Assembly: GCA_026399435.1 (NCBI GenBank)
Contig: JAPLQX010000019.1
Coordinates: forward strand, 1-64,000
Direction of reading: 5' to 3'
DNA length: 64,000 nt
Origin: Rhodocyclales bacterium
GTDB taxonomy: Bacteria; Pseudomonadota; Gammaproteobacteria; Burkholderiales; Rhodocyclaceae
Shown here: in pieces, positions 1-64,000 of the stretch
Layout: every line of letters begins with the position of its first letter
Numbering within the stretch: the stretch's first letter is position 1
The notes under the pieces: generated by a model
Seen by the model: the letters and a program-made list of their open reading frames with translations, nothing else
Told to the model about the DNA's origin: nothing
Databases searched by the model: none
Program-made: the position numbers and the translations under genes

Positions 1-2
1 TG

Positions 3-72
3 CGCTAACCCGGTGTTGCAGGGGACGCTGCGCGATAACGCCGCTCCGCGCCCCTGAACTTCAACGTCGGGC
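3..72 (+). mobile_element. attC-like imperfect palindrome (left edge of gene cassette)
   Basis: This is an imperfect inverted repeat of about 70 bp. CTAAC near position 5 and CCCGGTGTTG are mirrored by CAACGTCGGG at 62-71. CAGGGG at about 19-24 is mirrored by CCCCTG at about 50-55, around a GC-rich centre. The right end GTCGGGC (66-72) is one base from the integron core site GTTRRRY. This is the architecture of an attC recombination site, and a matching site lies beyond the next gene. The left end is cut close to the window edge, so the R'' box is not fully judged. No integrase gene is in the window. Confidence 0.5.
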
Positions 73-128
73 CGCAGTCGAAACTCTGAAACTTGCAGCA
101 ACCGATCGATAAACACATGGAGGCAAAG

Positions 129-536
129 ATGACAACCGAACTCTTCTATCTGTTATTTACCGCCATTCTCACCGGAGTGCTCTGGATTCCAGTCGTCGTA
201 GGCTACGTATTGTCTCGCGGCCCCCTTAAACCTTCCGACTACAAGGTCGCGCCAACATCACCCCTCCCTGCCTGGGTCAATCGCGCCAACCGCGCGCAGA
301 TCAACGCCGTCGAAAACTTCGCGACTTTCGCGCCGGTTGTGCTGATCGCTCATGCAGTCGGGGTGTCAACTGCCGTTACCGCGATTTCCGCTGCCGTCTA
401 TTTCTATGCGCGCGTGGCGCATGCCGTGGTACACATCACCGGATTCAGTCTTTTCAGGGCTCGTACCGTATTGTTTACGGTCGCCTGGATCGCGTTTGTC
501 ACATTCGCAATTGAGCTGCTGCGACAAACGATGTGA
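129..536 (+). CDS. MAPEG-family integral membrane protein
   Basis: The product is a 135-residue protein with about four hydrophobic segments. It opens with MTTELFYLLFTAILTGVLWI and has the conserved region NRANRAQINAVENFATFAPVV, which is the R-x-x-N-x-x-E-N core of the MAPEG (membrane-associated eicosanoid and glutathione metabolism) family. Such bacterial proteins are small inner-membrane proteins, usually without a known substrate. The start was set at 129 because GGAGG lies 5 nt upstream; ATG 117 and TTG 93 are in frame but less well placed. The gene stands alone between two attC-like palindromes, so it is probably a mobile gene cassette rather than part of a local operon. Confidence 0.8.
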   Translation: MTTELFYLLFTAILTGVLWIPVVVGYVLSRGPLKPSDYKVAPTSPLPAWVNRANRAQINAVENFATFAPVVLIAHAVGVSTAVTAISAAVYFYARVAHAVVHITGFSLFRARTVLFTVAWIAFVTFAIELLRQTM

Positions 537-560
537 GGAAGTTGGGCATCGTCCGCTGCA

Positions 561-621
561 GCCCAACACTGTGCTGCAGCCGACGTCCGCATGCGGGCGC
601 GGCTGAGTGCGACGATTGGCC
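561..621 (+). mobile_element. attC-like palindrome closing the MAPEG cassette
   Basis: The site begins 25 nt after the MAPEG stop. GCCCAAC (561-567) is a perfect RYYYAAC R'' box and complements GGGC of the left cassette edge. Nested arms follow: AGCCG with CGGCT, enclosing the palindrome CCGCATGCGG. The expected right core is degenerate (GATTGGC, 614-620). GTTGGGC at 541-547 also mirrors the R'' box and could form a shorter hairpin. The size, order of boxes and position behind a gene fit an attC site of a chromosomal integron; the poor right core suggests it may no longer recombine. Confidence 0.55.
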
Positions 622-698
622 GCACCAATTTCCATCTTGCGGAGTTCTGCCTGTTCGGTTGAAGCTGTTCTCCAGGGCTCCCCGAGCCACGCTGTATC

Positions 699-1118
699 AT
701 GACAAGCATGCCTACCAAACCCAAGCCCGAATCTCCCACGAAGGCCAAGCCGAACTCGAATGCGCCGCCGGCTCGGGCTACGCCACGCTCCAAGCCCTTC
801 ATTCGCTTCTATCACTCCGACGCGCTGCGCAAGACGACACTGTCTCTGCTCAGTACCCTCGAACAGGCGGAGGATCCCACGGCACACCGCGACGCCCTCG
901 CGAATGTCGTGGTGGAGCTGACGAGCAGCGGAATGGACTACTACTTCATGAAGCCACTCAAGTTGGCCAAGGCGGGGTTCATCGCAGAACAGTCGGCGAA
1001 CCTTGGGTTGGCAGGGGTGCAGCAAGTCATGGCGTCTGTCATCCGCAAGATCATCGGGCGCATGGGAGGCCCGCAACTCCTCTCCGTGTGCGGCTCCATC
1101 CGGCAACTTATGCTCTGA
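699..1118 (+). CDS. Conserved hypothetical protein
   Basis: The product is a 139-residue protein I do not recognise. The first 30 or so residues are rich in Pro, Lys and Ser (MTSMPTKPKPESPTKAK) and are probably disordered. From about residue 33 a helical domain follows (FIRFYHSDALRKTTLSLLST, then ALANVVVELTSSGMDYYF). It contains no signal peptide or clear transmembrane helix. ATG 708 is an alternative start three codons later. It lies downstream of the cassette palindrome and has no attC-like site behind it, so it is probably resident chromosome. Function unknown. Confidence 0.6.
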   Translation: MTSMPTKPKPESPTKAKPNSNAPPARATPRSKPFIRFYHSDALRKTTLSLLSTLEQAEDPTAHRDALANVVVELTSSGMDYYFMKPLKLAKAGFIAEQSANLGLAGVQQVMASVIRKIIGRMGGPQLLSVCGSIRQLML

Positions 1119-1265
1119 AAGCCATGGAGGCAGCTTGTTTCCAGCGCGGGCGCCTTGAATAAAGTGCGAATTGAATGCGCCAGCGTCGACTCCTGGGATC
1201 GACCCATGCCGTGAATACCAAACCGAACCCAATCCCCAATCACTGTACCTACTAAGGAAATCAAA

Positions 1266-1445
1266 ATGCGATCCCGCTCCAATCTTGGTGCCTATATCCT
1301 GATCGGCCTGGGCACATACTTTCTTTTGTCGAAATTCGGCTGGATACCGAGCCTGGGTCCCCTGATTGCGGAGTGGTGGCCCGTCATTCTCATCATCGTT
1401 GGCGTTTCGATGCTGATGAAGCGTTCCGAACACGACAAGGGCTAG
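1266..1445 (+). CDS. Small two-helix membrane protein, LiaI/LiaF-TM-like
   Basis: A 59-residue gene. The protein opens MRSRSNLGAYILIGLGTYFL, continues with FGWIPSLGPLIAEWWPVI, and ends in a second hydrophobic stretch before KRSEHDKG. Two short hydrophobic segments separated by a Trp/Pro-rich turn match the LiaI-LiaF-like transmembrane domain (DUF5668 type), found in many small envelope proteins. AAGGA sits 8-12 nt before the ATG. It ends 39 nt before the next gene on the same strand. The family assignment rests on the pattern only; the role is unknown. Confidence 0.65.
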   Translation: MRSRSNLGAYILIGLGTYFLLSKFGWIPSLGPLIAEWWPVILIIVGVSMLMKRSEHDKG

Positions 1446-1484
1446 ATTCCATCGGCACTGGAGCAAGCAAACCGCTGACCTGTC

Positions 1485-2495
1485 ATGCAAGACGAGATTG
1501 AGGCCTTCCATCAGCAAGTCAATCACGCCCGCTTCCATGGTCAGGCCGCGGGGCATTACGAGAGTTTCTTCTTGCGGGCCAATCATCCGACCCGTCCCCT
1601 GGCATTCTGGATCCGCTACACGTTTTTCAGTCCACGGGATTTTCCCGGCAATGCGGTCGGCGAGCTCTGGGCGGTTTTCTTCGATGGCGAAACCAATCGG
1701 CATGTGGTCGCCAAGCAGGAATATCCATTGGCGGGCTGCCTGTTCGATACGGCGGCATTCGGGGTCCGGGTCGGTGCGGCGACGCTCGGCCCGCACCGCC
1801 TGCAGGGGGCCGTCGAGAGCAGGGGACAGGCATTGGCCTGGGACCTGGCATTCGAGGGCGAGTCCGCGCCCATCCTGCTGCTGCCTTTCAACTTGTACCA
1901 GGGCGGTTTTCCCGCGGCGAAAAGCCTGGTGAGTCTGCCGCTGGCGCGCTTCAGCGGTGGCTTGTCGGTCAATAGCGAAGCGATCGATGTCACGGGCTGG
2001 GTGGGAAGCCAGAACCACAATTGGGGCAGCCGCCACACCGATCTGTACGCATGGGGCCAGGTGGCGGGTTTCGATACGCACCCGGAGAGTTTTCTCGAGG
2101 TGGCAACGGCGAAGTTGCGCATCGGCCCATTCTGGACGCCGCCGCTGACCCCGCTGGTGCTGCGCCACGGGAACAGGGACTACGCGCTCACCGGGTTGGT
2201 GCAGGGGCTCCGGGCGCGTGGCTCATTCGGCTACTTCCACTGGGAATTCAAATCGGAGACGGCCGAGGTCGTCATCGAGGGCGTGATATCGGCGCCGCGC
2301 CAGGCGTTTGTCGGCCTCGAGTATCGCAACCCGCCGGGAGGGGTGAAGCACTGCCTCAACAGCAAGATCGCGGCGTGCAGACTTCAGTTCCGCGACAAGC
2401 GGACCGGCAGCACCGAGATTCTGGAAACGAAAAGCCGTGCCGCATTCGAGATATTGACCAGCGATCCGAACCACGGCATCGCAATTTCAGCCTAG
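1485..2495 (+). CDS. Conserved protein, tocopherol cyclase/AttH-like beta-barrel
   Basis: The product has 336 residues, no signal peptide and alternating hydrophobic strands. The motif GWVGSQNHNWGSRHTDLYAW near residues 170-190 resembles the conserved G-x-N-H-N-W-G segment of the tocopherol cyclase-like/AttH lipocalin-fold proteins. FWIRYTFFSP near residue 43 fits the N-terminal half of that fold. Such proteins bind or modify lipophilic substrates, but many members are uncharacterised, and no quinone or carotenoid genes are next to it. The small gene at 2556 follows on the same strand after 60 nt and may be co-transcribed. The fold is an inference from pattern; the reaction is unknown. Confidence 0.55.
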   Translation: MQDEIEAFHQQVNHARFHGQAAGHYESFFLRANHPTRPLAFWIRYTFFSPRDFPGNAVGELWAVFFDGETNRHVVAKQEYPLAGCLFDTAAFGVRVGAATLGPHRLQGAVESRGQALAWDLAFEGESAPILLLPFNLYQGGFPAAKSLVSLPLARFSGGLSVNSEAIDVTGWVGSQNHNWGSRHTDLYAWGQVAGFDTHPESFLEVATAKLRIGPFWTPPLTPLVLRHGNRDYALTGLVQGLRARGSFGYFHWEFKSETAEVVIEGVISAPRQAFVGLEYRNPPGGVKHCLNSKIAACRLQFRDKRTGSTEILETKSRAAFEILTSDPNHGIAISA

Positions 2496-2555
2496 GGATT
2501 CAGCTTTGCGAAGCCCGGCGTAGAATCTTTGCTCCCGGGGTGCGGAGGAGGTGCC

Positions 2556-2831
2556 ATGAAATATCACATCGAGAAGCAGGGCAATGAAGTCGTCATCCGT
2601 TTCGAGAAACTGGGTAGCCAGGCTGAGGCGGTTATCGCCGCCATGGGCCGTTGCCGGCAAAGCGCGTGGGCCTGCCCCTCGGGCGAGTGCATGAAGATCG
2701 CCGGCATGGAGACCAGTGGCGACGGGGATGCGCTGGCGGTCAGGCTGAAGCCGCGGTCCGATTCCGAACTGAGCATCGCCGGTCTCGGCGAATGCCTCAA
2801 ATATCAGTTGCCCAGGGAAATCCAGGGCTGA
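2556..2831 (+). CDS. Conserved hypothetical protein with cysteine cluster
   Basis: The product has 91 residues and opens MKYHIEKQGNEVVIRFEKLG. A cluster of three cysteines (C33, C40, C45 in GRCRQSAWACPSGECMK) and a fourth in LGECLKYQL near the C-terminus could bind metal or form disulfides. The start was chosen for the strong GGAGGAGG about 6 nt upstream; an in-frame TTG at 2529 is less likely. There are no membrane segments. It sits directly behind the tocopherol cyclase-like gene on the same strand. I cannot assign a function. Confidence 0.6.
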   Translation: MKYHIEKQGNEVVIRFEKLGSQAEAVIAAMGRCRQSAWACPSGECMKIAGMETSGDGDALAVRLKPRSDSELSIAGLGECLKYQLPREIQG

Positions 2832-2977
2832 TTCGCGCCGGCGGGCCGCTCCCGGGAACAACTTCTGCTCGCAGGGTTGTTGTTCCAATGGCCTTATTGC
2901 AGAATAAGCGCATGAAGTAGGTTCCCTGTCGCCGCGTTGGGCACGGCGAAAAACTCACAATTTCCGGAAGACAGAGC

Positions 2978-3445
2978 ATGGCAATGGCATGGACAAGTGA
3001 CCTCGAAACGGGAATTGAGGTGATCGACAATCAGCACATGCGAATTGTCGATTACATCAACCGGCTGGAGGAAGCAATCAACCATTTGGACAGGCACTCT
3101 GTCGGGCTGGTGCTGGACGAACTGGGGGATTACTGCCTGTCGCACTTCGCCTTCGAGGAGCATCTGCAGGAGCAGGCAGGGTACAAGCTTGCAGTGGAGC
3201 ACAAGGCCACCCATGAGAACTTCGCCAAGCGCCTGGGGAGGTACCAGGAAAAGTACAAGGCGAGAGAAGATGTCGCCAAACAACTGCACAGCATGCTCAG
3301 TACCTGGCTGGTGCACCACATCAAGCGCGACGACATGGCCTATGTGCCGGAGGTGAGGGGCGGCATCGACCGCATGGGCAGCGACCGGCAGAAGGGCGAC
3401 TGGCTCACCCGCTCGGTCGCGGGCTTCTTCGGCAAGGACAGCTAG
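2978..3445 (+). CDS. Bacteriohemerythrin
   Basis: The product is a 155-residue hemerythrin-like oxygen-binding protein with all di-iron ligands visible: H20, H56 and E60 (HFAFE), H75 and H79 (HKATH), H113 and D118 (HHIKRD). It is soluble and single-domain, so it probably carries or senses O2 in the cytoplasm. Two ATGs are available (2978 and 2984); the first was used. The C-terminal 30 residues after the last ligand are polar and longer than in the minimal fold. The gene appears monocistronic, with 38 nt before the next gene on the same strand. Confidence 0.93.
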   Translation: MAMAWTSDLETGIEVIDNQHMRIVDYINRLEEAINHLDRHSVGLVLDELGDYCLSHFAFEEHLQEQAGYKLAVEHKATHENFAKRLGRYQEKYKAREDVAKQLHSMLSTWLVHHIKRDDMAYVPEVRGGIDRMGSDRQKGDWLTRSVAGFFGKDS

Positions 3446-3483
3446 GCAGGCGGCAAACCCGCAGCGGCATCGCAGGAGCATTG

Positions 3484-4350
3484 ATGGACGTTCGTGACGC
3501 TGGTTGTCTGGCATCGATCCTCGCCGCGATCCTGATCGCGTTCCTGCCACCGGCTGTTGCCCAGGCCGGCGGAGCAGCGTCCGAAGACCCGAACAGCCAG
3601 CAGGTGAACAGTGTGCTGACCGTTCCCCTTAAGGACTACAGCATTTCCGGACTGGTGACGCACAGCCCGCAGGCGAAGAATTTCAAATATGGCATCGCCC
3701 TGTTTCCCGGTTATCCCTCGATCATGAAGCTGCGCGAGGAAGCCGGGCAGCCCCGATTCGACCTGGGCGGCAACTTCCTCATTCGTTCGCGCCGCCACTG
3801 GCTGGACGAGGAAACGTTGGTCATCTCGATCGACGCGCCTTCCGACCAATGGGCCAGCTTCAGTCAGCAGTTTCGCCAGGATCCGCGCTATGGCGCGGAT
3901 GTCGCAGCACTCCTGGCGGACGCCGGACGCCGCTATTCGGTGACCGACTGGACGCTGGTCGGCACCAGCGAAGGCACGGTCAGTGCCTTCCATGTCGCGC
4001 GCATGAATCCGGGGCTGGCGCAGCGACTGATACTGACCGCCTCATTGTTCATCAGCGGCCACAACGGGCCGGGTCTGTCCGGTGTCGGCTGGGATGGACT
4101 GGCGCCGCGCCTGCTCTGGGTACACCACGAGTCCGACCCCTGTGCGTTTACGCCCTACCGGTCCGCGCGGCAGTTTGCGGAAACCAGCCGCAGCCCGCTG
4201 CTGACCGTGCGCGGCGGCGGACCTTCGAGCGGGGCGCCTTGCGAAGCCCGCACCGCCCACGGCTTTGCCGGCATCGAACGCGAGACCGTGCTGGCCATGC
4301 GTTCCTGGGTGAAGACCGGGGTGACACCCGCCGACGTCGCCAAAGAGTGA
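3484..4350 (+). CDS. Secreted alpha/beta-hydrolase-like protein
   Basis: The product has 288 residues. An N-terminal signal peptide (ILAAILIAFLPPAVAQAGG) predicts export, with cleavage near AQA. LVGTSEGTVSAFH supplies a G-x-S-x-G nucleophile elbow. HHESDPCAF and TAHGFAGIE are plausible Asp and His members of a triad. Together these point to a periplasmic alpha/beta hydrolase of unknown substrate. The TTG just before the ATG was not used. It converges on glnD, 24 nt away. The class is well supported, the substrate is not. Confidence 0.75.
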   Translation: MDVRDAGCLASILAAILIAFLPPAVAQAGGAASEDPNSQQVNSVLTVPLKDYSISGLVTHSPQAKNFKYGIALFPGYPSIMKLREEAGQPRFDLGGNFLIRSRRHWLDEETLVISIDAPSDQWASFSQQFRQDPRYGADVAALLADAGRRYSVTDWTLVGTSEGTVSAFHVARMNPGLAQRLILTASLFISGHNGPGLSGVGWDGLAPRLLWVHHESDPCAFTPYRSARQFAETSRSPLLTVRGGGPSSGAPCEARTAHGFAGIERETVLAMRSWVKTGVTPADVAKE

Positions 4351-4374
4351 GCGGCGCGCCGGTTCAGGCCGCGG

Positions 4375-6948
4375 TCAAACCTGCAGCACGGTCAGCAGGT
4401 CCTGTTCCAGCCTGACCAGTGTGGCTGTCTGCGCCAGTTCCTTGCCGCTGATGAGGAACACGTCCTCGACGCGTTCGCCGAGCGTGGCGATCTTCGCGGT
4501 GTGCAGGGTGATGCCGTGCTGGCCCAGCACGCGGGCGATGGCATACAGGAGCCCCGGCCGGTCGGCGGCGGTGATCGACATCAGATACTGGCTGCCGCGC
4601 TCGTCGGCGCGGATGTCCACTTCCGGCGTCACCGGGAAGTGGCGCACCTGCCGCGACAGGCGCCCGCTGATAGGGGCCGGCAGCGGCGGCAGCTGCTTGA
4701 GCTGTTCGGTGATGTCGTGCTCGATCAGGCCGATCATGTCGCGATACGGCTGGGTGGCGTCGAAGGCGAAGACCACGAAGCTGTCCAGCGCGTAGCCGTG
4801 GCGGGTGGTGTGGATCTTGGCGTCGACGATGCTGTAGCCGAGGCGCGCGAAAAATCCGCAGAGGCGGGCGAACAGCAAGGCCTGGTCAGGCACATAGACC
4901 ATCACCTGCAGACCTTCGCCCATCGGGTTGAGGCGCGCGCGCACCACCGGCTCCTGGCCCGCCGGTCGATGGTAGAGGGTGCGCGTATGCCAGGCGATTT
5001 CCTCGGCGGCGTGGCGCATGAAATAGCCGGTATCGAGCTGGCTCCACAATTCGAGTTCGACGTCCGGACGCAGGCCGTGGTAGCGCAGGATGCGCCGCGC
5101 TTCTTCCTGCCGTTCGGAAACGCCGGAGAGCTGCAGCACCGCGGTGCCCTTGAGGACGCCGGCGGTCATGCGGAACAGGTCTTCGAGCAGCTTGCCCTTC
5201 CATGCATTCCACACCTTCGGGCTGGTGCCGCGAATGTCGGCCACCGTCAGCAGGTAGAGCGCGGTGAGGCGACGCACGGTGCCAACCCGGCCGGCAAAAG
5301 CGAGGATGACTTCGGGATCGGCCAGATCCTGTTTTTGCGCCACCTGTGACATGGTCAGGTGCTGTTCGACGAGGAAGCCGACCAGATCGGCATCGTCACC
5401 GGTGATGCCGTGGTCGCGGCAAAAGCGCGCGGCGTCCTTCTTGCCGAGTTGGGAGTGGTCGCCGCCGCGACCCTTGGCAATGTCGTGGAACAGGGCGGCG
5501 ACGTACAGCAGCCAGCGTTTCTCGAAACCGGCCATCAGTCGGGAGCAGAACGGGTACTCGTGGGCGAACTCGGGCATGGCAAAGCGCCGCAGATTGCGCA
5601 TCACCTGCAGGATGTGCTGGTCGACGGTATAGACATGGAACAGGTCGTGCTGCATCTGGCCGACGATGTGGCCGAAAGCCGGCAGGTAGCGGCCCAGGAT
5701 GTCGTACTGGTTCATGCGCCGCAACGGGCTGATCAGGTGCTGCTGCTGGAACAGGCTGAGAAACAGCGCGCGGTTTTCCGGGTCGCGGCGGAACTTGGCG
5801 TCGATGCATCCCTGTGCACGCCACAAGGCGCGCAGGGTGCGCGGCGTCATGCCCTTCAGCTCCGAGCGCTGCATTTGCAGCAGGAAGCATTCGAGTATGG
5901 CGCGCGGATGGCGCTGGAAGACGTCTTCGTCGCGCACGTCGAGATGCTCGCGCACCATCTGGAAGTCGGCATCGATGATGATCGGCGGTCCCGATCGAGC
6001 CGGCAGCAGGCGGTCGGCCAGGATCTGCATGACCAGCGCATTGAGCTGCGTGACCAGTTTGGCATTCTGGTAGTAGCGCTGCATCAGCACTTCCGCAGCA
6101 CGTTTGGTCTCGGTCGCCACGATGCCCATGGCGGCGGCGAGTTTCTCCTGGTGATCGAACAGCAGCCTGTCCTCGCGGCGACCGGCGACCAGGTGCAACT
6201 CGATGCGCAGGTCGCGCAGCAGCGCATCGGTGTGTTCGAACTGCCGCACCTCGGGCGTCGTGATCAGCTTCGCCTGCGCCAGCGATTTCCAGTCATCGCC
6301 GATGCCGGCCGCACGCGCCACCCACTGGATCACCTGCAGGTCGCGGCGGCCGCCGGGACTTTCCTTGCAGTTGGGTTCGAGGCTGTAGGGCGTGTCGTTG
6401 AATTTGGCGTAGCGTTCGGCCTGTTCCAGTTGCTTGGCCCTGAAGAAAATCGCAGGTTCCAGCGCGGCCTTGTAGCTCTGCTCGAATTCATCGTAGAGCG
6501 CGCGCGCACCGGCCAGGTAGCGGGCCTCGAGCAGCGAGGTCTTGACCGTGATGTCGCGTTCGGCCTGTTCCAGGCAATGGCCGATGCTGCGCACGCTGTG
6601 GCCGATGTCGAGGCCGATGTCCCACAGCAGTCCGATCAGTTGCTCGAGCTGCGGCGCCGTACTCGATTCATGGGCCGCGCTGTCGTCGTCCGGCAACAGG
6701 ATCAGCAGGTCAATATCGGAGCCGGGGTAGAGTTCGCCGCGCCCGTAGCCGCCAACCGCCGCCAGCGCGCAGTTCCCGGGCATGTCGAGCGCGGTCCAGA
6801 CTTCCTGCAGCACGCTGTCCACCAGGGCCGCGCGCCCGCCAAGCAGGGCCGGGCCATTCCTCTTTTCCCGCCAGGCAGCGGTTAGTGCCTGCTGTCCGGT
6901 GCTCAGGCGCTCCCGCGCGGCGGTCGCCAGATTGCGCAGTTCGCTCAT
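4375..6948 (-). CDS. glnD: [Protein-PII] uridylyltransferase / uridylyl-removing enzyme
   Basis: The 857-residue bifunctional nitrogen sensor adds UMP to and removes it from PII proteins in response to glutamine. Domains in order: nucleotidyltransferase with GGYGRGELYPGSDIDLLIL near residues 66-84; the PII-UTase linker; an HD hydrolase with FHDIAKGRGGDHS near residue 486; two C-terminal ACT glutamine-sensing domains at about 680-730 (VMVYVPDQALLFARLCGFF) and 786-835 (ITAADRPGLLYAIARVL). The length is typical of the family and all catalytic motifs are present. It lies 22 nt behind map on the same strand and is probably co-transcribed with it. Confidence 0.97.
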   Translation of the reverse strand: MSELRNLATAARERLSTGQQALTAAWREKRNGPALLGGRAALVDSVLQEVWTALDMPGNCALAAVGGYGRGELYPGSDIDLLILLPDDDSAAHESSTAPQLEQLIGLLWDIGLDIGHSVRSIGHCLEQAERDITVKTSLLEARYLAGARALYDEFEQSYKAALEPAIFFRAKQLEQAERYAKFNDTPYSLEPNCKESPGGRRDLQVIQWVARAAGIGDDWKSLAQAKLITTPEVRQFEHTDALLRDLRIELHLVAGRREDRLLFDHQEKLAAAMGIVATETKRAAEVLMQRYYQNAKLVTQLNALVMQILADRLLPARSGPPIIIDADFQMVREHLDVRDEDVFQRHPRAILECFLLQMQRSELKGMTPRTLRALWRAQGCIDAKFRRDPENRALFLSLFQQQHLISPLRRMNQYDILGRYLPAFGHIVGQMQHDLFHVYTVDQHILQVMRNLRRFAMPEFAHEYPFCSRLMAGFEKRWLLYVAALFHDIAKGRGGDHSQLGKKDAARFCRDHGITGDDADLVGFLVEQHLTMSQVAQKQDLADPEVILAFAGRVGTVRRLTALYLLTVADIRGTSPKVWNAWKGKLLEDLFRMTAGVLKGTAVLQLSGVSERQEEARRILRYHGLRPDVELELWSQLDTGYFMRHAAEEIAWHTRTLYHRPAGQEPVVRARLNPMGEGLQVMVYVPDQALLFARLCGFFARLGYSIVDAKIHTTRHGYALDSFVVFAFDATQPYRDMIGLIEHDITEQLKQLPPLPAPISGRLSRQVRHFPVTPEVDIRADERGSQYLMSITAADRPGLLYAIARVLGQHGITLHTAKIATLGERVEDVFLISGKELAQTATLVRLEQDLLTVLQV

Positions 6949-6970
6949 GCTGCTACCTTCAGCGGCCCGC

Positions 6971-7780
6971 TCAGGGATGGATCCGGATGTGGGGCGGGCA
7001 GGGTGGTGCGCCGGCGGACATGGTCATCACCTCGACGCCGGTTTCGGTAACGCAGACGGTGTGCTCGAACTGTGCGGAAAGGCTGCGATCCTTGGTGACG
7101 ATGGTCCAGCCGTCCGGCAGCTCCGAAATCGCCGCCTTGCCGGCATTGATCATCGGTTCGATGGTGAATACCATGCCCGGCACCAGCAAGGGGCCATCCG
7201 TTGCCTTGCCGTAGTGGAGTACCTGCGGTTCTTCATGGAAGTTGCGCCCGATGCCGTGGCCGCAGAACTCGCGCACCACGGAAAACCCCGCGCCTTCCGC
7301 ATGCTTCTGGATCGCCGCGCCGACCGCGCCGAGATGTACCCCCGGCCTGACTTGCGCGATGCCTACCCACATGCATTCGTGCGTCATCGACACGAGTCGT
7401 TTGGCGAGGATCGACGCCTCGCCGACGCAGAAGGTGCGGCTGGTATCGCCGTGCCAGCCGTCCTTGATGTTAGTGATGTCGAGATTGACGATATCGCCTT
7501 TTTTCAGCGCGCGGTCATTGGGGACACCGTGACAGACTTGATGGTTGACCGATGCGCAGATCGACTTGGGATAGGGCGCGTAGCCCGGCGGCGCGTAGTC
7601 GAGCGGGGCCGGAATGCAGCCCTGAACATTGACCGTGTAGTCATGACAGATGCGGTCGAGTTCCGCGGTGGTGACGCCCGGTTTGACGAAGGGCTCGATG
7701 TAGTCGAGGACTTCGCCCGCGAGGTGACAGACGACCCGCATCGCGGCGATGTCTTGGGCGGTTTTTATTGAAATGGCCAT
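6971..7780 (-). CDS. map: Methionine aminopeptidase, type I
   Basis: The 269-residue enzyme removes the initiator methionine from nascent proteins. Visible family blocks are VNLDITNIKDGWHGDTSRTF (metal Asp pair), GHGIGRNFHEEPQVLHYG (metal His) and TIEPMIN (metal Glu). It lacks the N-terminal zinc-finger extension of eukaryotic enzymes, as expected for type Ia. In many proteobacteria map stands next to and divergent from rpsB; here the cyclase-like gene and a promoter region intervene, but the neighbourhood is kept. It is followed 22 nt later by glnD. Confidence 0.97.
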   Translation of the reverse strand: MAISIKTAQDIAAMRVVCHLAGEVLDYIEPFVKPGVTTAELDRICHDYTVNVQGCIPAPLDYAPPGYAPYPKSICASVNHQVCHGVPNDRALKKGDIVNLDITNIKDGWHGDTSRTFCVGEASILAKRLVSMTHECMWVGIAQVRPGVHLGAVGAAIQKHAEGAGFSVVREFCGHGIGRNFHEEPQVLHYGKATDGPLLVPGMVFTIEPMINAGKAAISELPDGWTIVTKDRSLSAQFEHTVCVTETGVEVMTMSAGAPPCPPHIRIHP

Positions 7781-7882
7781 GAATGCAGGACTCGATTGGG
7801 AACCTGCATTTTACCTGCACGCCGCCTGCGGCGGGCGTTGATGGCCGGATTCCGGCGCGACGGGGCAAGCGTCGCCGCTGCT

Positions 7883-8644
7883 TCAGAAGAACAGGCGCTG
7901 GGCCTTGCGGAAAAACTCCACGGAGTAGGCAAGCTGCCCTTGTGGGTATTCCTTGCTCGCCACCGATTTCCGCTCGACCTGATAGGAAAGGTCTTCCGAC
8001 AGATGGCCACAGAAGGCCGTCATCCCTTCCATCAGGCGGCTGCCGGGGTAGGCGTTGAGCAGCAGATGGTAGGGCGGGCAGGCTTCGCACATCCGCACCG
8101 CGCCCACGATCGGCGAGCCGATGATGGTCAGGTCGCCCACGATCGGCGTCAGGTAGCAGGGGCCGGCGTCCACGCCGATGGACAACCCGATCCCCTCGGG
8201 TTCGTTGCGCATGTTGGCGACGAAGGCCGGGTAATAATAGGTGCGGAAGTTGTCCATCACGGAACAGCAGAAGTCGAGCACGGTGTCCATGTGGTCTGTA
8301 AACGGGTTCTCCACCAGCCAGTAGCAGATGAAGCCATCGCCGGTGAATTTGTCGAACCAGCCGCCGTGGTAGTGCAGGACGGTACGGAATTCGGCCACGA
8401 AATCATCGAGGATCCTGGCGTACTGCGGTATGTCGATCGATTCCTTGAGCACGCAGGACGAGCGCCGGATATCCACGGTCAGGACGATGGCTTCAATCGC
8501 CGAAACTTCGTTGATGGCTTTCCTGATCGCGGGTGAGACGTTGGTTCGCGTCGGATCAAAGCGATCGAGCGGCGCATGGCTGCGAAATTGGCGCTCGATG
8601 TCGCCGCCGTCGGGAATGAGGCGATTCGCGGCAGTAAGGCTCAT
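7883..8644 (-). CDS. Class III nucleotide cyclase-like domain protein, probably atypical
   Basis: The product has 253 residues from ATG 8644; GTG 8704 would add 20. VLTVDIRRSS near residue 58 and WFDKFTGDGFICYW match the two metal-binding Asp motifs of adenylate/guanylate cyclases. GDLTIIGSPIVGAVRMCEAC aligns with the usual segment ending V-N-x-A-A-R. The transition-state Arg is kept, but the Asn position reads Val and the preceding Asp reads Ser. The protein is therefore recognisable as a cyclase homology domain but may be inactive or altered in substrate. There are no transmembrane helices or attached sensor domains. It lies upstream of map on the same strand, 102 nt away. Confidence 0.7.
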   Translation of the reverse strand: MSLTAANRLIPDGGDIERQFRSHAPLDRFDPTRTNVSPAIRKAINEVSAIEAIVLTVDIRRSSCVLKESIDIPQYARILDDFVAEFRTVLHYHGGWFDKFTGDGFICYWLVENPFTDHMDTVLDFCCSVMDNFRTYYYPAFVANMRNEPEGIGLSIGVDAGPCYLTPIVGDLTIIGSPIVGAVRMCEACPPYHLLLNAYPGSRLMEGMTAFCGHLSEDLSYQVERKSVASKEYPQGQLAYSVEFFRKAQRLFF

Positions 8645-8800
8645 GGATTGGACATCCTCAAGTTTGAACGGCGGCGGGAACCGGCAACCTTCGGAACCGG
8701 CCACCGTATGTCGATTGGCATAGTCTAGCTTGGTTTTCGGTGGGCGAAGGCGTCTCTTTGCGGAAAAGCCCGGGGCGGCTTGTGTCGGAGGGCAAGACCC

Positions 8801-8887
8801 GCTTCCGCAGCTTGTGCCTGCCGGCGCAAGTGCTTTCGCAGCTTGTGCCTACCGGCGCAAGTGCTTTCGCAGCTTGTGCCTACCGGC
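8801..8887 (+). repeat. 31-bp tandem repeat, about 2.8 copies
   Basis: Copies run 8801-8825 (partial), 8826-8856 and 8857-8887. The last two are identical and the first differs by single bases. Each copy carries GCAGCTTGTGCC, so the -35-like TTGTGC is reiterated at 31-bp spacing upstream of rpsB. The unit also resembles the GTAGGCACAAGC-type extragenic repeats when read on the minus strand. This lies in the 380-bp stretch between the cyclase-like gene and rpsB, which otherwise holds only the rpsB promoter and leader. Confidence 0.85.
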
Positions 8888-8902
8888 TCTAGCCGCTATA
8901 AT
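8874..8902 (+). promoter_or_regulatory. Predicted sigma-70 promoter of rpsB-tsf
   Basis: TTGTGC (8874-8879), a 17-bp spacer, then a perfect TATAAT (8897-8902). The -35 lies inside the last tandem repeat copy. A leader of about 115 nt to the rpsB start would follow; S2 autoregulation through the leader is known in enterobacteria, but I cannot confirm a similar fold here. Confidence 0.7.
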
Positions 8903-9024
8903 CGCGGGCTTGTCCGGGGTGGTCCCGGGCAAAATCCACACGCTTGGCGCCGATAGGGTGGCTTTCCGTATCAGGGGAAGCAGCACGGCCAGGCGGAGGT
9001 TCAACCCATATCGGAGATAGTCAT

Positions 9025-9774
9025 ATGAGCACTACCATGCGCCAGATGCTGGAGGCCGGCGTTCATTTCGGCCACCAGACCCGTTTCTGGAACCCCAAAA
9101 TGGCCCCGTACATCTTCGGCCATCGCAACAAGATCCACATCATCAACCTCGAAAAGACCCTGAGCAAGTATCAGGAAGCCATCGCTTTCGTGAAAAAGAT
9201 GGCGGCCAAGAAGGGCACTGTCTTGTTCGTCAGCACCAAGCGCCAGGCGCGCGAAATCATCGCCGAGGAAGCCCAGCGTTGCGGCATGCCTTATGTCGAT
9301 GACCGCTGGCTGGGCGGCATGATGACCAACTTCAAGACGCTGAAGCTGTCCGTCAAGCGCCTGAAGGACCTAGAAACGGCCATGTCGGAAGGCAACTTCG
9401 AGAAGCTGTCGAAGAAGGAAACCCTGACCCTGCAGCGCGAGATGGACAAGCTGCGCAAGTCTATCGGCGGCATCAAGGACATGGGTGGCCTGCCCGATGC
9501 GATTTTCATCATCGACGTCGGCTATCACAAGATTGCCATCACCGAAGCCGGCAAGCTCGGCATTCCGGTGATCGGCGTGGTCGATACCAACCATTCGCCC
9601 GAAGGCGTCAGCTACGTGATCCCGGGCAATGACGACTCCTCCGGCGCGATCCGCCTCTATGCCCGCGGCGTGGCCGATGCCATCCTCGAAGGCAAGAACC
9701 AGTCGATCAACGAGGTGGTGCAGCAGTTGGCCGGCGACGACGAGTTCGTCGAAGTTTCGGACGCAGCGGAGTAA
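9025..9774 (+). CDS. rpsB: 30S ribosomal protein S2
   Basis: The 249-residue protein opens [20 protein letters not shown], the S2 signature, and contains the conserved blocks [29 protein letters not shown] and [14 protein letters not shown]. It binds the 30S head-platform junction and is needed to recruit S1. The start at 9025 is fixed by homology and by GGAG 8-12 nt upstream. It is the first gene of the rpsB-tsf-pyrH-frr cluster and has its own strong promoter. Confidence 0.99.
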
Positions 9775-9784
9775 GAGCGACCTG

Positions 9785-9807
9785 CCGCGGCGCCTGAGGC
9801 GCTGCGG
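9785..9807 (+). promoter_or_regulatory. Intercistronic hairpin between rpsB and tsf
   Basis: CCGCGGCGCC, loop TGA, GGCGCTGCGG: a 9-pair stem with one mismatch, 11 nt after the rpsB stop and without a T-run. It sits in the 104-nt rpsB-tsf gap and could stabilise rpsB mRNA or partly attenuate tsf transcription. Inference from structure only. Confidence 0.45.
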
Positions 9808-9878
9808 TGCGGGCCATCAAGCTGCCCGCGCCGCCGCGCCCGCCGTGGCAAATGATTCACTGAATTTGGAGCAGAGCA

Positions 9879-10778
9879 ATGGCGGAAATTACCGCAAGCA
9901 TGGTCAAGGAACTGCGCGAGAAGACCGACGCGCCGATGATGGAATGCAAGAAGGCGCTGACCGAAGCGGCCGGCGACATGGCGAAAGCCGAGGAAATCCT
10001 CCGCGTCAAGCTGGGCAACAAGGCCAGCAAGGCGGCGACCCGCGTCGCGGCGGAAGGCGTGGTGGCGATTCACATCGCCGCCGACGGCAAGCTGGGCAGC
10101 ATTTTCGAGATCAACAGCGAGACCGACTTCGTTGCCAAGAACGACGAGTTCCTCAAGCTGGCCGCCGACTGCGCGCGGCTGGTGGCGGAGAAGAATCCGG
10201 CCGACGTCGCCGCTCTCTCGGCTCTGCCGATGGGCGCAGGTACGGTCGAGTCCACCCGCGCCGCGCTGGTCGGCAAGATCGGCGAGAACATGAGCATCCG
10301 CCGCTTCGTGCGCATTGCGGCGAAGGGCAAGCTGGCGTCCTACATCCACGGCGGTTCGAAGATCGGCGTGCTGGTCGATGTGGTTGGTGGTGACGATCAA
10401 CTGGCGAAGGATCTGGCGATGCACATCGCCGCCTCGAAGCCGAAGTCGCTCGACTCGTCCGGCGTGCCGGCGGAGTTGCTGGACATGGAACGGCGCATCG
10501 CGATCGAAAAGGCGCGCGAAGCCGGCAAGCCGGAAGCGATGCTGGAGAAGATCGCCGAAGGCACGGTGCAGAAGTACCTCAAGGATGTGACGCTGCTCGG
10601 CCAGGTGTTCGTCAAGGCCGAGGACGGCAAGCAGACCATCGAGCAACTGCTGAAGGCCAGGGGCGCATCGGTGGCCGGCTTCACGCTGTTCATCGTCGGC
10701 GAAGGCATCGAAAAGAAGGTGAATGACTTCGCCGCCGAGGTGGCTGCGCAAGCGGCCGCAGCCGCCGGCAACAAGTAG
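9879..10778 (+). CDS. tsf: Translation elongation factor Ts
   Basis: The 299-residue factor is the guanine nucleotide exchange factor for EF-Tu. It has an N-terminal UBA-like domain ([19 protein letters not shown]), the EF-Tu-contacting core [14 protein letters not shown], and C-terminal [20 protein letters not shown]. Length is normal. GGAGCA lies 6-11 nt before the ATG. It sits between rpsB and pyrH as in most bacteria. Confidence 0.99.
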
Positions 10779-10791
10779 GCGTCCGCCGACG

Positions 10792-11508
10792 ATGCCCGCC
10801 CCGAAATTCCGCCGCATCCTGCTCAAGCTTTCGGGCGAGGCGCTGATGGGTGACGATGCCTACGGCATCAATCCGGCAATGCTCGGCACGATCGTGGCGG
10901 AAATCAAGGAAGTCACCGATCTCGGCGTCGAGCTCGGCGTCGTCATCGGCGGCGGCAACATCTTTCGCGGCGTCGGCGGCACGGCGACAGGCATGGATCG
11001 CGCCACGGCCGATTACATGGGCATGCTGGCCACGGTGATGAATGCGATGGCCCTGTCGGACGCGATGCGTCAGGCCGGGATCAACGCCCGCGTGCAGTCG
11101 GCGCTGAACATCGAACAGGTGGTCGAGCCCTATATTCGCGGCAAGGCAATCCGTTACCTCGAAGAAGGCAAGGTGGTGATTTTCGGTGCCGGCACCGGCA
11201 ACCCGTTCTTCACCACCGACACGGCCGCCGCCTTGCGCGGCTCGGAGATCGGCGCGGAAATCGTGCTGAAGGCGACCAAGGTCGACGGCATCTACACCGC
11301 GGACCCGAAGAAGGACCCGTCGGCCGCACGCTTCACCCGCATCAGCTTCGATGAGGCGATCGGCCGCAACCTGGCGGTGATGGACGCCACGGCGTTTGCC
11401 TTGTGTCGCGACCAGAAGCTGCCGATCAACGTGTTCTCGATCTTCAAGGCCGGCGCGCTGAAGCGCGTGGTGATGGGAGAGGACGAAGGCACACTGGTTC
11501 ACGTCTAG
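10792..11508 (+). CDS. pyrH: UMP kinase (hexameric, amino-acid-kinase fold)
   Basis: The 238-residue enzyme phosphorylates UMP to UDP in pyrimidine synthesis. Family motifs: [17 protein letters not shown] at the N-terminus, [30 protein letters not shown] and the acceptor-binding [16 protein letters not shown]. It begins 13 nt after tsf and is followed after 18 nt by frr, so it is part of the same transcription unit. Translation is taken from ATG 10792; the in-frame extension upstream runs into tsf and is not used. Confidence 0.98.
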
Positions 11509-11526
11509 GATTTTAGGAGTGGCAGG

Positions 11527-12084
11527 ATGATTCCCGAACTGAAAACGACTTCTGAACAGAAGATGCAAAAGAGCCTCGAGGCGCTGAGGGCAGACCTCGG
11601 CAAGGTGCGTACCGGACGCGCACATACCGGCATCCTCGATCATGTGCAGGTGGATTACTACGGTTCGCTGGTACCCATCACGCAGGTGGCCAACGTCACG
11701 CTGATCGATGCCCGCACCATCGGCGTGCAGCCGTGGGAAAAGCCCATGGTGGCGAAGGTCGAAAAGGCGATTCGCGATTCCGATCTGGGCCTCAATCCGT
11801 CGTCGCAGGGCGAAGTGATCCGGGTGCCGATGCCGGCCCTGACCGAGGAGCGGCGCCGCGACTTGATCAAGGTGATCAAGCACGAGGGCGAGGACGCCAA
11901 GGTGGCGATCCGCAATCTGCGCCGCGATGCGATCTCGCATCTCAAGGAAGCGCTGAAGAAAAAGGAAATCTCGGAGGACGACGAGCGCCGCGCCCTGGAC
12001 GACATGCAAAGGCTTACCGACCGCTACGTCGCCGAAGTCGACCGGATGCTGGCGGAAAAAGAGAAGGACCTGATGGCGATCTGA
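11527..12084 (+). CDS. frr: Ribosome recycling factor
   Basis: The 185-residue factor splits post-termination ribosomes together with EF-G. Conserved segments: [59 protein letters not shown] and the helical C-terminus. AGGAG precedes the start at a good distance. Length is that of the family. It is the fourth gene of the rpsB cluster, with a 70-nt gap before uppS. Confidence 0.99.
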
Positions 12085-12154
12085 TTTCGGGTCGCATGCG
12101 CGGCGAAACGCAGTTGTCGCGCCCGGGTTAAATCGAAGGTTCTGAGAGGGTGTC

Positions 12155-12967
12155 ATGGCAGGAAAATTCACCAGCTCGACACAGGCAATCCCCGACGTGG
12201 GCAATGTTCCGCGCCACATTGCCATCATCATGGACGGCAACGGGCGCTGGGCCAAGCAGCGCTTCATGCCGCGCGTCGCGGGCCACAAGCGCGGCGTCGA
12301 AACGGTGCGGGCGATGGTCAAGGCCTGCATCGCGCGCGGCGTGGAATACCTCACCCTGTTCGCCTTTTCTTCGGAAAACTGGCGGCGTCCCGCAGAGGAA
12401 GTGTCTTTCCTCATGAAGCTTTTCATCAATGCCCTGCAGGGCGAAATCGGCAAGCTGCATGCAAATGGCGTGCGCCTCAAGGTGGTTGGCGATCTTTCCG
12501 CGTTCGAGCCGCGCCTGGTGGCCCTGATCCGCGAAGGCGAGGCCAAGACGGCCAACAATTTCCGCCTGACGCTGACCATCGCCGCGAACTATGGTGGCCG
12601 TTGGGACATCTTGCAGGCGATGAACCAGCTTGCACTGGCCCATCCTGAAAAAGCCGGCTGCTATGGCGAAGCGGATCTGGCACCTCATCTGGTGATGGCC
12701 TATGCGCCGGAGCCCGACCTGTTCATCCGCACCGGCGGCGAACAGCGCATCAGCAACTTTCTGCTCTGGCAACTGGCCTACAGCGAACTGCATTTCACCG
12801 ATACCCTATGGCCGGATTTCGACGATGCCGCGCTGGATGCAGCGATCACTTCGTATCGCCGGCGCGAGCGCCGTTTCGGGCGTACCAGTGAGCAGCTTGG
12901 CGAGCCGACGCTCACCGTGCCGCGAGCGCCGACTCTTGCGCCGCCGGTCACGGACCAAGATGCTTAA
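12155..12967 (+). CDS. uppS: Undecaprenyl diphosphate synthase (cis-prenyltransferase)
   Basis: The 270-residue enzyme makes the C55 lipid carrier for peptidoglycan. The catalytic Asp is D27 in [13 protein letters not shown]. Other blocks are [23 protein letters not shown] and the C-terminal [19 protein letters not shown] and [14 protein letters not shown]. The last 25 or so residues are Pro-rich and poorly conserved and include one copy of the GCGCCGACTC 10-mer (12926-12935). It overlaps cdsA by 8 nt, implying coupling. Confidence 0.98.
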
Positions 12968-13772
12968 GACCCGGGTCATCACCGCGCTGCTGCTGGTCGC
13001 CGGCCTCGCGCTGATTCTGTTTGCCATGCCGCCGCTGGCGGCGCTGCTCACGTTTGCCGCCATCGCTGCGCTCGCGGCGTGGGAGTGGGGCGGCTTGATG
13101 AAGCAGGACCATCCGGCGCGCGTGATGTACGGATTCGTGCTGCTGTTGTTCTGCTGGCAGCTGACGGTGGCGGCGCCGCAACTCGTTCCCGTCTTGCTCG
13201 GCGTGTCGGTGGCGTTCTGGATTCTGGTCGTGCCGCTGTGGTTCCGCTTCAAATGGACGCTGACCGGCAACGACTTCTTTGGCTACCTGCTCGGCGCCCT
13301 GGTGATTCTGCCGACCTGGGCCGCGATGGTCGCCTTGAACGCGGTGAGTACCTGGCTGATGCTGGCCACCATGGCGCTGGTCTGGGTCGCCGATATTTCC
13401 GCGTATTTCGCCGGCCGGACGTATGGTAAACACGGCAAGCACAAGCTCGCGCCGACCATCAGTCCGGGCAAGACCTGGGAGGGTGTGGCCGGAGCGATGG
13501 TCGGTGTGCTGATCTACGGCGGCATCGTGCTGAGGTTCTCGCCCCTGAAGGACACGCTGCCGCTTCCGGTGCCGCTGCTCGTTCTGCTGCTGATCCTGCT
13601 CACGGCGGTGAGCGTCATGGGCGACCTGTTCGAATCGCTGTTGAAGCGCCAGGCCGGAATCAAGGACAGCAGCAATCTGCTGCCGGGCCACGGCGGCGTG
13701 CTCGATCGCATCGACGCGCTGACCTCGACCCTGCCCCTGGCGGCGCTGATCCTGTATTTCGTCCAGCGATGA
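12960..13772 (+). CDS. cdsA: Phosphatidate cytidylyltransferase (CDP-diglyceride synthase)
   Basis: The 270-residue integral membrane enzyme converts phosphatidic acid and CTP to CDP-diacylglycerol. There are several hydrophobic helices. The family signature is complete near the C-terminus ([20 protein letters not shown], then [10 protein letters not shown]). The start [20 protein letters not shown] is fixed by the hydrophobic N-terminus. It overlaps uppS by 8 nt and dxr by 4 nt. Confidence 0.97.
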
Positions 13773-14956
13773 AGCTGACCATTCTCGGCGCCACCGGATC
13801 GATCGGCGTCAGCACGCTCGACGTGGTGGCGCGGCATCCTGATCGCTTCGAGGTGGTGGCGCTGACCGGTCACCGGCAGGTGGATGTACTCGCCGCCCAG
13901 TGCCGCTTGTTGCGTCCCACGTATGCGGTGATGGGCAGTGCCGCGGATGCGCAGCGCCTTGCGCTCCTGCTCAAGGACGCTGGCTTGCGCACCGAGGTGC
14001 TGCACGGCGCAGAAGCGCTGATGCAGGTGGCAAGCTTGCCCGAGGTCGATGCCGTGATGGCCGCCATCGTCGGTGCCGCCGGGCTGCCGCCGACGCTGGC
14101 CGCCGCGCGTGCCGGCAAGCGCGTGCTGCTGGCCAACAAGGAAGCGCTGGTCATGGCCGGCGCGGTATTCATGGCCGAGGCGCGGCGTGCCGGCGCCCTG
14201 CTGCTGCCGATCGACAGCGAACACAACGCGATCTTCCAGTCGATGCCGCACAACTATGCGGGCGACATGGCGCGGGGCGGGGTCAGGCGCATTCTGCTGA
14301 CCGCCTCGGGCGGGCCGTTTCGCACCACGCCGCTCGACGTGCTGAGCGGGGTGACACCCGAGCAGGCGGTGGCGCACCCGAACTGGTCGATGGGCAGGAA
14401 GATTTCCGTCGATTCGGCGACCATGATGAACAAGGGCCTCGAAGTGATCGAGGCGCATTGGCTGTTCAACGCGCCGGCAGACAGGATTGAGGTCGTGATC
14501 CACCCGCAGAGCGTGATCCATTCGCTGGTCGATTACGAGGACGGGTCCGTGCTGGCCCAACTGGGCAATCCCGACATGCGCACGCCGATCGCCCACGCCT
14601 TGGCCTGGCCCGAGCGGATCGATTCCGGCGTCGCCCCGCTGGATCTGTTCAGTGTGGCGCAGCTCAACTTCGAGCGCCCGGATCTGGCGCGCTTTCCCTG
14701 TCTCGATCTGGCCTACCGCGCCTTGCGTACCGAGGGCAACGCGGCGGCGGTGCTCAATGCCGCCAACGAAGTGGCAGTGGAAGCATTTCTCGACCGTCGC
14801 CTGCCTTTCCTCGGCATTGCCGAACTCATTGCGGCAACGCTGGACGTCGTGCCCCAGGCCGCCGTGCCAGACCTGGCTGCGGTGCTGGAAGCCGATCGTC
14901 AGGGGCGGGAAGCCGCACTCAAGCTGCTCGCGCGCCGGCCGGCAAAGTCCGCATGA
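13769..14956 (+). CDS. dxr: 1-deoxy-D-xylulose 5-phosphate reductoisomerase
   Basis: The 395-residue NADPH-dependent enzyme makes MEP, the committed step of the non-mevalonate isoprenoid pathway. Motifs: [14 protein letters not shown] (NADPH), [23 protein letters not shown] (metal Asp/Glu), [20 protein letters not shown] and [16 protein letters not shown]. The ATG overlaps the cdsA stop by 4 nt and its own stop overlaps rseP by 4 nt. Its product feeds uppS two genes upstream. Confidence 0.98.
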
Positions 14957-16326
14957 ATCCTGAATCGCTGGCTTGGTATGCGGGGGCCTTCCTGCTGGCA
15001 CTGGCGGTACTGGTGGTGGTGCATGAAATGGGCCACTATCTCGCGGCGCGGGCATGCAACGTCAAGGTGCTGCGTTTCGCCTTCGGCTTCGGCAAGGTGA
15101 TCTGGATGAGGCGCCACGGACGCGACGGCACCGAGTGGGCGGTCTCGGTATTTCCCCTGGGCGGCTACGTCAAGATGCTGGACGAACGCGAAGGCGAGGT
15201 CATGCCGGAGGAATTGCCGCGCGCCTTCAATCGTCAATCTGTGGGCCGCCGGGCGGTTATCGTTGCAGCCGGACCAACGGCCAACTTTCTGCTGGCAATC
15301 GTGCTGTACTGGTTGCTGTTCATGCACGGCGTGACGGAACTCAAGCCCCGTCTCGGACCGCCACCTGTCGGAACTCCGGCGGCGATGGCGGGCATCAGCG
15401 AGGGCGTGACGGTGCGCGCGGTGAATGGCCAGGCCATCGACACCTGGCAGCAACTGCGCTGGGAAGTCATGCGGCGGGCCCTCGAAAAGGAATCCGTGCA
15501 ACTGGAAGTGATCAGCCCGCAGCGGGAGACCGGGGTTTACCGCCTCGCCAGCGATCGCTTCGATCTGGAAGAGCTCGAAAAGGATCCCTTGCGCGCCCTC
15601 GGGCTGGTGCTTTACCGGCCACGCTTGCCGGCCGTGGTCGGCCGCGTGCTGCCTGATTCGCCAGCCGACCTGGCAGGATTTCGCGACGGCGACCGGGTGC
15701 TGTCGATCGACGGCAAGGCGATTGTCGACTGGGCCGAATTGGCGGCTGTTGCGCGTGCCGCGGTAGGACGCCAGTTGAAGTTCGACATCGAGCGTGAGGG
15801 TCGACGAATCTCTCTGGCTGCCAGCCCGCGCTTGTCGGAGGAGGGCGGGCAGAAGGTCGGACGCCTGGGCCTGATGGCAAGGGAAGGCCAGGGCGAGGCC
15901 TTCGAGATGACCACGGTGGTAAGTTATGGCCCGCTCGAATCTGCCACCCGGGCACTGACGCAGACTTGGGATACCTCGATCCTGAGCCTGCGCATGATGG
16001 GCCGCATGCTCACCGGGGAGTTGTCCTGGAAGAACCTCTCCGGGCCGGTGACCATCGCTGATTATGCGGGGCAGTCGGCGCGGCTTGGCCTCAGCTACTA
16101 CCTGCGTTTTCTCGCCCTGATCAGCATCAGTCTCGGAGTGCTGAACCTGCTGCCCGTGCCTGTTCTGGACGGGGGGCATTTGATGTATTATCTCGTCGAG
16201 TTTCTCAAGGGTGGCCCGGTGTCAGAACGGGCTCTGGAAATCGGCCAACAGATCGGTTTTGCCTTGCTGGGGCTGCTGATGGCTTTTGCCTTCTACAACG
16301 ATATCAACCGTCTTGTTTCCGGCTAA
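14953..16326 (+). CDS. rseP: Site-2 intramembrane metalloprotease RseP
   Basis: The 457-residue inner-membrane zinc protease cleaves anti-sigma factors such as RseA in the envelope stress response. The metal site HEMGH is at residues 24-28, and the second metal motif LDGGH is near the C-terminus ([16 protein letters not shown]). Two periplasmic PDZ regions lie between about residues 120 and 310 (for example [20 protein letters not shown]). It sits next to bamA, whose folding status feeds the same stress response. Confidence 0.97.
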
Positions 16327-16342
16327 TTTTCGTCCAAAACAA

Positions 16343-18724
16343 ATGAAGAAAACGAAGTTTCAGCGCAGGCTAATGCCGACTTTATGTTCCGGCGAGAGGC
16401 CGGGACGGTATCCCTCGCGGACATCGGCGTTAAGCGGAGCGGCCGTAGCTAAAAATCTGCTTGCCGGTCTGATCTCTTCCCTGCTGGCCCATTCCGCGTT
16501 CGCGTTCGATGCGTTTCAGATCAACGACATTCGGGTCGAGGGCATTCAGCGTACCGAGGCGGGCACCGTGTTCTCGTACCTGCCGGTCAAGGTGGGCGAC
16601 ACCATGAACGACGAGAAGGCCGCGGCGGCGATCAAGGCATTGTTCGCCACCGGCTTCTTCAAGGATGTGCGCCTCGAGATCGACGGGCAGGTGCTGGTGG
16701 TGGTGCTGGAAGAGCGCCCGGCAATCGCCTCGCTCGAATTCACCGGCCTCAAGGCCTTCAAGCCGGAAGACCTGAAGAAGTCGCTGCGCGAAGTCGGTCT
16801 CGCCGAGTCGCGCATTTTCGACCGCGCCATGGTCGAACGGGCGGAACAGGAACTCAAGCGCCAGTATCTTGCACAGGGACATTATGCGGTCCAATTGACG
16901 ACGACCATCACGCCACTGGAACGCAATCGCGTCGGCGTGAATTTCGCCGTCGATGAAGGCGAGATCGCGAAGATCAGGCAGATCAACATCATCGGCGCCA
17001 GCGCCGTCAAGGAATCGGACTTGCTCGATCTGATGGTATTGCGCACCCCCGGCTGGCTGACGTGGTATACGAAGAACGATCAGTACTCGAAGCAGAAACT
17101 CTCCGGCGACCTCGAGACCCTTCGCTCCTATTACCTCGATCGCGGCTACCTCGAATTCAATATCGAGTCGACCCAGGTGTCGATTTCGCCGGACAAGCAG
17201 GACATCTACATTACCGTCAATCTCACCGAAGGTGAAAAGTACACAGTCTCGACGGTCAAGCTGGCAGGTCAGTTGTTGTTGCCCGAGGCCGAATTGACCA
17301 AGCTGGTGCAAGTCAAGCCCGGCGAGGTGTTCTCGCGCGAGAGGATGACCGAGACGACCAAGGCCATCAGCGAGCGTCTGGGCAACGAGGGCTATGCCTT
17401 TGCCAACGTCAATGCGGCGCCGGAACTGGACAAGGAGAAGCGCCAGGTGGCCTTCACCGTGTTCATCGATCCTGGACGCCGCGTATATGTGCGCCGCATC
17501 AATGTGACAGGCAACACGCGGACGCGTGATGAAGTCGTCCGCCGCGAAATGCGCCAGGCCGAATCCGGCTGGTACGACGGCGACAAGATCAACAAGTCGC
17601 GCACGCGGGTTGATCGGCTGGGCTATTTCGACGAGGTCACGGTGGAAACGCCGCCTGTCGCCGGAACGACCGACCAGGTCGACATGGAGGTCAAGGTCAA
17701 GGAGAAGCCGACCGGCAACATCCTGTTGGGGGCCGGTTTCTCCAGTGCGGAGAAATTCACGGTTTCAGGTTCGGTGCAGCAGCAGAATCTGTTCGGCAGC
17801 GGCAAGCACGTCGGCGTCCAGGTCAGCACCAGCAAGTCGAACAAGATCTATTCCCTGTCGCACACCGACCCCTATTTCACGGTCGATGGAATCAGTCAGG
17901 GGTTCGACGTCTACTACCGCAAAACCGACACCAGCACTCTCGCGGTGGGTGCCTTCGGCTCCAAGTCGGCAGGCGGCGGCGGGCGTTGGGGGCTTCCCAT
18001 CGCTGAAGATGATTACCTGAATTTTGGCTTCTCGTTCGACCACACCACACTTCAAGTCGATGCCAACAGTCCTGTCCGCTATCAGGACTATGTCACGCGT
18101 TTCGGCGCCACCGGCAATACCTGGCTGGGCACTGCCGGTTGGCAGAAGGATGGCCGCGACAGTCTGCTGGTGACCACCAGCGGTGCATACCGCCGCGCTG
18201 TTGTTGAACTTTCATTGCCTGGCAGCACGGCAACCTATGTCAGGGCGACCTATCAGCATCAGCACTATTTCCCGCTGGACCGCAAACTGACCCTGGCCTT
18301 GAACGGCGAGGTGGGCCTGGCCAAGTCTTACGGCAACAAGGACCTGCCTTTCTTCAAGAATTTTTACGCCGGCGGCATCGGTTCGGTGCGCGGTTTCGAT
18401 TCAAGTTCCCTGGGGCCTCGCGATGTCGCCACCAATGAAGCCCTTGGCGGTGACAAACGGCTGATCGGCAACGCCGAACTGCTGTTTCCCGTGCCGGGCA
18501 TGGGGCGCGACAATTCGATGCGCCTGAGTGTCTTCGCCGATGCGGGCAATGTCTGGGGCTACGACAGCAAGTTCAGTCTGGGCAGCCTCCGATACAGCGC
18601 CGGGGTTGCCCTGGCGTGGAATTCGCCGATGGGTCCGTTGAAGTTCTCCCTGGCCAATCCGTTCAACAAGAAAGCTGAAGACAAGGTGCAGCGTCTGCAG
18701 TTTCAGATGGGCTCGGTCTTTTGA
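16343..18724 (+). CDS. bamA: Outer membrane protein assembly factor BamA
   Basis: The 793-residue product is the Omp85 insertase. Order: signal peptide, five POTRA domains (from INDIRVEGIQRTEAGTVFSY to about residue 420), then a 16-strand barrel with the L6 motif VRGF (GGIGSVRGFDSSSLGPRD). The start is uncertain. ATG 16343 gives about 53 residues before the predicted cleavage (LLAHSAFA), against the usual 20-25. Residues about 13-27 of this leader are encoded by a dispersed hairpin repeat (16381-16420). ATG 16373 is another candidate. There is no clear Shine-Dalgarno before either. Confidence 0.95.
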   Translation: MKKTKFQRRLMPTLCSGERPGRYPSRTSALSGAAVAKNLLAGLISSLLAHSAFAFDAFQINDIRVEGIQRTEAGTVFSYLPVKVGDTMNDEKAAAAIKALFATGFFKDVRLEIDGQVLVVVLEERPAIASLEFTGLKAFKPEDLKKSLREVGLAESRIFDRAMVERAEQELKRQYLAQGHYAVQLTTTITPLERNRVGVNFAVDEGEIAKIRQINIIGASAVKESDLLDLMVLRTPGWLTWYTKNDQYSKQKLSGDLETLRSYYLDRGYLEFNIESTQVSISPDKQDIYITVNLTEGEKYTVSTVKLAGQLLLPEAELTKLVQVKPGEVFSRERMTETTKAISERLGNEGYAFANVNAAPELDKEKRQVAFTVFIDPGRRVYVRRINVTGNTRTRDEVVRREMRQAESGWYDGDKINKSRTRVDRLGYFDEVTVETPPVAGTTDQVDMEVKVKEKPTGNILLGAGFSSAEKFTVSGSVQQQNLFGSGKHVGVQVSTSKSNKIYSLSHTDPYFTVDGISQGFDVYYRKTDTSTLAVGAFGSKSAGGGGRWGLPIAEDDYLNFGFSFDHTTLQVDANSPVRYQDYVTRFGATGNTWLGTAGWQKDGRDSLLVTTSGAYRRAVVELSLPGSTATYVRATYQHQHYFPLDRKLTLALNGEVGLAKSYGNKDLPFFKNFYAGGIGSVRGFDSSSLGPRDVATNEALGGDKRLIGNAELLFPVPGMGRDNSMRLSVFADAGNVWGYDSKFSLGSLRYSAGVALAWNSPMGPLKFSLANPFNKKAEDKVQRLQFQMGSVF
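16381..16420 (+). repeat. GGGACGGTATCC-family hairpin repeat, copy 1 (inside bamA 5' end)
   Basis: The copy has TTTATGTTCCGGC, then GCCGGGACGGTATCCC and TCGCGG. CCGGC and GCCGG form the hairpin. It aligns with copies at 24071-24118 and 45943-45982 (both reversed) and 48521-48567. This copy is translated as part of the BamA leader. Confidence 0.7.
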
Positions 18725-18748
18725 TCCGCTCCTTATAGTGAGAGAGTT

Positions 18749-19249
18749 ATGCTGAAAAAATACATTCTTGCCGGTGTTGCCCTGTTGTCATTTTCTGCCG
18801 GAGTCATGGCGGAGAGCAGGATCGGCTTCGTCAATAGCCAGAAGATACTGAATGACGCCCCGCAGGCAGCCCGCGCGAAGAAGAAGATCGAAAAGGATTT
18901 TGAAAAGCGCGATCAGGATTTGCAGCGCATCGCCAAGCAGCTGCAGGGGATGCAGGAGAACCTCGACAAGAACGCGGTCACCATGGCCGAGAGCGAGCGT
19001 CGCACCAAGGAGCGCGAATTCGCCGATCTCAACCGCGATTTCCAGCGCAAGCAGCGCGAGTTCCGCGAGGATCTGAGTCAGCGGCAGAACGAGGAAATGG
19101 CAGCGATTTTCGAACGCGTGAACAAGATCATCAGGCAGATCGCCGAAGCCGAGAAATACGACATCATTTTCCAGGAAGCGGTCTACGCCAACCCGCGCAT
19201 CGACATCACCGACAAGGTGATCAAGGCGTTGGGCGACGGCACCAAGTAA
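18749..19249 (+). CDS. skp: Periplasmic chaperone Skp (OmpH family)
   Basis: The 166-residue product has a clear signal peptide (MLKKYILAGVALLSFSAGVM, cleavage near MAES). Mature Skp begins RIGFVNSQKILNDAPQA and continues as a long charged coiled coil (KKIEKDFEKRDQDLQRIAKQ), the tentacles of the trimer. It holds unfolded outer membrane proteins for BamA, encoded just upstream. Length and gene order are as expected. Confidence 0.95.
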   Translation: MLKKYILAGVALLSFSAGVMAESRIGFVNSQKILNDAPQAARAKKKIEKDFEKRDQDLQRIAKQLQGMQENLDKNAVTMAESERRTKEREFADLNRDFQRKQREFREDLSQRQNEEMAAIFERVNKIIRQIAEAEKYDIIFQEAVYANPRIDITDKVIKALGDGTK

Positions 19250-19255
19250 GACGCC

Positions 19256-20287
19256 TTGGCCGTGGTGCTGCGGCTCGACCAGATCGTCGCGCGGTTCGGC
19301 GGAGAAATAGTCGGCGCTGGCGATACGGCGATTGAGCGGATAGGCACGCTGGAAAACGCCGGACCCGGCGAACTGGCCTTCCTCGCCAACCCGAAGTACC
19401 GCCACCAATTGGCGACAACCCGTGCCGCGGCCGTGATCATGGCGCCGCCCGCGGTGGAGGGACCGGTCGCCGCGATTCTGACGCCGCAGCCCTATCTCTA
19501 TTACGCGAGAGTGGCGCAGTGGCTCAATCCACTGCCCGTGCCTGTCCCCGGCATTCATCCAAGTGCGGTGGTCGAAGGGGCGGTGGCCCCCAGCGCCAGC
19601 ATCGGACCCAATGTCTGGATCGGGCCCGCTGCCAGGATCGGCGCTGATGTCGTGATCGCAGCCAACTGCAGCATTGGCGCCGGGGTCGAGATCGGCGCCG
19701 GCAGCCGTCTCGCCGCCAACGTGGCGATCTATTCCGGCAGTCGTCTCGGTGCGCGCTGCCTGGTTCATTCCGGGGCGGTCATCGGTGCCGATGGCTTCGG
19801 TTTCGCGCGCGAAGCGGACGGTGCCTGGGTCAAAATTCCGCAGGTTGGGCGGGTGCTGATCGGAGACGATGTCGAGATCGGTGCCGGAACGACGATTGAT
19901 CGTGGTGCATTGGGCGACACGGTGATTGCCGATGGCGTCAAGCTCGACAACCAGATACAGGTTGGCCACAACGTGCGGATCGGCGTCCATACGGCAATGG
20001 CCGGCTGCGTCGGCATCGCCGGCAGCGCCGTGATCGGCGCGCGGTGCACGGTGGGTGGTGGCGCGGTGATCCTCGGCCACCTGCAGATTGCCGATGACGT
20101 CGATGTGGCAGCCGGCACGCTGGTGGCGAAATCGATCCGGAACGCGGGTAGCTTTAGCGGCGCGGTGCCCTTTCTCGAACATGGCGACTGGCTCAAAAAT
20201 TTCTCGCGGCTGCGTCATCTTGATGCGATGGCCGATAAAATCCGTGCCCTCGAACAGCGGCTTGCCGCACTGGAGAAGAAATCATGA
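19256..20287 (+). CDS. lpxD: UDP-3-O-(3-hydroxyacyl)glucosamine N-acyltransferase
   Basis: The 343-residue acyltransferase adds the second 3-hydroxyacyl chain in lipid A synthesis. An N-terminal uridine-binding domain ([20 protein letters not shown]) is followed by many left-handed beta-helix hexapeptides ([20 protein letters not shown]). The catalytic His is in [13 protein letters not shown]. Translation appears to start at TTG 19256; GTG 19262 is an alternative. The 3' end overlaps fabZ by 4 nt. Confidence 0.96.
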
Positions 20288-20760
20288 GCGAAACAGGCGC
20301 AAGCGGGGCAATTGACTCCCGCATGGATATCCACGAAATTCTGAACTACCTGCCGCATCGCTACCCGTTCCTCCTGGTCGATCGCGTGCTGGAAGTGGTG
20401 CCCGGTGAGCGGATTACCGCGCTGAAGAATGTCAGCATGAATGAGCCTTTTTTCCCCGGCCACTACCCGCATCATCCGGTGATGCCCGGCGTATTGGTGG
20501 TCGAGGCGATGGCGCAGACGGCGGCGATTCTCTCCTTCAAGACCATGGACAGCAAGCCCGACGACAAGTCGGTGTACTACTTCGTCGGCATCGACAATGC
20601 GCGCTTCAAGAAGCCGGTCGGCCCCGGCGATCAACTGGTGATCGAGGTCACGCTCGCCGCCAACAAGCGCGGCATCTGGAAGTTTTCAGCGACAGCGAAG
20701 GTGGATGGCCAGGTAGCTGCCGAAGCCGACCTGATCTGCGCCGTTCGGCCCACACCCTGA
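20284..20760 (+). CDS. fabZ: (3R)-hydroxyacyl-ACP dehydratase FabZ
   Basis: The 158-residue hot-dog-fold enzyme dehydrates 3-hydroxyacyl-ACP in fatty acid elongation. The catalytic His and Glu are visible in [23 protein letters not shown]: His within GHYPHHP, and Glu in VVEAMAQ. The N-terminal 12 residues ([12 protein letters not shown]) extend the usual start [23 protein letters not shown] 20323 would give the shorter form. It competes with LpxA for 3-hydroxymyristoyl-ACP, and the genes overlap by one base. Confidence 0.97.
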
Positions 20761-21533
20761 TGAGCGTCCATTCCACGGCCATCGTCCATCCCGCGGCGAG
20801 GCTCGGCAAGGGCGTCGTCGTCGGCGCCTATTCGATTGTCGGCGAGCATGTCGAGATCGGCGATCACACCGTGATCGGGCCCCACGTCGTCGTCTCCGGT
20901 CATACCCGGATCGGCTGCGATAATCGCATCTTCCAGTTCTGTTCCATCGGCGAAGAGCCGCAGGACAAGAAGTATGCGGGCGAGCCGACGCGGCTGGAAA
21001 TCGGCGACCGCAACACCATTCGCGAGTTCTGCACCTTCAACTGCGGCACGGCGCAGGATGCCGGCGTCACCCGTCTCGGCAATGACAACTGGATCATGGC
21101 CTACGTCCATCTGGCGCATGACTGTCAGGTGGGCAATCAGACCATTTTCGCCAATAATGCGCAGCTTGCCGGTCATGTGCAGGTCGGCGACTGGGCCATT
21201 CTCGGCGGATTCACGGTGGTGCATCAGTTCGTCCGCATCGGCGCCCACAGCATTACCGCGATGGGCACCATTCTGCTCCAGGACCTGCCGCCTTATGTCA
21301 TGGCCGCCGGCAATCCGGCCGCGCCGCGCAGCATCAATGCCGAGGGCCTCAAGCGGCGCGGTTTTTCTGCCGCTGCGGTGACCGCAGTGAAGCGAGCCTA
21401 CAAAACCCTGTACAAGAGCGGCATGAAGCTCGATGAGGCGCACGAAAGCATTGCCGCGGAGTCCGCCGCGATACCGGAGCTGGCCTTGCTCGCCGGTTTT
21501 CTTGCCACGCCCGGACGCGGGATCATTCGCTGA
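20760..21533 (+). CDS. lpxA: UDP-N-acetylglucosamine acyltransferase
   Basis: The 257-residue first enzyme of lipid A synthesis. Its left-handed beta-helix starts at [20 protein letters not shown]. The catalytic His lies in [12 protein letters not shown], with the conserved [15 protein letters not shown] after it. The C-terminal helical domain ends in the variable region. ATG overlaps the fabZ stop by one base, and the stop overlaps the lpxB start by one base, so expression is tightly coupled. Confidence 0.98.
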
Positions 21534-22675
21534 TGGTACGGATTGCAATGGTCGCCGGCGAAGCCTCCAGCGACCAGCTTGCCGCGCATCTGATTACCTC
21601 ACTGAAGCAGCATTTGCCGGATGCGCAGTTCTACGGCATCGGCGGACCGAAGATGCAGCGCGAGGGCTTCGATTCGCTCTGGCCGGCGGATATGCTGGCG
21701 GTACGCGGCTATGCAGAAGTGCTGCGTCATTACCGGGCGATCACCGGCATGCGACGCCAGTTGCTGCACCGCCTGCTGAAAGACCGGCCGGATGTCTTTA
21801 TCGGCGTCGACGGTTCGGATTTCAATCTCTGGCTGGAAAAGCGCCTCAAGCATCGCGGAATTCCAACCATCCACTTCGTCAGTCCGTCGATCTGGGCCTG
21901 GCGCAGGAACCGGATGCACAAGATCGTCCAGGCGGTAAGCCATATTCTTGCTCTCTACCCCTTCGAACCGGAGCTGTACCAAGGCACGGCAGTCAAGTGC
22001 AGCTATGTCGGCCATCCGCTGGCCGATGTGATCCCGCTCGAAATCGATCAGCGCCAGGCGCGCGAGCGGCTCGGCGTGCCGCAGGACCAACCGGTGATCG
22101 CGCTGCTGCCGGGCAGCCGCCAGTCCGAGTTGCATTTCATGGCCGAGACTTTTGTCGAGACTGCCAAGCTGCTGCTGGTGCGCTATCCGAAATTGCAGTT
22201 CCTCGTCCCGCTTGTTTCGCGGGAAACACGGCTGCAATTCGAAACTGCCTTGTGGAAACTGAAAGCCGACGAGTTGCCCTTCACCCTGATGTTCGGCCAT
22301 GCCGCGGAAGCCGTCGCGGCCAGCGATGCCGTGCTGGTCGCCAGCGGCACCGCGACGCTGGAGACCGCGCTGGTCGGCCGGCCCATGGTGATCGCCTACA
22401 AGATGTCGCCATGGTCATGGCGGCTGATGCGCGGCATGCGCTATCTGCCCTGGGTCGGACTGCCCAATATTCTGGCGGGTCGCTATGTCGTGCCCGAATT
22501 CCTGCAGGACGAGGCAACGCCGGAGAACCTTGCCCAGGCATTGGGCAACCTGCTGGTCGACCGTCAGGCACGCGCCGCCATCGCTCGCGTCTTCGACGGC
22601 ATCCATCGCCTGCTGCGCCAGAATACCGCGCAGAAGGCCGCCGATGCGGTGCTGCCTTACCTGCAGAAAGCATGA
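21533..22675 (+). CDS. lpxB: Lipid-A-disaccharide synthase
   Basis: The 380-residue GT19 glycosyltransferase condenses UDP-2,3-diacylglucosamine with lipid X. Signature segments: [66 protein letters not shown] and [13 protein letters not shown]. Peripheral inner-membrane enzyme. It overlaps lpxA at the start and rnhB at the end by 1-4 nt. Confidence 0.98.
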
Positions 22676-23256
22676 TGCATTGGGTCTGCGGTGTTGACGA
22701 AGCCGGACGCGGACCGCTGGCGGGACCGGTATATGCGGCCGCCGTGATCCTCGATCCGGTGCGACCGATCGAAGGCTTGGCCGACTCCAAGAAACTCTCC
22801 GAACGCAGGCGCGAATACCTCGCCCTGGAAATCCGCGACAAGGCGCTGGCCTTCGGCATTGCCTGGGCATCGGTGGAGGAGATCGACAGCATCAACATCC
22901 TGCAGGCCACGCTGCTGGCCATGCGTCGCGCTGTGGAAGCCTTGCTGGTGCAGCCGGGCGAGGCGCTTATCGATGGCAACCGCTGCCCGCTGCTGGCGAT
23001 GCCGGCGCGTGCCATCATCGGCGGCGATGCGACGGAGCCGGCAATTTCGGCCGCATCGATTCTCGCCAAGACGGCACGCGATGCGGAGATGCGACGCATC
23101 CATGAGGCGTTTCCGCAGTATGCGTTGGATCGCCACAAGGGCTATGACACGGTGGCGCACCGCGCCGCGCTGGCGCTGCACGGCCCCGCCTTTTTCCATC
23201 GCAAGAGCTTCGCGCCGGTGCGGGCGCTGCTCGATCGCCGGATGGACGAACCATGA
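22672..23256 (+). CDS. rnhB: Ribonuclease HII
   Basis: The 194-residue enzyme nicks RNA-DNA hybrids and excises misincorporated ribonucleotides. Catalytic D-E pair in [20 protein letters not shown]; further acidic residues are in ALIDGNR and [11 protein letters not shown]. Two tandem ATGs (22672 and 22675) are possible. The open frame extends far upstream over lpxB but that part is a shadow. Position behind lpxB is standard for proteobacteria. Confidence 0.97.
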
Positions 23257-23298
23257 CCCACTCGCGCACCCGCGCAAGCGACGGATAGGCGGCGTCGG

Positions 23299-24120
23299 AT
23301 GAGCGATCCCCGCCTTATTACCTCGCGCGACAATCCAAGCTTCAAGGTGCTGCGTGCAGTGGTCGATGATCCACGCCGGCAGGGTCGCGCTTGGCTTGAC
23401 GGGATTCATCTGGTGACGACCTGTCTGGCCCGCGGCGTCGGCGTCAGGCAACTCTTGGTTAGCGAGAGCGGGCAGCGCAATGCGGAGATTGCCGCCCTGC
23501 TGCAAGCGGCAGCGGGCGTCGATTGCGTGATCCTGCGGGACAGCCTGTTCCGCGAGATTTCCGGGCTGGGCAGTCCGACAGGGGTTGCCGCGGTAATCGA
23601 CATACCGCCGGCGCCTGCAGGCGGCATCGCGGGCGATGCGGTATTGCTCGATGCTGTGCAGGATGCCGGCAATGTCGGCGCCATTCTGCGCACCGCCGCC
23701 GCTGCTGGCGTGCGCGATGTGCTACTGGGTCCCGGCTGCGCCGGGGCCTGGTCGCCGCGCGTGTTGCGCGCCGGCCAGGGAGCGCATTTCTCGCTGGAAA
23801 TTCGCGAGCAGGTCGATCTGGTTGCAGCACTGGCCGCATGCCCGGCGATTTCGATCGCGACCGTAGCGCGCGGTGGTGCGAGTCTCTACGAAAGTGATCT
23901 CACCGGGCCGATCCTCTGGCTGGTGGGCAACGAAGGCGCGGGGCTTTCGCCGGATCTTGTCGCTGCGGCTAAAGTACGCATCACCATCCCGCTTGCGAGC
24001 GGTACCGAATCGCTAAACGTCGCCGCTGCAACCGCTGTGTGCCTGTTCGAAGCGAGTCGTCAGCGGCAAATCCCACCGGGGGATACCGTCCCCGGCCGGA
24101 GCCGGGGACATAAGAAATAA
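23299..24120 (+). CDS. TrmH/SpoU-family RNA 2'-O-methyltransferase
   Basis: The 273-residue SPOUT methyltransferase has an N-terminal substrate-binding domain (ITSRDNPSFKVLRAVVDD) and the knotted SAM domain with three motifs: LDAVQDAGNVGAILRTAAAA, LWLVGNEGAGLSPDL and IPLASGTESLNVAAATAVCL. The target (rRNA or tRNA ribose) cannot be read from the sequence; the RlmB-like subgroup is likely. The last 16 residues (IPPGDTVPGRSRGHKK) are encoded by a dispersed hairpin repeat and are therefore an acquired tail. It lies behind rnhB. Confidence 0.93.
   Translation: MSDPRLITSRDNPSFKVLRAVVDDPRRQGRAWLDGIHLVTTCLARGVGVRQLLVSESGQRNAEIAALLQAAAGVDCVILRDSLFREISGLGSPTGVAAVIDIPPAPAGGIAGDAVLLDAVQDAGNVGAILRTAAAAGVRDVLLGPGCAGAWSPRVLRAGQGAHFSLEIREQVDLVAALAACPAISIATVARGGASLYESDLTGPILWLVGNEGAGLSPDLVAAAKVRITIPLASGTESLNVAAATAVCLFEASRQRQIPPGDTVPGRSRGHKK
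24071..24118 (-). repeat. GGGACGGTATCC-family hairpin repeat, copy 2 (3' end of spoU gene)
   Basis: Read on the minus strand it gives TTATGTCCCCGGC, then GCCGGGGACGGTATCCCCC and GGTGGGAT, closely matching copy 4 at 48521-48567. CCCCGGC and GCCGGGG form a stable hairpin. Here the repeat supplies the methyltransferase C-terminus and its stop codon. Confidence 0.8.
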
Positions 24121-24141
24121 GGCCCGCGCGAGGCGGGCCTT
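24119..24141. terminator. Bidirectional rho-independent terminator
   Basis: AAGGCCCGC, loop GCGAG, GCGGGCCTT: a perfect 9-bp stem between the convergent methyltransferase and hupB genes. The flanking A and T bases serve both strands, although the T-tracts are short. Confidence 0.75.
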
Positions 24142-24164
24142 AAGGAGACACGAAGCGCTGATGC

Positions 24165-24461
24165 TTACTTCTTCTTGGCAGCCTTCTTGCCGGCAACGGC
24201 AGCCTTGAAGGTGGCGCCGGCCGTGAAGCGCGGCACAGTCGTAGCAGCGATCTTGAGTTCCTTGCCGGTTTGCGGGTTGCGGCCAACGCGCGCGGCGCGC
24301 TTCGATGATTTGAAGCTACCGAATCCAATCAGGGTAACGGTGTCACCCTTCGACACGGTTTTGACGATGGCAGCGATCATGGCAGACAGTGCCTTTTCGG
24401 CAGCGGCCTTGCTGATGTCGGCTTCCTTGGCGGTGATTTCGATCAGTTCAGACTTGTTCAT
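24165..24461 (-). CDS. hupB: HU-family nucleoid protein
   Basis: The 98-residue DNA-bending protein opens MNKSELIEITAKEADISKAA. The DNA-arm signature is GFGSFKSSKRAARVGRNPQTG. It ends in an Ala/Lys tail (AAVAGKKAAKKK) that extends slightly past the usual 90 residues, a feature seen in several betaproteobacterial HU proteins. GAGGTCAC precedes the ATG. It is monocistronic and convergent with the methyltransferase gene. Confidence 0.96.
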   Translation of the reverse strand: MNKSELIEITAKEADISKAAAEKALSAMIAAIVKTVSKGDTVTLIGFGSFKSSKRAARVGRNPQTGKELKIAATTVPRFTAGATFKAAVAGKKAAKKK

Positions 24462-24792
24462 GTGTGACCTCGTGGGAGTGATGGTGGTAGTAGCGGGTTG
24501 AATTCTATGCGAATGCTAACTCAGTGTGACAAACAATTCTTTGCGCGGGTCAAGTTTTTGAAAATTGTATCAATCTTGCAGCGGGTCGTGTTCGGATGAT
24601 GCGCCGTTGCCGCCCGAATCTTGTCGTGACCCTGAATGCTCGCATAATCTCGTGCATCGGGAAAGGCGTACAAGGCAAAGGCGATAAAATATTCTTTTTG
24701 ACAGGTAAGCTGGCCATTGCGGCCGGATTCGCCCGGTTCCGCCTGGCGGCCTATCAATTGGCGGCGGCAGTCAACAAAAGGATGTGAAGGCA
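24462..24792. other. 331-bp intergenic region upstream of hupB
   Basis: AT-richer than its surroundings. On the minus strand TTGACC (near 24548-24553) and a later TTGTCA with TAGAAT are possible promoter elements for hupB, but the spacings are not ideal, so I do not fix a promoter. No convincing gene is visible on the plus strand before the NfeD fragment. Confidence 0.4.
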
Positions 24793-24972
24793 ATGGAACT
24801 TGCTTGGTGGCACTGGAGGGTTCCCGGTTGCGGGCTGAGTCTTCTGGAACTCGTCGTCCCCAGCTTCATCATCATCTGGTTCGGCCTCGGCGTGCTCTTG
24901 GTGGGCGTGGTCATGCTGGTGGCCCCGGGCCTCGCCTTCAGCGCGCAGATCACGCTGGCCGGCGACTCCTGA
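24793..24972 (+). pseudogene. NfeD-family N-terminal remnant
   Basis: The frame encodes 59 residues opening MELAWWHWRVPGCGLSLLEL and ending in ALAFSAQITLAGDS-type sequence before a stop. WHW near the start, then VVPSFIIIWFGLGVLLVGVV, is the characteristic first half of short NfeD proteins, which normally continue through more membrane helices into an OB-fold domain (about 140 residues). Here the frame stops and tsaB begins 18 nt later, so the second half is missing. It is probably a deletion remnant; a functional micro-membrane protein cannot be excluded. GTG 24784 is an alternative start. Confidence 0.65.
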
Positions 24973-24990
24973 TACCCCGGTATTTTCCCC

Positions 24991-25680
24991 ATGCGCTTGT
25001 TGGCTTTCGAGACCGCGACGCGGCGTCTGTCGGTTGCACTGTGGCAGGACGGCGTGACTATCGAGCGCGCCGAAGAAGTGCCCAACGGCGGCTCCGAGCG
25101 TCTGTTGCCGTGGACGCACGAGTTGCTGGCCGAGGCCGGCCTGACGCTGGCGCAGATCGACGGCATTGCCTTCGGCGCCGGCCCCGGCGGCTTTACCGGG
25201 TTGCGCCTGGCCTGCGGGGTGGCGCAGGGATTGGCCTATGGCCTCGATCGTCCGGTGGTGCCGGTGTCGACCCTGGAAGCGCTGGCATTGGCGTCCGGCA
25301 AGCGCGAGGTCTGGGCCTGCCTCGATGCGCGCATGAACGAGGTGTATAGCGCGGCCTATCTGGTCGAAGGGGATGCGGTGCGGCAAGTTTCGGCTCCCGT
25401 GTGCCTGCCGCCCGCCGTGGTGCCGGCGCCGACTCTCGCCGGCGTCTGGGGAGTGGGCGACGGCTTTGCGGCCTACGGTGACTTGCTGATCGCCGGAAAG
25501 CGCGATCTCGCGGGGGTGCGTGCGGATGTGTTTCCGACCGCCGCCGCCGTGCTGCGCCTCGCCGCGCCCGCATTTGCGCGCGGCGAAGGAGTTCCGGCCG
25601 CGCAGGCACAGCCCATCTATGTGCGCGACAAGGTGGCCTTGACCACGGCCGAGCGGATCGCGCGCGGCGGGGCGAAATAG
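24991..25680 (+). CDS. tsaB: tRNA threonylcarbamoyladenosine biosynthesis protein TsaB
   Basis: The 229-residue ASKHA-fold partner of TsaD in making t6A37 of tRNA. Motifs: MRLLAFETATRRLSVALWQD, and IAFGAGPGGFTGLRLACGVA with the Gly-rich loop. It also holds VYSAAYLVEGDAVRQVS typical of the C-terminal lobe. One copy of the GCGCCGACTC 10-mer lies inside (25426-25435). It overlaps rimI by one base, the usual tsaB-rimI pair. Confidence 0.95.
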   Translation: MRLLAFETATRRLSVALWQDGVTIERAEEVPNGGSERLLPWTHELLAEAGLTLAQIDGIAFGAGPGGFTGLRLACGVAQGLAYGLDRPVVPVSTLEALALASGKREVWACLDARMNEVYSAAYLVEGDAVRQVSAPVCLPPAVVPAPTLAGVWGVGDGFAAYGDLLIAGKRDLAGVRADVFPTAAAVLRLAAPAFARGEGVPAAQAQPIYVRDKVALTTAERIARGGAK

Positions 25681-26120
25681 TGCTGCACTTTTCACTCATG
25701 ACCGAGGCGGAACTCGATGCGGTGGCCGAGGCGGAAGAGCGCATCTATGACTTCCCCTGGACGCGCGGCAACTTCGCCGATTCGCTGGCGGCCGGCTATG
25801 GCGCCTGGCTGGCGGAGGAGGGTGGCCGCATGGTCGGCTATGCGGTCATGATGCAGGTCGTGGACGAAGCGCACCTGCTCAATATCAGCGTGCTGCCGGA
25901 ATTGCAGCATGGCGGCCGCGGCTCGGCGCTGCTGCTCCACCTTTTCGACCAGGCCCGGCGGCAGGGCGCAACGCGCATGCTGCTCGAGGTGCGCCCCGGC
26001 AATCTTGCCGGGCAGGACTTCTACCGGCGCTATGGCTTCGCCGAAATCGGTCGGCGTCCGGATTATTATCCGGCGCATGGAGGACGCGAGGATGCCATCG
26101 TGATGGCACGCGACTTATGA
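25680..26120 (+). CDS. rimI: Ribosomal protein S18 alanine N-acetyltransferase RimI
   Basis: The 146-residue GNAT acetyltransferase. The acetyl-CoA loop is LPELQHGGRGSALL (R/Q-x-x-G-x-G/A type), followed by LLEVRPGNLAGQDFYRRYGF and IGRRPDYYPAHGGREDAIVM, the RimI C-terminal block. GTG 25680 was used because GGGG precedes it; ATG 25698 is the alternative. Gene order tsaB-rimI-udg supports the call. It overlaps the downstream glycosylase by 4 nt. Confidence 0.92.
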   Translation: MLHFSLMTEAELDAVAEAEERIYDFPWTRGNFADSLAAGYGAWLAEEGGRMVGYAVMMQVVDEAHLLNISVLPELQHGGRGSALLLHLFDQARRQGATRMLLEVRPGNLAGQDFYRRYGFAEIGRRPDYYPAHGGREDAIVMARDL

Positions 26121-26845
26121 ACAGGAACGACATTCTGCGCGAGATGGGCCTCGGTCCCGTCTGGAAATTGCGCGCGCCACCGTCGCAAGCTGCGGCCGAA
26201 GACGTCGCGGCGGTAGCGGCCATCGCGGTCGAGCCGCCGCCCGGGGTTGCGCCGGCGGTCGTACCTGTCGCTCAGGCTGCCGCGATGGATTGGGATCAAC
26301 TCGTCGCGACGGTCGCGGCGTGCCGCCAGTGCCGTCTTGGCGAGACGCGCAAGCAGGCGGTGCTCGGCGTCGGCGATCGAAATGCCGATTGGCTGTTCGT
26401 CGGGGAAGGGCCGGGTGCCGAAGAGGATGAGCGCGGCGAACCCTTCGTCGGCCAGGCCGGCAAGCTGCTCGACAACATGCTGGCGGCGATCGGCCTCAAG
26501 CGTGGCGAGGACGTGTATATCGCCAATGCCGTCAAGTGCCGGCCGCCGGAAAACCGCACGCCCGCACCCGAAGAGGCGGCGGCCTGCAGGCCCTGGCTGG
26601 AACGGCAGATTGAATTGATCCGGCCGAAACTGATCGTCGCGCTCGGTCGGCCGGCGGCGCAGACGCTGCTGCAAAGCGAAATCAAGATCGCCGCCGCGCG
26701 CGGCAAGCTGCACGACTATCGCGGCATCCCGGTCATCGTCACCTACCATCCCGCCTACCTGTTGCGTACGCTGCCGGACAAGGCCAGGGCCTGGGAGGAT
26801 CTTTGTTTCATGAGGCGCACCATGCAGGCGAGAAAAGGCGGCTGA
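26117..26845 (+). CDS. Uracil-DNA glycosylase, family 4 (iron-sulfur)
   Basis: The 242-residue DNA repair enzyme. An N-terminal spacer of about 55 residues rich in Ala/Pro/Val precedes the catalytic fold. Motif 1 is [20 protein letters not shown] and the uracil-binding motif is THPAYLLR-like (TYHPAYLLR). Cysteines for a 4Fe-4S cluster are present in [20 protein letters not shown] and AAACRPWL. It removes uracil from deaminated DNA. It is coupled to rimI and to the following transporter gene by 1-4 nt overlaps. Confidence 0.95.
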
Positions 26846-27759
26846 TGTCTCACGGCAGTGAAGGTTCGGTGCGGGCCATTTTCTACGCCCTGGGGGCGAA
26901 CTTCGGCATTGCGCTGGCGAAATACGTGGCCGCGTTCTGGACCGGTTCCGGCTCGATGCTGGCCGAGGCGATTCATTCCACCGCCGACTGCGCCAACCAG
27001 TTGCTGTTGCTGCTGGGATTGAAACAGGCGCGCCGTCCCGCCAGCGCCGACTTTCCGCTCGGTCATCATCGCGTCACCTACTTCTGGTCGATGATCGTCG
27101 CGCTGCTGCTGTTCTTCATGGGCGGTGCGTTTTCGGTCTACGAAGGCGTCGAGCGCCTGCTGCATCCGCAACCGCTGCAACACGGTTTGATCGCCATGGC
27201 CGTGCTGGCCTGTGCCGTGGTGCTCGAAGCGTTCTCGCTATGGGGCGCGCTGAAGGAGATCCGCAAGATATCCGGGCACCAGCCTTTCCTTGCATGGTTC
27301 CGCGAAACCCGCCAGTCCGAGTTGATGGTGGTCGCGGGGGAGGATATCGCCGCGTTGCTCGGCCTTGCGCTGGCCTTCGTCGCGGTCGCCGCCAGCGTGG
27401 TCACCGGCAACCCGATGTGGGATGCGCTCGGCACCCTGGCCATCGGCGTCGTGCTGATGGTGATTGCGATTGCGGTGATGATCGAGGTCAAGGGCCTGAT
27501 CGTCGGCGAATCCGCGGCGCCGCAACTGCGCGCTGAGATCGAGAGTTTCGTGGCCGCCCAGCCCGAAGTCGAAAGAGTATTGAACGTCATCACGCTGGCC
27601 TGGGGCGACAAAGTCGTCATTGCGGTCAAGGCGCACATGCGCGGCATGGAAACCCAGACCGGATTGCAGATGGTCGATGCCATCAATGCCGTCGAGGCGC
27701 GCATGCAGGAGCGCTTTCCGAGCGCGCAGTGGGTGTTTTTCGAGCCCGATGTACGCTGA
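26845..27759 (+). CDS. Cation diffusion facilitator, ZnT9-like subgroup
   Basis: The 304-residue inner-membrane efflux protein has about six helices. Metal-site residues in helix 2 read IHSTADCANQLLLLLGL, and helix 5 has VVAGEDIAALLGLALAF. This HSxAD...NQ plus ED-A-LG pattern is that of the SLC30A9/ZnT9-like branch rather than FieF or ZitB. The cytoplasmic C-terminal domain (VERVLNVITLAWGDKVVIAV) is present. The likely substrate is Zn2+ or another divalent metal, which I cannot fix. ATG overlaps the stop of the glycosylase gene. Confidence 0.85.
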   Translation: MSHGSEGSVRAIFYALGANFGIALAKYVAAFWTGSGSMLAEAIHSTADCANQLLLLLGLKQARRPASADFPLGHHRVTYFWSMIVALLLFFMGGAFSVYEGVERLLHPQPLQHGLIAMAVLACAVVLEAFSLWGALKEIRKISGHQPFLAWFRETRQSELMVVAGEDIAALLGLALAFVAVAASVVTGNPMWDALGTLAIGVVLMVIAIAVMIEVKGLIVGESAAPQLRAEIESFVAAQPEVERVLNVITLAWGDKVVIAVKAHMRGMETQTGLQMVDAINAVEARMQERFPSAQWVFFEPDVR

Positions 27760-27821
27760 GAACTTATGAATAAATCTACTGCGCGTGCCGGATCGGGGAT
27801 TGGGCGGTGCTCGCTATCCTC

Positions 27822-27876
27822 ATGTACAACGACGTACATTCCGGGAGCTGCGCTCCGGCCGCACCCCGCTGCGGCC
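27822..27876. repeat. Cluster of three extragenic hairpins
   Basis: Three stems in 55 bp of the 165-bp gap: ATGTAC/GTACAT (27822-27827 with 27834-27839), GGAGC/GCTCC (27844-27848 with 27852-27856), GGCCGCA/TGCGGCC (27857-27863 with 27870-27876). No T-run follows. It looks like a REP-type extragenic element; it may act as an mRNA end or a nuclease barrier. Confidence 0.55.
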
Positions 27877-27924
27877 CGCTCGCTACGATTTCTTTACAAG
27901 TTTTGATATCGCAGGTTTTTCTTC

Positions 27925-28830
27925 GTGCATCTGGATCGCTACGTCAACACCCTCGGCCGGCATTTGAAGGCTCGCTTCGGCCAGCGCGTGCGGAAGCTGG
28001 CGCTGCATGCCGGATTTACCTGCCCCAATCGCGACGGCACGCTGGGGCACGGCGGCTGCACGTTTTGCAGTGTTCGCTCCTTCAATGAAGCCGATGCGGA
28101 AATCCCGGTGCATGAACAGCTTGCGGCGCGCAGGGCGGAGCTGAAGCGCGCCAGTCGCTTCATCGCCTATTTCCAGGCCTATACCAGCACCTATGCCGAG
28201 GTCGAGGAATTGCGCCGGCTCTACGCCGAGGCGACCCGCGAGGCGGACATCGTCGGCCTCTGCGTTGGCACCCGCCCCGATTGCGTGCCCGATACGGTGC
28301 TGGAGCTTCTGGCCGACTATCGCCAGCGCGGCTACGAGGTGTGGCTCGAGCTGGGCCTGCAAAGCGCTCACGACGAGACCCTGCGCCGGATCAACCGCGG
28401 GCACGGCTTCGCTGCCTATGCCGATGCCGTTTCACGTGCCCATCGCCACGGCGTCCCGGTTTGCACGCACTTGATTCTCGGCCTGCCGGGGGAATCGGCT
28501 GCCATGTGCCGGGAAACCCATCGCCGCGTTCTCGAGCTCGGTGTCGGCGGCATCAAGCTGCATCCGCTGATGATCGTCAGGGGCAGCGCCATGGCTGCCC
28601 AGTACGCGCGCGGCGAACTGCAGGCGCCGCTGATCGAGGACTATGCCGGCACGGCGGCCGAACTGATCCGGCGCACGCCGCCGGAAATCGTGTTTCACCG
28701 GGTGACGGCCACCGCACGGGAACCGACGCTGATCGCGCCGGACTGGTGCCACACGTCGTGGCCGGCGATTCATGCCATATGCGAGGACCTGATGCAAAAC
28801 GGCATTCAGGGTTGCAACGCAGATCAGTGA
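27925..28830 (+). CDS. Radical SAM protein, TIGR01212 / YhcC-like family
   Basis: The 301-residue protein has an atypical cluster motif with widely spaced cysteines, CPNRDGTLGHGGCTFCS, characteristic of the TIGR01212 family of predicted Fe-S oxidoreductases. Further radical SAM features: ELGLQSAHDETLRRINRGH and VCTHLILGLPGES. It starts at GTG 27925. The biochemical role of this family is not settled in what I know. The end overlaps the 3' end of lplT on the opposite strand by 7 nt. Confidence 0.92.
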   Translation: MHLDRYVNTLGRHLKARFGQRVRKLALHAGFTCPNRDGTLGHGGCTFCSVRSFNEADAEIPVHEQLAARRAELKRASRFIAYFQAYTSTYAEVEELRRLYAEATREADIVGLCVGTRPDCVPDTVLELLADYRQRGYEVWLELGLQSAHDETLRRINRGHGFAAYADAVSRAHRHGVPVCTHLILGLPGESAAMCRETHRRVLELGVGGIKLHPLMIVRGSAMAAQYARGELQAPLIEDYAGTAAELIRRTPPEIVFHRVTATAREPTLIAPDWCHTSWPAIHAICEDLMQNGIQGCNADQ

Positions 28831-30089
28831 TGCGCCAGGTCGTCCAGATGCGCGACGTCGTCGCGTTCGCGCTGGTTGAGCTCATGCTGCCGCTTGACCA
28901 GCCACATGGCTCCGGCGACGAACAGGCCGAACATGACGATGATCCAGTAGATCGACAACTGGGCCTTGAGCAGCACGGAATAGGTGCTGGTCATGATCAG
29001 GATAGAAAGGTTCTCGTTGAAGTTCTGCACCGCGATGGAATGCCCCGCACCCATCAGGATGTGGCCGCGATGCTGCAATAGCGCATTCATCGGCACCACG
29101 AAGAAGCCTGAGAAAATCCCGATCAGAACCAGCAGCGGCGCCGCCAGCCACATGTCCCGCACGCCGATCATCACCGTGACGCCGACGCCCATGGCGATGC
29201 CGAGCGGGATCACTCGCACCGACTTTTTCAGGGTGATCATCCGTGCCGCGAGCACGGCGCCGATGGCCACGCCGACCGCGACCACTCCCTGCAACAGGCT
29301 GGCCTTCGACAGATCCAGATTCAAGGCCACCTTGGCCCATTCCAGCACGATGAACTGCAATGTCGCGCCGGCGCCCCAGAACAGGGTCGTCACGGCCAGC
29401 GAGATCTGGCCCAGTTTGTCGCGCCAGAGCAGCTTGAGGCAGTGGTTGAACTCATGAAACAGGTAGACCGGGTTCTTCTTCAGCGGCTTGTGGTCGACGC
29501 CGGTATCCGGCACATAGAGATTGAACAGCGCCGCGATGAGATAAAGCGCGCCGATGATGACCAGGGTCATTTCGGCGACGGTGTCGACGCCGGTGTCTAT
29601 CAGCGGAAAGTCGAATGAGAGCAGGCTGTGCGCGATCTCCGGCCGGATCAGTGCGCCGCCCAGCACCACGCCGAGGATGATGGCGCAGACCGTGAGGCCC
29701 TCGATCCAGCCGTTGGCGACCACCAGCAGCCGGTGCGGCAGGTATTCGGTGAGGATGCCGTACTTGGCCGGCGAGTAGGCGGCGGCTCCCAGCCCGACTA
29801 CCGCATAGGCCAGCAGCGGGTGCATGTCGAAGAACATCAGGCTGCAGCCGAGGATCTTGATGCCGTTGCTGATGAACATGACCCGCCATTTCGGCATCGA
29901 GTCGGCAAAGGCGCCGACGAAGGCCGCCAAGGCGACGTAGGAAACCGTGAAGAAGGTTTTGAGCAGAGGCTCGTACGCCGCTGGTGCGTGCATGTCGCGC
30001 AGGATGGCGATGGCGGCGATCAGCAGGGCATTGTCGGCGAGCGCGGAAAAAAATTGCGCCGCCATGATGATGTAGAAACCTGTACTCAT
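28824..30089 (-). CDS. lplT: Lysophospholipid transporter LplT
   Basis: The 421-residue major-facilitator protein has about 12 helices and opens MSTGFYIIMAAQFFSALADN. LGAAAYSPAKYGILTEYLPH and ANGWIEGLTVCAIILGVVLG are LplT hallmarks. It flips 2-acyl-lysophosphatidylethanolamine inward for reacylation. The Aas acyltransferase that usually partners it is not in this window. It is divergent from the LysR gene, with 168 nt between; no clear operator was seen there. Confidence 0.93.
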   Translation of the reverse strand: MSTGFYIIMAAQFFSALADNALLIAAIAILRDMHAPAAYEPLLKTFFTVSYVALAAFVGAFADSMPKWRVMFISNGIKILGCSLMFFDMHPLLAYAVVGLGAAAYSPAKYGILTEYLPHRLLVVANGWIEGLTVCAIILGVVLGGALIRPEIAHSLLSFDFPLIDTGVDTVAEMTLVIIGALYLIAALFNLYVPDTGVDHKPLKKNPVYLFHEFNHCLKLLWRDKLGQISLAVTTLFWGAGATLQFIVLEWAKVALNLDLSKASLLQGVVAVGVAIGAVLAARMITLKKSVRVIPLGIAMGVGVTVMIGVRDMWLAAPLLVLIGIFSGFFVVPMNALLQHRGHILMGAGHSIAVQNFNENLSILIMTSTYSVLLKAQLSIYWIIVMFGLFVAGAMWLVKRQHELNQRERDDVAHLDDLAHH

Positions 30090-30257
30090 TGAGTGGGCCG
30101 GTGGTCCGGCCGTATTTTCGTCTGCCAGTTTATATCACGAAAGGAGTGGCATCACTTGGATGCTGCAGCGCCGCAAAGTCATAAATTGCGCTCATAGCGG
30201 GTGTTTTGTGATTGAATACTCACAACAGAGGAATTCTTCAATTCGGAGGTGGTTCGT

Positions 30258-31172
30258 ATGGCTGATCGCCGGCTTCAGGTTTTTCATGCGGTTGCCAAGC
30301 AGTTGTCGTTTACCAAGGCAGCCGAAGTGCTGTTCATGACGCAACCGGCCGTGACTTTTCAGATCAAGCAGCTCGAAGAGCACTTCAATACGCGACTCTT
30401 TGATCGCGGCCACGGCCGCATTGCGCTCACGCCGGCAGGCGACGTGGTTCTTGGATACGCCGAAAAAATTCTCGGGCTGGGTGCTGAAATGGACGTGCGC
30501 CTGTCGGAATTGACCGGCGAGATCAGTGGCTCGTTGATGGTCGGCGCATCGACCACGATCGCCGAATTCATGCTGCCGGGGATCCTCGGGGAATTCAAGT
30601 CCACCTTTCCGGGCGTGCGTTCGCGCCTCATGGTCGGCAACTCGGAATCGATCGAGAGTCGCGTCATGGAACACACCATCGACATCGGCTTCATCGAGTC
30701 CCTTTCGCATGCGTCGAACCTGGAATGCGAGGTTTGCTGCGACGACGAACTGGTGGTGATCTGCCACCCGCGCTTTCCCCTGGCACGGCACAAGGAGCTG
30801 ACGCCGCAGAAATTGCTGGGGCATGCGTTCATTTCGCGCGAGCCTGGTTCCGGGACGCGCGAGTTCACCGAAAACTATCTGCGTCATTCGGGGATCGCAC
30901 TCGATCAGATGAACGTGGTGATGGAACTCGGCAGCCCGATTGCGCTCAACGGCGTTGTCGAAACCGGGTTGGGCTTCGCTATCGCTTCGCGTGCCTCGGT
31001 AAGCAAGGAGCAGCGATTGGGTGACATTGTCGCGATACCGCTCAGGCCGCGACTGATCCGCACGCTCTCGATGGTTTATCCGAAAGAGAAGTTCCGCTCG
31101 CGGCTGGTGGCCACCTTTGTCGAATTCGCCTCTGCGCGGTTGCGTGCCCTGATCACGAAGAAGCAGGCTTAG
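30258..31172 (+). CDS. LysR-family transcriptional regulator
   Basis: The 304-residue regulator has an N-terminal winged helix-turn-helix (RRLQVFHAVAKQLSFTKAAE, then TQPAVTFQIKQLEEHFNTRL) and a substrate-binding domain from about residue 90 (SGSLMVGASTTIAEFMLPGI; VVETGLGFAIASRASVSKE). The start was set at ATG 30258 behind GGAGG, 9 nt upstream. The effector and targets are unknown. It stands between divergent lplT and downstream alr, which it may or may not control. Confidence 0.93.
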   Translation: MADRRLQVFHAVAKQLSFTKAAEVLFMTQPAVTFQIKQLEEHFNTRLFDRGHGRIALTPAGDVVLGYAEKILGLGAEMDVRLSELTGEISGSLMVGASTTIAEFMLPGILGEFKSTFPGVRSRLMVGNSESIESRVMEHTIDIGFIESLSHASNLECEVCCDDELVVICHPRFPLARHKELTPQKLLGHAFISREPGSGTREFTENYLRHSGIALDQMNVVMELGSPIALNGVVETGLGFAIASRASVSKEQRLGDIVAIPLRPRLIRTLSMVYPKEKFRSRLVATFVEFASARLRALITKKQA

Positions 31173-31226
31173 GGCCTGTTTCAGCAGGAATCATGCGTTG
31201 CGTTGAAGCAGGCTCTTAGAGCGAAC

Positions 31227-32318
31227 ATGTCACGACCGATACGCGCGCGCCTCGACTGGTCAGCGTTGCGCCACAATCACAATGTTGTGCGGCGTCATGC
31301 AGGCGGCGCCAGGATCTGGAGCGTCGTCAAGGCCGACGCCTACGGCCATGGCTTGTTGCCCGCGGCCCGTGCCTTGAGCGAGGTCACCGACGGTTTTGCG
31401 CTGGTGGAGCTCGAAGGAGCCGTGGCGCTGCGCGACGCAGGAATTTCGCAGCCCATCCTGATGCTGGAAGGCCCCTATCAGCCCGATGAGCTGCCTTTGT
31501 ACGGCGAGCTTGAGCTGACTCCGGTGCTGCATTCGATGTGGCAGGTCGACGCGCTGGTCGATGCCTGTCTGCCGATCCGCCTGCCGGTCTATCTGAAGCT
31601 CAATACCGGCATGAACCGCCTCGGCTTCGACGCCGATGAATTCATCACGGCACTGGCCAGGCTCGCTGCCGCGAACTGCATCGGCTCCGCCACGCTGATG
31701 ACCCATTTCGCCAATGCCGACGAGGCGCGCGGCATCGAGCAACAGCTGCAGCGTTTCCGCGTCATGGCGGGCAGCCGCGAGCTGCCGGTGTCGCTGGCTA
31801 ATTCGGCGGCCTTGCTGCGTTTCCCGGAGGCGCGGGGAGACTGGGTTCGCCCCGGTATCATGCTCTACGGCGCGTCCCCGTTTCCAGCCATGCAAGGCGC
31901 CGCCGCGCTGGACCTGCGGCCCGTGATGACACTCGAAAGCGAATTGATCGCCGTGCGCGAACTTGGTCCCGGCGACACTGTGGGCTACGGCAGCAGTTTC
32001 GTCGCCGATCGGGCCATGCGCATCGGCGTCGTCGCCTGCGGCTATGGTGACGGCTATCCGCGCCATGCACCGACCGGCACGCCGGTCCAGGTTGCCGGGC
32101 AGCGCACGCGAACACTGGGTCGCGTTTCGATGGACAAGATCTGCGTCGATCTGAGCGGGCTGCCGTCAACAGTCGGCGTTGGCGCCACGGTGACGCTGTG
32201 GGGCGGCGAGGGCGACATGCAGGTGCCCGCCGACGAGGTGGCCACCGCCGCCGGCACCGTGGCCTACGAGTTGTTCTGCGGCCTTGCGCCGCGCGTGCCG
32301 ATCATCGAAGTCAGCTAA
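31227..32318 (+). CDS. alr: Alanine racemase
   Basis: The 363-residue PLP enzyme makes D-alanine for peptidoglycan. The PLP lysine is in WSVVKADAYGHGLLPAARAL. The catalytic Tyr region is GDTVGYGSSFVA. Other blocks: LKLNTGMNRLGFD, LANSAALLRFPEARGDWVRPG and GRVSMDKICVDLS. ATG 31227 was preferred over TTG 31203. Its stop overlaps the radA start by one base, a common betaproteobacterial pairing. Confidence 0.96.
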   Translation: MSRPIRARLDWSALRHNHNVVRRHAGGARIWSVVKADAYGHGLLPAARALSEVTDGFALVELEGAVALRDAGISQPILMLEGPYQPDELPLYGELELTPVLHSMWQVDALVDACLPIRLPVYLKLNTGMNRLGFDADEFITALARLAAANCIGSATLMTHFANADEARGIEQQLQRFRVMAGSRELPVSLANSAALLRFPEARGDWVRPGIMLYGASPFPAMQGAAALDLRPVMTLESELIAVRELGPGDTVGYGSSFVADRAMRIGVVACGYGDGYPRHAPTGTPVQVAGQRTRTLGRVSMDKICVDLSGLPSTVGVGATVTLWGGEGDMQVPADEVATAAGTVAYELFCGLAPRVPIIEVS

Positions 32319-33685
32319 TGGCAAAGGCCAAGACGCAGTACTCCTGCACCGAGTGCGGCGCCAGTTCGCCCAAGTGGCAGGGGCAATGCCCGGGTTGCGG
32401 ACAGTGGAACACCCTGGTCGAGGCGGTGATCGAAACGGCGCAGCCGGCCGGGCGCAACTTCGCCGCGCTGGGCGGGGCCGGTGGTGTGCAGACGCTGGCC
32501 GAAATTCGTCCGCGCGAAGAGCCGCGCCAGCCCACCGGGGTCGAGGAATTCGATCGCGTGCTTGGCGGCGGGCTGGTGGCCGGCGGCGTGGTGCTGATCG
32601 GTGGCGATCCGGGTATCGGCAAATCGACGCTGCTGTTGCAAGCCCTGGCACGCCTGGCCCAAGCCAGCGAAAACGTGCTCTATGTTTCCGGCGAGGAATC
32701 CGGCGAGCAGGTGGCCTTGCGCGCCCGGCGCCTGCAGCTCGATGTCGGCCGCATGCAGTTGCTGGCCGAGATCAATCTTGAAAAAATTCTTGCGACGCTG
32801 GTCAGCCTGCGCCCGGCGGTGGCGGTGATCGACTCGATCCAGACGGTATGGTCGGATGCCCTGCAATCGGCGCCGGGGTCGGTGGCCCAGGTGCGCGAAT
32901 GCGCGGCGCAACTGACGCGCTTCGCCAAGCAGAGCGGCACCTGCGTGATCCTCGTCGGCCACGTCACAAAGGAAGGCAGCCTGGCCGGACCGCGCGTACT
33001 GGAGCACATGGTCGACACCGTGCTCTACTTCGAAGGCGACACGCATTCGAGCTTCCGCCTGGTGCGCGCGGTGAAGAACCGCTTCGGCGCCGTCAATGAG
33101 CTGGGCGTCTTTGCCATGACCGACAAGGGCCTGCGCGGCGTCGCCAATCCTTCGGCGCTGTTCCTCTCGCAGCACTCGCTGGATGTTGCCGGCTCCTGCG
33201 TGCTATGCACCCAGGAAGGCACGCGGCCCCTGCTGGTGGAGATTCAGGCGCTGGTCGATAGCTCGCAGGCGCCCAGCCCGCGCCGGCTTACGGTGGGCCT
33301 CGAACAGAATCGCCTGGCAATGCTGCTGGCGGTATTGCATCGTCATGCCGGCATCGTCTGCGGCGATCAGGACGTGTTCGTCAACGCCGTCGGAGGCGTC
33401 AAGATCGCCGAGCCGGCGGCCGACCTCGCGGTACTGCTGGCCATCGTTTCCTCCCTGCGCAACAAGCCCTTGCCGGGCAAGCTGGTGGTCTTCGGCGAAG
33501 TCGGCCTCGCCGGCGAAATCCGCCCCGCGCCGCGCGGCCAGGAACGCCTCAAGGAAGCCGCAAAACTGGGCTTCACCCATGCCATCGTGCCCAAGGCGAA
33601 TTCCCCCAGGCAGGCCATCAAGGGCATCGAGGTCATCGCGCTCGACCGCGTCGAGCAGGCCATCGAACAAATGCGGTCCTGGTGA
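32318..33685 (+). CDS. radA: DNA repair protein RadA
   Basis: The 455-residue RecA-like branch-migration ATPase. Order: N-terminal four-Cys zinc finger (CTECGASSPKWQGQCPGCGQW), Walker A GGDPGIGKST, the RadA KNRFG motif (VKNRFGAVNELGVFAM), and a C-terminal Lon-like domain (GGVKIAEPAADLAVLLAIVS). It processes recombination intermediates in the cytoplasm. Overlaps alr and the following permease gene by one base each. Confidence 0.98.
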   Translation: MAKAKTQYSCTECGASSPKWQGQCPGCGQWNTLVEAVIETAQPAGRNFAALGGAGGVQTLAEIRPREEPRQPTGVEEFDRVLGGGLVAGGVVLIGGDPGIGKSTLLLQALARLAQASENVLYVSGEESGEQVALRARRLQLDVGRMQLLAEINLEKILATLVSLRPAVAVIDSIQTVWSDALQSAPGSVAQVRECAAQLTRFAKQSGTCVILVGHVTKEGSLAGPRVLEHMVDTVLYFEGDTHSSFRLVRAVKNRFGAVNELGVFAMTDKGLRGVANPSALFLSQHSLDVAGSCVLCTQEGTRPLLVEIQALVDSSQAPSPRRLTVGLEQNRLAMLLAVLHRHAGIVCGDQDVFVNAVGGVKIAEPAADLAVLLAIVSSLRNKPLPGKLVVFGEVGLAGEIRPAPRGQERLKEAAKLGFTHAIVPKANSPRQAIKGIEVIALDRVEQAIEQMRSW

Positions 33686-36189
33686 TGGGCTCATCGGCCA
33701 GACTGGCGCTGCGCATGCTGGTCCGCGACTGGCGCGCAGGCGAACTGACGGTGCTGGGCATAGCCCTGCTGCTGGCCGTGGCGGCGCTGACCAGCGTCGG
33801 CTTCCTGACCGACCGCGTCGAGCAGGCGCTGAAGCTCGAATCGCACCAGTTGCTCGGCGGCGATCTGCTACTGACCGCCGACCATCCCTGGGCTGACGGG
33901 TTTCGTCGGGAAGCCGCCACGCGCGGCCTGCGCCAGGCCGAGAGCGCCACCTTCCCGAGCATGGTGAGCTTGGGCGACGCCACCATGCTCGCCGAAATCA
34001 AGGCCGTGTCGGCGGACTATCCCTTGCGCGGTGCCTTGCGCACGGCACCGCTACTCAACGCGCCCGATGTCGAAATGAACGACGCCAGCGCGCGCGTACC
34101 GAAGGCCGGGGAAGCCTGGCCCGACGAACGACTGGCGACGACCTTGAGTCTCGCTCCGGGTACCTCGCTCGCGCTCGGAAAGATCGCGGTGGTCAGCGGC
34201 CCGGTGTTGACGCTGGAACCCGATCGCGGCATGAACGTGTTTGCGCTGGCGCCGCGCCTGATGATCAATCTGGCCGACCTGCCGGCGACCGGCCTGGTCC
34301 AGAGCGGCAGCCGCGTCAGCTATCGCCTGCACCTGGCCGGCGAGGCCGCTGCCGTGTCGGCTTATGAAGCTTGGGCGAAAGCGCAGCTCGGACGCGGCGA
34401 AAAGATCGAAAGCCTCGACAACGCGCGGCCCGAGATTCGCAACGTGACCGAGCGGGCGCAGCGCTTTCTGCGTCTGGCCGCGCTGCTGGCCGTGATTCTG
34501 GCTGCGGTGGCCGTGGCGCTGGCGGCCGAGCGCTACATGCGGCGCCATCTCGACGGCTGCGCGGTGATGCGCTGCATGGGCGCTTCGGGTCCGCAGCTAC
34601 TGCTGATTCACGGCGGAGAATTTCTGCTGTTCGGCCTTGCCGCAACGCTGGCCGGCTGCGCAGCAGGCTTTGCCGTGCAGGCCGCGCTGCAACAGCTGCT
34701 GGCCGGCCTGCTGGTGACCAGGCTGCCTGCGCCTTCGCTGCTGCCCTGGCTGCATGGCCTGCTGGTGGGCCTCACGCTGATCATCGGCTTTGCTCTGCCA
34801 CCGCTGCTGCGCTTGAAACGTGTGCCGACCATACGCGTGCTGCGCCGCGAGTGGAGCGGGTCCGAGCCCGCGTCGGTCGGCGCCTATCTGCTCGGCGCAC
34901 TGGTGCTGGCGGCGCTGATGCTGTGGATGGCCGGGGAACTGCGCCTGGGACTCATCGTGCTGGTCGGCTTCCTGATCGCGCTCGGTTTCTTTGCGTTGAT
35001 GGCGCGCCTGATGCTCGCCGCGCTGGGACGTCTGCGTCCGTCCGGTAGGGGCTATGGCTGGCGTCACGGGCTGGTCAATCTGCGCCGGCGCCTGGCCGCA
35101 ACGATGGTGCAGGCGGTGGCGCTGGCATTGGGCCTGACGGCGCTGCTGCTGCTCACGGTCGCGCGCGGCGACCTGCTCGACAGCTGGCTGGCCCGTGTCC
35201 CGGCCGATGCGCCGAATCGTTTCGCGATCAACATCCAGCCCGATCAGCGTGTCGCCATCGCCAACTTCTTCAAGGCGCGCGGGCTGCCGGCGCCGGAGCT
35301 GGAGCCGATGGTGCGCGGTCGCCTGGTGCAGGTCAATGGAAAGATTGTCGGGCCGGAGAGTTATGCCGACGATCGCGCCCAGCGCCTCGTCGATCGCGAG
35401 TTCAACCTGTCGTGGTCGGCCCGGCTTCCCGCCGGCAATACGGTCAGCGGAGGGCGCTGGCATGGCGCCACCCAAGCGGCAGAGTTCTCGGTGGAGCAGG
35501 GTCTGGCCGAAACGCTGAACCTGAAGCTCGGCGATCGCCTGGTCTATGACATTGCCGGCAACCGGGTCGAGGCGGTGATCACCAGCCTCAGGAAGCTCGA
35601 CTGGGATTCGATGCGCGTCAATTTCTTCGTCATGTCGCCGCCCGGGGTGCTCGACAATTTTCCCGTCAGCTACATCACGAGCTTTCACCTGCCGGCCGCG
35701 AAAGCCGGCGTCATTCCCGAACTGGTGCGGGCCTTCCCCAACCTGACGGTGATCGATGTCGCAGCTCTTGTCAAACAGCTGCATGCGACGATCGACCAGG
35801 TCGCGCGCGCCGTGCAGCTGGTGTTCGGCTTCGCCGTGCTGGCGGGTCTGGCGGTGCTCTACGCGGCGCTGCAAGCCAGCAGCGACGAGCGGCGACACGA
35901 GCTGGCTGTGCTGCGCGCTCTGGGTGCCCGCAGCCGGCAGTTGTCGGCCGCGCTGATCGCCGAGTTCGGCGCGCTCGGCGCGCTTGCCGGCCTGCTCGCC
36001 AGCATCGCCGCCAGCCTCATCGGCTGGGGCCTGGCGCGCTTTGCGTTTCGCCTCGACTACCTTCCGCAGCCGCAGCTCTGGCTGATCGGCCTGCTGGCAG
36101 GCACCGTGCTGGTGGTGGTGGCCGGCTGGCTCGGCGCTTCCTCGATGCTGCGGCAATCGGCGCTGCCGGCCCTGAGGGCCGCACAGTAA
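33685..36189 (+). CDS. FtsX-like ABC permease, YbbP type
   Basis: The 834-residue inner-membrane protein has an N-terminal helix (GELTVLGIALLLAVAALTSVGF), a large periplasmic region, and two FtsX permease modules (about 260-400, RFLRLAALLAVILAAVAVAL; about 700-830, QLVFGFAVLAGLAVLYAALQ and ERRHELAVLRALGARSRQLS). The length and duplicated layout match YbbP, which normally pairs with the ATPase YbbA. No ATP-binding subunit is adjacent: radA lies upstream and a small gene downstream. The start used is ATG 33685, overlapping the radA stop. Confidence 0.88.
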   Translation: MGSSARLALRMLVRDWRAGELTVLGIALLLAVAALTSVGFLTDRVEQALKLESHQLLGGDLLLTADHPWADGFRREAATRGLRQAESATFPSMVSLGDATMLAEIKAVSADYPLRGALRTAPLLNAPDVEMNDASARVPKAGEAWPDERLATTLSLAPGTSLALGKIAVVSGPVLTLEPDRGMNVFALAPRLMINLADLPATGLVQSGSRVSYRLHLAGEAAAVSAYEAWAKAQLGRGEKIESLDNARPEIRNVTERAQRFLRLAALLAVILAAVAVALAAERYMRRHLDGCAVMRCMGASGPQLLLIHGGEFLLFGLAATLAGCAAGFAVQAALQQLLAGLLVTRLPAPSLLPWLHGLLVGLTLIIGFALPPLLRLKRVPTIRVLRREWSGSEPASVGAYLLGALVLAALMLWMAGELRLGLIVLVGFLIALGFFALMARLMLAALGRLRPSGRGYGWRHGLVNLRRRLAATMVQAVALALGLTALLLLTVARGDLLDSWLARVPADAPNRFAINIQPDQRVAIANFFKARGLPAPELEPMVRGRLVQVNGKIVGPESYADDRAQRLVDREFNLSWSARLPAGNTVSGGRWHGATQAAEFSVEQGLAETLNLKLGDRLVYDIAGNRVEAVITSLRKLDWDSMRVNFFVMSPPGVLDNFPVSYITSFHLPAAKAGVIPELVRAFPNLTVIDVAALVKQLHATIDQVARAVQLVFGFAVLAGLAVLYAALQASSDERRHELAVLRALGARSRQLSAALIAEFGALGALAGLLASIAASLIGWGLARFAFRLDYLPQPQLWLIGLLAGTVLVVVAGWLGASSMLRQSALPALRAAQ

Positions 36190-36332
36190 GCGTGACACCG
36201 AGGCGGATTCGCTACAATCCGGCCAGCCGATAGCTTCCATCGTTCGCACCACTCCATTCCAGCCCGTCCCAAGGCAGGCTTCTTCCTTCCGGCGGCGGCA
36301 ATGACCGACCGCAGTTCACCTGAGTCCTCCCA

Positions 36333-36602
36333 ATGAAAAGAACCGATATCGCAAAGAACATGGCCGTCAAGCTCACCGAGCGCATGAAACACGCCGGGAC
36401 GCCGGAGCGATTCGCCGGGGAAGCCGTACTCGACCGCAAGGAGCAACGAAAGCTGGACCAGGCGAAGGGCCTGGTGCCATTTGCCGTCAAGCTCGACGCG
36501 CAGCTGGTTGGGGAAATCCGTGCCCTGGCCGAATCACGGGAGACGAGCTTGAATGATCTGGTCGCTGTGCTTCTGCGCAAGGGACTGGTCGCCGGCGCCT
36601 GA
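36333..36602 (+). CDS. Conserved hypothetical protein, possible ribbon-helix-helix
   Basis: The 89-residue basic protein opens MKRTDIAKNMAVKLTERMKH. Its C-terminal half (VPFAVKLDAQLVGEIRALAE, then TSLNDLVAVLLRKGL) has a short strand followed by two helices as in ribbon-helix-helix DNA-binding proteins. A possible -10 TACAAT lies at 36213-36218. It is flanked by gaps of 143 and 245 bp, so it is probably monocistronic. Function unknown; the fold is a guess from pattern. Confidence 0.6.
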   Translation: MKRTDIAKNMAVKLTERMKHAGTPERFAGEAVLDRKEQRKLDQAKGLVPFAVKLDAQLVGEIRALAESRETSLNDLVAVLLRKGLVAGA

Positions 36603-36691
36603 GCGTTCCCGCCTGCGGCTGCATTGGGGTTCACTGAGCGCCCCGGGTGGTCATCCGGATAGATATTCGGTATGGGCGAATAGGGATTGCG

Positions 36692-36697
36692 TATAAT
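36692..36697 (+). promoter_or_regulatory. Predicted -10 element upstream of icd
   Basis: A perfect TATAAT followed by CCGGCC, in the 245-bp gap before the isocitrate dehydrogenase gene. The -35 region is weak. A leader of about 150 nt would result; it contains no gene that I can support. Confidence 0.45.
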
Positions 36698-36847
36698 CCG
36701 GCCCCGCCACAAGGGGGCTGTAAGCGGCTATTCAGCCACCCGTGCCATGCTTCAGCGCGCGCCCGGATTCACCGATGCATTGCCGGTCGGGACCTTGATA
36801 CGGCGCGAAGACCATCGATGTTCCTTGCCGAAATTGCGGAGACCCTT

Positions 36848-37879
36848 ATGAGCGCGACCCTTATTCCTGCCACCCTGATCCCGGGAGACGGCATCGGCCC
36901 CGAAATTACCGCCGCGACGCTGGCGGTCCTGGATGCCCTCGGCGCGCCCTTCCAGTGGGACACCCAGGTTGCCGGTCTGGCCGGCGTCACGGCCTTTGGC
37001 GACCCGCTGCCGCAGGTCACGCTGGACTCGATCGAGCGCACCCGGCTGGCGCTCAAGGGGCCGCTGGAAACCCCCTCGGGCGGCGGCTATCGCTCGTCCA
37101 ACGTGCGCTTGCGCGAGAAGTTCAAACTCTATGCCAACCTGCGGCCGGCCAAGTCGCTGGTGCCGGGCGGGCGCTTCGAGAACATCGATCTGGTGTTGTG
37201 CCGCGAGAACATCGAAGGCCTTTACATGGGTTACGAGCATTACGTTCCGATCGATGGCGACCCGCATGCGGTGGGCATGGCCACCGGCATCAATACGCGT
37301 CAGGGCTGCCGCAACATCCTCAAGTTCGCCTTCGATTACGCGATCGCCAACGGCCGCAAGAAAGTCACCGTGGTGCATAAGGCCAACATCATGAAGGCGC
37401 TGACCGGCATCTTCCTCGAAACCGCGCAGCAGATGTACGAGGAGACCTACAAGGGCAAGATCCAGTTCGAAGAGGTGATCATCGATGCCTGCGCCATGAA
37501 GCTGGTGATGAACCCGTGGCAGTTCGACGTGCTGGTCACCACCAACCTGTTCGGCGACATCCTCTCCGACGAAATCGCCGGTCTGGTCGGCGGCCTGGGC
37601 ATGGCGCCGGGCGCCAACATCGGCGAGCAGGCGGCGATTTTCGAGGCGGTGCACGGCTCGGCGCCCGACATCGCGGGCAAGGGCATCGCCAATCCCACGG
37701 CGCTGCTGATGGCGGCCGCCATGATGCTCGACTACGTCAAGCGCAAGGACCTCGGCGATCGACTGCGGCAGGCCATCGACGACGTCCTCAACAAGGACAA
37801 GATACGCACCGGTGATATCGGCGGCAGCGCCACTACCGATCAGTATGCGAAGGCTCTGGTGGCGCGCGTCCGGGGCTGA
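36848..37879 (+). CDS. icd: Isocitrate dehydrogenase, NAD-type small subunit family
   Basis: The 343-residue decarboxylating dehydrogenase of the isopropylmalate/isocitrate family. LIPGDGIGPEITAATLAVLD opens the fold. Substrate site: KGPLETPSGGGYRSSNVRLR. The metal Asp signature is NLFGDILSDEIAGLVGGLGM. HGSAPDIAGKGIANP carries Asp-Ile at the cofactor-selecting positions, which favours NAD over NADP. It functions in the TCA cycle. It is shorter than the 410-residue E. coli Icd type. Symbol given for function; the enzyme is not orthologous to E. coli Icd. Confidence 0.88.
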   Translation: MSATLIPATLIPGDGIGPEITAATLAVLDALGAPFQWDTQVAGLAGVTAFGDPLPQVTLDSIERTRLALKGPLETPSGGGYRSSNVRLREKFKLYANLRPAKSLVPGGRFENIDLVLCRENIEGLYMGYEHYVPIDGDPHAVGMATGINTRQGCRNILKFAFDYAIANGRKKVTVVHKANIMKALTGIFLETAQQMYEETYKGKIQFEEVIIDACAMKLVMNPWQFDVLVTTNLFGDILSDEIAGLVGGLGMAPGANIGEQAAIFEAVHGSAPDIAGKGIANPTALLMAAAMMLDYVKRKDLGDRLRQAIDDVLNKDKIRTGDIGGSATTDQYAKALVARVRG

Positions 37880-37911
37880 TTTTTCGATACGGTGCTGATG
37901 CATAATGGGGC

Positions 37912-39639
37912 ATGGATGCCCCATTGAATCAGCCGTCAATGCATGGCAGTTCGTCGCGGCTCTGGCTTCAGCCCTCAATCGTATTTGTCGCTGTCGCGCT
38001 CGGCGTGTTTGCGTCGTGGTTTCTCGAGTGGCGGCAAGCGGATGCCAACATGCTGTCGATGGCGCGCGAGCGCGGCGCCGCGCTGTTCAGGCTGGTGGAA
38101 CTGACCCGCGACTGGAATGCCCGACACGGCGGCGTCTATGTGCCGGTGACGGCGGCCACCCCGCCCAATCCCTATCTCGATCACAAGAGGCGCGACGTGG
38201 TCACTCGGGAAGGCGTTGCGCTGACCCTGGTGAATCCTGCCTACATGACCCGGCAGATTGCCGAGATCGCGCAGCAGGTCGAGGGTATCCAGTTACACAT
38301 CACCAGCCTCAAGCCGCTGCGTCCGGCCAATGCCGCGGATCCCTGGGAGGCCGTTGCCCTGCAGCGCTTCGACGCGGGTGTGCCCGAGATCGTCGAACTG
38401 ATTCCGGGTGTCACGCCGGTACATCGCTACATGGCGCCGCTCAGGATCACCCAGCCCTGTCTGGGCTGCCATGAGAAGCAGGGCTACCAGCTGGGCCAGA
38501 TTCGCGGCGGCATTTCCGTCACCATGCCGGCGGCAGACCTGCTGGCGATTCGTGACGGTGTACGCTTCCGTTCCAGCGCCGTCCATCTCCTGATGTTTGC
38601 CGTGGTGGCCGCCCTGCTGGACTTGCTCGTGAGGCGCACCCGCAATCATCTGCTGGCGCTGGAGCGCCTTGCTCAGGAGCAGGAGAAGGTAATCGCCGAG
38701 CGCACGCATGCCTTGTCGGAAGCCAACGCGGAGCTGGAAGGCGAACTCGCGGATCGCGAACTGGCCGCCGCCGTATTGAGCAACGCGGCAGAGGCGATCA
38801 TCGTCACGGACGCGGGCGGTCACTTCGTCGAGGTCAATCCGGCTTTTTCACGCATGACCGGCTACGCCGCGAGCGAGGTGCTGGGCAAGGCCGTGTCGAT
38901 GATCAAGTCGGGGCGGCATCCGCCGGAGTTCTACGAGGAAATGTGGCAAACCCTGAGCCGGGAAAATCGTTGGCAGGGCGAGGTCTGGAACCGGCGCAAG
39001 AACGGCGAGTTGTTCTTCGTCTGGATGTCCGTCGCCCGCATCGCTGGCGGCGCCCAGCCGGTGCGCTACGTGGCGACGCTGACCGACATCACGCAACGCA
39101 AGGAACTGGAAGAGGCGCTGCGTCATCAGGCCTACCACGATCCGCTCACCGATCTGCCCAACCGCGCGCTGTTCGCCGACCGCCTGCGCGTTGCGCTCCT
39201 GCAGGCGCAGCGGCATGGCCGCGCGTTCGCCCTGTGCTTCATCGACTTGGACTACTTCAAGCCGGTCAATGATGAATTCGGACATGCTGCCGGCGACGAC
39301 GTGCTGGTCGAGACCGCCAGGCGCCTGCGCGTCTGCGTGCGCGCCGCCGACACGGTCGCGCGGGTGGGTGGCGACGAATTCGCCGCAATCCTTACTGAAG
39401 TTCGTTCTCGCGCCGAAGTCGAGGAGGTCGCCGCCCGTATCGTCGCCGAACTGGCGCGCCCGTTCGAACTGAAAGTAGGTACCGCCCACATCACGTGCAG
39501 CATCGGCATCGCGCTCTTTCCCGAGCATGGCAGTGATGTCGAAGCGCTGCAGCACTTTGCCGACGCGGCGCTCTATGAAGTGAAAGCGGAGAGTCGCAAC
39601 GCCTATCGCATTGCCGGGAATGGCGGGGACAAGGCCTAG
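37912..39639 (+). CDS. Diguanylate cyclase with heme-type DUF3365 sensor and PAS domain
   Basis: The 575-residue membrane protein makes c-di-GMP. Order: N-terminal helix (about 21-38); periplasmic DUF3365/Tll0287-like domain (about 40-210) with a c-type heme motif CLGCH near residue 183; second helix (about 218-237); coiled coil; PAS (about 285-395, NAAEAIIVTDAGGHFVEVNP); GGDEF (about 405-565) with an intact GGDEF near 485. The inhibitory RxxD site is kept (RAAD five residues before GGDEF). The periplasmic heme suggests a redox or gas ligand input. It is 32 nt after icd on the same strand. Confidence 0.9.
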   Translation: MDAPLNQPSMHGSSSRLWLQPSIVFVAVALGVFASWFLEWRQADANMLSMARERGAALFRLVELTRDWNARHGGVYVPVTAATPPNPYLDHKRRDVVTREGVALTLVNPAYMTRQIAEIAQQVEGIQLHITSLKPLRPANAADPWEAVALQRFDAGVPEIVELIPGVTPVHRYMAPLRITQPCLGCHEKQGYQLGQIRGGISVTMPAADLLAIRDGVRFRSSAVHLLMFAVVAALLDLLVRRTRNHLLALERLAQEQEKVIAERTHALSEANAELEGELADRELAAAVLSNAAEAIIVTDAGGHFVEVNPAFSRMTGYAASEVLGKAVSMIKSGRHPPEFYEEMWQTLSRENRWQGEVWNRRKNGELFFVWMSVARIAGGAQPVRYVATLTDITQRKELEEALRHQAYHDPLTDLPNRALFADRLRVALLQAQRHGRAFALCFIDLDYFKPVNDEFGHAAGDDVLVETARRLRVCVRAADTVARVGGDEFAAILTEVRSRAEVEEVAARIVAELARPFELKVGTAHITCSIGIALFPEHGSDVEALQHFADAALYEVKAESRNAYRIAGNGGDKA

Positions 39640-39771
39640 CGCCTGAGCGTGGCGAACGCTGCCGCCGTGGCGCCGGGTGCTGCGGCCTCGCGTTGTCGGG
39701 CGGCTTTGCCCGCGGTGCGATTCGCCGTTACCTGTCCGCTAAGCGGCGTCCCAGGTACGCAAAGCGAGCCA

Positions 39772-39781
39772 GCGCCGACTC
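39772..39781 (+). repeat. GCGCCGACTC 10-mer, intergenic copy
   Basis: One of seven plus-strand copies (also 12926, 25426, 49912, 53573, 60271, 62226). It lies in the 142-bp convergent gap 39640-39781, directly at the 3' end of cnoX. The gap also holds an imperfect hairpin (ACCTG...CCGCT/AGCGG...CAGGT, about 39729-39757) and no gene. Confidence 0.5.
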
Positions 39782-40645
39782 CTAATTCAAGGTTCGCGCC
39801 AGCTGGATGCGGAATTCGCGCACCAGGTCCTCGTGCTGCGGTTGGTCGCCGAGCAGCGTGAACAGGTCAAGCATGGTCTTGCGCGCGGCTTCGTCCTGCC
39901 ACTTGCGGTCGCGGCTCACGATTTCCAGCAGCTGCTCCAGCGCCATGCGATAGTCATGCGCCAGCGCCAGCGTGTTGGCCAGTTGCAGGCGGGCATCGAG
40001 ATCATTCGCGTTGGCGTCGATGCGAGCCTTCAGCGCTGCGGGGTCGGCGCCCGTGCCGGCAGTCACCAGCTTGAGCCGGGCTTGCAGGGCACGCACGCGG
40101 GGGACGTCTTGGGCCTGGTGTTCGAGCGCGTCGAGGATGGCCCGCGCGGCTTCCATGTCGCGCAGGTCGATGTGGATTTCGGCAAGATCGAGCTGCGCGG
40201 CCTCGTTGCCCGGGTCGAGTTGCAGCGCATCGGCCAGCAGCGAGGCCGCGACCCCGGCTTCGCCCCTGGCGCGCGCTTCCAGCGCAGCAATTCGCAGCGG
40301 CTCGGCGGGAGAAGGCATCAGGCTGTCGATGAAGGTGCGGATCTGCGCTTCGGGCAGGGCGCCGGTAAATTCATCGACCATTTCGCCATTGACGAAGGCC
40401 TTGACGTTGGGAATGCCGCGCACGCCGTAACGCGCCGCGAGTTCCTGGTGCTGGTCCGAGTTCACTTTGGCGAGGATGAAGCGCCCGCCGTAGTCGACGG
40501 CCAGCTTTTCCAGGATGGGTTTGAGTACGCGGCAGGGAGCACACCACTCGGCCCAGAAGTCGACCAGTACCGGAGCAAGGCGAGAGGCATCGACGACCTT
40601 TTCCTGAAAGTTGGCGACACCCACATCAATCGAGAAATTGTTCAT
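39782..40645 (-). CDS. cnoX: Thioredoxin-TPR co-chaperone CnoX (YbbN family)
   Basis: The 287-residue protein has an N-terminal thioredoxin domain (residues about 1-110) with active-site WCAPC, followed by TPR-like helices (LLADALQLDPGNEAAQLDLA; RLQLANTLALAHDYRMALEQ). It is the YbbN/CnoX family of chaperone-redox proteins that hand clients to DnaK and GroEL. E. coli CnoX has SxxC and lacks thioredoxin activity; here both cysteines are present, so disulfide exchange is plausible. It is monocistronic. Confidence 0.92.
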   Translation of the reverse strand: MNNFSIDVGVANFQEKVVDASRLAPVLVDFWAEWCAPCRVLKPILEKLAVDYGGRFILAKVNSDQHQELAARYGVRGIPNVKAFVNGEMVDEFTGALPEAQIRTFIDSLMPSPAEPLRIAALEARARGEAGVAASLLADALQLDPGNEAAQLDLAEIHIDLRDMEAARAILDALEHQAQDVPRVRALQARLKLVTAGTGADPAALKARIDANANDLDARLQLANTLALAHDYRMALEQLLEIVSRDRKWQDEAARKTMLDLFTLLGDQPQHEDLVREFRIQLARTLN

Positions 40646-40708
40646 GGCGGCGATTCGTCGTGAGGCTTGGAATAAAACGGCAGCGCCATCATCGCGATGT
40701 GTCGCGCT

Positions 40709-41677
40709 TCAGGCGCCGCCGGGATGGCGGTAGGCTTCAATCTCGTTGTCGGCCACCAGTGCCTCGTAGAAGCAAACCCGGTTGCGGCCGTGGGTCTTGG
40801 CGTAATACAGCGCCTGATCGGCACGGCCGAGCAATTCGACGGGATACGATGTGTCCCGGATTTCGGTGATGCCGACGCTCACGGTAACCCTGTCGACCTC
40901 GGGAAAGGCATGGTGTTCGATCGAGCGGCGCAGGCGCTCGAAGGTCGTCCCGGCATCATTGCGATGATCGACGTAGACGATGACGACGAACTCCTCGCCG
41001 CCGAAGCGGTAAATCAGGTCGGTCTTGCGAAAGGTGCTGCGCAGGATGCGGGCGAGGATGACCAGCACTTCGTCGCCGTGCAGATGGCCGAAGCGGTCGT
41101 TGATGCTCTTGAAGTGATCGATGTCGATTTCGCCCATGAAGAAGCAGCCATTCCCGCCGTCGATCTTGCGCTGGCTCCCGGCGCCTGCATCTTCCTGGTA
41201 GGCCCGGCGGATCAGGCCGAGAGCCCGGTCGAGCTGGTCGTCGAAGGTGCGGCGGTTCAGGAGTCCGGTGAGCCGGTCGACCTGCGAGTCCCTGAGAACC
41301 GCCAGATAGTTGTCGTAGACGCGGAACAGGTCCGCCATCAGGGTCTGCTCGTCGGCCGAGATTTCCGGCGTACGGTGCACCAGCAGGTAGCCGAGCACCT
41401 TGCGGGCATGGCTCATGATGGGAAATGAGGTTACATCCGCGCTGCCGATGAGTTCGGCAAACGACTCCGGCCCGGCCGCTTGGGAAATCGCCCCGTCGCG
41501 CAGCGAACTGGAGAACTCCGGAACGTCGTCCGCACCGAGGTGGAAGATCGCCGCCCAGTCGGGCTCGAACAGATCGGCGACCGTCTTCAGCAGACTGGCT
41601 TCGAGCAGGTTCACGTCACGGTGATCCGTGAGTGCCGCAATCATGCGGACAATGGTGGGAGACGACAGCGCGTTCAT
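40709..41677 (-). CDS. Soluble diguanylate cyclase with N-terminal GAF-like domain
   Basis: The 322-residue cytoplasmic protein has a divergent GAF-like region (about 20-135, DWAAIFHLGADDVPEFSSSL) and a C-terminal GGDEF domain with GGEEF near residue 225. The RxxD product-inhibition site is kept (RKTD five residues before). The insert between DRLTGLLNRRTFDDQLDRAL and the metal Asp (GEIDIDHFKSIND) is longer than usual. There is no membrane segment. It is divergent from purL, with about 147 nt between. Confidence 0.92.
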   Translation of the reverse strand: MNALSSPTIVRMIAALTDHRDVNLLEASLLKTVADLFEPDWAAIFHLGADDVPEFSSSLRDGAISQAAGPESFAELIGSADVTSFPIMSHARKVLGYLLVHRTPEISADEQTLMADLFRVYDNYLAVLRDSQVDRLTGLLNRRTFDDQLDRALGLIRRAYQEDAGAGSQRKIDGGNGCFFMGEIDIDHFKSINDRFGHLHGDEVLVILARILRSTFRKTDLIYRFGGEEFVVIVYVDHRNDAGTTFERLRRSIEHHAFPEVDRVTVSVGITEIRDTSYPVELLGRADQALYYAKTHGRNRVCFYEALVADNEIEAYRHPGGA

Positions 41678-41767
41678 GGAGTGGGTATGTACCTGTTGCC
41701 TTGGAGCAGTTTCTCAGTCTTGGCCGCCGAATGCAATTCGGGCGCGAGGCCAAGGCCGGGCTGAGGG

Positions 41768-41773
41768 TATAAT
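41768..41773 (+). promoter_or_regulatory. Predicted -10 element of purL
   Basis: Perfect TATAAT 52 nt before the purL start. The -35 region is poor. No purine riboswitch or PurR box was recognised. Confidence 0.45.
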
Positions 41774-41824
41774 TCCGCGCCTTGTATTGCCATCCCGCAC
41801 TCATTCGCCCCCGGTCCGTCCATC

Positions 41825-44800
41825 ATGGCTGAATTCCTTGCCCTGCGGGGCTCCGCTGCGTTTTCGGCGTCCCGTCTCGCGCGTCTGCAAAAGACTGTCG
41901 GCGAAACCGTTCCCGGCGTCGGATTAATTGCCGAGCACTGGTATTTCATCGAACTCGAGGCACCGCTGAGCGCAGAGGAAATTGCCCGGCTAAAGGACTT
42001 GCTGGGAATTCCGGCCACGCTCCCTGCGCCGCCGGGCGGCGATCTGCTGTTGGTTACGCCGCGTGTGGGCACGATTTCGCCATGGAGTTCCAAGGCCACC
42101 GACATTGCGCGCAATTGCGGGTTTGCGGCGGTGAAACGGATCGAGCGTGCAGTTGCGTACCATGCGGCCTTTCATGTTTCGGGCGCCCGCGGCAGTGCAG
42201 AAGGAAAGTCGGCGCTGGCGGCACGCCTCCATGACCGCATGACCGAGTCGGTACTCGATTCCATCGATGCGGCTCGGGCACTGTTCCATCACGTCGCGCC
42301 GCAGCCTCTGACCAGGGTGGACCTGCTGGGCGGCGGGCGCGACGCGCTGGTGAAGGCCAACACCGGACTGGGCCTCGCGCTTTCCGCCGACGAGATCGAT
42401 TACCTGGTGGAGAACTTCGGCAAGCTGGGGCGCAATCCCACCGATGTCGAACTCATGATGTTCGCCCAGGCCAATTCAGAGCATTGCCGACACAAGATCT
42501 TCAACGCGAGCTGGACGGTGGATGGCGAGCAGCAGCCGCTGTCGCTGTTCGGCATGATCCGCGAAACGCACAAGGCGCATCCCGAAGGCACGGTGGTGGC
42601 CTATTCGGACAATGCCTCCGTCATCGAGGGGGCCTCGATCCGCCGCTTCTATCCGCGGGCCGATCGCGGCTACGCCTACAGCGAGCAGACCACGCATATT
42701 CTGGCCAAGGTCGAGACGCACAACCATCCGACGGCAATCTCGCCCTTCCCCGGCGCGGCGACCGGATCGGGGGGCGAGATTCGCGACGAGGGGGCGACCG
42801 GGCGCGGCTCGAAGCCCAAGGCCGGCCTATGCGGTTTTTCGGTGTCCGACCTGCGGATTCCCGGCTACGCGCAGCCGTGGGAATCGGGCTACGGCAAACC
42901 CGAGCGCATCGCCTCGGCGCTCGACATCATGATCGAAGGCCCGATCGGTGCCGCCGCCTTCAACAACGAATTCGGCCGACCCAATCTGGCCGGCTACTTC
43001 CGCAGCTTCGAGCAGGATTTCAACGGCGAGATGCGCGGCTATCACAAGCCGATCATGATCGCCGGCGGCCTCGGCAACATTGCCGCCGAGCACTCGTTCA
43101 AGATTCAATTCCCTGCGGGCAGTTTGCTGATCCAGCTGGGCGGCCCGGGTATGCTGATCGGCCTCGGTGGTGGCGCGGCGTCGTCGATGGCGACCGGCGC
43201 GAATACCGCCGACCTCGATTTCGCCTCGGTGCAGCGCGGCAATCCGGAGATCCAGCGCCGCGCGCAGGAAGTCATTGACAGATGCTGGCAGCAGGGCGAC
43301 GGCAATCCGATCCTGGCCATCCATGACGTCGGTGCCGGCGGTATTTCCAACGCCATGCCGGAACTCGCTCACGATGCGGGTCGCGGCGCAGCCTTCGATC
43401 TGCGCGCGATCCCCAGCGAAGAGCCGGGCATGAGCCCGCGCGAAATCTGGAGCAACGAGGCGCAGGAACGCTACGTGCTGGCCATTGCGCCCGAGCGTCT
43501 GGCGGAGTTCCGCGCCTTGTGTGAGCGCGAGCGCTGTCCCTTTGCGGTGCTTGGGGTCGCCACCGACGACGGCCAGCTCACGGTGAAGGACGATCACTTC
43601 GGCAACAAGCCCGTCGATATGCCGATGGAAGTCCTGCTCGGCAAGGCGCCGAAACTGCATCGCGACGCGCATCGCCAACAGGTTTCCATGCCGCCGCTGA
43701 AGGTCGCGGACATCGACCTGAAGGAGGCTGCGCTGCGTGTGCTGCGCCTTCCAGCAGTGGCCTCGAAGAATTTCCTGATCACCATCGGCGATCGCAGCGT
43801 CGGCGGTTTTACGGCGCGCGACCAGCTGGTCGGCCCCTGGCAGGTGCCGGTGGCCGATGTGGCTGTTACCACAATGGGCTACGACACCGTGCGCGGCGAG
43901 TGTTTCGCCATGGGCGAGCGCACGCCGTTGGCGCTGCTCGACGCCGCGGCCTCGGGCCGCATGGCCGTCGGTGAGGCGCTCACCAATCTGGCGGCAGCGG
44001 ATGTCGGCGACATCGGCAGGATCAAGCTGTCGGCCAACTGGATGGCGGCGGCTGGCCACGGCCACGAGGACGCCGCGCTGTTCGATACCGTGAAGGCGGT
44101 CGGCATTGAATTCTGCCCGGCGCTCGGTGTTTCGATTCCGGTCGGCAAGGATTCGCTGTCGATGCGCACGAAGTGGGACGAGCAGGGCGTGGCGAAACAG
44201 GTGATCGCGCCCTTGTCGCTGATCGTCACGGCCTTCGCCGCGGTAGATGACGTACGCCGCACGCTGACGCCGCAACTGCGGCCGGACGCCGAGGCGGGCG
44301 AAACCGAACTGCTGCTGGTCGATCTTGGGCAGGGCCGCAACCGGCTCGGCGGCTCTGCTCTGGCGCAGGTCTATGGCGTCAGCGGCGATGTCGTGCCGGA
44401 CGTCGATGCCGCGTCGCTCAAGACCTTCTTCGGCGCGATCCAGCGACTGAACCGCGATGGAAAAATTCTCGCCTACCATGATCGCTCCGACGGCGGCCTG
44501 TGGGCGACCGTCTGCGAAATGAGTTTCGCCTCGCATGTCGGCGTCTCGCTCAATCTGGATGGACTCTGCTTCGACCCGCTGATGAACGACGTCGACGGCA
44601 GCGAGCGCTTTCCGCAGATTGCCGGCCGCTTGCGCGACCGCGTGATCACGGCCCTGTTCAACGAGGAACTCGGCGCCGTGCTGCAGATCCGCCGCGAGGA
44701 CCGTGTGGCCGTGATGCAGACCTTGCGCGACGCCGGCCTTGGCGCCTGCACCCATGCCATCGGCACCACCAACACGGCCGACGAAGTACGCGTCTGGCGC

Positions 44801-45820
44801 AACGCCAAGCCGGTGTTTTCCGCCCGCCGCAGTGACTTGCAGCGCACCTGGAGCGAAGTCAGTTTCCAGATCGCCCGGCTGCGCGACGACCCGGTCTGCG
44901 CGCAGGAAGAGTTCGACGCCTTGCTCGATGAGGCGAATCCGGGCTTGTCGATGACGCTGATTACTTCTGCCGGCGCAGCCGGCAGCCAATCGGTAGCCCC
45001 CTCCCCCGGGGAGGAGGACGGGGGGGGGGCTCACATTGGGCCGCAGGCAATCCGAGGCCAAAGGCCGAGGATTGCCATCCTGCGCGAGCAGGGCGTCAAT
45101 GGCCATGTCGAAATGGCGGCTGCCTTCGAGCGGGCCGGCTTCGCGCCCTACGACGTGCACATGTCCGACCTGCAGGCGGGGCGCATCCATCTGGCCGACT
45201 TCAAGGGACTCGCGGCGTGCGGCGGCTTCTCCTATGGCGACGTGCTGGGCGCAGGTCAGGGCTGGGCCAAGTCGGTACTGTTCAACGACCGCCTGCGCGA
45301 CGAATTCGCGGCCTTCTTCGTTCGCGCCGACAGCTTCGCGCTGGGCGTCTGCAACGGCTGCCAGATGATGGCGCACCTCGCTCCGATCATCCCCGGCGCG
45401 CAGGACTGGCCGACCTTCCAGCGCAACCGCAGCGAACAGTTCGAGGCGCGCGTCGTGATGGTCGAAATTCCGCCATCGAGTTCCATCTTTCTCGCCGGCA
45501 TGGCCGGCTCGAAACTGCCCGTGGTGGTCAGCCACGGCGAAGGTCGTGCAGAGTTTTCCGGCAGCCAGACCGGCAAGGCCTTGGTGGCCATGCGCTACAT
45601 CGACAATCGCGGCGCGACGGCCAGCTCCTACCCATTCAACCCCAACGGCTCGCCGGAGGGTCTGGCCGGCGTGACCACTGCCGACGGCCGCTTCACCATC
45701 ATGATGCCGCATCCCGAGCGGACCTTCCGCAGCCTGCAGATGTCGTGGCAACCCCCCGGGTTGGGCGACGATGCACCCTGGCTCGCAATGTTCCGCAACG
45801 CACGAAGCTGGCTCGGATAA
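41825..45820 (+). CDS. purL: Phosphoribosylformylglycinamidine synthase (large single-chain PurL)
   Basis: The 1331-residue enzyme converts FGAR to FGAM in purine synthesis. Order: N-terminal PurS-like domain; linker; two AIRS-like halves ([40 protein letters not shown]); C-terminal glutaminase from about residue 1083, with nucleophile Cys in [12 protein letters not shown] and HPER near the end. The linker before the glutaminase (about 1053-1082, [20 protein letters not shown]) is encoded by a G/C-run repeat and replaces the usual D-x-x-A-P type linker. The reading frame is intact. Confidence 0.97.
44995..45031. repeat. C-run/G-run palindromic repeat inside purL
   Basis: CCCCCTCCCCCGGGGAGGAGG followed by a run of G. 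It is related to 48018-48050 (CCCCCTTCCCCGGGAAGGGGG, then GGGGGG). It is an extragenic-type palindrome carried in frame in the linker before the glutaminase domain. A second perfect-armed hairpin (GGCAATCC/GGATTGCC with inner GGCC/GGCC) follows at 45045-45075. Confidence 0.75.
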
Positions 45821-45869
45821 AAGTTCCCAAAGGGACGCACCGCGCTGGTGCTGGGCGTAGGCGGGAATT

Positions 45870-45921
45870 CGCGGAGCACTGCTCCGCGCCGCCGTAGCCG
45901 GCCGACTGTGCAAAGTCGGCC
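45870..45921. repeat. Two perfect extragenic hairpins after purL
   Basis: CGCGGAGC/GCTCCGCG (45870-45877 with 45881-45888, loop ACT) and GGCCGACT/AGTCGGCC (45900-45907 with 45914-45921). They lie in the 206-bp convergent purL-parvulin gap, ahead of a dispersed repeat copy and a terminator. Confidence 0.65.
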
Positions 45922-45942
45922 GTGGAGGGACGGCGCTGAAAT

Positions 45943-45982
45943 ACCGCGAGGATACTGTCCCCGCCTCCCGCGGGGACATAAA
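45943..45982 (-). repeat. GGGACGGTATCC-family hairpin repeat, copy 3
   Basis: On the plus strand GGATACTGTCCCCG, CCTCC, CGGGGACATAA. It is the same element as copy 2 with one change in the ACGGTATCC core. It lies between convergent genes, the normal site for such an element. Confidence 0.75.
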
Positions 45983-46010
45983 AAACGGGAGCCGCGGCTC
46001 CCGTTTTTTT
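45981..46010. terminator. Bidirectional rho-independent terminator
   Basis: AAAAA, CGGGAGCC, loop GC, GGCTCCCG, then seven T (46004-46010). The perfect 8-bp GC stem with A-tract and T-tract serves both purL and the parvulin gene. Confidence 0.92.
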
Positions 46011-46026
46011 ATGCTGCGGTTCCGGT

Positions 46027-46827
46027 TTACTCGACCTTGGCCTTGGCGCGCAGGTCGTCGATGTGCTTTTGCACCATGCGCTGCGTCAGTTGCTGGCCGA
46101 TCTGGCCCTTGGCCTCGTCGAGGCCCGGCAGCTTGAGTTCGCGGGTGTCCTCGAGCTGGATGACGTGCCAGCCGAAGTCGCTCTTCACCGGGGTTTCGGT
46201 GAACTTGCCTTTTTCCAGCTTGGTCATCGCCTCCGAGAAGGACGGCACGAACGAGGCAGGGTTGGCCCAGCCGAGATCGCCGCCGCGATCCTTCGAGCCG
46301 GGATCCTTGGAATCCTTGGCCAAGTCTTCGATTTTCTCGCCCTTTTTCATCTTGGCGATGATCGCCTTGGCGTCATCTTCCTTCTCGACGAGGATATGAC
46401 GGGCCTTGTATTCCTTGTTGCCGAGCTTGGCCGTGATGTCCGTGTATTCCTTCTTGATCTGATCCTCGGTGACCGGATGGGTTTTCACGTAGTCGTTGAG
46501 GTAGGCGCCGATCAGCACGCCCTGGCGGGCGAGATCCACCTGGCCTTGAACCTCGGGCTTCTTGTCGAAGCCTTTCTTGATCGATTCCTGCGTCAGGATT
46601 TCGCGGCGAACGAGTTCTTCGGTGACGGCCTTGCGCAGTTCCGGGGAGTCAGGCTGACCCTGAGCTGCCTGACCGGCGATCAGTGCATCGGCGCGGACCT
46701 TGGGGATAGCCTTGCCATTGACGGTGGCGAATGTCGCCGAATCTTTTTTCTGGGCAAAGGCGGGAGCTGCGCTCACCGATACGGCGAAGGCAAGCAGGAT
46801 GGCGTGGCGGAGAGTGCGATTCATCAT
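46027..46827 (-). CDS. Periplasmic parvulin-type peptidyl-prolyl isomerase
   Basis: The 266-residue PpiC/SurA-like foldase has a signal peptide (HAILLAFAVSVSAAPAFAQ, cleavage near AFA). An N-terminal helical region precedes one parvulin domain at about 140-230 (KARHILVEKEDDAKAIIAKM; DRGGDLGWANPASFVPSFSE; SDFGWHVIQLED). It helps fold exported proteins. Two tandem ATGs exist; AGGA sits better before the second (46824). It is followed upstream on the same strand by bolA. Confidence 0.92.
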   Translation of the reverse strand: MMNRTLRHAILLAFAVSVSAAPAFAQKKDSATFATVNGKAIPKVRADALIAGQAAQGQPDSPELRKAVTEELVRREILTQESIKKGFDKKPEVQGQVDLARQGVLIGAYLNDYVKTHPVTEDQIKKEYTDITAKLGNKEYKARHILVEKEDDAKAIIAKMKKGEKIEDLAKDSKDPGSKDRGGDLGWANPASFVPSFSEAMTKLEKGKFTETPVKSDFGWHVIQLEDTRELKLPGLDEAKGQIGQQLTQRMVQKHIDDLRAKAKVE

Positions 46828-46856
46828 GGTTCCTGAATGGTGTTTTACGGGAATTG

Positions 46857-47120
46857 TCAGTTTTCGTCGGGGGTTCTTGCGGTGATGCTGAGTGCGTGAA
46901 TTTCCCGCTTCATCAGCGGGCCCAAGGCATCATACACCAAGCGATGCCTTTCCATTGTCCTGCAACCGGCGAAGCGCGGCGAGACAATGGCCAGCCGGAA
47001 ATGGCCGCCGCCGCTCCTGGCGCCGGCGTGGCCGGCATGCTTGGCCGAGTCGTCGATGATCTCGATGCTGACGGGGTCGAGCGCGGCAAGGCTGGCGCGC
47101 ATGGCGTCGATCACGCTCAT
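46857..47120 (-). CDS. bolA: BolA family protein
   Basis: The 87-residue BolA/IbaG-fold protein has [20 protein letters not shown] near residues 18-37 and the signature [20 protein letters not shown]. BolA proteins partner monothiol glutaredoxins in iron-sulfur handling. It overlaps the YciI gene by 4 nt. Together with yciI and yciB it forms a compact minus-strand set that is common in betaproteobacteria. The BolA versus IbaG subgroup was not resolved. Confidence 0.9.
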
Positions 47121-47422
47121 GACCTGGGGAATACCTGCTTGAAGGGACTCACCGTGACGCGGGCATAAACGCCCGCGGCGACATAGGGATCGGCGTCGGC
47201 CCAGGTCTGCGCCGCGGCAAGCGAGTCGAACTCGGCCACGATCAGGCTGCCGGAAAAACCGGCAGGTCCGGGATCGGGGCTGTCGATCGCGGGAAGAGGG
47301 CCGCCCAGAACCATGCGTCCGGCGGCTTCCAGTTCGACCAGGCGAGCGAGGTGGGCGGGGCGGCTGGCGAGACGTTGATCAAGGCTGTTCGGCACGTCTT
47401 CGCCGACGATGGCGTAAAGCAT
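47117..47422 (-). CDS. yciI: YciI family protein
   Basis: The 101-residue dimeric alpha/beta-barrel-like protein opens [20 protein letters not shown] and has [20 protein letters not shown] and [19 protein letters not shown], the conserved His and Asp regions of the YciI family. The exact reaction is unknown. The start at 47422 is fixed by homology and by one-base overlap with the yciB stop. It lies between yciB and bolA. Confidence 0.92.
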
Positions 47423-47958
47423 TACTGTTTTTCCTCCGGAATGTATTTGGCGAGCACCATGCCCTGGATGACGATGAAAACAATCATCAATCCCATGCCG
47501 CCGAACAGCTTGAAGCTGACCCAGGTATCGGTGCTGAAGTTGAACGCGACCCACAGGTTGACCACGCCCATGACGGCGAAAAAACCTATCCAGGCGAAAT
47601 TCAGCCGGCTCCAGATTGCTTCAGGCAGCTGAATCTCCTTGGCCAGCATGGCGCGAATCAGGTTCTTGCCAAAGAATTGCGCCGAGCCGAACAGGGTGGC
47701 CGCGAACAGCCAGTAGAGTACTGTCGGCTTCCACTTGATGAAGGTTTCGTCGTGCAGGATCAGGGTCGCGCCGCCAAAAACCACCACCAGAGCGAGGCTG
47801 ATCCAGAGCATCGTGTCCACCTTGCCGTGGCGATGCCAGACCCAGCCGATCTGCGACGCCGTCGCTGCAATCACCACGCCGGTGGCGATGTAGATGTCGA
47901 ATGCCTTGAAAGCGGCAAAGAACAGGATGATCGGGAAGAGGTCGAATAGGAATTTCAT
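47422..47958 (-). CDS. yciB: Inner membrane-spanning protein YciB (septation protein A)
   Basis: The 178-residue protein has five or so membrane helices, opening [20 protein letters not shown]. Conserved: [18 protein letters not shown] and [21 protein letters not shown]. The family affects cell envelope synthesis and septation. Standard length. It is the first gene of the minus-strand yciB-yciI-bolA set, with the msrB gene upstream on the same strand. Confidence 0.95.
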
Positions 47959-48011
47959 GAACGGGATTATAAGGCGCGGCAGTCGGGTGCCAATCGAGCG
48001 CAGCGAGCAAA

Positions 48012-48452
48012 TCAGTTACCCCCTTCCCCGGGAAGGGGGTGGGGGGATGGTTCTTCAACAGCTAAATTCAGCGAAGCTGAATTTATGCAGTAGCGCAGGC
48101 CTGTCGGTGCCGGTCCATCGGTAAAGACGTGGCCCAGATGGGCGCCGCAGTTGCTGCAGACGACCTCGGTGCGGCGCATGAAAAGGCTGTTGTCGTCAAT
48201 CTCGGTGATGCCTCGCGCATCGACAGGCGCAGTGAAGCTGGGCCAGCCGCAGCCGGAATCGAACTTTGCGGCTGATTGGAACAGGGGCTCGCCGCACCCT
48301 ATGCAGCGATAGGTGCCGGGATCCTTGCAGTCCCAGTATTCGCCGCTGAAGGCACGCTCAGTGCCTTTTTCGCGGGCGACGTGATACTGCATGGGCGTGA
48401 GCTGCGCACGCCATTCGGCTTCGGTCTTGGTGATCTTCGGTTTATTGCTCAT
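48012..48452 (-). CDS. msrB: Peptide-methionine (R)-S-oxide reductase MsrB
   Basis: The 146-residue repair enzyme reduces methionine-R-sulfoxide. Two zinc CxxC pairs ([19 protein letters not shown]), substrate site [10 protein letters not shown] and the catalytic Cys in [12 protein letters not shown]. The usual C-terminus is near SASLNL; the remaining 16 or so residues ([16 protein letters not shown]) are encoded by the repeat at 48018-48050, so the tail is acquired. The active site is intact. Confidence 0.95.
48018..48050. repeat. C-run/G-run palindromic repeat (3' end of msrB)
   Basis: CCCCCTTCCCCGGGAAGGGGG is a perfect palindromic core, followed by T and GGGGGG. Same type as the element inside purL. 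Read on the minus strand it encodes [12 protein letters not shown] and the stop region of MsrB. Confidence 0.8.
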
Positions 48453-48474
48453 GAGTTCCCTCCGGGGCGCTGAC

Positions 48475-48480
48475 TATAAT
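48475..48480 (+). promoter_or_regulatory. Predicted -10 element upstream of dadA
   Basis: Perfect TATAAT in the 127-bp divergent msrB-dadA gap. The -35 is poor. The dispersed repeat copy 4 would lie inside the transcribed leader. Confidence 0.4.
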
Positions 48481-48520
48481 CCTGCCCATGGCGATTGAGA
48501 TCAACGGTTGCACAAAAAAG

Positions 48521-48567
48521 CTTATGTCCCTGGAGCTTGCGACGGGGACGGTATCCCCTGGTGGGAT
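48521..48567 (+). repeat. GGGACGGTATCC-family hairpin repeat, copy 4
   Basis: CTTATGTCCCTGGAGC, then GACGGGGACGGTATCCCC and TGGTGGGAT. Nearly collinear with the reverse of copy 2. It lies directly upstream of the dadA start and is open in its frame, but dadA homology begins only at 48580. Confidence 0.8.
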
Positions 48568-48579
48568 CAGGGCGATGCG

Positions 48580-49836
48580 ATGCGCGTGACCGTGCTCGGT
48601 GCTGGTGTGGTTGGCGTGACGAGTGCCTGGTACTTGGCGGTGGATGGGCATGACGTCACGGTGATCGAGCGGCAGCCGCTGCCGGCGCAGGAGACCAGTT
48701 TCGCCAACGGCGGCCAGATATCGGTCAGCCATGCCGAGCCTTGGGCCAATCCGCAGGCCCCGTTGAAGGCGCTGAAATGGATGGGGCGCGAAGATGCCCC
48801 CTTGCTGTGGCGCCTGAGGGCCGATCCCGCGCAATGGGCCTGGGGCCTGCGCTTCCTGCGGGAATGCACGGCGGCGCGGGCGCGAGCCAATGTCGGTGCC
48901 ATCGTGCGCCTCGGGCTGGCGAGTCGCACCGCCTTGCAGTCGCTGCGGCGGGAACTGGCGCTCGAATACGACCATCTCGAGCGCGGCATCCTGCATTTCT
49001 ATACCGATCCCGGTGAGTTCGAGCATGCGCTGCCGCAGGCGGCGCTGATGCGCGAATTCGGTTGTGATCGGGTGCCGAAGACGGCGGCCGAGTGCCTTGC
49101 GATCGAGCCGGCACTGGCGGGCTCGCGGGTCCCGGTGGTGGGTGGAACCCATACCGCCGGCGACGAATCGGGCGATGCTAGACGATTCACCGAGGCCGTG
49201 GCGCAGCATGCCGCAGCCCGAGGCGTGCGCTTCCGTTATGGCGAAACCGTGACCGCTCTTCTGCGCGAAGGCGACAGCTTCGCCGGCGTGCGTCTGGCGT
49301 CGGAGGAAACCGTGCGCGCCGACCTGACCGTCCTCGCGCTGGGCAGCTACTCGCCGCTGCTGTTGCGGCCACTGGGCGTGAGTCTGCCGGTCTATCCGGC
49401 CAAGGGCTATTCGGCGACGCTGACGCTGCCGGAAGGCGTGGCGGCGCCATCGGTGAGCCTCACCGACGACGGGCACAAGATCGTGATTTCCCGTCTCGGG
49501 CAGACCCTGCGCGTGGCCGGCACGGCGGAATTCAATGGCTACGATACCTCGCTCAACGAGGCCCGCTGTGCGGCGTTGCTGACCCGCACCCGCGAGATTT
49601 TCCCTGCCCTGGAGGCGGTGAGCCAGGTCGAGTACTGGGCGGGACTGCGGCCTGCCACTCCGGGCAATGTGCCGCTGATCGGCGACATGGCCGCCGCCGG
49701 CCTGGCCGGCTTGTGGCTCAACACCGGCCACGGTACGCTGGGCTGGACCCTGGCCTGCGGTTCGGCGCGGCTGCTGGCCGATCTGGTGGCGGGCCGCGAT
49801 CCGGGCATCGAGGCGGCGCCTTACCGGTTCCAGTAA
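48580..49836 (+). CDS. dadA: D-amino acid dehydrogenase, small subunit
   Basis: The 418-residue FAD-dependent DadA-type dehydrogenase oxidises D-amino acids at the membrane. Dinucleotide motif VLGAGVVGVTSAWYLAVDGH at the N-terminus, then SFANGGQISVSHAEPWANP, and the C-terminal LRPATPGNVPLIGD and NTGHGTLGWTLACGSARLLA. The start is set by the FAD motif; the frame is open 24 codons further up through a repeat, which I exclude. The alanine racemase gene lies elsewhere in the window, so D-Ala catabolism is possible. Confidence 0.95.
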   Translation: MRVTVLGAGVVGVTSAWYLAVDGHDVTVIERQPLPAQETSFANGGQISVSHAEPWANPQAPLKALKWMGREDAPLLWRLRADPAQWAWGLRFLRECTAARARANVGAIVRLGLASRTALQSLRRELALEYDHLERGILHFYTDPGEFEHALPQAALMREFGCDRVPKTAAECLAIEPALAGSRVPVVGGTHTAGDESGDARRFTEAVAQHAAARGVRFRYGETVTALLREGDSFAGVRLASEETVRADLTVLALGSYSPLLLRPLGVSLPVYPAKGYSATLTLPEGVAAPSVSLTDDGHKIVISRLGQTLRVAGTAEFNGYDTSLNEARCAALLTRTREIFPALEAVSQVEYWAGLRPATPGNVPLIGDMAAAGLAGLWLNTGHGTLGWTLACGSARLLADLVAGRDPGIEAAPYRFQ

Positions 49837-49911
49837 CCGGCGTCTCGCCATCCGCTACGGCGAGGAGAGCGTTTTTTGCTCGACCGCCTTGTAGCGCAGT
49901 TGCTTCTATCA

Positions 49912-49921
49912 GCGCCGACTC
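49912..49921 (+). repeat. GCGCCGACTC 10-mer, intergenic copy
   Basis: In the 85-bp convergent gap between dadA and the next gene, at the very 3' end of that gene. Same motif and strand as 39772-39781. The gap also carries CTCGCC/GGCGAG followed by six T, a weak dadA terminator. Confidence 0.5.
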
Positions 49922-51094
49922 TCAGTGCAGATGCCGGGGAGTGGCCTCGGCCTGATCTTCGGGTAGTTCGGCGTGTACCGGCTCGCCTTCGGGATTCGGA
50001 AAGAGCGGGGCGCCGCAGTCGTCGCAGAACTCCAGCGGGAAGCGCTGGTCGAGGATCAGCACGGTGGCGACACCGGCTTCGCGCAGTGCCGTTTCGATCT
50101 GGGCCGGGGTATCGTTGTTTTCATCCTCGTGTTCCAGCAGCGGCCAGACCACGCCATGCACCACGTCGCTGCTGCCGCGCTGGGTGAAGCCGATGCGGTA
50201 TTCCTCGAGCTGGCGATCGTGAAAGGGGGCTACCACCGCGCGCAGTTCGGTGGCTGGCTGATTCAGCACGGTTTGCAGGAAGGCCACGGCCGCGCGCAGC
50301 GACCAGGGTCGCGAGGCGCGGTCGGCATCGCGCACCGCGGCATGGTAGGCCAGCACCGGCAGGAATTCGATGGCACAGGCGGGCAGCAGCGGGCGCAACG
50401 CATCGCCGCCCTGCAGCGCCCATTGGCGGAAGGATTCGGCAGGATCCCCATCGTCTTCCTGCCAGCGGAACAGCGCTGCCCCGCGCGGCGCAGCGACGAC
50501 ACCCAGCAGGTAGCGGGTATCGGAGAGGAAACTCATGGTTTCGGACAGTTGCGTCGGGTCGATTTTCAGGTTGCGGCCATGGACGGCGGCTTTGGCCAGC
50601 TTTTCGGCCAATTGCGCGGTTTCGACGTAGTTTTGCGGCAACTGGTCGGGGCTGAAAATCATGTCGGCGAGGCCGAGCCTGGCGTCGGCGGCCAGGACAT
50701 GGGCTTGCAGGTGAACCCGCACGGCATCCATTTGCGCCTCGGGGATGCTGCCCGACGGAATCTGGAAGCGTGACCAGGCCAGCAGCGGCACCGCTATCAT
50801 CAGCGCATCCATGCCGCTACCGGCCTCGGCGCGGCGCGTTTCGGCGCAGGACTCGATCATGTCGGCCAGTTCGTCATAGGCGCGCGAGGCGCCGTTATAC
50901 AGCTGGTCGAGCACGGCGATCAGGGTTTCCTCCGCGTTGTCGGCCAGCAGGCGGTCGATGTGGGCGGCAAGACGGTCTTCCCAGAAGGCATCCTCGATCC
51001 GGTTCGATGACTGGCTCAGCCGCGTAGCCAGACGCGTCAGAAGTTCTGAGTCCGGCGTCTGGCGGGCGCGGCGCGGAAGGCGGTTGCGTTTCAT
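49922..51094 (-). CDS. DUF2863-like conserved protein
   Basis: The 390-residue cytoplasmic protein opens MKRNRLPRRARQTPDSELLT. It is mostly helical in the first half (AAHIDRLLADNAEETLIAVL; SGMDALMIAVPLLAWSRFQI). The C-terminus carries CDDCGAPLFPNPEGEPVHAE, a possible two-Cys metal knuckle. I associate this pattern with DUF2863, largely betaproteobacterial. Function unknown. It is divergent from the phosphate transport genes, with 128 nt between. Confidence 0.75.
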   Translation of the reverse strand: MKRNRLPRRARQTPDSELLTRLATRLSQSSNRIEDAFWEDRLAAHIDRLLADNAEETLIAVLDQLYNGASRAYDELADMIESCAETRRAEAGSGMDALMIAVPLLAWSRFQIPSGSIPEAQMDAVRVHLQAHVLAADARLGLADMIFSPDQLPQNYVETAQLAEKLAKAAVHGRNLKIDPTQLSETMSFLSDTRYLLGVVAAPRGAALFRWQEDDGDPAESFRQWALQGGDALRPLLPACAIEFLPVLAYHAAVRDADRASRPWSLRAAVAFLQTVLNQPATELRAVVAPFHDRQLEEYRIGFTQRGSSDVVHGVVWPLLEHEDENNDTPAQIETALREAGVATVLILDQRFPLEFCDDCGAPLFPNPEGEPVHAELPEDQAEATPRHLH

Positions 51095-51222
51095 GGGAGG
51101 ATGAGGCCGAAAAATAGGCCGGCAGAAGCGGCGAAGGGGAATTCTACCAGTTGGCCGGAAGCGGGGTTGGCTGCCAGAAACTGCTAAACTCCGCGTGTTT
51201 TTTTTGCCAGCGGTGGTGCCCG

Positions 51223-51861
51223 ATGTTCTCGAAATTGATGCCCAGAGAGGCCAAGTTCTTCGATTTGTTCAATGCCCACGCTGACCTGATCGTCAAGGGT
51301 GGCCGACAACTGGTGGCCCTGGTGGATGATCTGGGGAAAGGCCCCGATGTGCTGGCGCAGCATGTGCAGGCCATCGACGAGATCGAGACGTCGGCCGACA
51401 AGATCACCCACGAAACCATCGCGCTGCTGCATACCTCGTTCAACACGCCGCTGGATCGCGACGAGATCCACCAGTTGATCATGCGCATGGACGATATCCT
51501 CGATCTGATCCAGGATTTCGCCGAGGCGATGTATCTCTACGACATACGCCAGTTGACGCCCGAAGCCAGGCAGCTTTCCGACATTGTCGCCTCGAGCTGC
51601 GAGCGGGTGAAGTCCGCCGTGATCCTGCTGCACAAGATGGACAACGCGCCGGCCATGCTCAAGCTGTGCCGTGAGATCGACCAGCTCGAGTCCGATGCCG
51701 ACCGTGCCATGCGCACCGGCATCACCAAGCTGTTCCGTGAAGAGGCGGACGTGCGCCAGTTGATCAAGATGAAGGGCATCTACGAGTTGTTGGAGTCGGT
51801 GACCGATAGAGCCGAGGACGTGGCCAACATCATCGAGGGCATCATCCTCGAGAACTCCTGA
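51223..51861 (+). CDS. DUF47 / PhoU-like phosphate transport accessory protein
   Basis: The 212-residue all-helical protein opens MFSKLMPREAKFFDLFNAHA and contains QAIDEIETSADKITHETIAL and REEADVRQLIKMKGIYELLE, with acidic E-x-x-x-D metal-binding motifs of the PhoU/DUF47 fold. It normally sits next to Pit and modulates low-affinity phosphate uptake. Pit follows 9 nt later, so the pair is an operon. The start at 51223 is the first ATG consistent with the family. Confidence 0.94.
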   Translation: MFSKLMPREAKFFDLFNAHADLIVKGGRQLVALVDDLGKGPDVLAQHVQAIDEIETSADKITHETIALLHTSFNTPLDRDEIHQLIMRMDDILDLIQDFAEAMYLYDIRQLTPEARQLSDIVASSCERVKSAVILLHKMDNAPAMLKLCREIDQLESDADRAMRTGITKLFREEADVRQLIKMKGIYELLESVTDRAEDVANIIEGIILENS

Positions 51862-51870
51862 GTCGCCGTC

Positions 51871-52878
51871 ATGCAAGCGGTCGAGATGAGTCTGACGGTG
51901 ATCGTGGTGCTGGTGCTGCTGGCGCTGGTCTTCGATTTCATGAACGGCTTTCATGACGCGGCCAATTCGATCGCCACCATTGTTTCGACAAGGGTGCTCA
52001 AGCCCCATCAGGCGGTAGTCTGGGCGGCCGTTTTCAATGTGGTCGCGATATTCATTTTTCAGCTTACCGTGGCCAAGACCATTGGCAAGGGCACCATCGA
52101 CCCGGCCGTCGTTGATCACTATGTGGTGTTCGGCGCCCTGATCGGCGGCATTGTCTGGAACATCATCACCTGGTACTACGGAATTCCATCGAGTTCATCA
52201 CACGCCCTGATCGGCGGCCTGGTGGGCGCAGCCGTGGCCAAGGGGGGCACGGCCACGTTGATCTGGAGCGGCCTGGGCAAGGCCCTGCTGTTCATCCTGG
52301 TCGCTCCGGTGCTGGGTTTCCTGCTCGGCGGCTTTCTCATGGTGGGCATCTCCTGGATATGCAACCGGATGGCGCCGCGCAAGGTGGACAAGGTGTTTCG
52401 CCGCTTGCAGCTGCTTTCTGCCGCGGCCTACAGCATCGGTCACGGCGGCAACGATGCGCAGAAGACCATCGGCATCATCTGGATGCTGTTGCTGGCGGCC
52501 GGTGTTACCCAGGCGAACGAATCGGTGCCGGTCTGGGTCATCGTCGCCTGCTATACGTCGATGGGTCTGGGTACCATGTTCGGCGGCTGGCGCATTGTCC
52601 GCACCATGGGGCAGCGCATCACGAAGCTGAATCAGGCCAAGGGCTTTTCCGCCAACATGGGTGGAGCGATTACCTTGTTCATGTCCACCCTGCTGGGCAT
52701 ACCGGTATCGACGACGCACACCATCACCGGCGCGATCGCAGGGGTGGGCTCTACCGGTGGCCCCAGAAACGTGCGCTGGGGCGTTGCCGGCGGCATTGTC
52801 TGGGCCTGGATCCTGACCATTCCGGCCAGTGCACTGATTGCGGCGATTGCCTGGTGGTTCGGCCGACTGGTGCTGTGA
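51871..52878 (+). CDS. pit: Low-affinity inorganic phosphate transporter Pit
   Basis: The 335-residue PiT-family permease (about ten helices) imports metal-phosphate driven by protons. Both family repeats are visible: FDFMNGFHDAANSIATIVST, with GIPSSSSHALIGGLVGAA, and the later SIGHGGNDAQKTIGI with GIPVSTTHTITGAIAGVG. It is encoded right behind its DUF47 partner. Some PiT proteins also carry other anions; nothing here decides that. Confidence 0.95.
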   Translation: MQAVEMSLTVIVVLVLLALVFDFMNGFHDAANSIATIVSTRVLKPHQAVVWAAVFNVVAIFIFQLTVAKTIGKGTIDPAVVDHYVVFGALIGGIVWNIITWYYGIPSSSSHALIGGLVGAAVAKGGTATLIWSGLGKALLFILVAPVLGFLLGGFLMVGISWICNRMAPRKVDKVFRRLQLLSAAAYSIGHGGNDAQKTIGIIWMLLLAAGVTQANESVPVWVIVACYTSMGLGTMFGGWRIVRTMGQRITKLNQAKGFSANMGGAITLFMSTLLGIPVSTTHTITGAIAGVGSTGGPRNVRWGVAGGIVWAWILTIPASALIAAIAWWFGRLVL

Positions 52879-52933
52879 GTCCGTGCCTGGCGCGACGACG
52901 CCTTTGTCTGCCGCCGCTGAGCCCCGTAGCTGC

Positions 52934-53818
52934 ATGAATACCCGTATTGCTCCCGGTCCGGCCGCCTTTGCTTTGATGGTTCTGTTGTGTGCCATCTGGG
53001 GTTTTCAGCAGGTGGCGATGAAGTTCGCCGCGGCCGAAATCAGTCCGATCCTGCAGGCCGGCCTGCGCTCCGGCCTCGGTGCCGTGCTGGTCTATGTCTG
53101 GGCGCGCTGGCGCGGCATTGCGTTGCTCGTCGCCGATCAGTCGCTGCGCCCCGGCTTGCTCGCCGGCCTTTTGTTCGGTCTCGAATTCGTCTTCATTTTC
53201 GTTGGCGTCGAGCGCACGACCGTGTCGCGTATGGTCGTGTTCCTCTACACGGCGCCCTGCTTCACGGTGCTCGGCCTGCACTTCTTCGTCCCCGGCGAGC
53301 GCATGGGCTGGCGGCAGGGCGCCGGCGTGATGCTGGCGTTCGCCGGACTGGTGCTGGCCTTCGTCGACAAGGCGGTCGGCGGCAGCCTGCTGGGCGACGT
53401 CTTCGGTGTGCTGGCGGCGCTGTTCTGGGCGGCGACGACGGTGCTGATCCGCGCCACCGCGCTGGCCCGGGTCACGGCCACCAAGGTCCTGCTCTATCAG
53501 CTGGTGGTGTCGGCCGCCGTGATGTTTCCGCTGTCTTGGCTGGTCGGCGAACGCGGCATCGCCGTCCTGTCAGCGCCGACTCTCTGGGCCATGGCCTATC
53601 AGATCGTGATCGTTGCCTTCGCCAGCTATCTGGCGTGGTTCTGGCTGCTGACGCGCTACCTCGCCGGTCGCCTGCTGGTGTTCTCGTTCCTGACGCCCCT
53701 GTTCGGCGTCTGGTTCGGCATGCTGCTGATGCATGACCAGCCCAGTCTGCATTTCTTCGTCGCTGCCGCGCTGGTGGTGGGCGGCATAGTCCTGGTCAAT
53801 CTGCCGGCGCGCAAATGA
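52934..53818 (+). CDS. EamA/DMT-superfamily transporter
   Basis: The 294-residue ten-helix exporter has two EamA halves. The first is ALMVLLCAIWGFQQVAMKFA; the second starts near LLGDVFGVLAALFWAATTVL. Substrates of the family are metabolites or amino acids; none can be fixed here. One GCGCCGACTC copy is inside (53573-53582). It overlaps azlC by 4 nt, so an efflux-related operon with AzlCD is likely. Confidence 0.9.
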   Translation: MNTRIAPGPAAFALMVLLCAIWGFQQVAMKFAAAEISPILQAGLRSGLGAVLVYVWARWRGIALLVADQSLRPGLLAGLLFGLEFVFIFVGVERTTVSRMVVFLYTAPCFTVLGLHFFVPGERMGWRQGAGVMLAFAGLVLAFVDKAVGGSLLGDVFGVLAALFWAATTVLIRATALARVTATKVLLYQLVVSAAVMFPLSWLVGERGIAVLSAPTLWAMAYQIVIVAFASYLAWFWLLTRYLAGRLLVFSFLTPLFGVWFGMLLMHDQPSLHFFVAAALVVGGIVLVNLPARK

Positions 53819-54513
53819 CGAGGACCGAGTCGTTTGTCCTCGGCCTGCGCTCGGTCATGCCGCTGTTGCTGGGCGTAGCGCCGTTTGGCGTGATCTATGG
53901 CGTGGTGGCGCTGCAAAGCGGCATCCCGCCCCTGGTAGCGATGGCGATGTCATCGATCGTCTTTGCCGGCTCCGCCCAGTTTCTGCTGGCCCAACTGGTC
54001 GGCGCCGGCGCGCCGCTGTTGCTCACCGCGGGCGCGGTGGGGCTGGTGAATCTGCGCCATGCGCTCTACAGCGCCTCGGTCGCGCCCATGCTGGCGCATC
54101 TGCCGCGGCGCTGGAAAATCCTGCTGGCCTATCTGCTGACCGACGAGGCCTATGCGGCAGCGATCCCGCATCTGATTGCCGTCAAGCCGAATTCGTCGCA
54201 GTCCGCGCTGGCGCACTGGATTCTGTTCGGTTCCGGCTTCGGTCTGTGGGCGGGCTGGCAATTGGCGACGCTGGCGGGTGTACTGATCGGTACCCAGCTG
54301 CCCTCGAATCTCGGGCTGGATTTCGCGCTGCCGCTGACCTTCATCGCCATCGTCGTGCCGATGATCGCCAGTCGCGCGCTGTTGGCGGCGGCCGTGACGG
54401 CAGGTGCGGTGGCCGTTGCCCTGGCGGCGATGCCCTACAAGGTGGGGCTGTTCATTGCCGCGCTGGCTGGCCTGGTCGTCGGGGCCGCGTTGACGAGAAA
54501 GGCGAAGAAATGA
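53815..54513 (+). CDS. azlC: AzlC family branched-chain amino acid exporter subunit
   Basis: The 232-residue large subunit of the AzlCD (LIV-E) exporter. LRSVMPLLLGVAPFGVIYGV at the N-terminus and MSSIVFAGSAQFLLAQLVGA are signature segments, with NLRHALYSASVAPML after. It has about six to seven helices. It is overlapped by azlD at its 3' end by 4 nt and by the EamA gene at its 5' end. The substrate may be Leu/Ile/Val or analogues. Confidence 0.93.
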   Translation: MTRTESFVLGLRSVMPLLLGVAPFGVIYGVVALQSGIPPLVAMAMSSIVFAGSAQFLLAQLVGAGAPLLLTAGAVGLVNLRHALYSASVAPMLAHLPRRWKILLAYLLTDEAYAAAIPHLIAVKPNSSQSALAHWILFGSGFGLWAGWQLATLAGVLIGTQLPSNLGLDFALPLTFIAIVVPMIASRALLAAAVTAGAVAVALAAMPYKVGLFIAALAGLVVGAALTRKAKK

Positions 54514-54821
54514 ATCTCTGGTGGCTGATGCTGGTATGCGGCGTGATTACCTTCGGCATCCGCTATTCCTTCATCGCCGCGGAAGGACACTATCAGCCGC
54601 CGACGTGGTTTCGCCGGCTGCTGCCCTTCGTCCCCATCGCGGCACTGACGGCGCTCACGGCGCCGGAACTGCTGCTGGTGCAGGGCGAGATCATGTTCGA
54701 CGGCGGCAATCCGCGCTTGTGGGCCGGATTGGTGGCCATCATCGTCGCCGCCCTCTGGCGCAATACCTTGCTGACCATCGGCAGCGGGTTTCTGGCCCTG
54801 TTCGTCCTGCAGCGTATTTGA
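54510..54821 (+). CDS. azlD: AzlD family exporter small subunit
   Basis: The 103-residue, four-helix partner of AzlC opens MNLWWLMLVCGVITFGIRYS and has FRRLLPFVPIAALTALTAPE and ALWRNTLLTIGSGFLALF. The start overlaps the azlC stop. It converges on senA, with only 4 nt between the two stop codons. Confidence 0.93.
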   Translation: MNLWWLMLVCGVITFGIRYSFIAAEGHYQPPTWFRRLLPFVPIAALTALTAPELLLVQGEIMFDGGNPRLWAGLVAIIVAALWRNTLLTIGSGFLALFVLQRI

Positions 54822-54825
54822 GTAT

Positions 54826-56028
54826 TCAGTTCGCCTGACAGCTGCGGAAGCCGACGAATATGTCGTCGCGATGCGGCTCGTAGTAGTTGCGGTAGCGCGG
54901 GTGGCGCATGCGCTCGCGGGTCGCGAAGGAGCCGCCGCGCACGCTGCGGTGGGTGTGGAAAAACGGTGCGGCGTATTCGGCATAGGGGTCCGGGCTGAAG
55001 CCCGGATAGGGCGCGAACGGGCTGGCCGTCCACTCCCAGACCTGGTTTCCCCAGTCGAAATCGCCGGCATGGAGCGCGGCGAATTCCCATTCTGCTTCGC
55101 TCGGCAGGCGGCGGCCGGCCCAGCGACACCAGGCTTCGGCTTCATGTGCCGTCAAGTGAATCACGGCCTGCGCGGGCGCCAGATCGACCCAATCGGCGAA
55201 GCGCCGCTGCTGCCAGATGCCGTCCTGCCGGCGCCAATAGCGCGGCATGGTCTGGCCGCTGGCGGCGAGCCATGCCCGGCCGCTCTCCGACCACCATTGC
55301 GGTTGCCGGTAAGCGCCCGCCTCGACGAACGCGAGATAGTCCGAATTTCTCACCGGAGTCGCCGAAATCGCGAAGCCATCGATCCGCTGCGGATGCGACC
55401 ATTTCTCGTTGTCGAAGACGAAGCCCTTGCTCGCAGGCGGACTACCCATCAGGAATTCGCCGCCGGCCAGTACGATGTCGTCGGCGGGCGAGAGCTCGCT
55501 CAATCCATCCGCAGCCGGCCACGCCAGGGTCTGTCGGGTGTAGTGGAAGGCTTCGCCGTGCATGTCCTCATGGAACAGGGCAAGTCGATGGAAATAAAGG
55601 GCGCGGTCCGTTTCCGGCAACTGCTGCAAGGAATCCAGGGCCGAGGCTAGCATGTCCTGAAGGTAGCGCCGGGTGGCGCTCCAGTCCGGTAGGTCGAGTT
55701 GCCAGCGGCTGTCATGCGGCACGTGGCGCGAGTCGTACCATCGGTCGGAATCGGGCAGGCGCGAGGGACGGGGTGGCGCGGTTTCACCCCGGTAGCGCTG
55801 ACACCAATACTCGGTGAACCAGGCGACATGGCCGAGTTCCCACAAGGGAGGATTGATGATGGCAAGGCAGGGCAGGCGCAGCGGATCGGGTGAGCGGACG
55901 CCTTCGACGCGTGATCCGTGCGGCCAGGCCGCAAACTCGTCGAGAAGCCTGATCGTATAATCGCGCGCATCCTGCATCGCATGGGCGAGCAGGGTTTTGT
56001 CCGCGGTTCTCAAATCCGGCGTGTCCAT
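54826..56028 (-). CDS. senA: Selenoneine synthase SenA (EgtB-type, FGE-sulfatase fold)
   Basis: The 400-residue non-heme iron enzyme joins hercynine to a selenosugar. N-terminal DinB_2-type domain carries the 3-His iron site: H67 (LWELGHVAWF), H153 and H157 (LFHEDMHGEAF). The C-terminal FGE-sulfatase domain follows (VLAGGEFLMGS; RLPSEAEWEFAALH; VRGGSFATRERMRHPRYRNY). By itself it could be read as EgtB, but the flanking senB-, selD-like and egtD genes point to SenA. The start has GGAGGAG 6 nt upstream. Its first 8 bases overlap the divergent senB start. Confidence 0.9.
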   Translation of the reverse strand: MDTPDLRTADKTLLAHAMQDARDYTIRLLDEFAAWPHGSRVEGVRSPDPLRLPCLAIINPPLWELGHVAWFTEYWCQRYRGETAPPRPSRLPDSDRWYDSRHVPHDSRWQLDLPDWSATRRYLQDMLASALDSLQQLPETDRALYFHRLALFHEDMHGEAFHYTRQTLAWPAADGLSELSPADDIVLAGGEFLMGSPPASKGFVFDNEKWSHPQRIDGFAISATPVRNSDYLAFVEAGAYRQPQWWSESGRAWLAASGQTMPRYWRRQDGIWQQRRFADWVDLAPAQAVIHLTAHEAEAWCRWAGRRLPSEAEWEFAALHAGDFDWGNQVWEWTASPFAPYPGFSPDPYAEYAAPFFHTHRSVRGGSFATRERMRHPRYRNYYEPHRDDIFVGFRSCQAN

Positions 56029-56989
56029 CACAGCTCCTCCTTCCGTCGTCATTATCAGCCCGGCGCTCGCCAGTGCCAATAACGGCAACTGGCATACCGC
56101 AAGACGCTGGGCGCGATGCCTCGCGGCCAAGTCACGGGTGAGGATCGAGCGCGAGTGGAGCGGGGCCGACGACGACATGATGATCGCCCTCCATGCGCGG
56201 CGGTCGGCAGCGTCGATCGCGAGCTTCGCTACACGCTATCCGCAGCGCCCGGTGGCGGTGGTCCTGACCGGGACCGATGTTTACCGCGACATTCGGGTCG
56301 ATGAGCAGGCGCAGCGCTCCTTGAGGCTGGCCACGCGATTGATCCTGCTGCAGGAAGAGGGATGGCGTGAACTGTCGGCGGCGGATGCCGCCAAGGCCAT
56401 GGTGATCTACCAGTCGGCGCAGCCGTTGAAACCCGGTCGGCGCAGCCGACGCTGGTTCGATCTGGCACTGGTGGGGCATCAGCGGCCCGAGAAGGATCCT
56501 CTCACCGCCGTGCAAGCGCTGCTGCGACTGCCGCCGGAACTTCCGGTGCGCCTGTTTCACGTCGGTTCTGCGCTCGATGCCGGGCTTGCCGCCAAGGTCG
56601 CCGCGCTGGGGGCCCAGGACAGCCGTTATCACTGGCTCGGAGCCCTGTCGCAGGCCGCGACGCGCCAGCGCATCAAGCGTTGCCACCTGCTGCTGCTGCC
56701 CTCACTGATGGAGGGCGGTGCCAATGTGCTGATCGAGGCCGTTACCAGTGGCGTGCCGGTGCTGGGCAGCGACATTCCCGGCAACCGGGGCATGCTCGGT
56801 GCCGACTATCCCGGATGGTTTCCGGTCGGTGATGCAGGGCGCCTGGCGGAACTGGTCCGAGCGGCGATGCGTGATCCCGACTATTACGCGACGCTGTCCC
56901 GGCGCTGCGCCGAGCGGGTATCCTTGTTCACCCCGGCGCACGAATGCGCCGCCGTTTGCAGTCTTCTTGAAATGACAAGGCAATTATAA
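56021..56989 (+). CDS. senB: Selenosugar synthase SenB (TIGR04348-type glycosyltransferase)
   Basis: The 322-residue GT-B-like protein. The N-terminal VVIISPALASANNGNWHTAR is diagnostic of the TIGR04348 family, and the C-terminal nucleotide-sugar region is LLLPSLMEGGANVLIEAVTS with SDIPGNRGMLGADYPGWFPV. In characterised clusters SenB uses selenophosphate and a UDP-sugar to make a Se-glycoside. I chose GTG 56021 because homology begins about 8 residues later; TTG 55997 is possible. There is no strong ribosome site. senC follows 2 nt after the stop. Confidence 0.9.
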   Translation: MSITAPPSVVIISPALASANNGNWHTARRWARCLAAKSRVRIEREWSGADDDMMIALHARRSAASIASFATRYPQRPVAVVLTGTDVYRDIRVDEQAQRSLRLATRLILLQEEGWRELSAADAAKAMVIYQSAQPLKPGRRSRRWFDLALVGHQRPEKDPLTAVQALLRLPPELPVRLFHVGSALDAGLAAKVAALGAQDSRYHWLGALSQAATRQRIKRCHLLLLPSLMEGGANVLIEAVTSGVPVLGSDIPGNRGMLGADYPGWFPVGDAGRLAELVRAAMRDPDYYATLSRRCAERVSLFTPAHECAAVCSLLEMTRQL

Positions 56990-56991
56990 AA

Positions 56992-58056
56992 ATGAATTCC
57001 CCCAAGCTTCCCGCTTCCCCGATTCGGCTAACCAGCTTCAGTCACGGCGGCGGCTGCGGCTGCAAGGTCGCTCCCGGCGTACTGTCCGAGATTCTGCGCG
57101 GTGCGCGCGGCTGGCCGGTGCCGAAAGAACTGATAGTCGGCATCGAAACTGCCGATGACGCGGCCGTGTACCGCCTCAACGACGAGCAGGCCCTGATCGC
57201 CACCACCGATTTCTTCATGCCCATCGTCGATGATCCCTACGATTTCGGCCGGATTGCCGCCACCAATGCAATCAGCGACGTGTATGCCATGGGCGGTACG
57301 CCGATCATGGCGCTGGCCCTTGTCGGTATGCCGATCGACAAACTGCCGCTGGAGGTCATCGGGAAAATTCTTGAGGGCGGTGAGAGTGTTTGCGCCGCCG
57401 CCGGCATTCCGATAGCCGGCGGCCACACCATCGATTCCGTGGAGCCGATTTATGGCCTGGTGGTGATGGGATTGGTACACCCCGATCGGGTAAAGACCAA
57501 CGCCGGTGCGCGGTCCGGCGACGTGCTGATCCTCGGCAAGCCACTCGGCGTCGGGGTGCTGTCGGCAGCCTTGAAGAAAGGCGCGCTGGACGCGGCCGGC
57601 TATGACGCCATGATTGCCAGCACGACCAAGCTGAATACCCCGGGCAGGCGCCTCGCGCATTTTGGCGGCGTGCACGCTCTGACCGACGTCACGGGCTTCG
57701 GCCTCCTGGGCCATCTGCTGGAGGTGTGTCGCGGCGCAAAGCTGTCGGCATTTCTCGACATGGGCAGGATCCCCCTGCTGGCCGAGGTCGAGCAACTGGC
57801 GACGGCAGGCTACATAACCGGAGCCTCGGCACGCAACTGGATGGCCTATGGCGAGGATGTCGCGCTGGACGCGGCGATCACGCCCATGCAGCGCGCCCTG
57901 CTGACCGATCCGCAAACCAGTGGCGGCCTGCTGGTCGCCTGCCAGCCTGCGGCCATCGATGAGGTGCTGGAGGTGTTTCGCGCCGAAGGCTTCGCGGAAG
58001 CAGCCGTGATCGGACGTCTGGAGGACGGTCCGGCCCAGGTGAACGTAGGCGCCTGA
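56992..58056 (+). CDS. senC: Selenide, water dikinase SelD / SenC
   Basis: The 354-residue enzyme makes selenophosphate from selenide and ATP. Active site HGGGCGCKVAP (C22, C24, K25); both are ordinary Cys codons, with no in-frame TGA. Other SelD blocks: DFFMPIVDDPYDFGRIAATN, SDVYAMGGTPIMALALVGMP, GGHTIDSVEPIYGLVVMG and LTDPQTSGGLLVAC. It is directly behind senB, so its product is likely channelled to the selenosugar. No selA, selB or mnmH lies in the window, so a selenoprotein role cannot be judged here. Confidence 0.93.
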   Translation: MNSPKLPASPIRLTSFSHGGGCGCKVAPGVLSEILRGARGWPVPKELIVGIETADDAAVYRLNDEQALIATTDFFMPIVDDPYDFGRIAATNAISDVYAMGGTPIMALALVGMPIDKLPLEVIGKILEGGESVCAAAGIPIAGGHTIDSVEPIYGLVVMGLVHPDRVKTNAGARSGDVLILGKPLGVGVLSAALKKGALDAAGYDAMIASTTKLNTPGRRLAHFGGVHALTDVTGFGLLGHLLEVCRGAKLSAFLDMGRIPLLAEVEQLATAGYITGASARNWMAYGEDVALDAAITPMQRALLTDPQTSGGLLVACQPAAIDEVLEVFRAEGFAEAAVIGRLEDGPAQVNVGA

Positions 58057-58061
58057 AAACG

Positions 58062-59051
58062 CTATTCCGCCCGGCGGGCGAAGAACAGGGCAAACCAGCC
58101 GCGGGGGTCGGTCCACATCCGGATATCGGCAAATCCAGTCGAGGCCAGCAGGGCGGTGAAGCCTTCGGGCGAATACTTGTACGAGTTCTCGGTGTGAATC
58201 CGATCGCCGGTGGCGAACTGCCTCAGGCTGCGGCCTGCGGCATCCGGCCAGCTTGCCGTGAGCGCGCGACGGGCCTCCAGATACATTTCGATGCGGGCAT
58301 TCGTGGCGTTGTAAAAAGCCACGTGCTGCCAGTCGCGGATATCGAAGTCGGCGTCGAGCCGGGCATTCACATGTCGCAGCAGGTTGCGGTTGAAGGCCGC
58401 GGTGACGCCCAGGGCGTCGTCGTAGGCCGCGTCGAGCAGGGCGCGGTCCTTGATCAGATCGACGCCGATCAGCAGGCCGCCCGAAGCATCCAGCCGGTCG
58501 GCCAGACCTCGCAGAAACCTGCGGGCGTCGGGCGGGCTGAAGTTTCCGATGCTGGAGCCGGGATAGAAAAACACCCGTCGTTCCAGCGGAATGTCGTCGG
58601 GCAGTTCGAGTTCGTGCGTGAAGTCGAGACCGACGCCGATCATCTCGATCGCCGGCAGCTCGCGTTTCAGCTGCTGCAATGATTCGCGCATGAAATCGAC
58701 CGAAATATCGACCGCGACGTAGCGGGCGGGAAGAACTCCCGCATGAAAAAGCCTGCCGGCCTTGCCGCAGTTGCCGCAGCCGAGATCGATGAGCGTGAAG
58801 CCATGACCCAGCGCCTGCCGGATCGCCGGCAGATGCTCGCTGAAGATGGCTGCCTCGGTCCGGGTCGGGTAGTACTCGGGCAGCTCGGTAATCGCTTCGA
58901 ACAGGCGTGAGCCGAGCCTGTCGTAGAAGAACTTCGGCGCGATCGAGGCCTGTGTTTGCAGCAATCCGGCGGCAAGCTCCGCGCGCAGCCTGGCGTTTTG
59001 CTGCGGCGAATCCCAGTCGAGAATCTGATGAAGCCTGACCTCGGACGACAT
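58062..59051 (-). CDS. egtD: L-histidine N-alpha-methyltransferase EgtD
   Basis: The 329-residue SAM enzyme trimethylates histidine to hercynine. SAM motif LIDLGCGNCGKAGRLF, then YVAVDISVDFMRESLQQLKR, FFYPGSSIGNFSPPDARRFL and the C-terminal HTENSYKYSPEGF. These are hallmarks of EgtD (DUF2260). It supplies the SenA acceptor. It converges on senC (5 nt apart) and starts 1 nt after the upstream methylase gene's stop, so it is translationally coupled to that operon, not to senA. Confidence 0.95.
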   Translation of the reverse strand: MSSEVRLHQILDWDSPQQNARLRAELAAGLLQTQASIAPKFFYDRLGSRLFEAITELPEYYPTRTEAAIFSEHLPAIRQALGHGFTLIDLGCGNCGKAGRLFHAGVLPARYVAVDISVDFMRESLQQLKRELPAIEMIGVGLDFTHELELPDDIPLERRVFFYPGSSIGNFSPPDARRFLRGLADRLDASGGLLIGVDLIKDRALLDAAYDDALGVTAAFNRNLLRHVNARLDADFDIRDWQHVAFYNATNARIEMYLEARRALTASWPDAAGRSLRQFATGDRIHTENSYKYSPEGFTALLASTGFADIRMWTDPRGWFALFFARRAE

Positions 59052-59052
59052 G

Positions 59053-59763
59053 TCAGTCGGCCAGCAGCAGAAAAACGGTAGGGCGCTTGTCCAGATCGGG
59101 CGCCGGGGTCGTTTTCCAGTCTGCGGTGCGGTGCGTGATGATCTGTTCAGTGGCCAACGTCAGGTCGGTCGCCAGGCAGAGGCGCGTTTTCGGTCGGCAG
59201 GCCTGTAGCAGTGCGCTGAACAATGCCCGGTTCCGGTAAGGCGTTTCGATGAATATCTGGGTTTGCTTGAGCCGGGCCGATTCGTTTTCCAGTTCGGCGA
59301 TGCGAAGGCTGCGTTCCGGTTCGCGTGCCGGCAGGTAGCCGTGGAAGGCGAAGCGCTGGCCATCGAGGCCGGAGGCCATCAGCGCCAGCAGCAAGGAGGA
59401 AGGGCCGACCAGCGGTTTGACGACGAGGCCCAGTTCGTGGGCGCGGCGTACCAGCAGGGCGCCGGGATCGGCCACGGCCGGGCAGCCGGCTTCGGACATC
59501 AGGCCGATATCGTGGCCCTCACGCAGCGGCGCGATCAGTCGCTCGATGTCGGCGGCCGTGGGCGACTCAGGCAACTGCTCGATTGCCAGTTCGCGCAAGG
59601 GCACGGGATGGCCGATGCGCTTGAGTTCGGCGCGCGCCGTCTTGGCGTTTTCGGCGACAAAGCGCGTCAATCGGCATGCCGCCTCGCGGGTAGCAGGCGG
59701 CAAATAGCTCTGCCAAGGGGTGTCGCCGAGGGCGACGGGCAACAGCCAAAGTGTGCCGGACAT
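59053..59763 (-). CDS. SAM-dependent methyltransferase, RsmI-like paralogue
   Basis: The 236-residue tetrapyrrole-methylase-fold protein opens MSGTLWLLPVALGDTPWQSY. Visible motifs: IGLMSEAGCPAVADPGALLV, VVKPLVGPSSLLLALMASGL and HGYLPAREPERS, with QIFIETPYRN. These match COG0313 (16S rRNA C1402 2'-O-methyltransferase RsmI), but the protein is about 40-50 residues shorter and the motifs are divergent, so it is a paralogue of uncertain target. It lies between maf and egtD on the same strand. Confidence 0.82.
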   Translation of the reverse strand: MSGTLWLLPVALGDTPWQSYLPPATREAACRLTRFVAENAKTARAELKRIGHPVPLRELAIEQLPESPTAADIERLIAPLREGHDIGLMSEAGCPAVADPGALLVRRAHELGLVVKPLVGPSSLLLALMASGLDGQRFAFHGYLPAREPERSLRIAELENESARLKQTQIFIETPYRNRALFSALLQACRPKTRLCLATDLTLATEQIITHRTADWKTTPAPDLDKRPTVFLLLAD

Positions 59764-59797
59764 CGGCTAGCGGAGTTTGCGTGTCATGGCAGGCCCG

Positions 59798-60379
59798 TCA
59801 TGGCAAATGCAGGCCTTCGGCGCGCAGCATGCCGCACAGGGCGATCAGCGGCAGGCCCACCAGCGCGTTGGGGTCGTCGCCGCGCAGGTAGGTGAGCAGG
59901 GAAATGCCCAAACCCTCGGATTTGGCGCTGCCGGCACAGTTGAGGGCGTCTTCCTTGTCGAGATAGGACTCGATTTCGGCATCGGAAAGGTCGCGAAAGC
60001 CGACATGCGTGTCAACGCAACTCAGTTGAACCCGGTTGGTGGCGCTGTTGAGCAGGCACAGGCCGGTATGGAAGACCACCTCTTTTCCACGCATCTGGCG
60101 CAACTGGACGATGGCATTCTCGCGCCTCTCCGGCTTGCCGAAGCGCTCGTTGCCGCTGGCGGCAACCTGGTCCGAACCGATAATCAGCGCGTCGGGATAG
60201 CGCCGGGCCACGGCGCGAGCCTTGGCCTCGGCGAGGCGCAGGGCCGTGGTAGCGGGTGCCTCGCCCGGCAGCGCCGACTCGTCGGCTTCCGGCGCGGCGG
60301 TTTCGAAGGGGATCTGCAGGCGGGCCAGAAGTTCGCGGCGGAAGGGCGAGGTCGAGGCAAGAACGACAAGGCGAGGCAT
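59798..60379 (-). CDS. maf: Maf-like nucleoside triphosphate pyrophosphatase (YceF type)
   Basis: The 193-residue housecleaning NTP pyrophosphatase opens [20 protein letters not shown], the Maf P-loop-like motif. Other segments: [20 protein letters not shown], and [20 protein letters not shown], with [16 protein letters not shown]. The YceF subgroup hydrolyses modified or m7G nucleotides. Its gene contains a GCGCCGACTC copy on the plus strand (60271-60280). It is divergent from yceD, the usual arrangement. Confidence 0.94.
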
Positions 60380-60389
60380 GTTTCAGACT

Positions 60390-60419
60390 TGAAAAGAGGG
60401 GGTTAGGCATGATAACATT
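60390..60419 (+). promoter_or_regulatory. Candidate promoter of yceD-rpmF-plsX-fab
   Basis: TTGAAA (60390-60395), 18 bp, TAACAT (60414-60419), in the maf-yceD divergent gap. The predicted transcript start is around 60426, which favours a yceD start downstream at GTG 60447 over the TTG at 60426. Confidence 0.45.
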
Positions 60420-60446
60420 CACCGTTTGTCGCGCGAGCGCCTGTCC

Positions 60447-60944
60447 GTGTCCGATTCGATTGCCGGAACAGTCATAGACTGTCTTGAGTTCGCGCGCAGT
60501 GGCGGTGTGCTGGAGCGTAACGTTGGCCTGGATGAATTGCCGCGTCTGGCGGAGTTGCTGACCACAACGGCGGGCTTCTTGTCGGTCCGGCTCGAAGGAT
60601 GGCGCGACGATCAGGGAAAGTCGTGGTTGCAACTGGATATAGCAGGCGCGCCGGTATTGTGTTGCCAGCGTTGCCTGGGCGGCGTGAAGTTTCCGCTGGC
60701 GATCAGGAGCCGGTTGCAACTGATAGCCCCCGGCGAGGATTGGCCGGACGACGACCTGGAGGATGACAGCGCAGATGCAATCACCGCCGAAACGGCGTTG
60801 ACCGTGCTGTCGCTGGTTGAAGATGAAGTGTTGCTGGCGCTGCCCATCGCGCCGCGGCATGAGCAGTGCGAATCGCCATTGGCGAGCGCAAGTGGACATG
60901 GGGCATCGCCGTTTGCGGCGCTGGCCGATTTGAAGAAGCATTGA
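60447..60944 (+). CDS. yceD: YceD family protein (23S rRNA accumulation, DUF177)
   Basis: The 165-residue protein of the DUF177 family begins [20 protein letters not shown] from GTG 60447; TTG 60426 gives seven more residues. The conserved CxxC is in [15 protein letters not shown], and the acidic stretch [11 protein letters not shown] and C-terminal [11 protein letters not shown] are typical. YceD affects 23S rRNA accumulation and is nearly always placed before rpmF, as here (16 nt). Confidence 0.9.
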
Positions 60945-60960
60945 AACAAGGAGTAGCGAA

Positions 60961-61140
60961 ATGGCTGTGCAACAGAACAAGAAGTCCCCGTCCAAGCGCG
61001 GCATGCATCGTGCGCATGATTTTCTGACCAACCCGCCGCTGGCCGTCGAGCCGACCACGGGCGAAGTTCACCTGCGCCACCATATCTCGCCGTCCGGCGT
61101 GTATCGCGGCAAGAAGGTCGTAAAGGCCAAGGGCGAATAA
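60961..61140 (+). CDS. rpmF: 50S ribosomal protein L32
   Basis: The 59-residue product begins [20 protein letters not shown] and ends in [12 protein letters not shown]. This is the short bacterial L32 without the CxxC zinc motif. AGGAG lies 8-12 nt before the ATG. It lies in the yceD-rpmF-plsX-fabH-fabD order, which couples ribosome and lipid synthesis genes. A strong terminator hairpin follows. Confidence 0.98.
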
Positions 61141-61156
61141 TTCACTTTGTCGAAAC

Positions 61157-61190
61157 CGGCCGGATGCGTGTTGCGCATCCGGCCGTTTTT
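61157..61190 (+). terminator. Rho-independent terminator after rpmF
   Basis: CGGCCGGATGCG, loop TGTTG, CGCATCCGGCCG, then five T: a perfect 12-bp stem. It should end part of the yceD-rpmF transcripts and lower read-through into plsX 30 nt further on. Confidence 0.9.
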
Positions 61191-61220
61191 GCATAAAGAG
61201 CCCCGGAAGATCACAGAGCG

Positions 61221-62246
61221 ATGGCGATCACCCTCGCGGTGGATTGCATGGGCGGCGACCACGGTCCGTCGGTAACGCTGCCTGCCGTCATTGAATTCCT
61301 GCGTCATGACACCGATTGCGCCGCCATTCTGGTCGGCCGCGAGGAGGTCTTGCGCCCCTTGGCTGCGAGCGCGGTGGCGGAATTCGGCAGCCGCCTGTCG
61401 ATCCGCCATGCCTCGGAAATCGTCGAGATGGACGAGGCAGTGGCCAGCGCGCTGCGCGGCAAGAAGGATTCCTCGATGCGCGTGGCCGTAGATCTGGTCA
61501 AAGAGGGCGTGGCCGATGCGGCGGTGTCCGCCGGCAATACCGGCGCCCTGATGGCCGTGTCGCGCTTTGTGCTGAAGACCCTGCCGGGCATCGACCGGCC
61601 GGCCATCTGTTCCGTACTGCCTTCGGAGCGTGGCAGCACCTATGTACTCGACCTTGGCGCCAACGTCGATTGCAGCCCGGAGCATTTGCTGCAGTTCGGC
61701 GTCATGGGGTCCCTGCTGGTCTCGGCCCTGGAGCACAAGGAGCGGCCCACGGTGGGCTTGCTCAATATCGGCGAGGAAGCGATCAAGGGCAATGAGGCGG
61801 TCAAGCGTGCTGCCGAGTTGCTGCGTGCCACCGATCTCAACTTCATCGGCAACGTCGAAGGCAATGACATCTTCAAGGGCACGGCCGATGTCGTGGTGTG
61901 CGACGGATTTGTCGGCAACGTTACCCTGAAGGCGTCCGAAGGCCTGGCCCAAATGATAGGCGGAGCACTCAAGCAGGAGTTTTCGCGCAACATTTTTACC
62001 AAACTGGCTGCCCTCGTGGCGATGCCTGTATTGAAATCCTTTCGCCAGCAGTTCGATCCCCGTCGCTACAACGGAGCGAGTCTGCTCGGCCTGAAGGGCA
62101 TCGTGGTCAAGAGCCACGGCTCGGCCGATCAACTGGCGTTTCGCTACGCGCTGGACAAGGCCGCCGAAGAGGCGCGCCAGCGCCTGCCGGAAACCATCGC
62201 CGCGCGCATGGCCGCCGTGTTGCCGGCGCCGACTCTTTGCGATTGA
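61221..62246 (+). CDS. plsX: Phosphate acyltransferase PlsX
   Basis: The 341-residue enzyme makes acyl-phosphate from acyl-ACP at the start of phospholipid synthesis. Signature segments: [60 protein letters not shown] and [20 protein letters not shown]. The last residues PAPTLCD carry one copy of the GCGCCGACTC 10-mer. It is peripheral at the membrane. fabH follows after 13 nt. Confidence 0.97.
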
Positions 62247-62259
62247 TGGAAGGCAAGTG

Positions 62260-63228
62260 ATGATCCATACCCGAATCAGCGGTACAGGCAGCTACCTGCC
62301 CGGCGAGCCAGTCAGCAACGCAGCCCTGATCGCTGCGCATGGACTCGAATCGTCCGACGAGTGGATTATCGAGCGCACCGGCATTCGCAGCCGGTATCTG
62401 GCCGCCGCGGGCGTGACCAGCAGCGATCTGGCGCTGGAAGCCAGCCGGCGCGCGCTGCAGGCCGCAGGTCGCGCGCCCAATGACGTCGATCTCATTATCG
62501 TCGCGACCTCGACCCCCGACTACGTGTTTCCCAGTGCGGCGGCACTGTTGCAGAGCAAACTGGGCATTGCCAACGGTGCGCCGGCCTTCGACGTGCAAGC
62601 GGTGTGCAGCGGTTTTGTCTACGCGATGACGATCGCCGAGAAGTTCATCCTCTCCGGTTCGCACAAGTGCGCGTTGGTGGTCGGTGCGGAGGTGTTCTCG
62701 CGCATCCTCGACTGGACCGATCGCGGCACCTGCGTGCTGTTCGGCGATGGCGCGGGTGCGGTGGTGCTGGAGGCGTCGGACCAACCGGGTCTGCTGGCCA
62801 GCGCCCTTCATGCCGACGGCAGCCATCACGGCATTCTTTCGGTGCCGGGGCAGGTCTGCGGCGGCGTCGTCACTGGCGATCCCTTCCTGCGCATGGACGG
62901 GCAGGCAGTGTTCAAATTTGCCGTCAAGGTCCTGGCCGATGTTGCCAACGAAGTGCTGGCGACGGCAGGCATGACGGCCGCACAAGTGGACTGGTTGATT
63001 CCGCATCAGGCCAATGTACGCATCCTGCAGGCAACAGCGAAGAAGCTCCACATCCCGCCGGAAAAATGCATCGTGACCGTGGGACAGCACGGCAATACAT
63101 CGGCCGCGTCGATTCCGCTGGCGCTGGACGAAGCGGTGCGTGGCGGACAGATCCAGCGCGGCCAGCATCTACTGCTGGAAGGCGTCGGCGGCGGATTCAC
63201 CTGGGGCGCGACCCTGCTCAAGTTCTGA
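62260..63228 (+). CDS. fabH: Beta-ketoacyl-ACP synthase III FabH
   Basis: The 322-residue initiation enzyme condenses acetyl-CoA with malonyl-ACP. Catalytic Cys in [14 protein letters not shown], His in [13 protein letters not shown] and Asn in [20 protein letters not shown]. The N-terminal [15 protein letters not shown] is typical. Start at ATG 62260 with AAGG upstream; GTG 62257 directly precedes it in frame. It lies between plsX and fabD. Confidence 0.98.
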
Positions 63229-63244
63229 ACTAGAGAAAATTGAA

Positions 63245-64000
63245 ATGAAATTCGCGTTAGTGTTTCCCGGTCAAGGCTCGCAATCGCTTGGCATGATGTC
63301 AGCCTACGGTGAGTCGCCGGTGATCCGCGCGACCTTCGACGAAGCTTCGACGGCGCTGGGTCGCGACCTCTGGCAACTGGTGGCCGAAGGCCCGGCCGAG
63401 GCGCTGAGCCAGACCGTCAATACCCAGCCCCTGATGCTCACTGCGGATATCGCGGTCTATCGTCTATGGCTTGAACGAGGCGGCGCACTGCCGGCTCTAG
63501 TGGCCGGCCACAGTCTCGGCGAGTATTCGGCGCTGGTAGCGGCCGGCGTGCTGCAACTGAAAGATGCCGTACCCCTGGTGGAACTGCGTGCCAAGGCGAT
63601 GCAGGCGGCGGTGCCGGCCGGCGAGGGTGCCATGGCGGCGGTCATGGGGCTCGATGCGGCGGCCGTGATCGAGGCCTGCGCCGAGGCCGCGCAGGGGCAG
63701 GTGGTGCAGGCGGTGAATTTCAACGAGCCGAAGCAGACCGTGATTGCCGGGCACAAGGCGGCGGTCGAGCGTGCGGCTGAACTGGTCAAGGCGAAAGGGG
63801 CCAAGCGCGCGCTGATGCTGCCTGTATCGGCACCGTTTCATTGCTCGCTGATGCAGCCGGCTGCCGAAGCGCTGAAGGCGCGACTGGCCGAACTGGATTT
63901 GGCTGCACCGCGCATTCCGGTGATCAACAACGTCGACGTGGCGCAGCTTGCCGATCCGGTCGCGATCAGGGATGCACTGGTACGCCAGGCGGCCTCGCCG
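63245..64000 (+). CDS. fabD: Malonyl-CoA:ACP transacylase FabD (3' end outside window)
   Basis: The visible 252 codons begin MKFALVFPGQGSQSLGMMSA. The catalytic Ser is in VAGHSLGEYSALVAAGVL and the His in SAPFHCSLM, with QAVNFNEPKQTVIAGHKAAV between. The family is about 310 residues, so roughly 60 residues are missing. The frame is open to the last base. It is the fifth gene of the fatty-acid cluster, 16 nt behind fabH. Confidence 0.96.
   Translation, partial: MKFALVFPGQGSQSLGMMSAYGESPVIRATFDEASTALGRDLWQLVAEGPAEALSQTVNTQPLMLTADIAVYRLWLERGGALPALVAGHSLGEYSALVAAGVLQLKDAVPLVELRAKAMQAAVPAGEGAMAAVMGLDAAAVIEACAEAAQGQVVQAVNFNEPKQTVIAGHKAAVERAAELVKAKGAKRALMLPVSAPFHCSLMQPAAEALKARLAELDLAAPRIPVINNVDVAQLADPVAIRDALVRQAASP

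Follow-up and report, generated by a model that had tools for sequence, protein, structure and literature searches.

Four adjacent genes in the window that we analysed (64,000 nucleotides, contig JAPLQX010000019.1 of a Rhodocyclales bacterium) appear to encode a complete, dedicated selenoneine pathway, a reading to which we give a probability of roughly 0.92 from their sequences; the carrier is predicted to produce selenoneine. The locus is a member of a pathway whose biochemistry is already published: the senABC selenoneine cluster was described in Variovorax paradoxus DSM 30034 by Kayrouz et al. 2022 (as cited in PMC9814287, PMC10702425 and PMC10891094).

Layout of the locus

54826..56028, minus strand: senA, selenoneine synthase, 400 aa (NF041186, PDB 8k5i, SenA clade; start ATG 56028)
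56021..56989, plus strand: senB, Se-glycosyltransferase, i.e. selenosugar synthase (TIGR04348, PDB 8fbx, conserved residues)
56992..58056, plus strand: selD / senC, selenophosphate synthetase (TIGR00476, PDB 3u0o, synteny)
58062..59051, minus strand: egtD, histidine N-alpha-methyltransferase, yielding hercynine (TIGR03438, PDB 4pim)
59053..59763, minus strand: RsmI-like methyltransferase (below the TIGR00096 cut-off; synteny), a conserved flank outside the pathway

A first-pass annotation had placed the four pathway genes side by side at these positions, packed without gaps. All four are indeed intact there, each scoring above its NCBIfam cut-off, and the packing holds: spacings are 4 nt (azlD-senA), 2 nt (senB-selD), 5 nt (selD-egtD) and 1 nt (egtD-rsmI-like), and 8 nt are common to senA and senB if the preferred senB start is used. 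That annotation was silent on strands, and both are used (senA minus, senB-selD plus, egtD minus). Its claim of a single locus stands as physical linkage, but strand and spacing place egtD with the rsmI-like and maf genes rather than with the sen genes: egtD lies one base behind the upstream rsmI-like gene, with which it is probably co-transcribed, and we therefore infer three transcription units. The resident selD is flanked by senA/senB on one side and by egtD on the other. An Rfam scan of 54000..60500 returned no RNA family at gathering score; a terminator scan found 3 candidates against 2.5 expected, and we claim none.

Because the window proteins belong to the families concerned, we assign to them the Sen chemistry. 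EgtD would trimethylate histidine to hercynine, SelD would convert selenide and ATP to selenophosphate, and SenB would attach selenium to the sugar moiety of a UDP-sugar, forming a selenosugar; as a 3-His iron enzyme, SenA would then couple selenosugar and hercynine, and the coupled selenoxide would break down and be reduced to selenoneine. SenA uses O2, as does EgtB. The chemistry of the Sen enzymes is published for those of Variovorax paradoxus (PMC10702425 and PMC10891094, available portions). Selenoneine has been detected in sen-bearing microbes (PMC9814287); the available part of PMC11448449 describes it as characterised in vitro, with in vivo demonstration absent.

SenA and SenB

The window SenA is of the SenA class and not an EgtB, as judged by three lines of evidence. 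In NCBIfam profile searches it scores 520.8 bits against NF041186 (cut-off 420), compared with 233.2 bits against the EgtB model TIGR03440 (cut-off 360), and its best solved match is a chain named SenA (PDB 8k5i, E 3e-102). In the SenA/EgtB tree that the first-pass annotation had proposed as a check, the two sides separate at 100/100, and the window protein lies with 8k5i on the SenA side, apart from the 22 EgtB rows; the grouping with sulfur EgtB enzymes that the annotation had named as refuting its reading did not appear. Finally, at the class-specific columns it carries the SenA state in 14/14 cases and the EgtB state in 0/14. The histidines H67, H153 and H157 were correctly identified earlier (numbering from ATG 56028): in an alignment with 117 further SenA rows, among which L015 is the window's own locus and some loci are entered twice, H stands at these places in 117, 116 and 116 rows; for the 22 EgtB rows the counts are 19 (with 3 gaps), 22 and 22. 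The 3-His site is thus common to both classes and is not diagnostic alone.

That shared site, the FGE-sulfatase domain present in SenA, and an EgtD step common to both pathways are what could be said for an ergothioneine pathway, in which an EgtB-like enzyme would join hercynine from EgtD to sulfur supplied by gamma-Glu-Cys or Cys, and senB and selD would be unrelated neighbours. We consider this very unlikely: the scores and the tree argue against it, senB is divergent from senA and within 300 nt of it in 68/80 named loci, and SenB is above cut-off in 37/37 of the SenA genomes among 61. Ergothioneine from EgtB we rejected on family score, tree and class-specific residues. Use of sulfur by SenA itself in vivo may occur, being compatible with the sequence.

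The search of SenB against TIGR04348, also proposed earlier, gave 397.7 bits (cut-off 300), and the best solved match is a chain named SenB (PDB 8fbx, E 5e-78). The window SenB retains K158, E231, E239, N20 and R155, which we take as catalytic or UDP residues from the available portions of PMC10891094 and PMC10702425; together with G19, these positions are identical in 117/117 rows. Its 'EGGAHV' motif has N, the most frequent state (94/117 rows), and the place of R22 is occupied by H, R22 itself being rare (5/117).

The resident selD and other selenium genes

SelD scores 434.1 bits against TIGR00476 (cut-off 125), with a selenide, water dikinase as best solved match (3u0o, E 1.5e-96). It is a single-domain form, and its kinase motif is intact, as first noted: GCGCK is present in 85/85 single-domain SelD rows. 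A dedicated senC paralogue was considered and rejected, because selD alone occupies the same genomic site in relatives that lack sen genes; by synteny, the window selD is the genus's resident housekeeping gene. A SelD tree, in which sen-less and sen-bearing copies interleave, agrees weakly with this assignment: the 5 sen-less rows require 4 changes, a value equally low in 53/500 shuffles, and the starred branches force only 1 change. The earlier selenoneine reading is thereby qualified here as well as on linkage, since selD is resident and not a dedicated senC; it is otherwise backed by the SenA tree, by the lack of an EgtB above cut-off and by the tracking of EgtD described below.

Only one SelD is above cut-off in the window's genome, which is 81% complete. 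Of the selenium genes that the first-pass annotation proposed to look for, MnmH was found (TIGR03167, C6:4835-5755, 358.7 bits, cut-off 219.75), whereas SelA and SelB, like tRNA-Sec, had no match above cut-off in this 81% complete genome (96/425 first-look tRNA candidates scored). Since the genome, as far as it goes, shows one copy of selD, the resident one, that enzyme probably serves selenoneine synthesis as well as MnmH (2-selenouridine in tRNA). No EgtB above cut-off was found either in the 81% of the genome present. Because of that completeness, the missing EgtB, SelA and SelB are weak evidence; the SelA, SelB and tRNA-Sec genes lie mostly together in relatives, and therefore one missing contig could hide all three.

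Incompleteness also leaves room for a mixed output, selenoneine from SenA when selenium is at hand and ergothioneine from an EgtB on the missing 19% or from an oxygen-independent, rhodanese-type synthase. EanB is such an oxygen-independent ergothioneine synthase, a multi-rhodanese protein. One relative in the genus, G015, carries both SenA and EgtB, and the window's genome has 15 rhodanese matches, among them one ORF with three domains. Against this, G015 is the only one of 31 genus genomes with EgtB above cut-off; the three-domain ORF has, by eye, a signal-peptide-like start and a membrane-protein neighbour, and 0/20 of its solved matches are labelled ergothioneine synthase, so that the general rhodanese matches offered no good candidate for the oxygen-independent enzyme; and the window EgtD groups with copies located at the selD site, in a clade that does not take in the genus's egtB-linked copies (G015, G003). 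We regard a mixed output as very unlikely, and selenoneine as the predicted product.

EgtD and its distribution

EgtD, the sole match in the window's genome, scores 366.3 bits against TIGR03438 (cut-off 290.9), and matches the solved EgtD 4pim (E 3e-63). Its RsmI-like neighbour reaches 82.7 bits against TIGR00096, below the cut-off of 167.9. Overall, the EgtD tree does not sort by partner (SenA or EgtB). Across 61 genomes, a count that includes two with SenA in pieces, EgtD accompanies SenA or EgtB with one exception; 37/61 have SenA, 36 of these with EgtD, and in G029 SenA is present, no EgtD match occurs anywhere in the genome and selD is split between two contigs. Two of the 61 (G017, G050) have SenB above cut-off but no EgtD and no SenA above cut-off, as one might see if the selenosugar were the true end product or fed another path, SenA and EgtD having decayed or been repurposed. 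For the window this is extremely improbable: both proteins are full length, SenA retains its iron ligands and class-specific residues, and EgtD aligns with solved EgtD across residues 21-325 of 329.

Overlapping starts and candidate promoters

The head-to-head senA and senB genes share 8 nt at their start codons (56021..56028) if senB begins at GTG 56021, the start we prefer over TTG 55997. The senA ATG is in the same position in 20/22 distinct genus sequences (window left out); for senB, GTG or ATG stands at the window's site in 15/22, and an in-frame ATG follows two codons later in 7/22.

55956..55961, plus strand: TATAAT, candidate senB -10 box, inside senA codons D23-Y24-T25
56051..56079, minus strand: TTGGCA-17-GATAAT, candidate senA promoter, inside senB

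The TATAAT falls in the senA segment whose synonymous variation is the lowest of 262 segments; we recognised no -35 box for it, and the promoter scan did not call it. That consensus scan of the region gave 1 match, TTGGCA-17-GATAAT, against 0.7 expected, so that this match by itself is not above chance, and senB codons 12-19, at its site, show low synonymous variation. The lowest variation in senB lies at codons 295-302, in the tail, where we looked for the boxes of a candidate selD promoter and recognised none. These data suggest divergent promoters embedded in senA and senB, a suggestion we make as inference only, because low-variation segments in senA also occur away from any start (residues 91-103, 358-368 and 379-388).

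Two forms of the sen locus

The locus is syntenic with named contigs, e.g. L027 (Sulfuritalea sp.) and L028. Linkage of the sen genes is not strict: selD is on the same strand as senB and within 300 nt in 56/80 named loci, and among 10 named SenA-class genomes in which senB or selD is not near, SenB is above cut-off in 7, in pieces in 1 and without a match above cut-off in 2. Six relatives in the genus have a different sen locus instead. We call the window's form type I (resident single-domain selD flanked by senA/senB and usually egtD) and the other type II (located elsewhere, with divergent SenA/SenB, egtD and an oxidoreductase-SelD fusion of its own); the two were not found together in any of the 31 genus genomes. 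Whether the genus's selenoneine trait thus takes two alternative forms, type I sharing one SelD with tRNA selenation and having embedded promoters, type II bringing its own fusion, we judge an even bet.

The Variovorax paradoxus senABC cluster draws SenA, SenB and SelD/SenC from the same equivalog families as the window; in contrast to it, the window locus has egtD directly adjacent, overlapping senA/senB starts and a resident selD that is the only copy found. The term 'egtD' does not occur in the available main text of PMC10702425 and PMC10891094. With the EgtB/EgtD ergothioneine pair the window shares the EgtD step and a 3-His oxygenase of the FGE-sulfatase kind, but it has SenA for EgtB, SenB and SelD for the sulfur donor route, and a genome (81% complete) without EgtB above cut-off. 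Ndh-SelD fusion proteins (PMC2398784, available portion) differ from the single-domain window SelD and occur as the SelD of type II.

The window adds a Sulfuritalea-like lineage to the carriers of a dedicated selenium-metabolite pathway; the gene for the hercynine step lies alongside, in a carrier where selenoneine and tRNA selenouridine probably share one SelD and no selenocysteine machinery was detected in the 81% of the genome present. Gain, loss and selenium allocation can be tested directly in relatives that have the same selD site, whether or not sen genes accompany it, and in those that carry the second sen type; the alternation of types, if true, would be a natural experiment in selenium flux that is common to, or insulated between, pathways.

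Gene identities and the SenA/EgtB distinction

Positions 54826..59051 hold four genes, all intact and each adjoining the next, which the first-pass annotation had taken for a selenoneine locus (senA, senB, selD and egtD); our analysis supports that reading. All four proteins exceed their NCBIfam cut-offs (SenA, 520.8 bits against 420; SenB, 397.7 against 300; SelD, 434.1 against 125; EgtD, 366.3 against 290.9), and their top solved relatives are SenA 8k5i (E 3e-102), SenB 8fbx (E 5e-78), selenide, water dikinase 3u0o (E 1.5e-96) and EgtD 4pim (E 3e-63); chance matches are no concern for these assignments. The locus adds one more case to a cluster type already described in the literature, with three refinements: a selD that appears resident, an egtD that would form a separate transcription unit, and overlapping starts of senA and senB.

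The iron ligands H67, H153 and H157 are common to SenA and its sulfur counterpart EgtB, so they alone cannot distinguish the two classes. The window's SenA protein scores 233.2 bits with the EgtB model, below the cut-off of 360. In a tree of 80 rows, chosen from 139 SenA/EgtB rows plus the window, the 22 EgtB rows stand apart from all SenA rows, the window among the latter (SH-aLRT 100). A second tree of 59 rows, including 8k5i, gave the identical split (100/100; present in 100% of 200 bootstrap trees): the phylogenetic check that had been proposed places the window on the SenA side with 8k5i, not with EgtB. Fourteen columns are class-specific, each at least 90% fixed for a different residue in the two sets compared (35 SenA rows, 22 EgtB rows); the SenA state is found in the window at all 14 and in 8k5i at 13.

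Roles for G19, N20, R155, K158, E231 and E239 of V. paradoxus SenB are described in passages of PMC10891094 and PMC10702425. Transferred to the window via alignment with the solved SenB, these positions are identical in 117/117 aligned rows (the window plus 116; the set includes this locus itself, and some places twice). The window has His at the position of R22, an Arg that is itself rare (5/117), and Asn for the His of EGGAHV, the commonest state there (94/117). The SelD motif GCGCK occurs in 85/85 single-domain rows.

Selenium and ergothioneine genes across genomes

The window's own genome (G000; 2.88 Mb, 57 contigs), probably Sulfuritalea-like to judge from its nearest named relatives, is 80.9% complete; within it we found MnmH, one EgtD and one SelD over cut-off, the window's, and no EgtB, SelA, SelB or tRNA-Sec over cut-off (for tRNA-Sec, 96 of 425 first-look candidates were scored). 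SelA, SelB and tRNA-Sec likewise gave nothing over cut-off in three relatives (G003, G010, G015). Because these genes are mostly clustered in relatives, their absence from G000 could reflect one missing contig.

By hand tally of match listings from 61 genomes, SenA is over cut-off in 37 and EgtB in 9, of which 4 also have SenA. EgtD occurs in 43: 36 with SenA, 5 with EgtB only, and 2 (G021, G033) with a fragmented SenA. None of the 17 genomes lacking both SenA and EgtB has EgtD; the sole exception to the pairing is G029, with SenA present and no EgtD found. For SenB the count over cut-off is 41: every one of the 37 SenA genomes, G021 and G033, and also G017 and G050, which lack EgtD and have no SenA above the threshold. 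The association is looser among 10 named genomes chosen for a SenA-class locus without nearby senB or selD: 7 have SenB over cut-off, one (L055) has it as two sub-threshold pieces, and the other two (L072, L092) show no SenB over cut-off.

At four loci (L045, L050, L069, L072) a SenA-like gene adjoins egtD with no senB in the examined flanks; in the three of these genomes covered, senB lies elsewhere for L045 and L069, and none is shown for L072. G017 is 99% complete, with no SenA or EgtD match; its SenB (L147, C16:3000-17000; 8070-9089, 421 bits) lies near selA/selB/tRNA-Sec and, by eye, a formate-dehydrogenase-like ORF, and is followed by a small TehB-like SAM methyltransferase below the TehB-like model's cut-off. 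This SenB possibly serves a different selenosugar product or detoxification. The G050 SenB (L148, contig C69) is at 4630-5631 (444 bits). G003, which has SenA, also carries egtD followed by an egtB-like frame with TGA and TAG (L130, C36:11628-13359), a possible loss of the ergothioneine branch.

The selD site and its neighbours

The examined genus sites share a gene order in which EamA, mostly accompanied by AzlC, stands on one side of selD and RsmI-like - Maf on the other; sen genes, where the site has them, fall within this order. Site states in the 31 genus genomes were assigned from SenA/SelD/EgtD/SenB coordinates and examined stretches. Seventeen have senA/senB and egtD around selD; among these, G013 and G020 are split over two contigs (in G013, selD and egtD are ~3 kb apart) and senA of G021 is cut by a contig end. 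Five (G001, G003, G015, G016, G028) have senA/senB but no egtD at this site, as does additionally G029, whose selD is divided between contigs. Six have a sen-less selD site and a second sen locus elsewhere (G006, G008, G009, G019, G026, G030; for G009, G019 and G030 from gene coordinates, without site sequence), and two (G017, G022) a lone selD and no SenA. Since the same site occurs in relatives with and without sen genes, the window's selD is best read as a resident gene, not a paralogue that arrived with sen. Sen-less and sen-bearing copies are interleaved in the SelD tree, an interleaving not forced by starred branches. The sen genes may have been gained around selD or lost from its site.

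We located genes with tblastn, using the window's proteins, in 80 named loci, the best 80 of at least 590 confirmed stretches; this set favours close relatives, and contig ends truncate part of it. SenB is present in 69 of the 80, and in 68 it is oriented divergently to SenA at a distance of no more than 300 nt; in 56, SelD comes after SenB on the same strand within 300 nt. Ten loci have EgtD on the opposite strand within 300 nt of SelD: seven from close relatives of the window, and L053, L100 and L101. Another 7 have it within 2 kb of SenA in some other arrangement. In total, 29 loci contain EgtD at any position, and 14 contain EgtB. By these counts, egtD adjacency is a recurrent yet minority arrangement. 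The term egtD is absent from the main texts of PMC10702425, PMC10891094 and PMC11929427; among the papers searched, PMC10903977 alone combined selenoneine, egtD and SenA, and it discusses EgtD for ergothioneine.

Transcription layout

The gene starts and candidate promoter elements are as follows.

senA, minus strand, ATG at 56028
senB, plus strand, preferred start GTG at 56021
selD, plus strand, 2 nt after senB
egtD, minus strand, 1 nt behind an RsmI-like gene, which stands behind maf
55956..55961, TATAAT on senA codons 23-25, in senA's lowest synonymous-variation window
56079..56051, minus strand, promoter-like site, the lone scan match (1 found against 0.7 expected)

From this layout we infer three transcription units. 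The senA ATG and preferred senB GTG overlap by 8 nt. Among 22 distinct genus sequences besides the window, the senA ATG position is kept in 20 and a senB GTG/ATG at the window's position in 15; the remaining 7 have an in-frame ATG two codons later. Synonymous variation in senA is lowest at 0.32 of expectation, against a median of 0.73 (262 windows, 22 sequences), and reaches 0.35-0.39 in other senA stretches; the senB codons under the minus-strand site are at 0.31, third lowest of 227 windows (23 sequences). It is reasonable to suppose that the senA and senB promoters would be embedded in each other's genes. In senB the minimum of synonymous variation falls on codons 295-302 (56903..56926). 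This stretch precedes the start codon of selD by 66-89 nt and may mark an internal selD signal.

A second sen locus type

The G006 locus (L135) comprises egtD, senA (476 bits), senB (438 bits) and a fusion protein of 757 aa, in which a pyridine-nucleotide oxidoreductase domain (TIGR03169, 518 bits) is joined to a SelD domain (TIGR00476, 298 bits); TIGR04369 'fusion_not_SelD' scores 472 on it, below the cut-off of 700. Its SelD domain starts CGGCGAK, containing the CxxC that, according to a passage of PMC2398784, all Ndh-SelD fusions share. The same gene set occurs in G008, G019, G026, G030 and G039, the last from another family, and, as far as the contig end, in G009; the loci of this divergent type are L135, L136, L137, L138, L144, L145 and L146. 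No genome among the 31 of the genus has both sen types. In the 80-row tree, second-type SenA groups with Comamonadaceae rows, apart from the window's type, and in the 59-row tree the rows nearest 8k5i are L096 (Comamonadaceae), three second-type SenA rows and L104. No oxidoreductase-SelD fusion is shown in the 80.9% complete G000; some relatives with the window's locus type have an additional unlinked fusion, one of them confirmed (L158).
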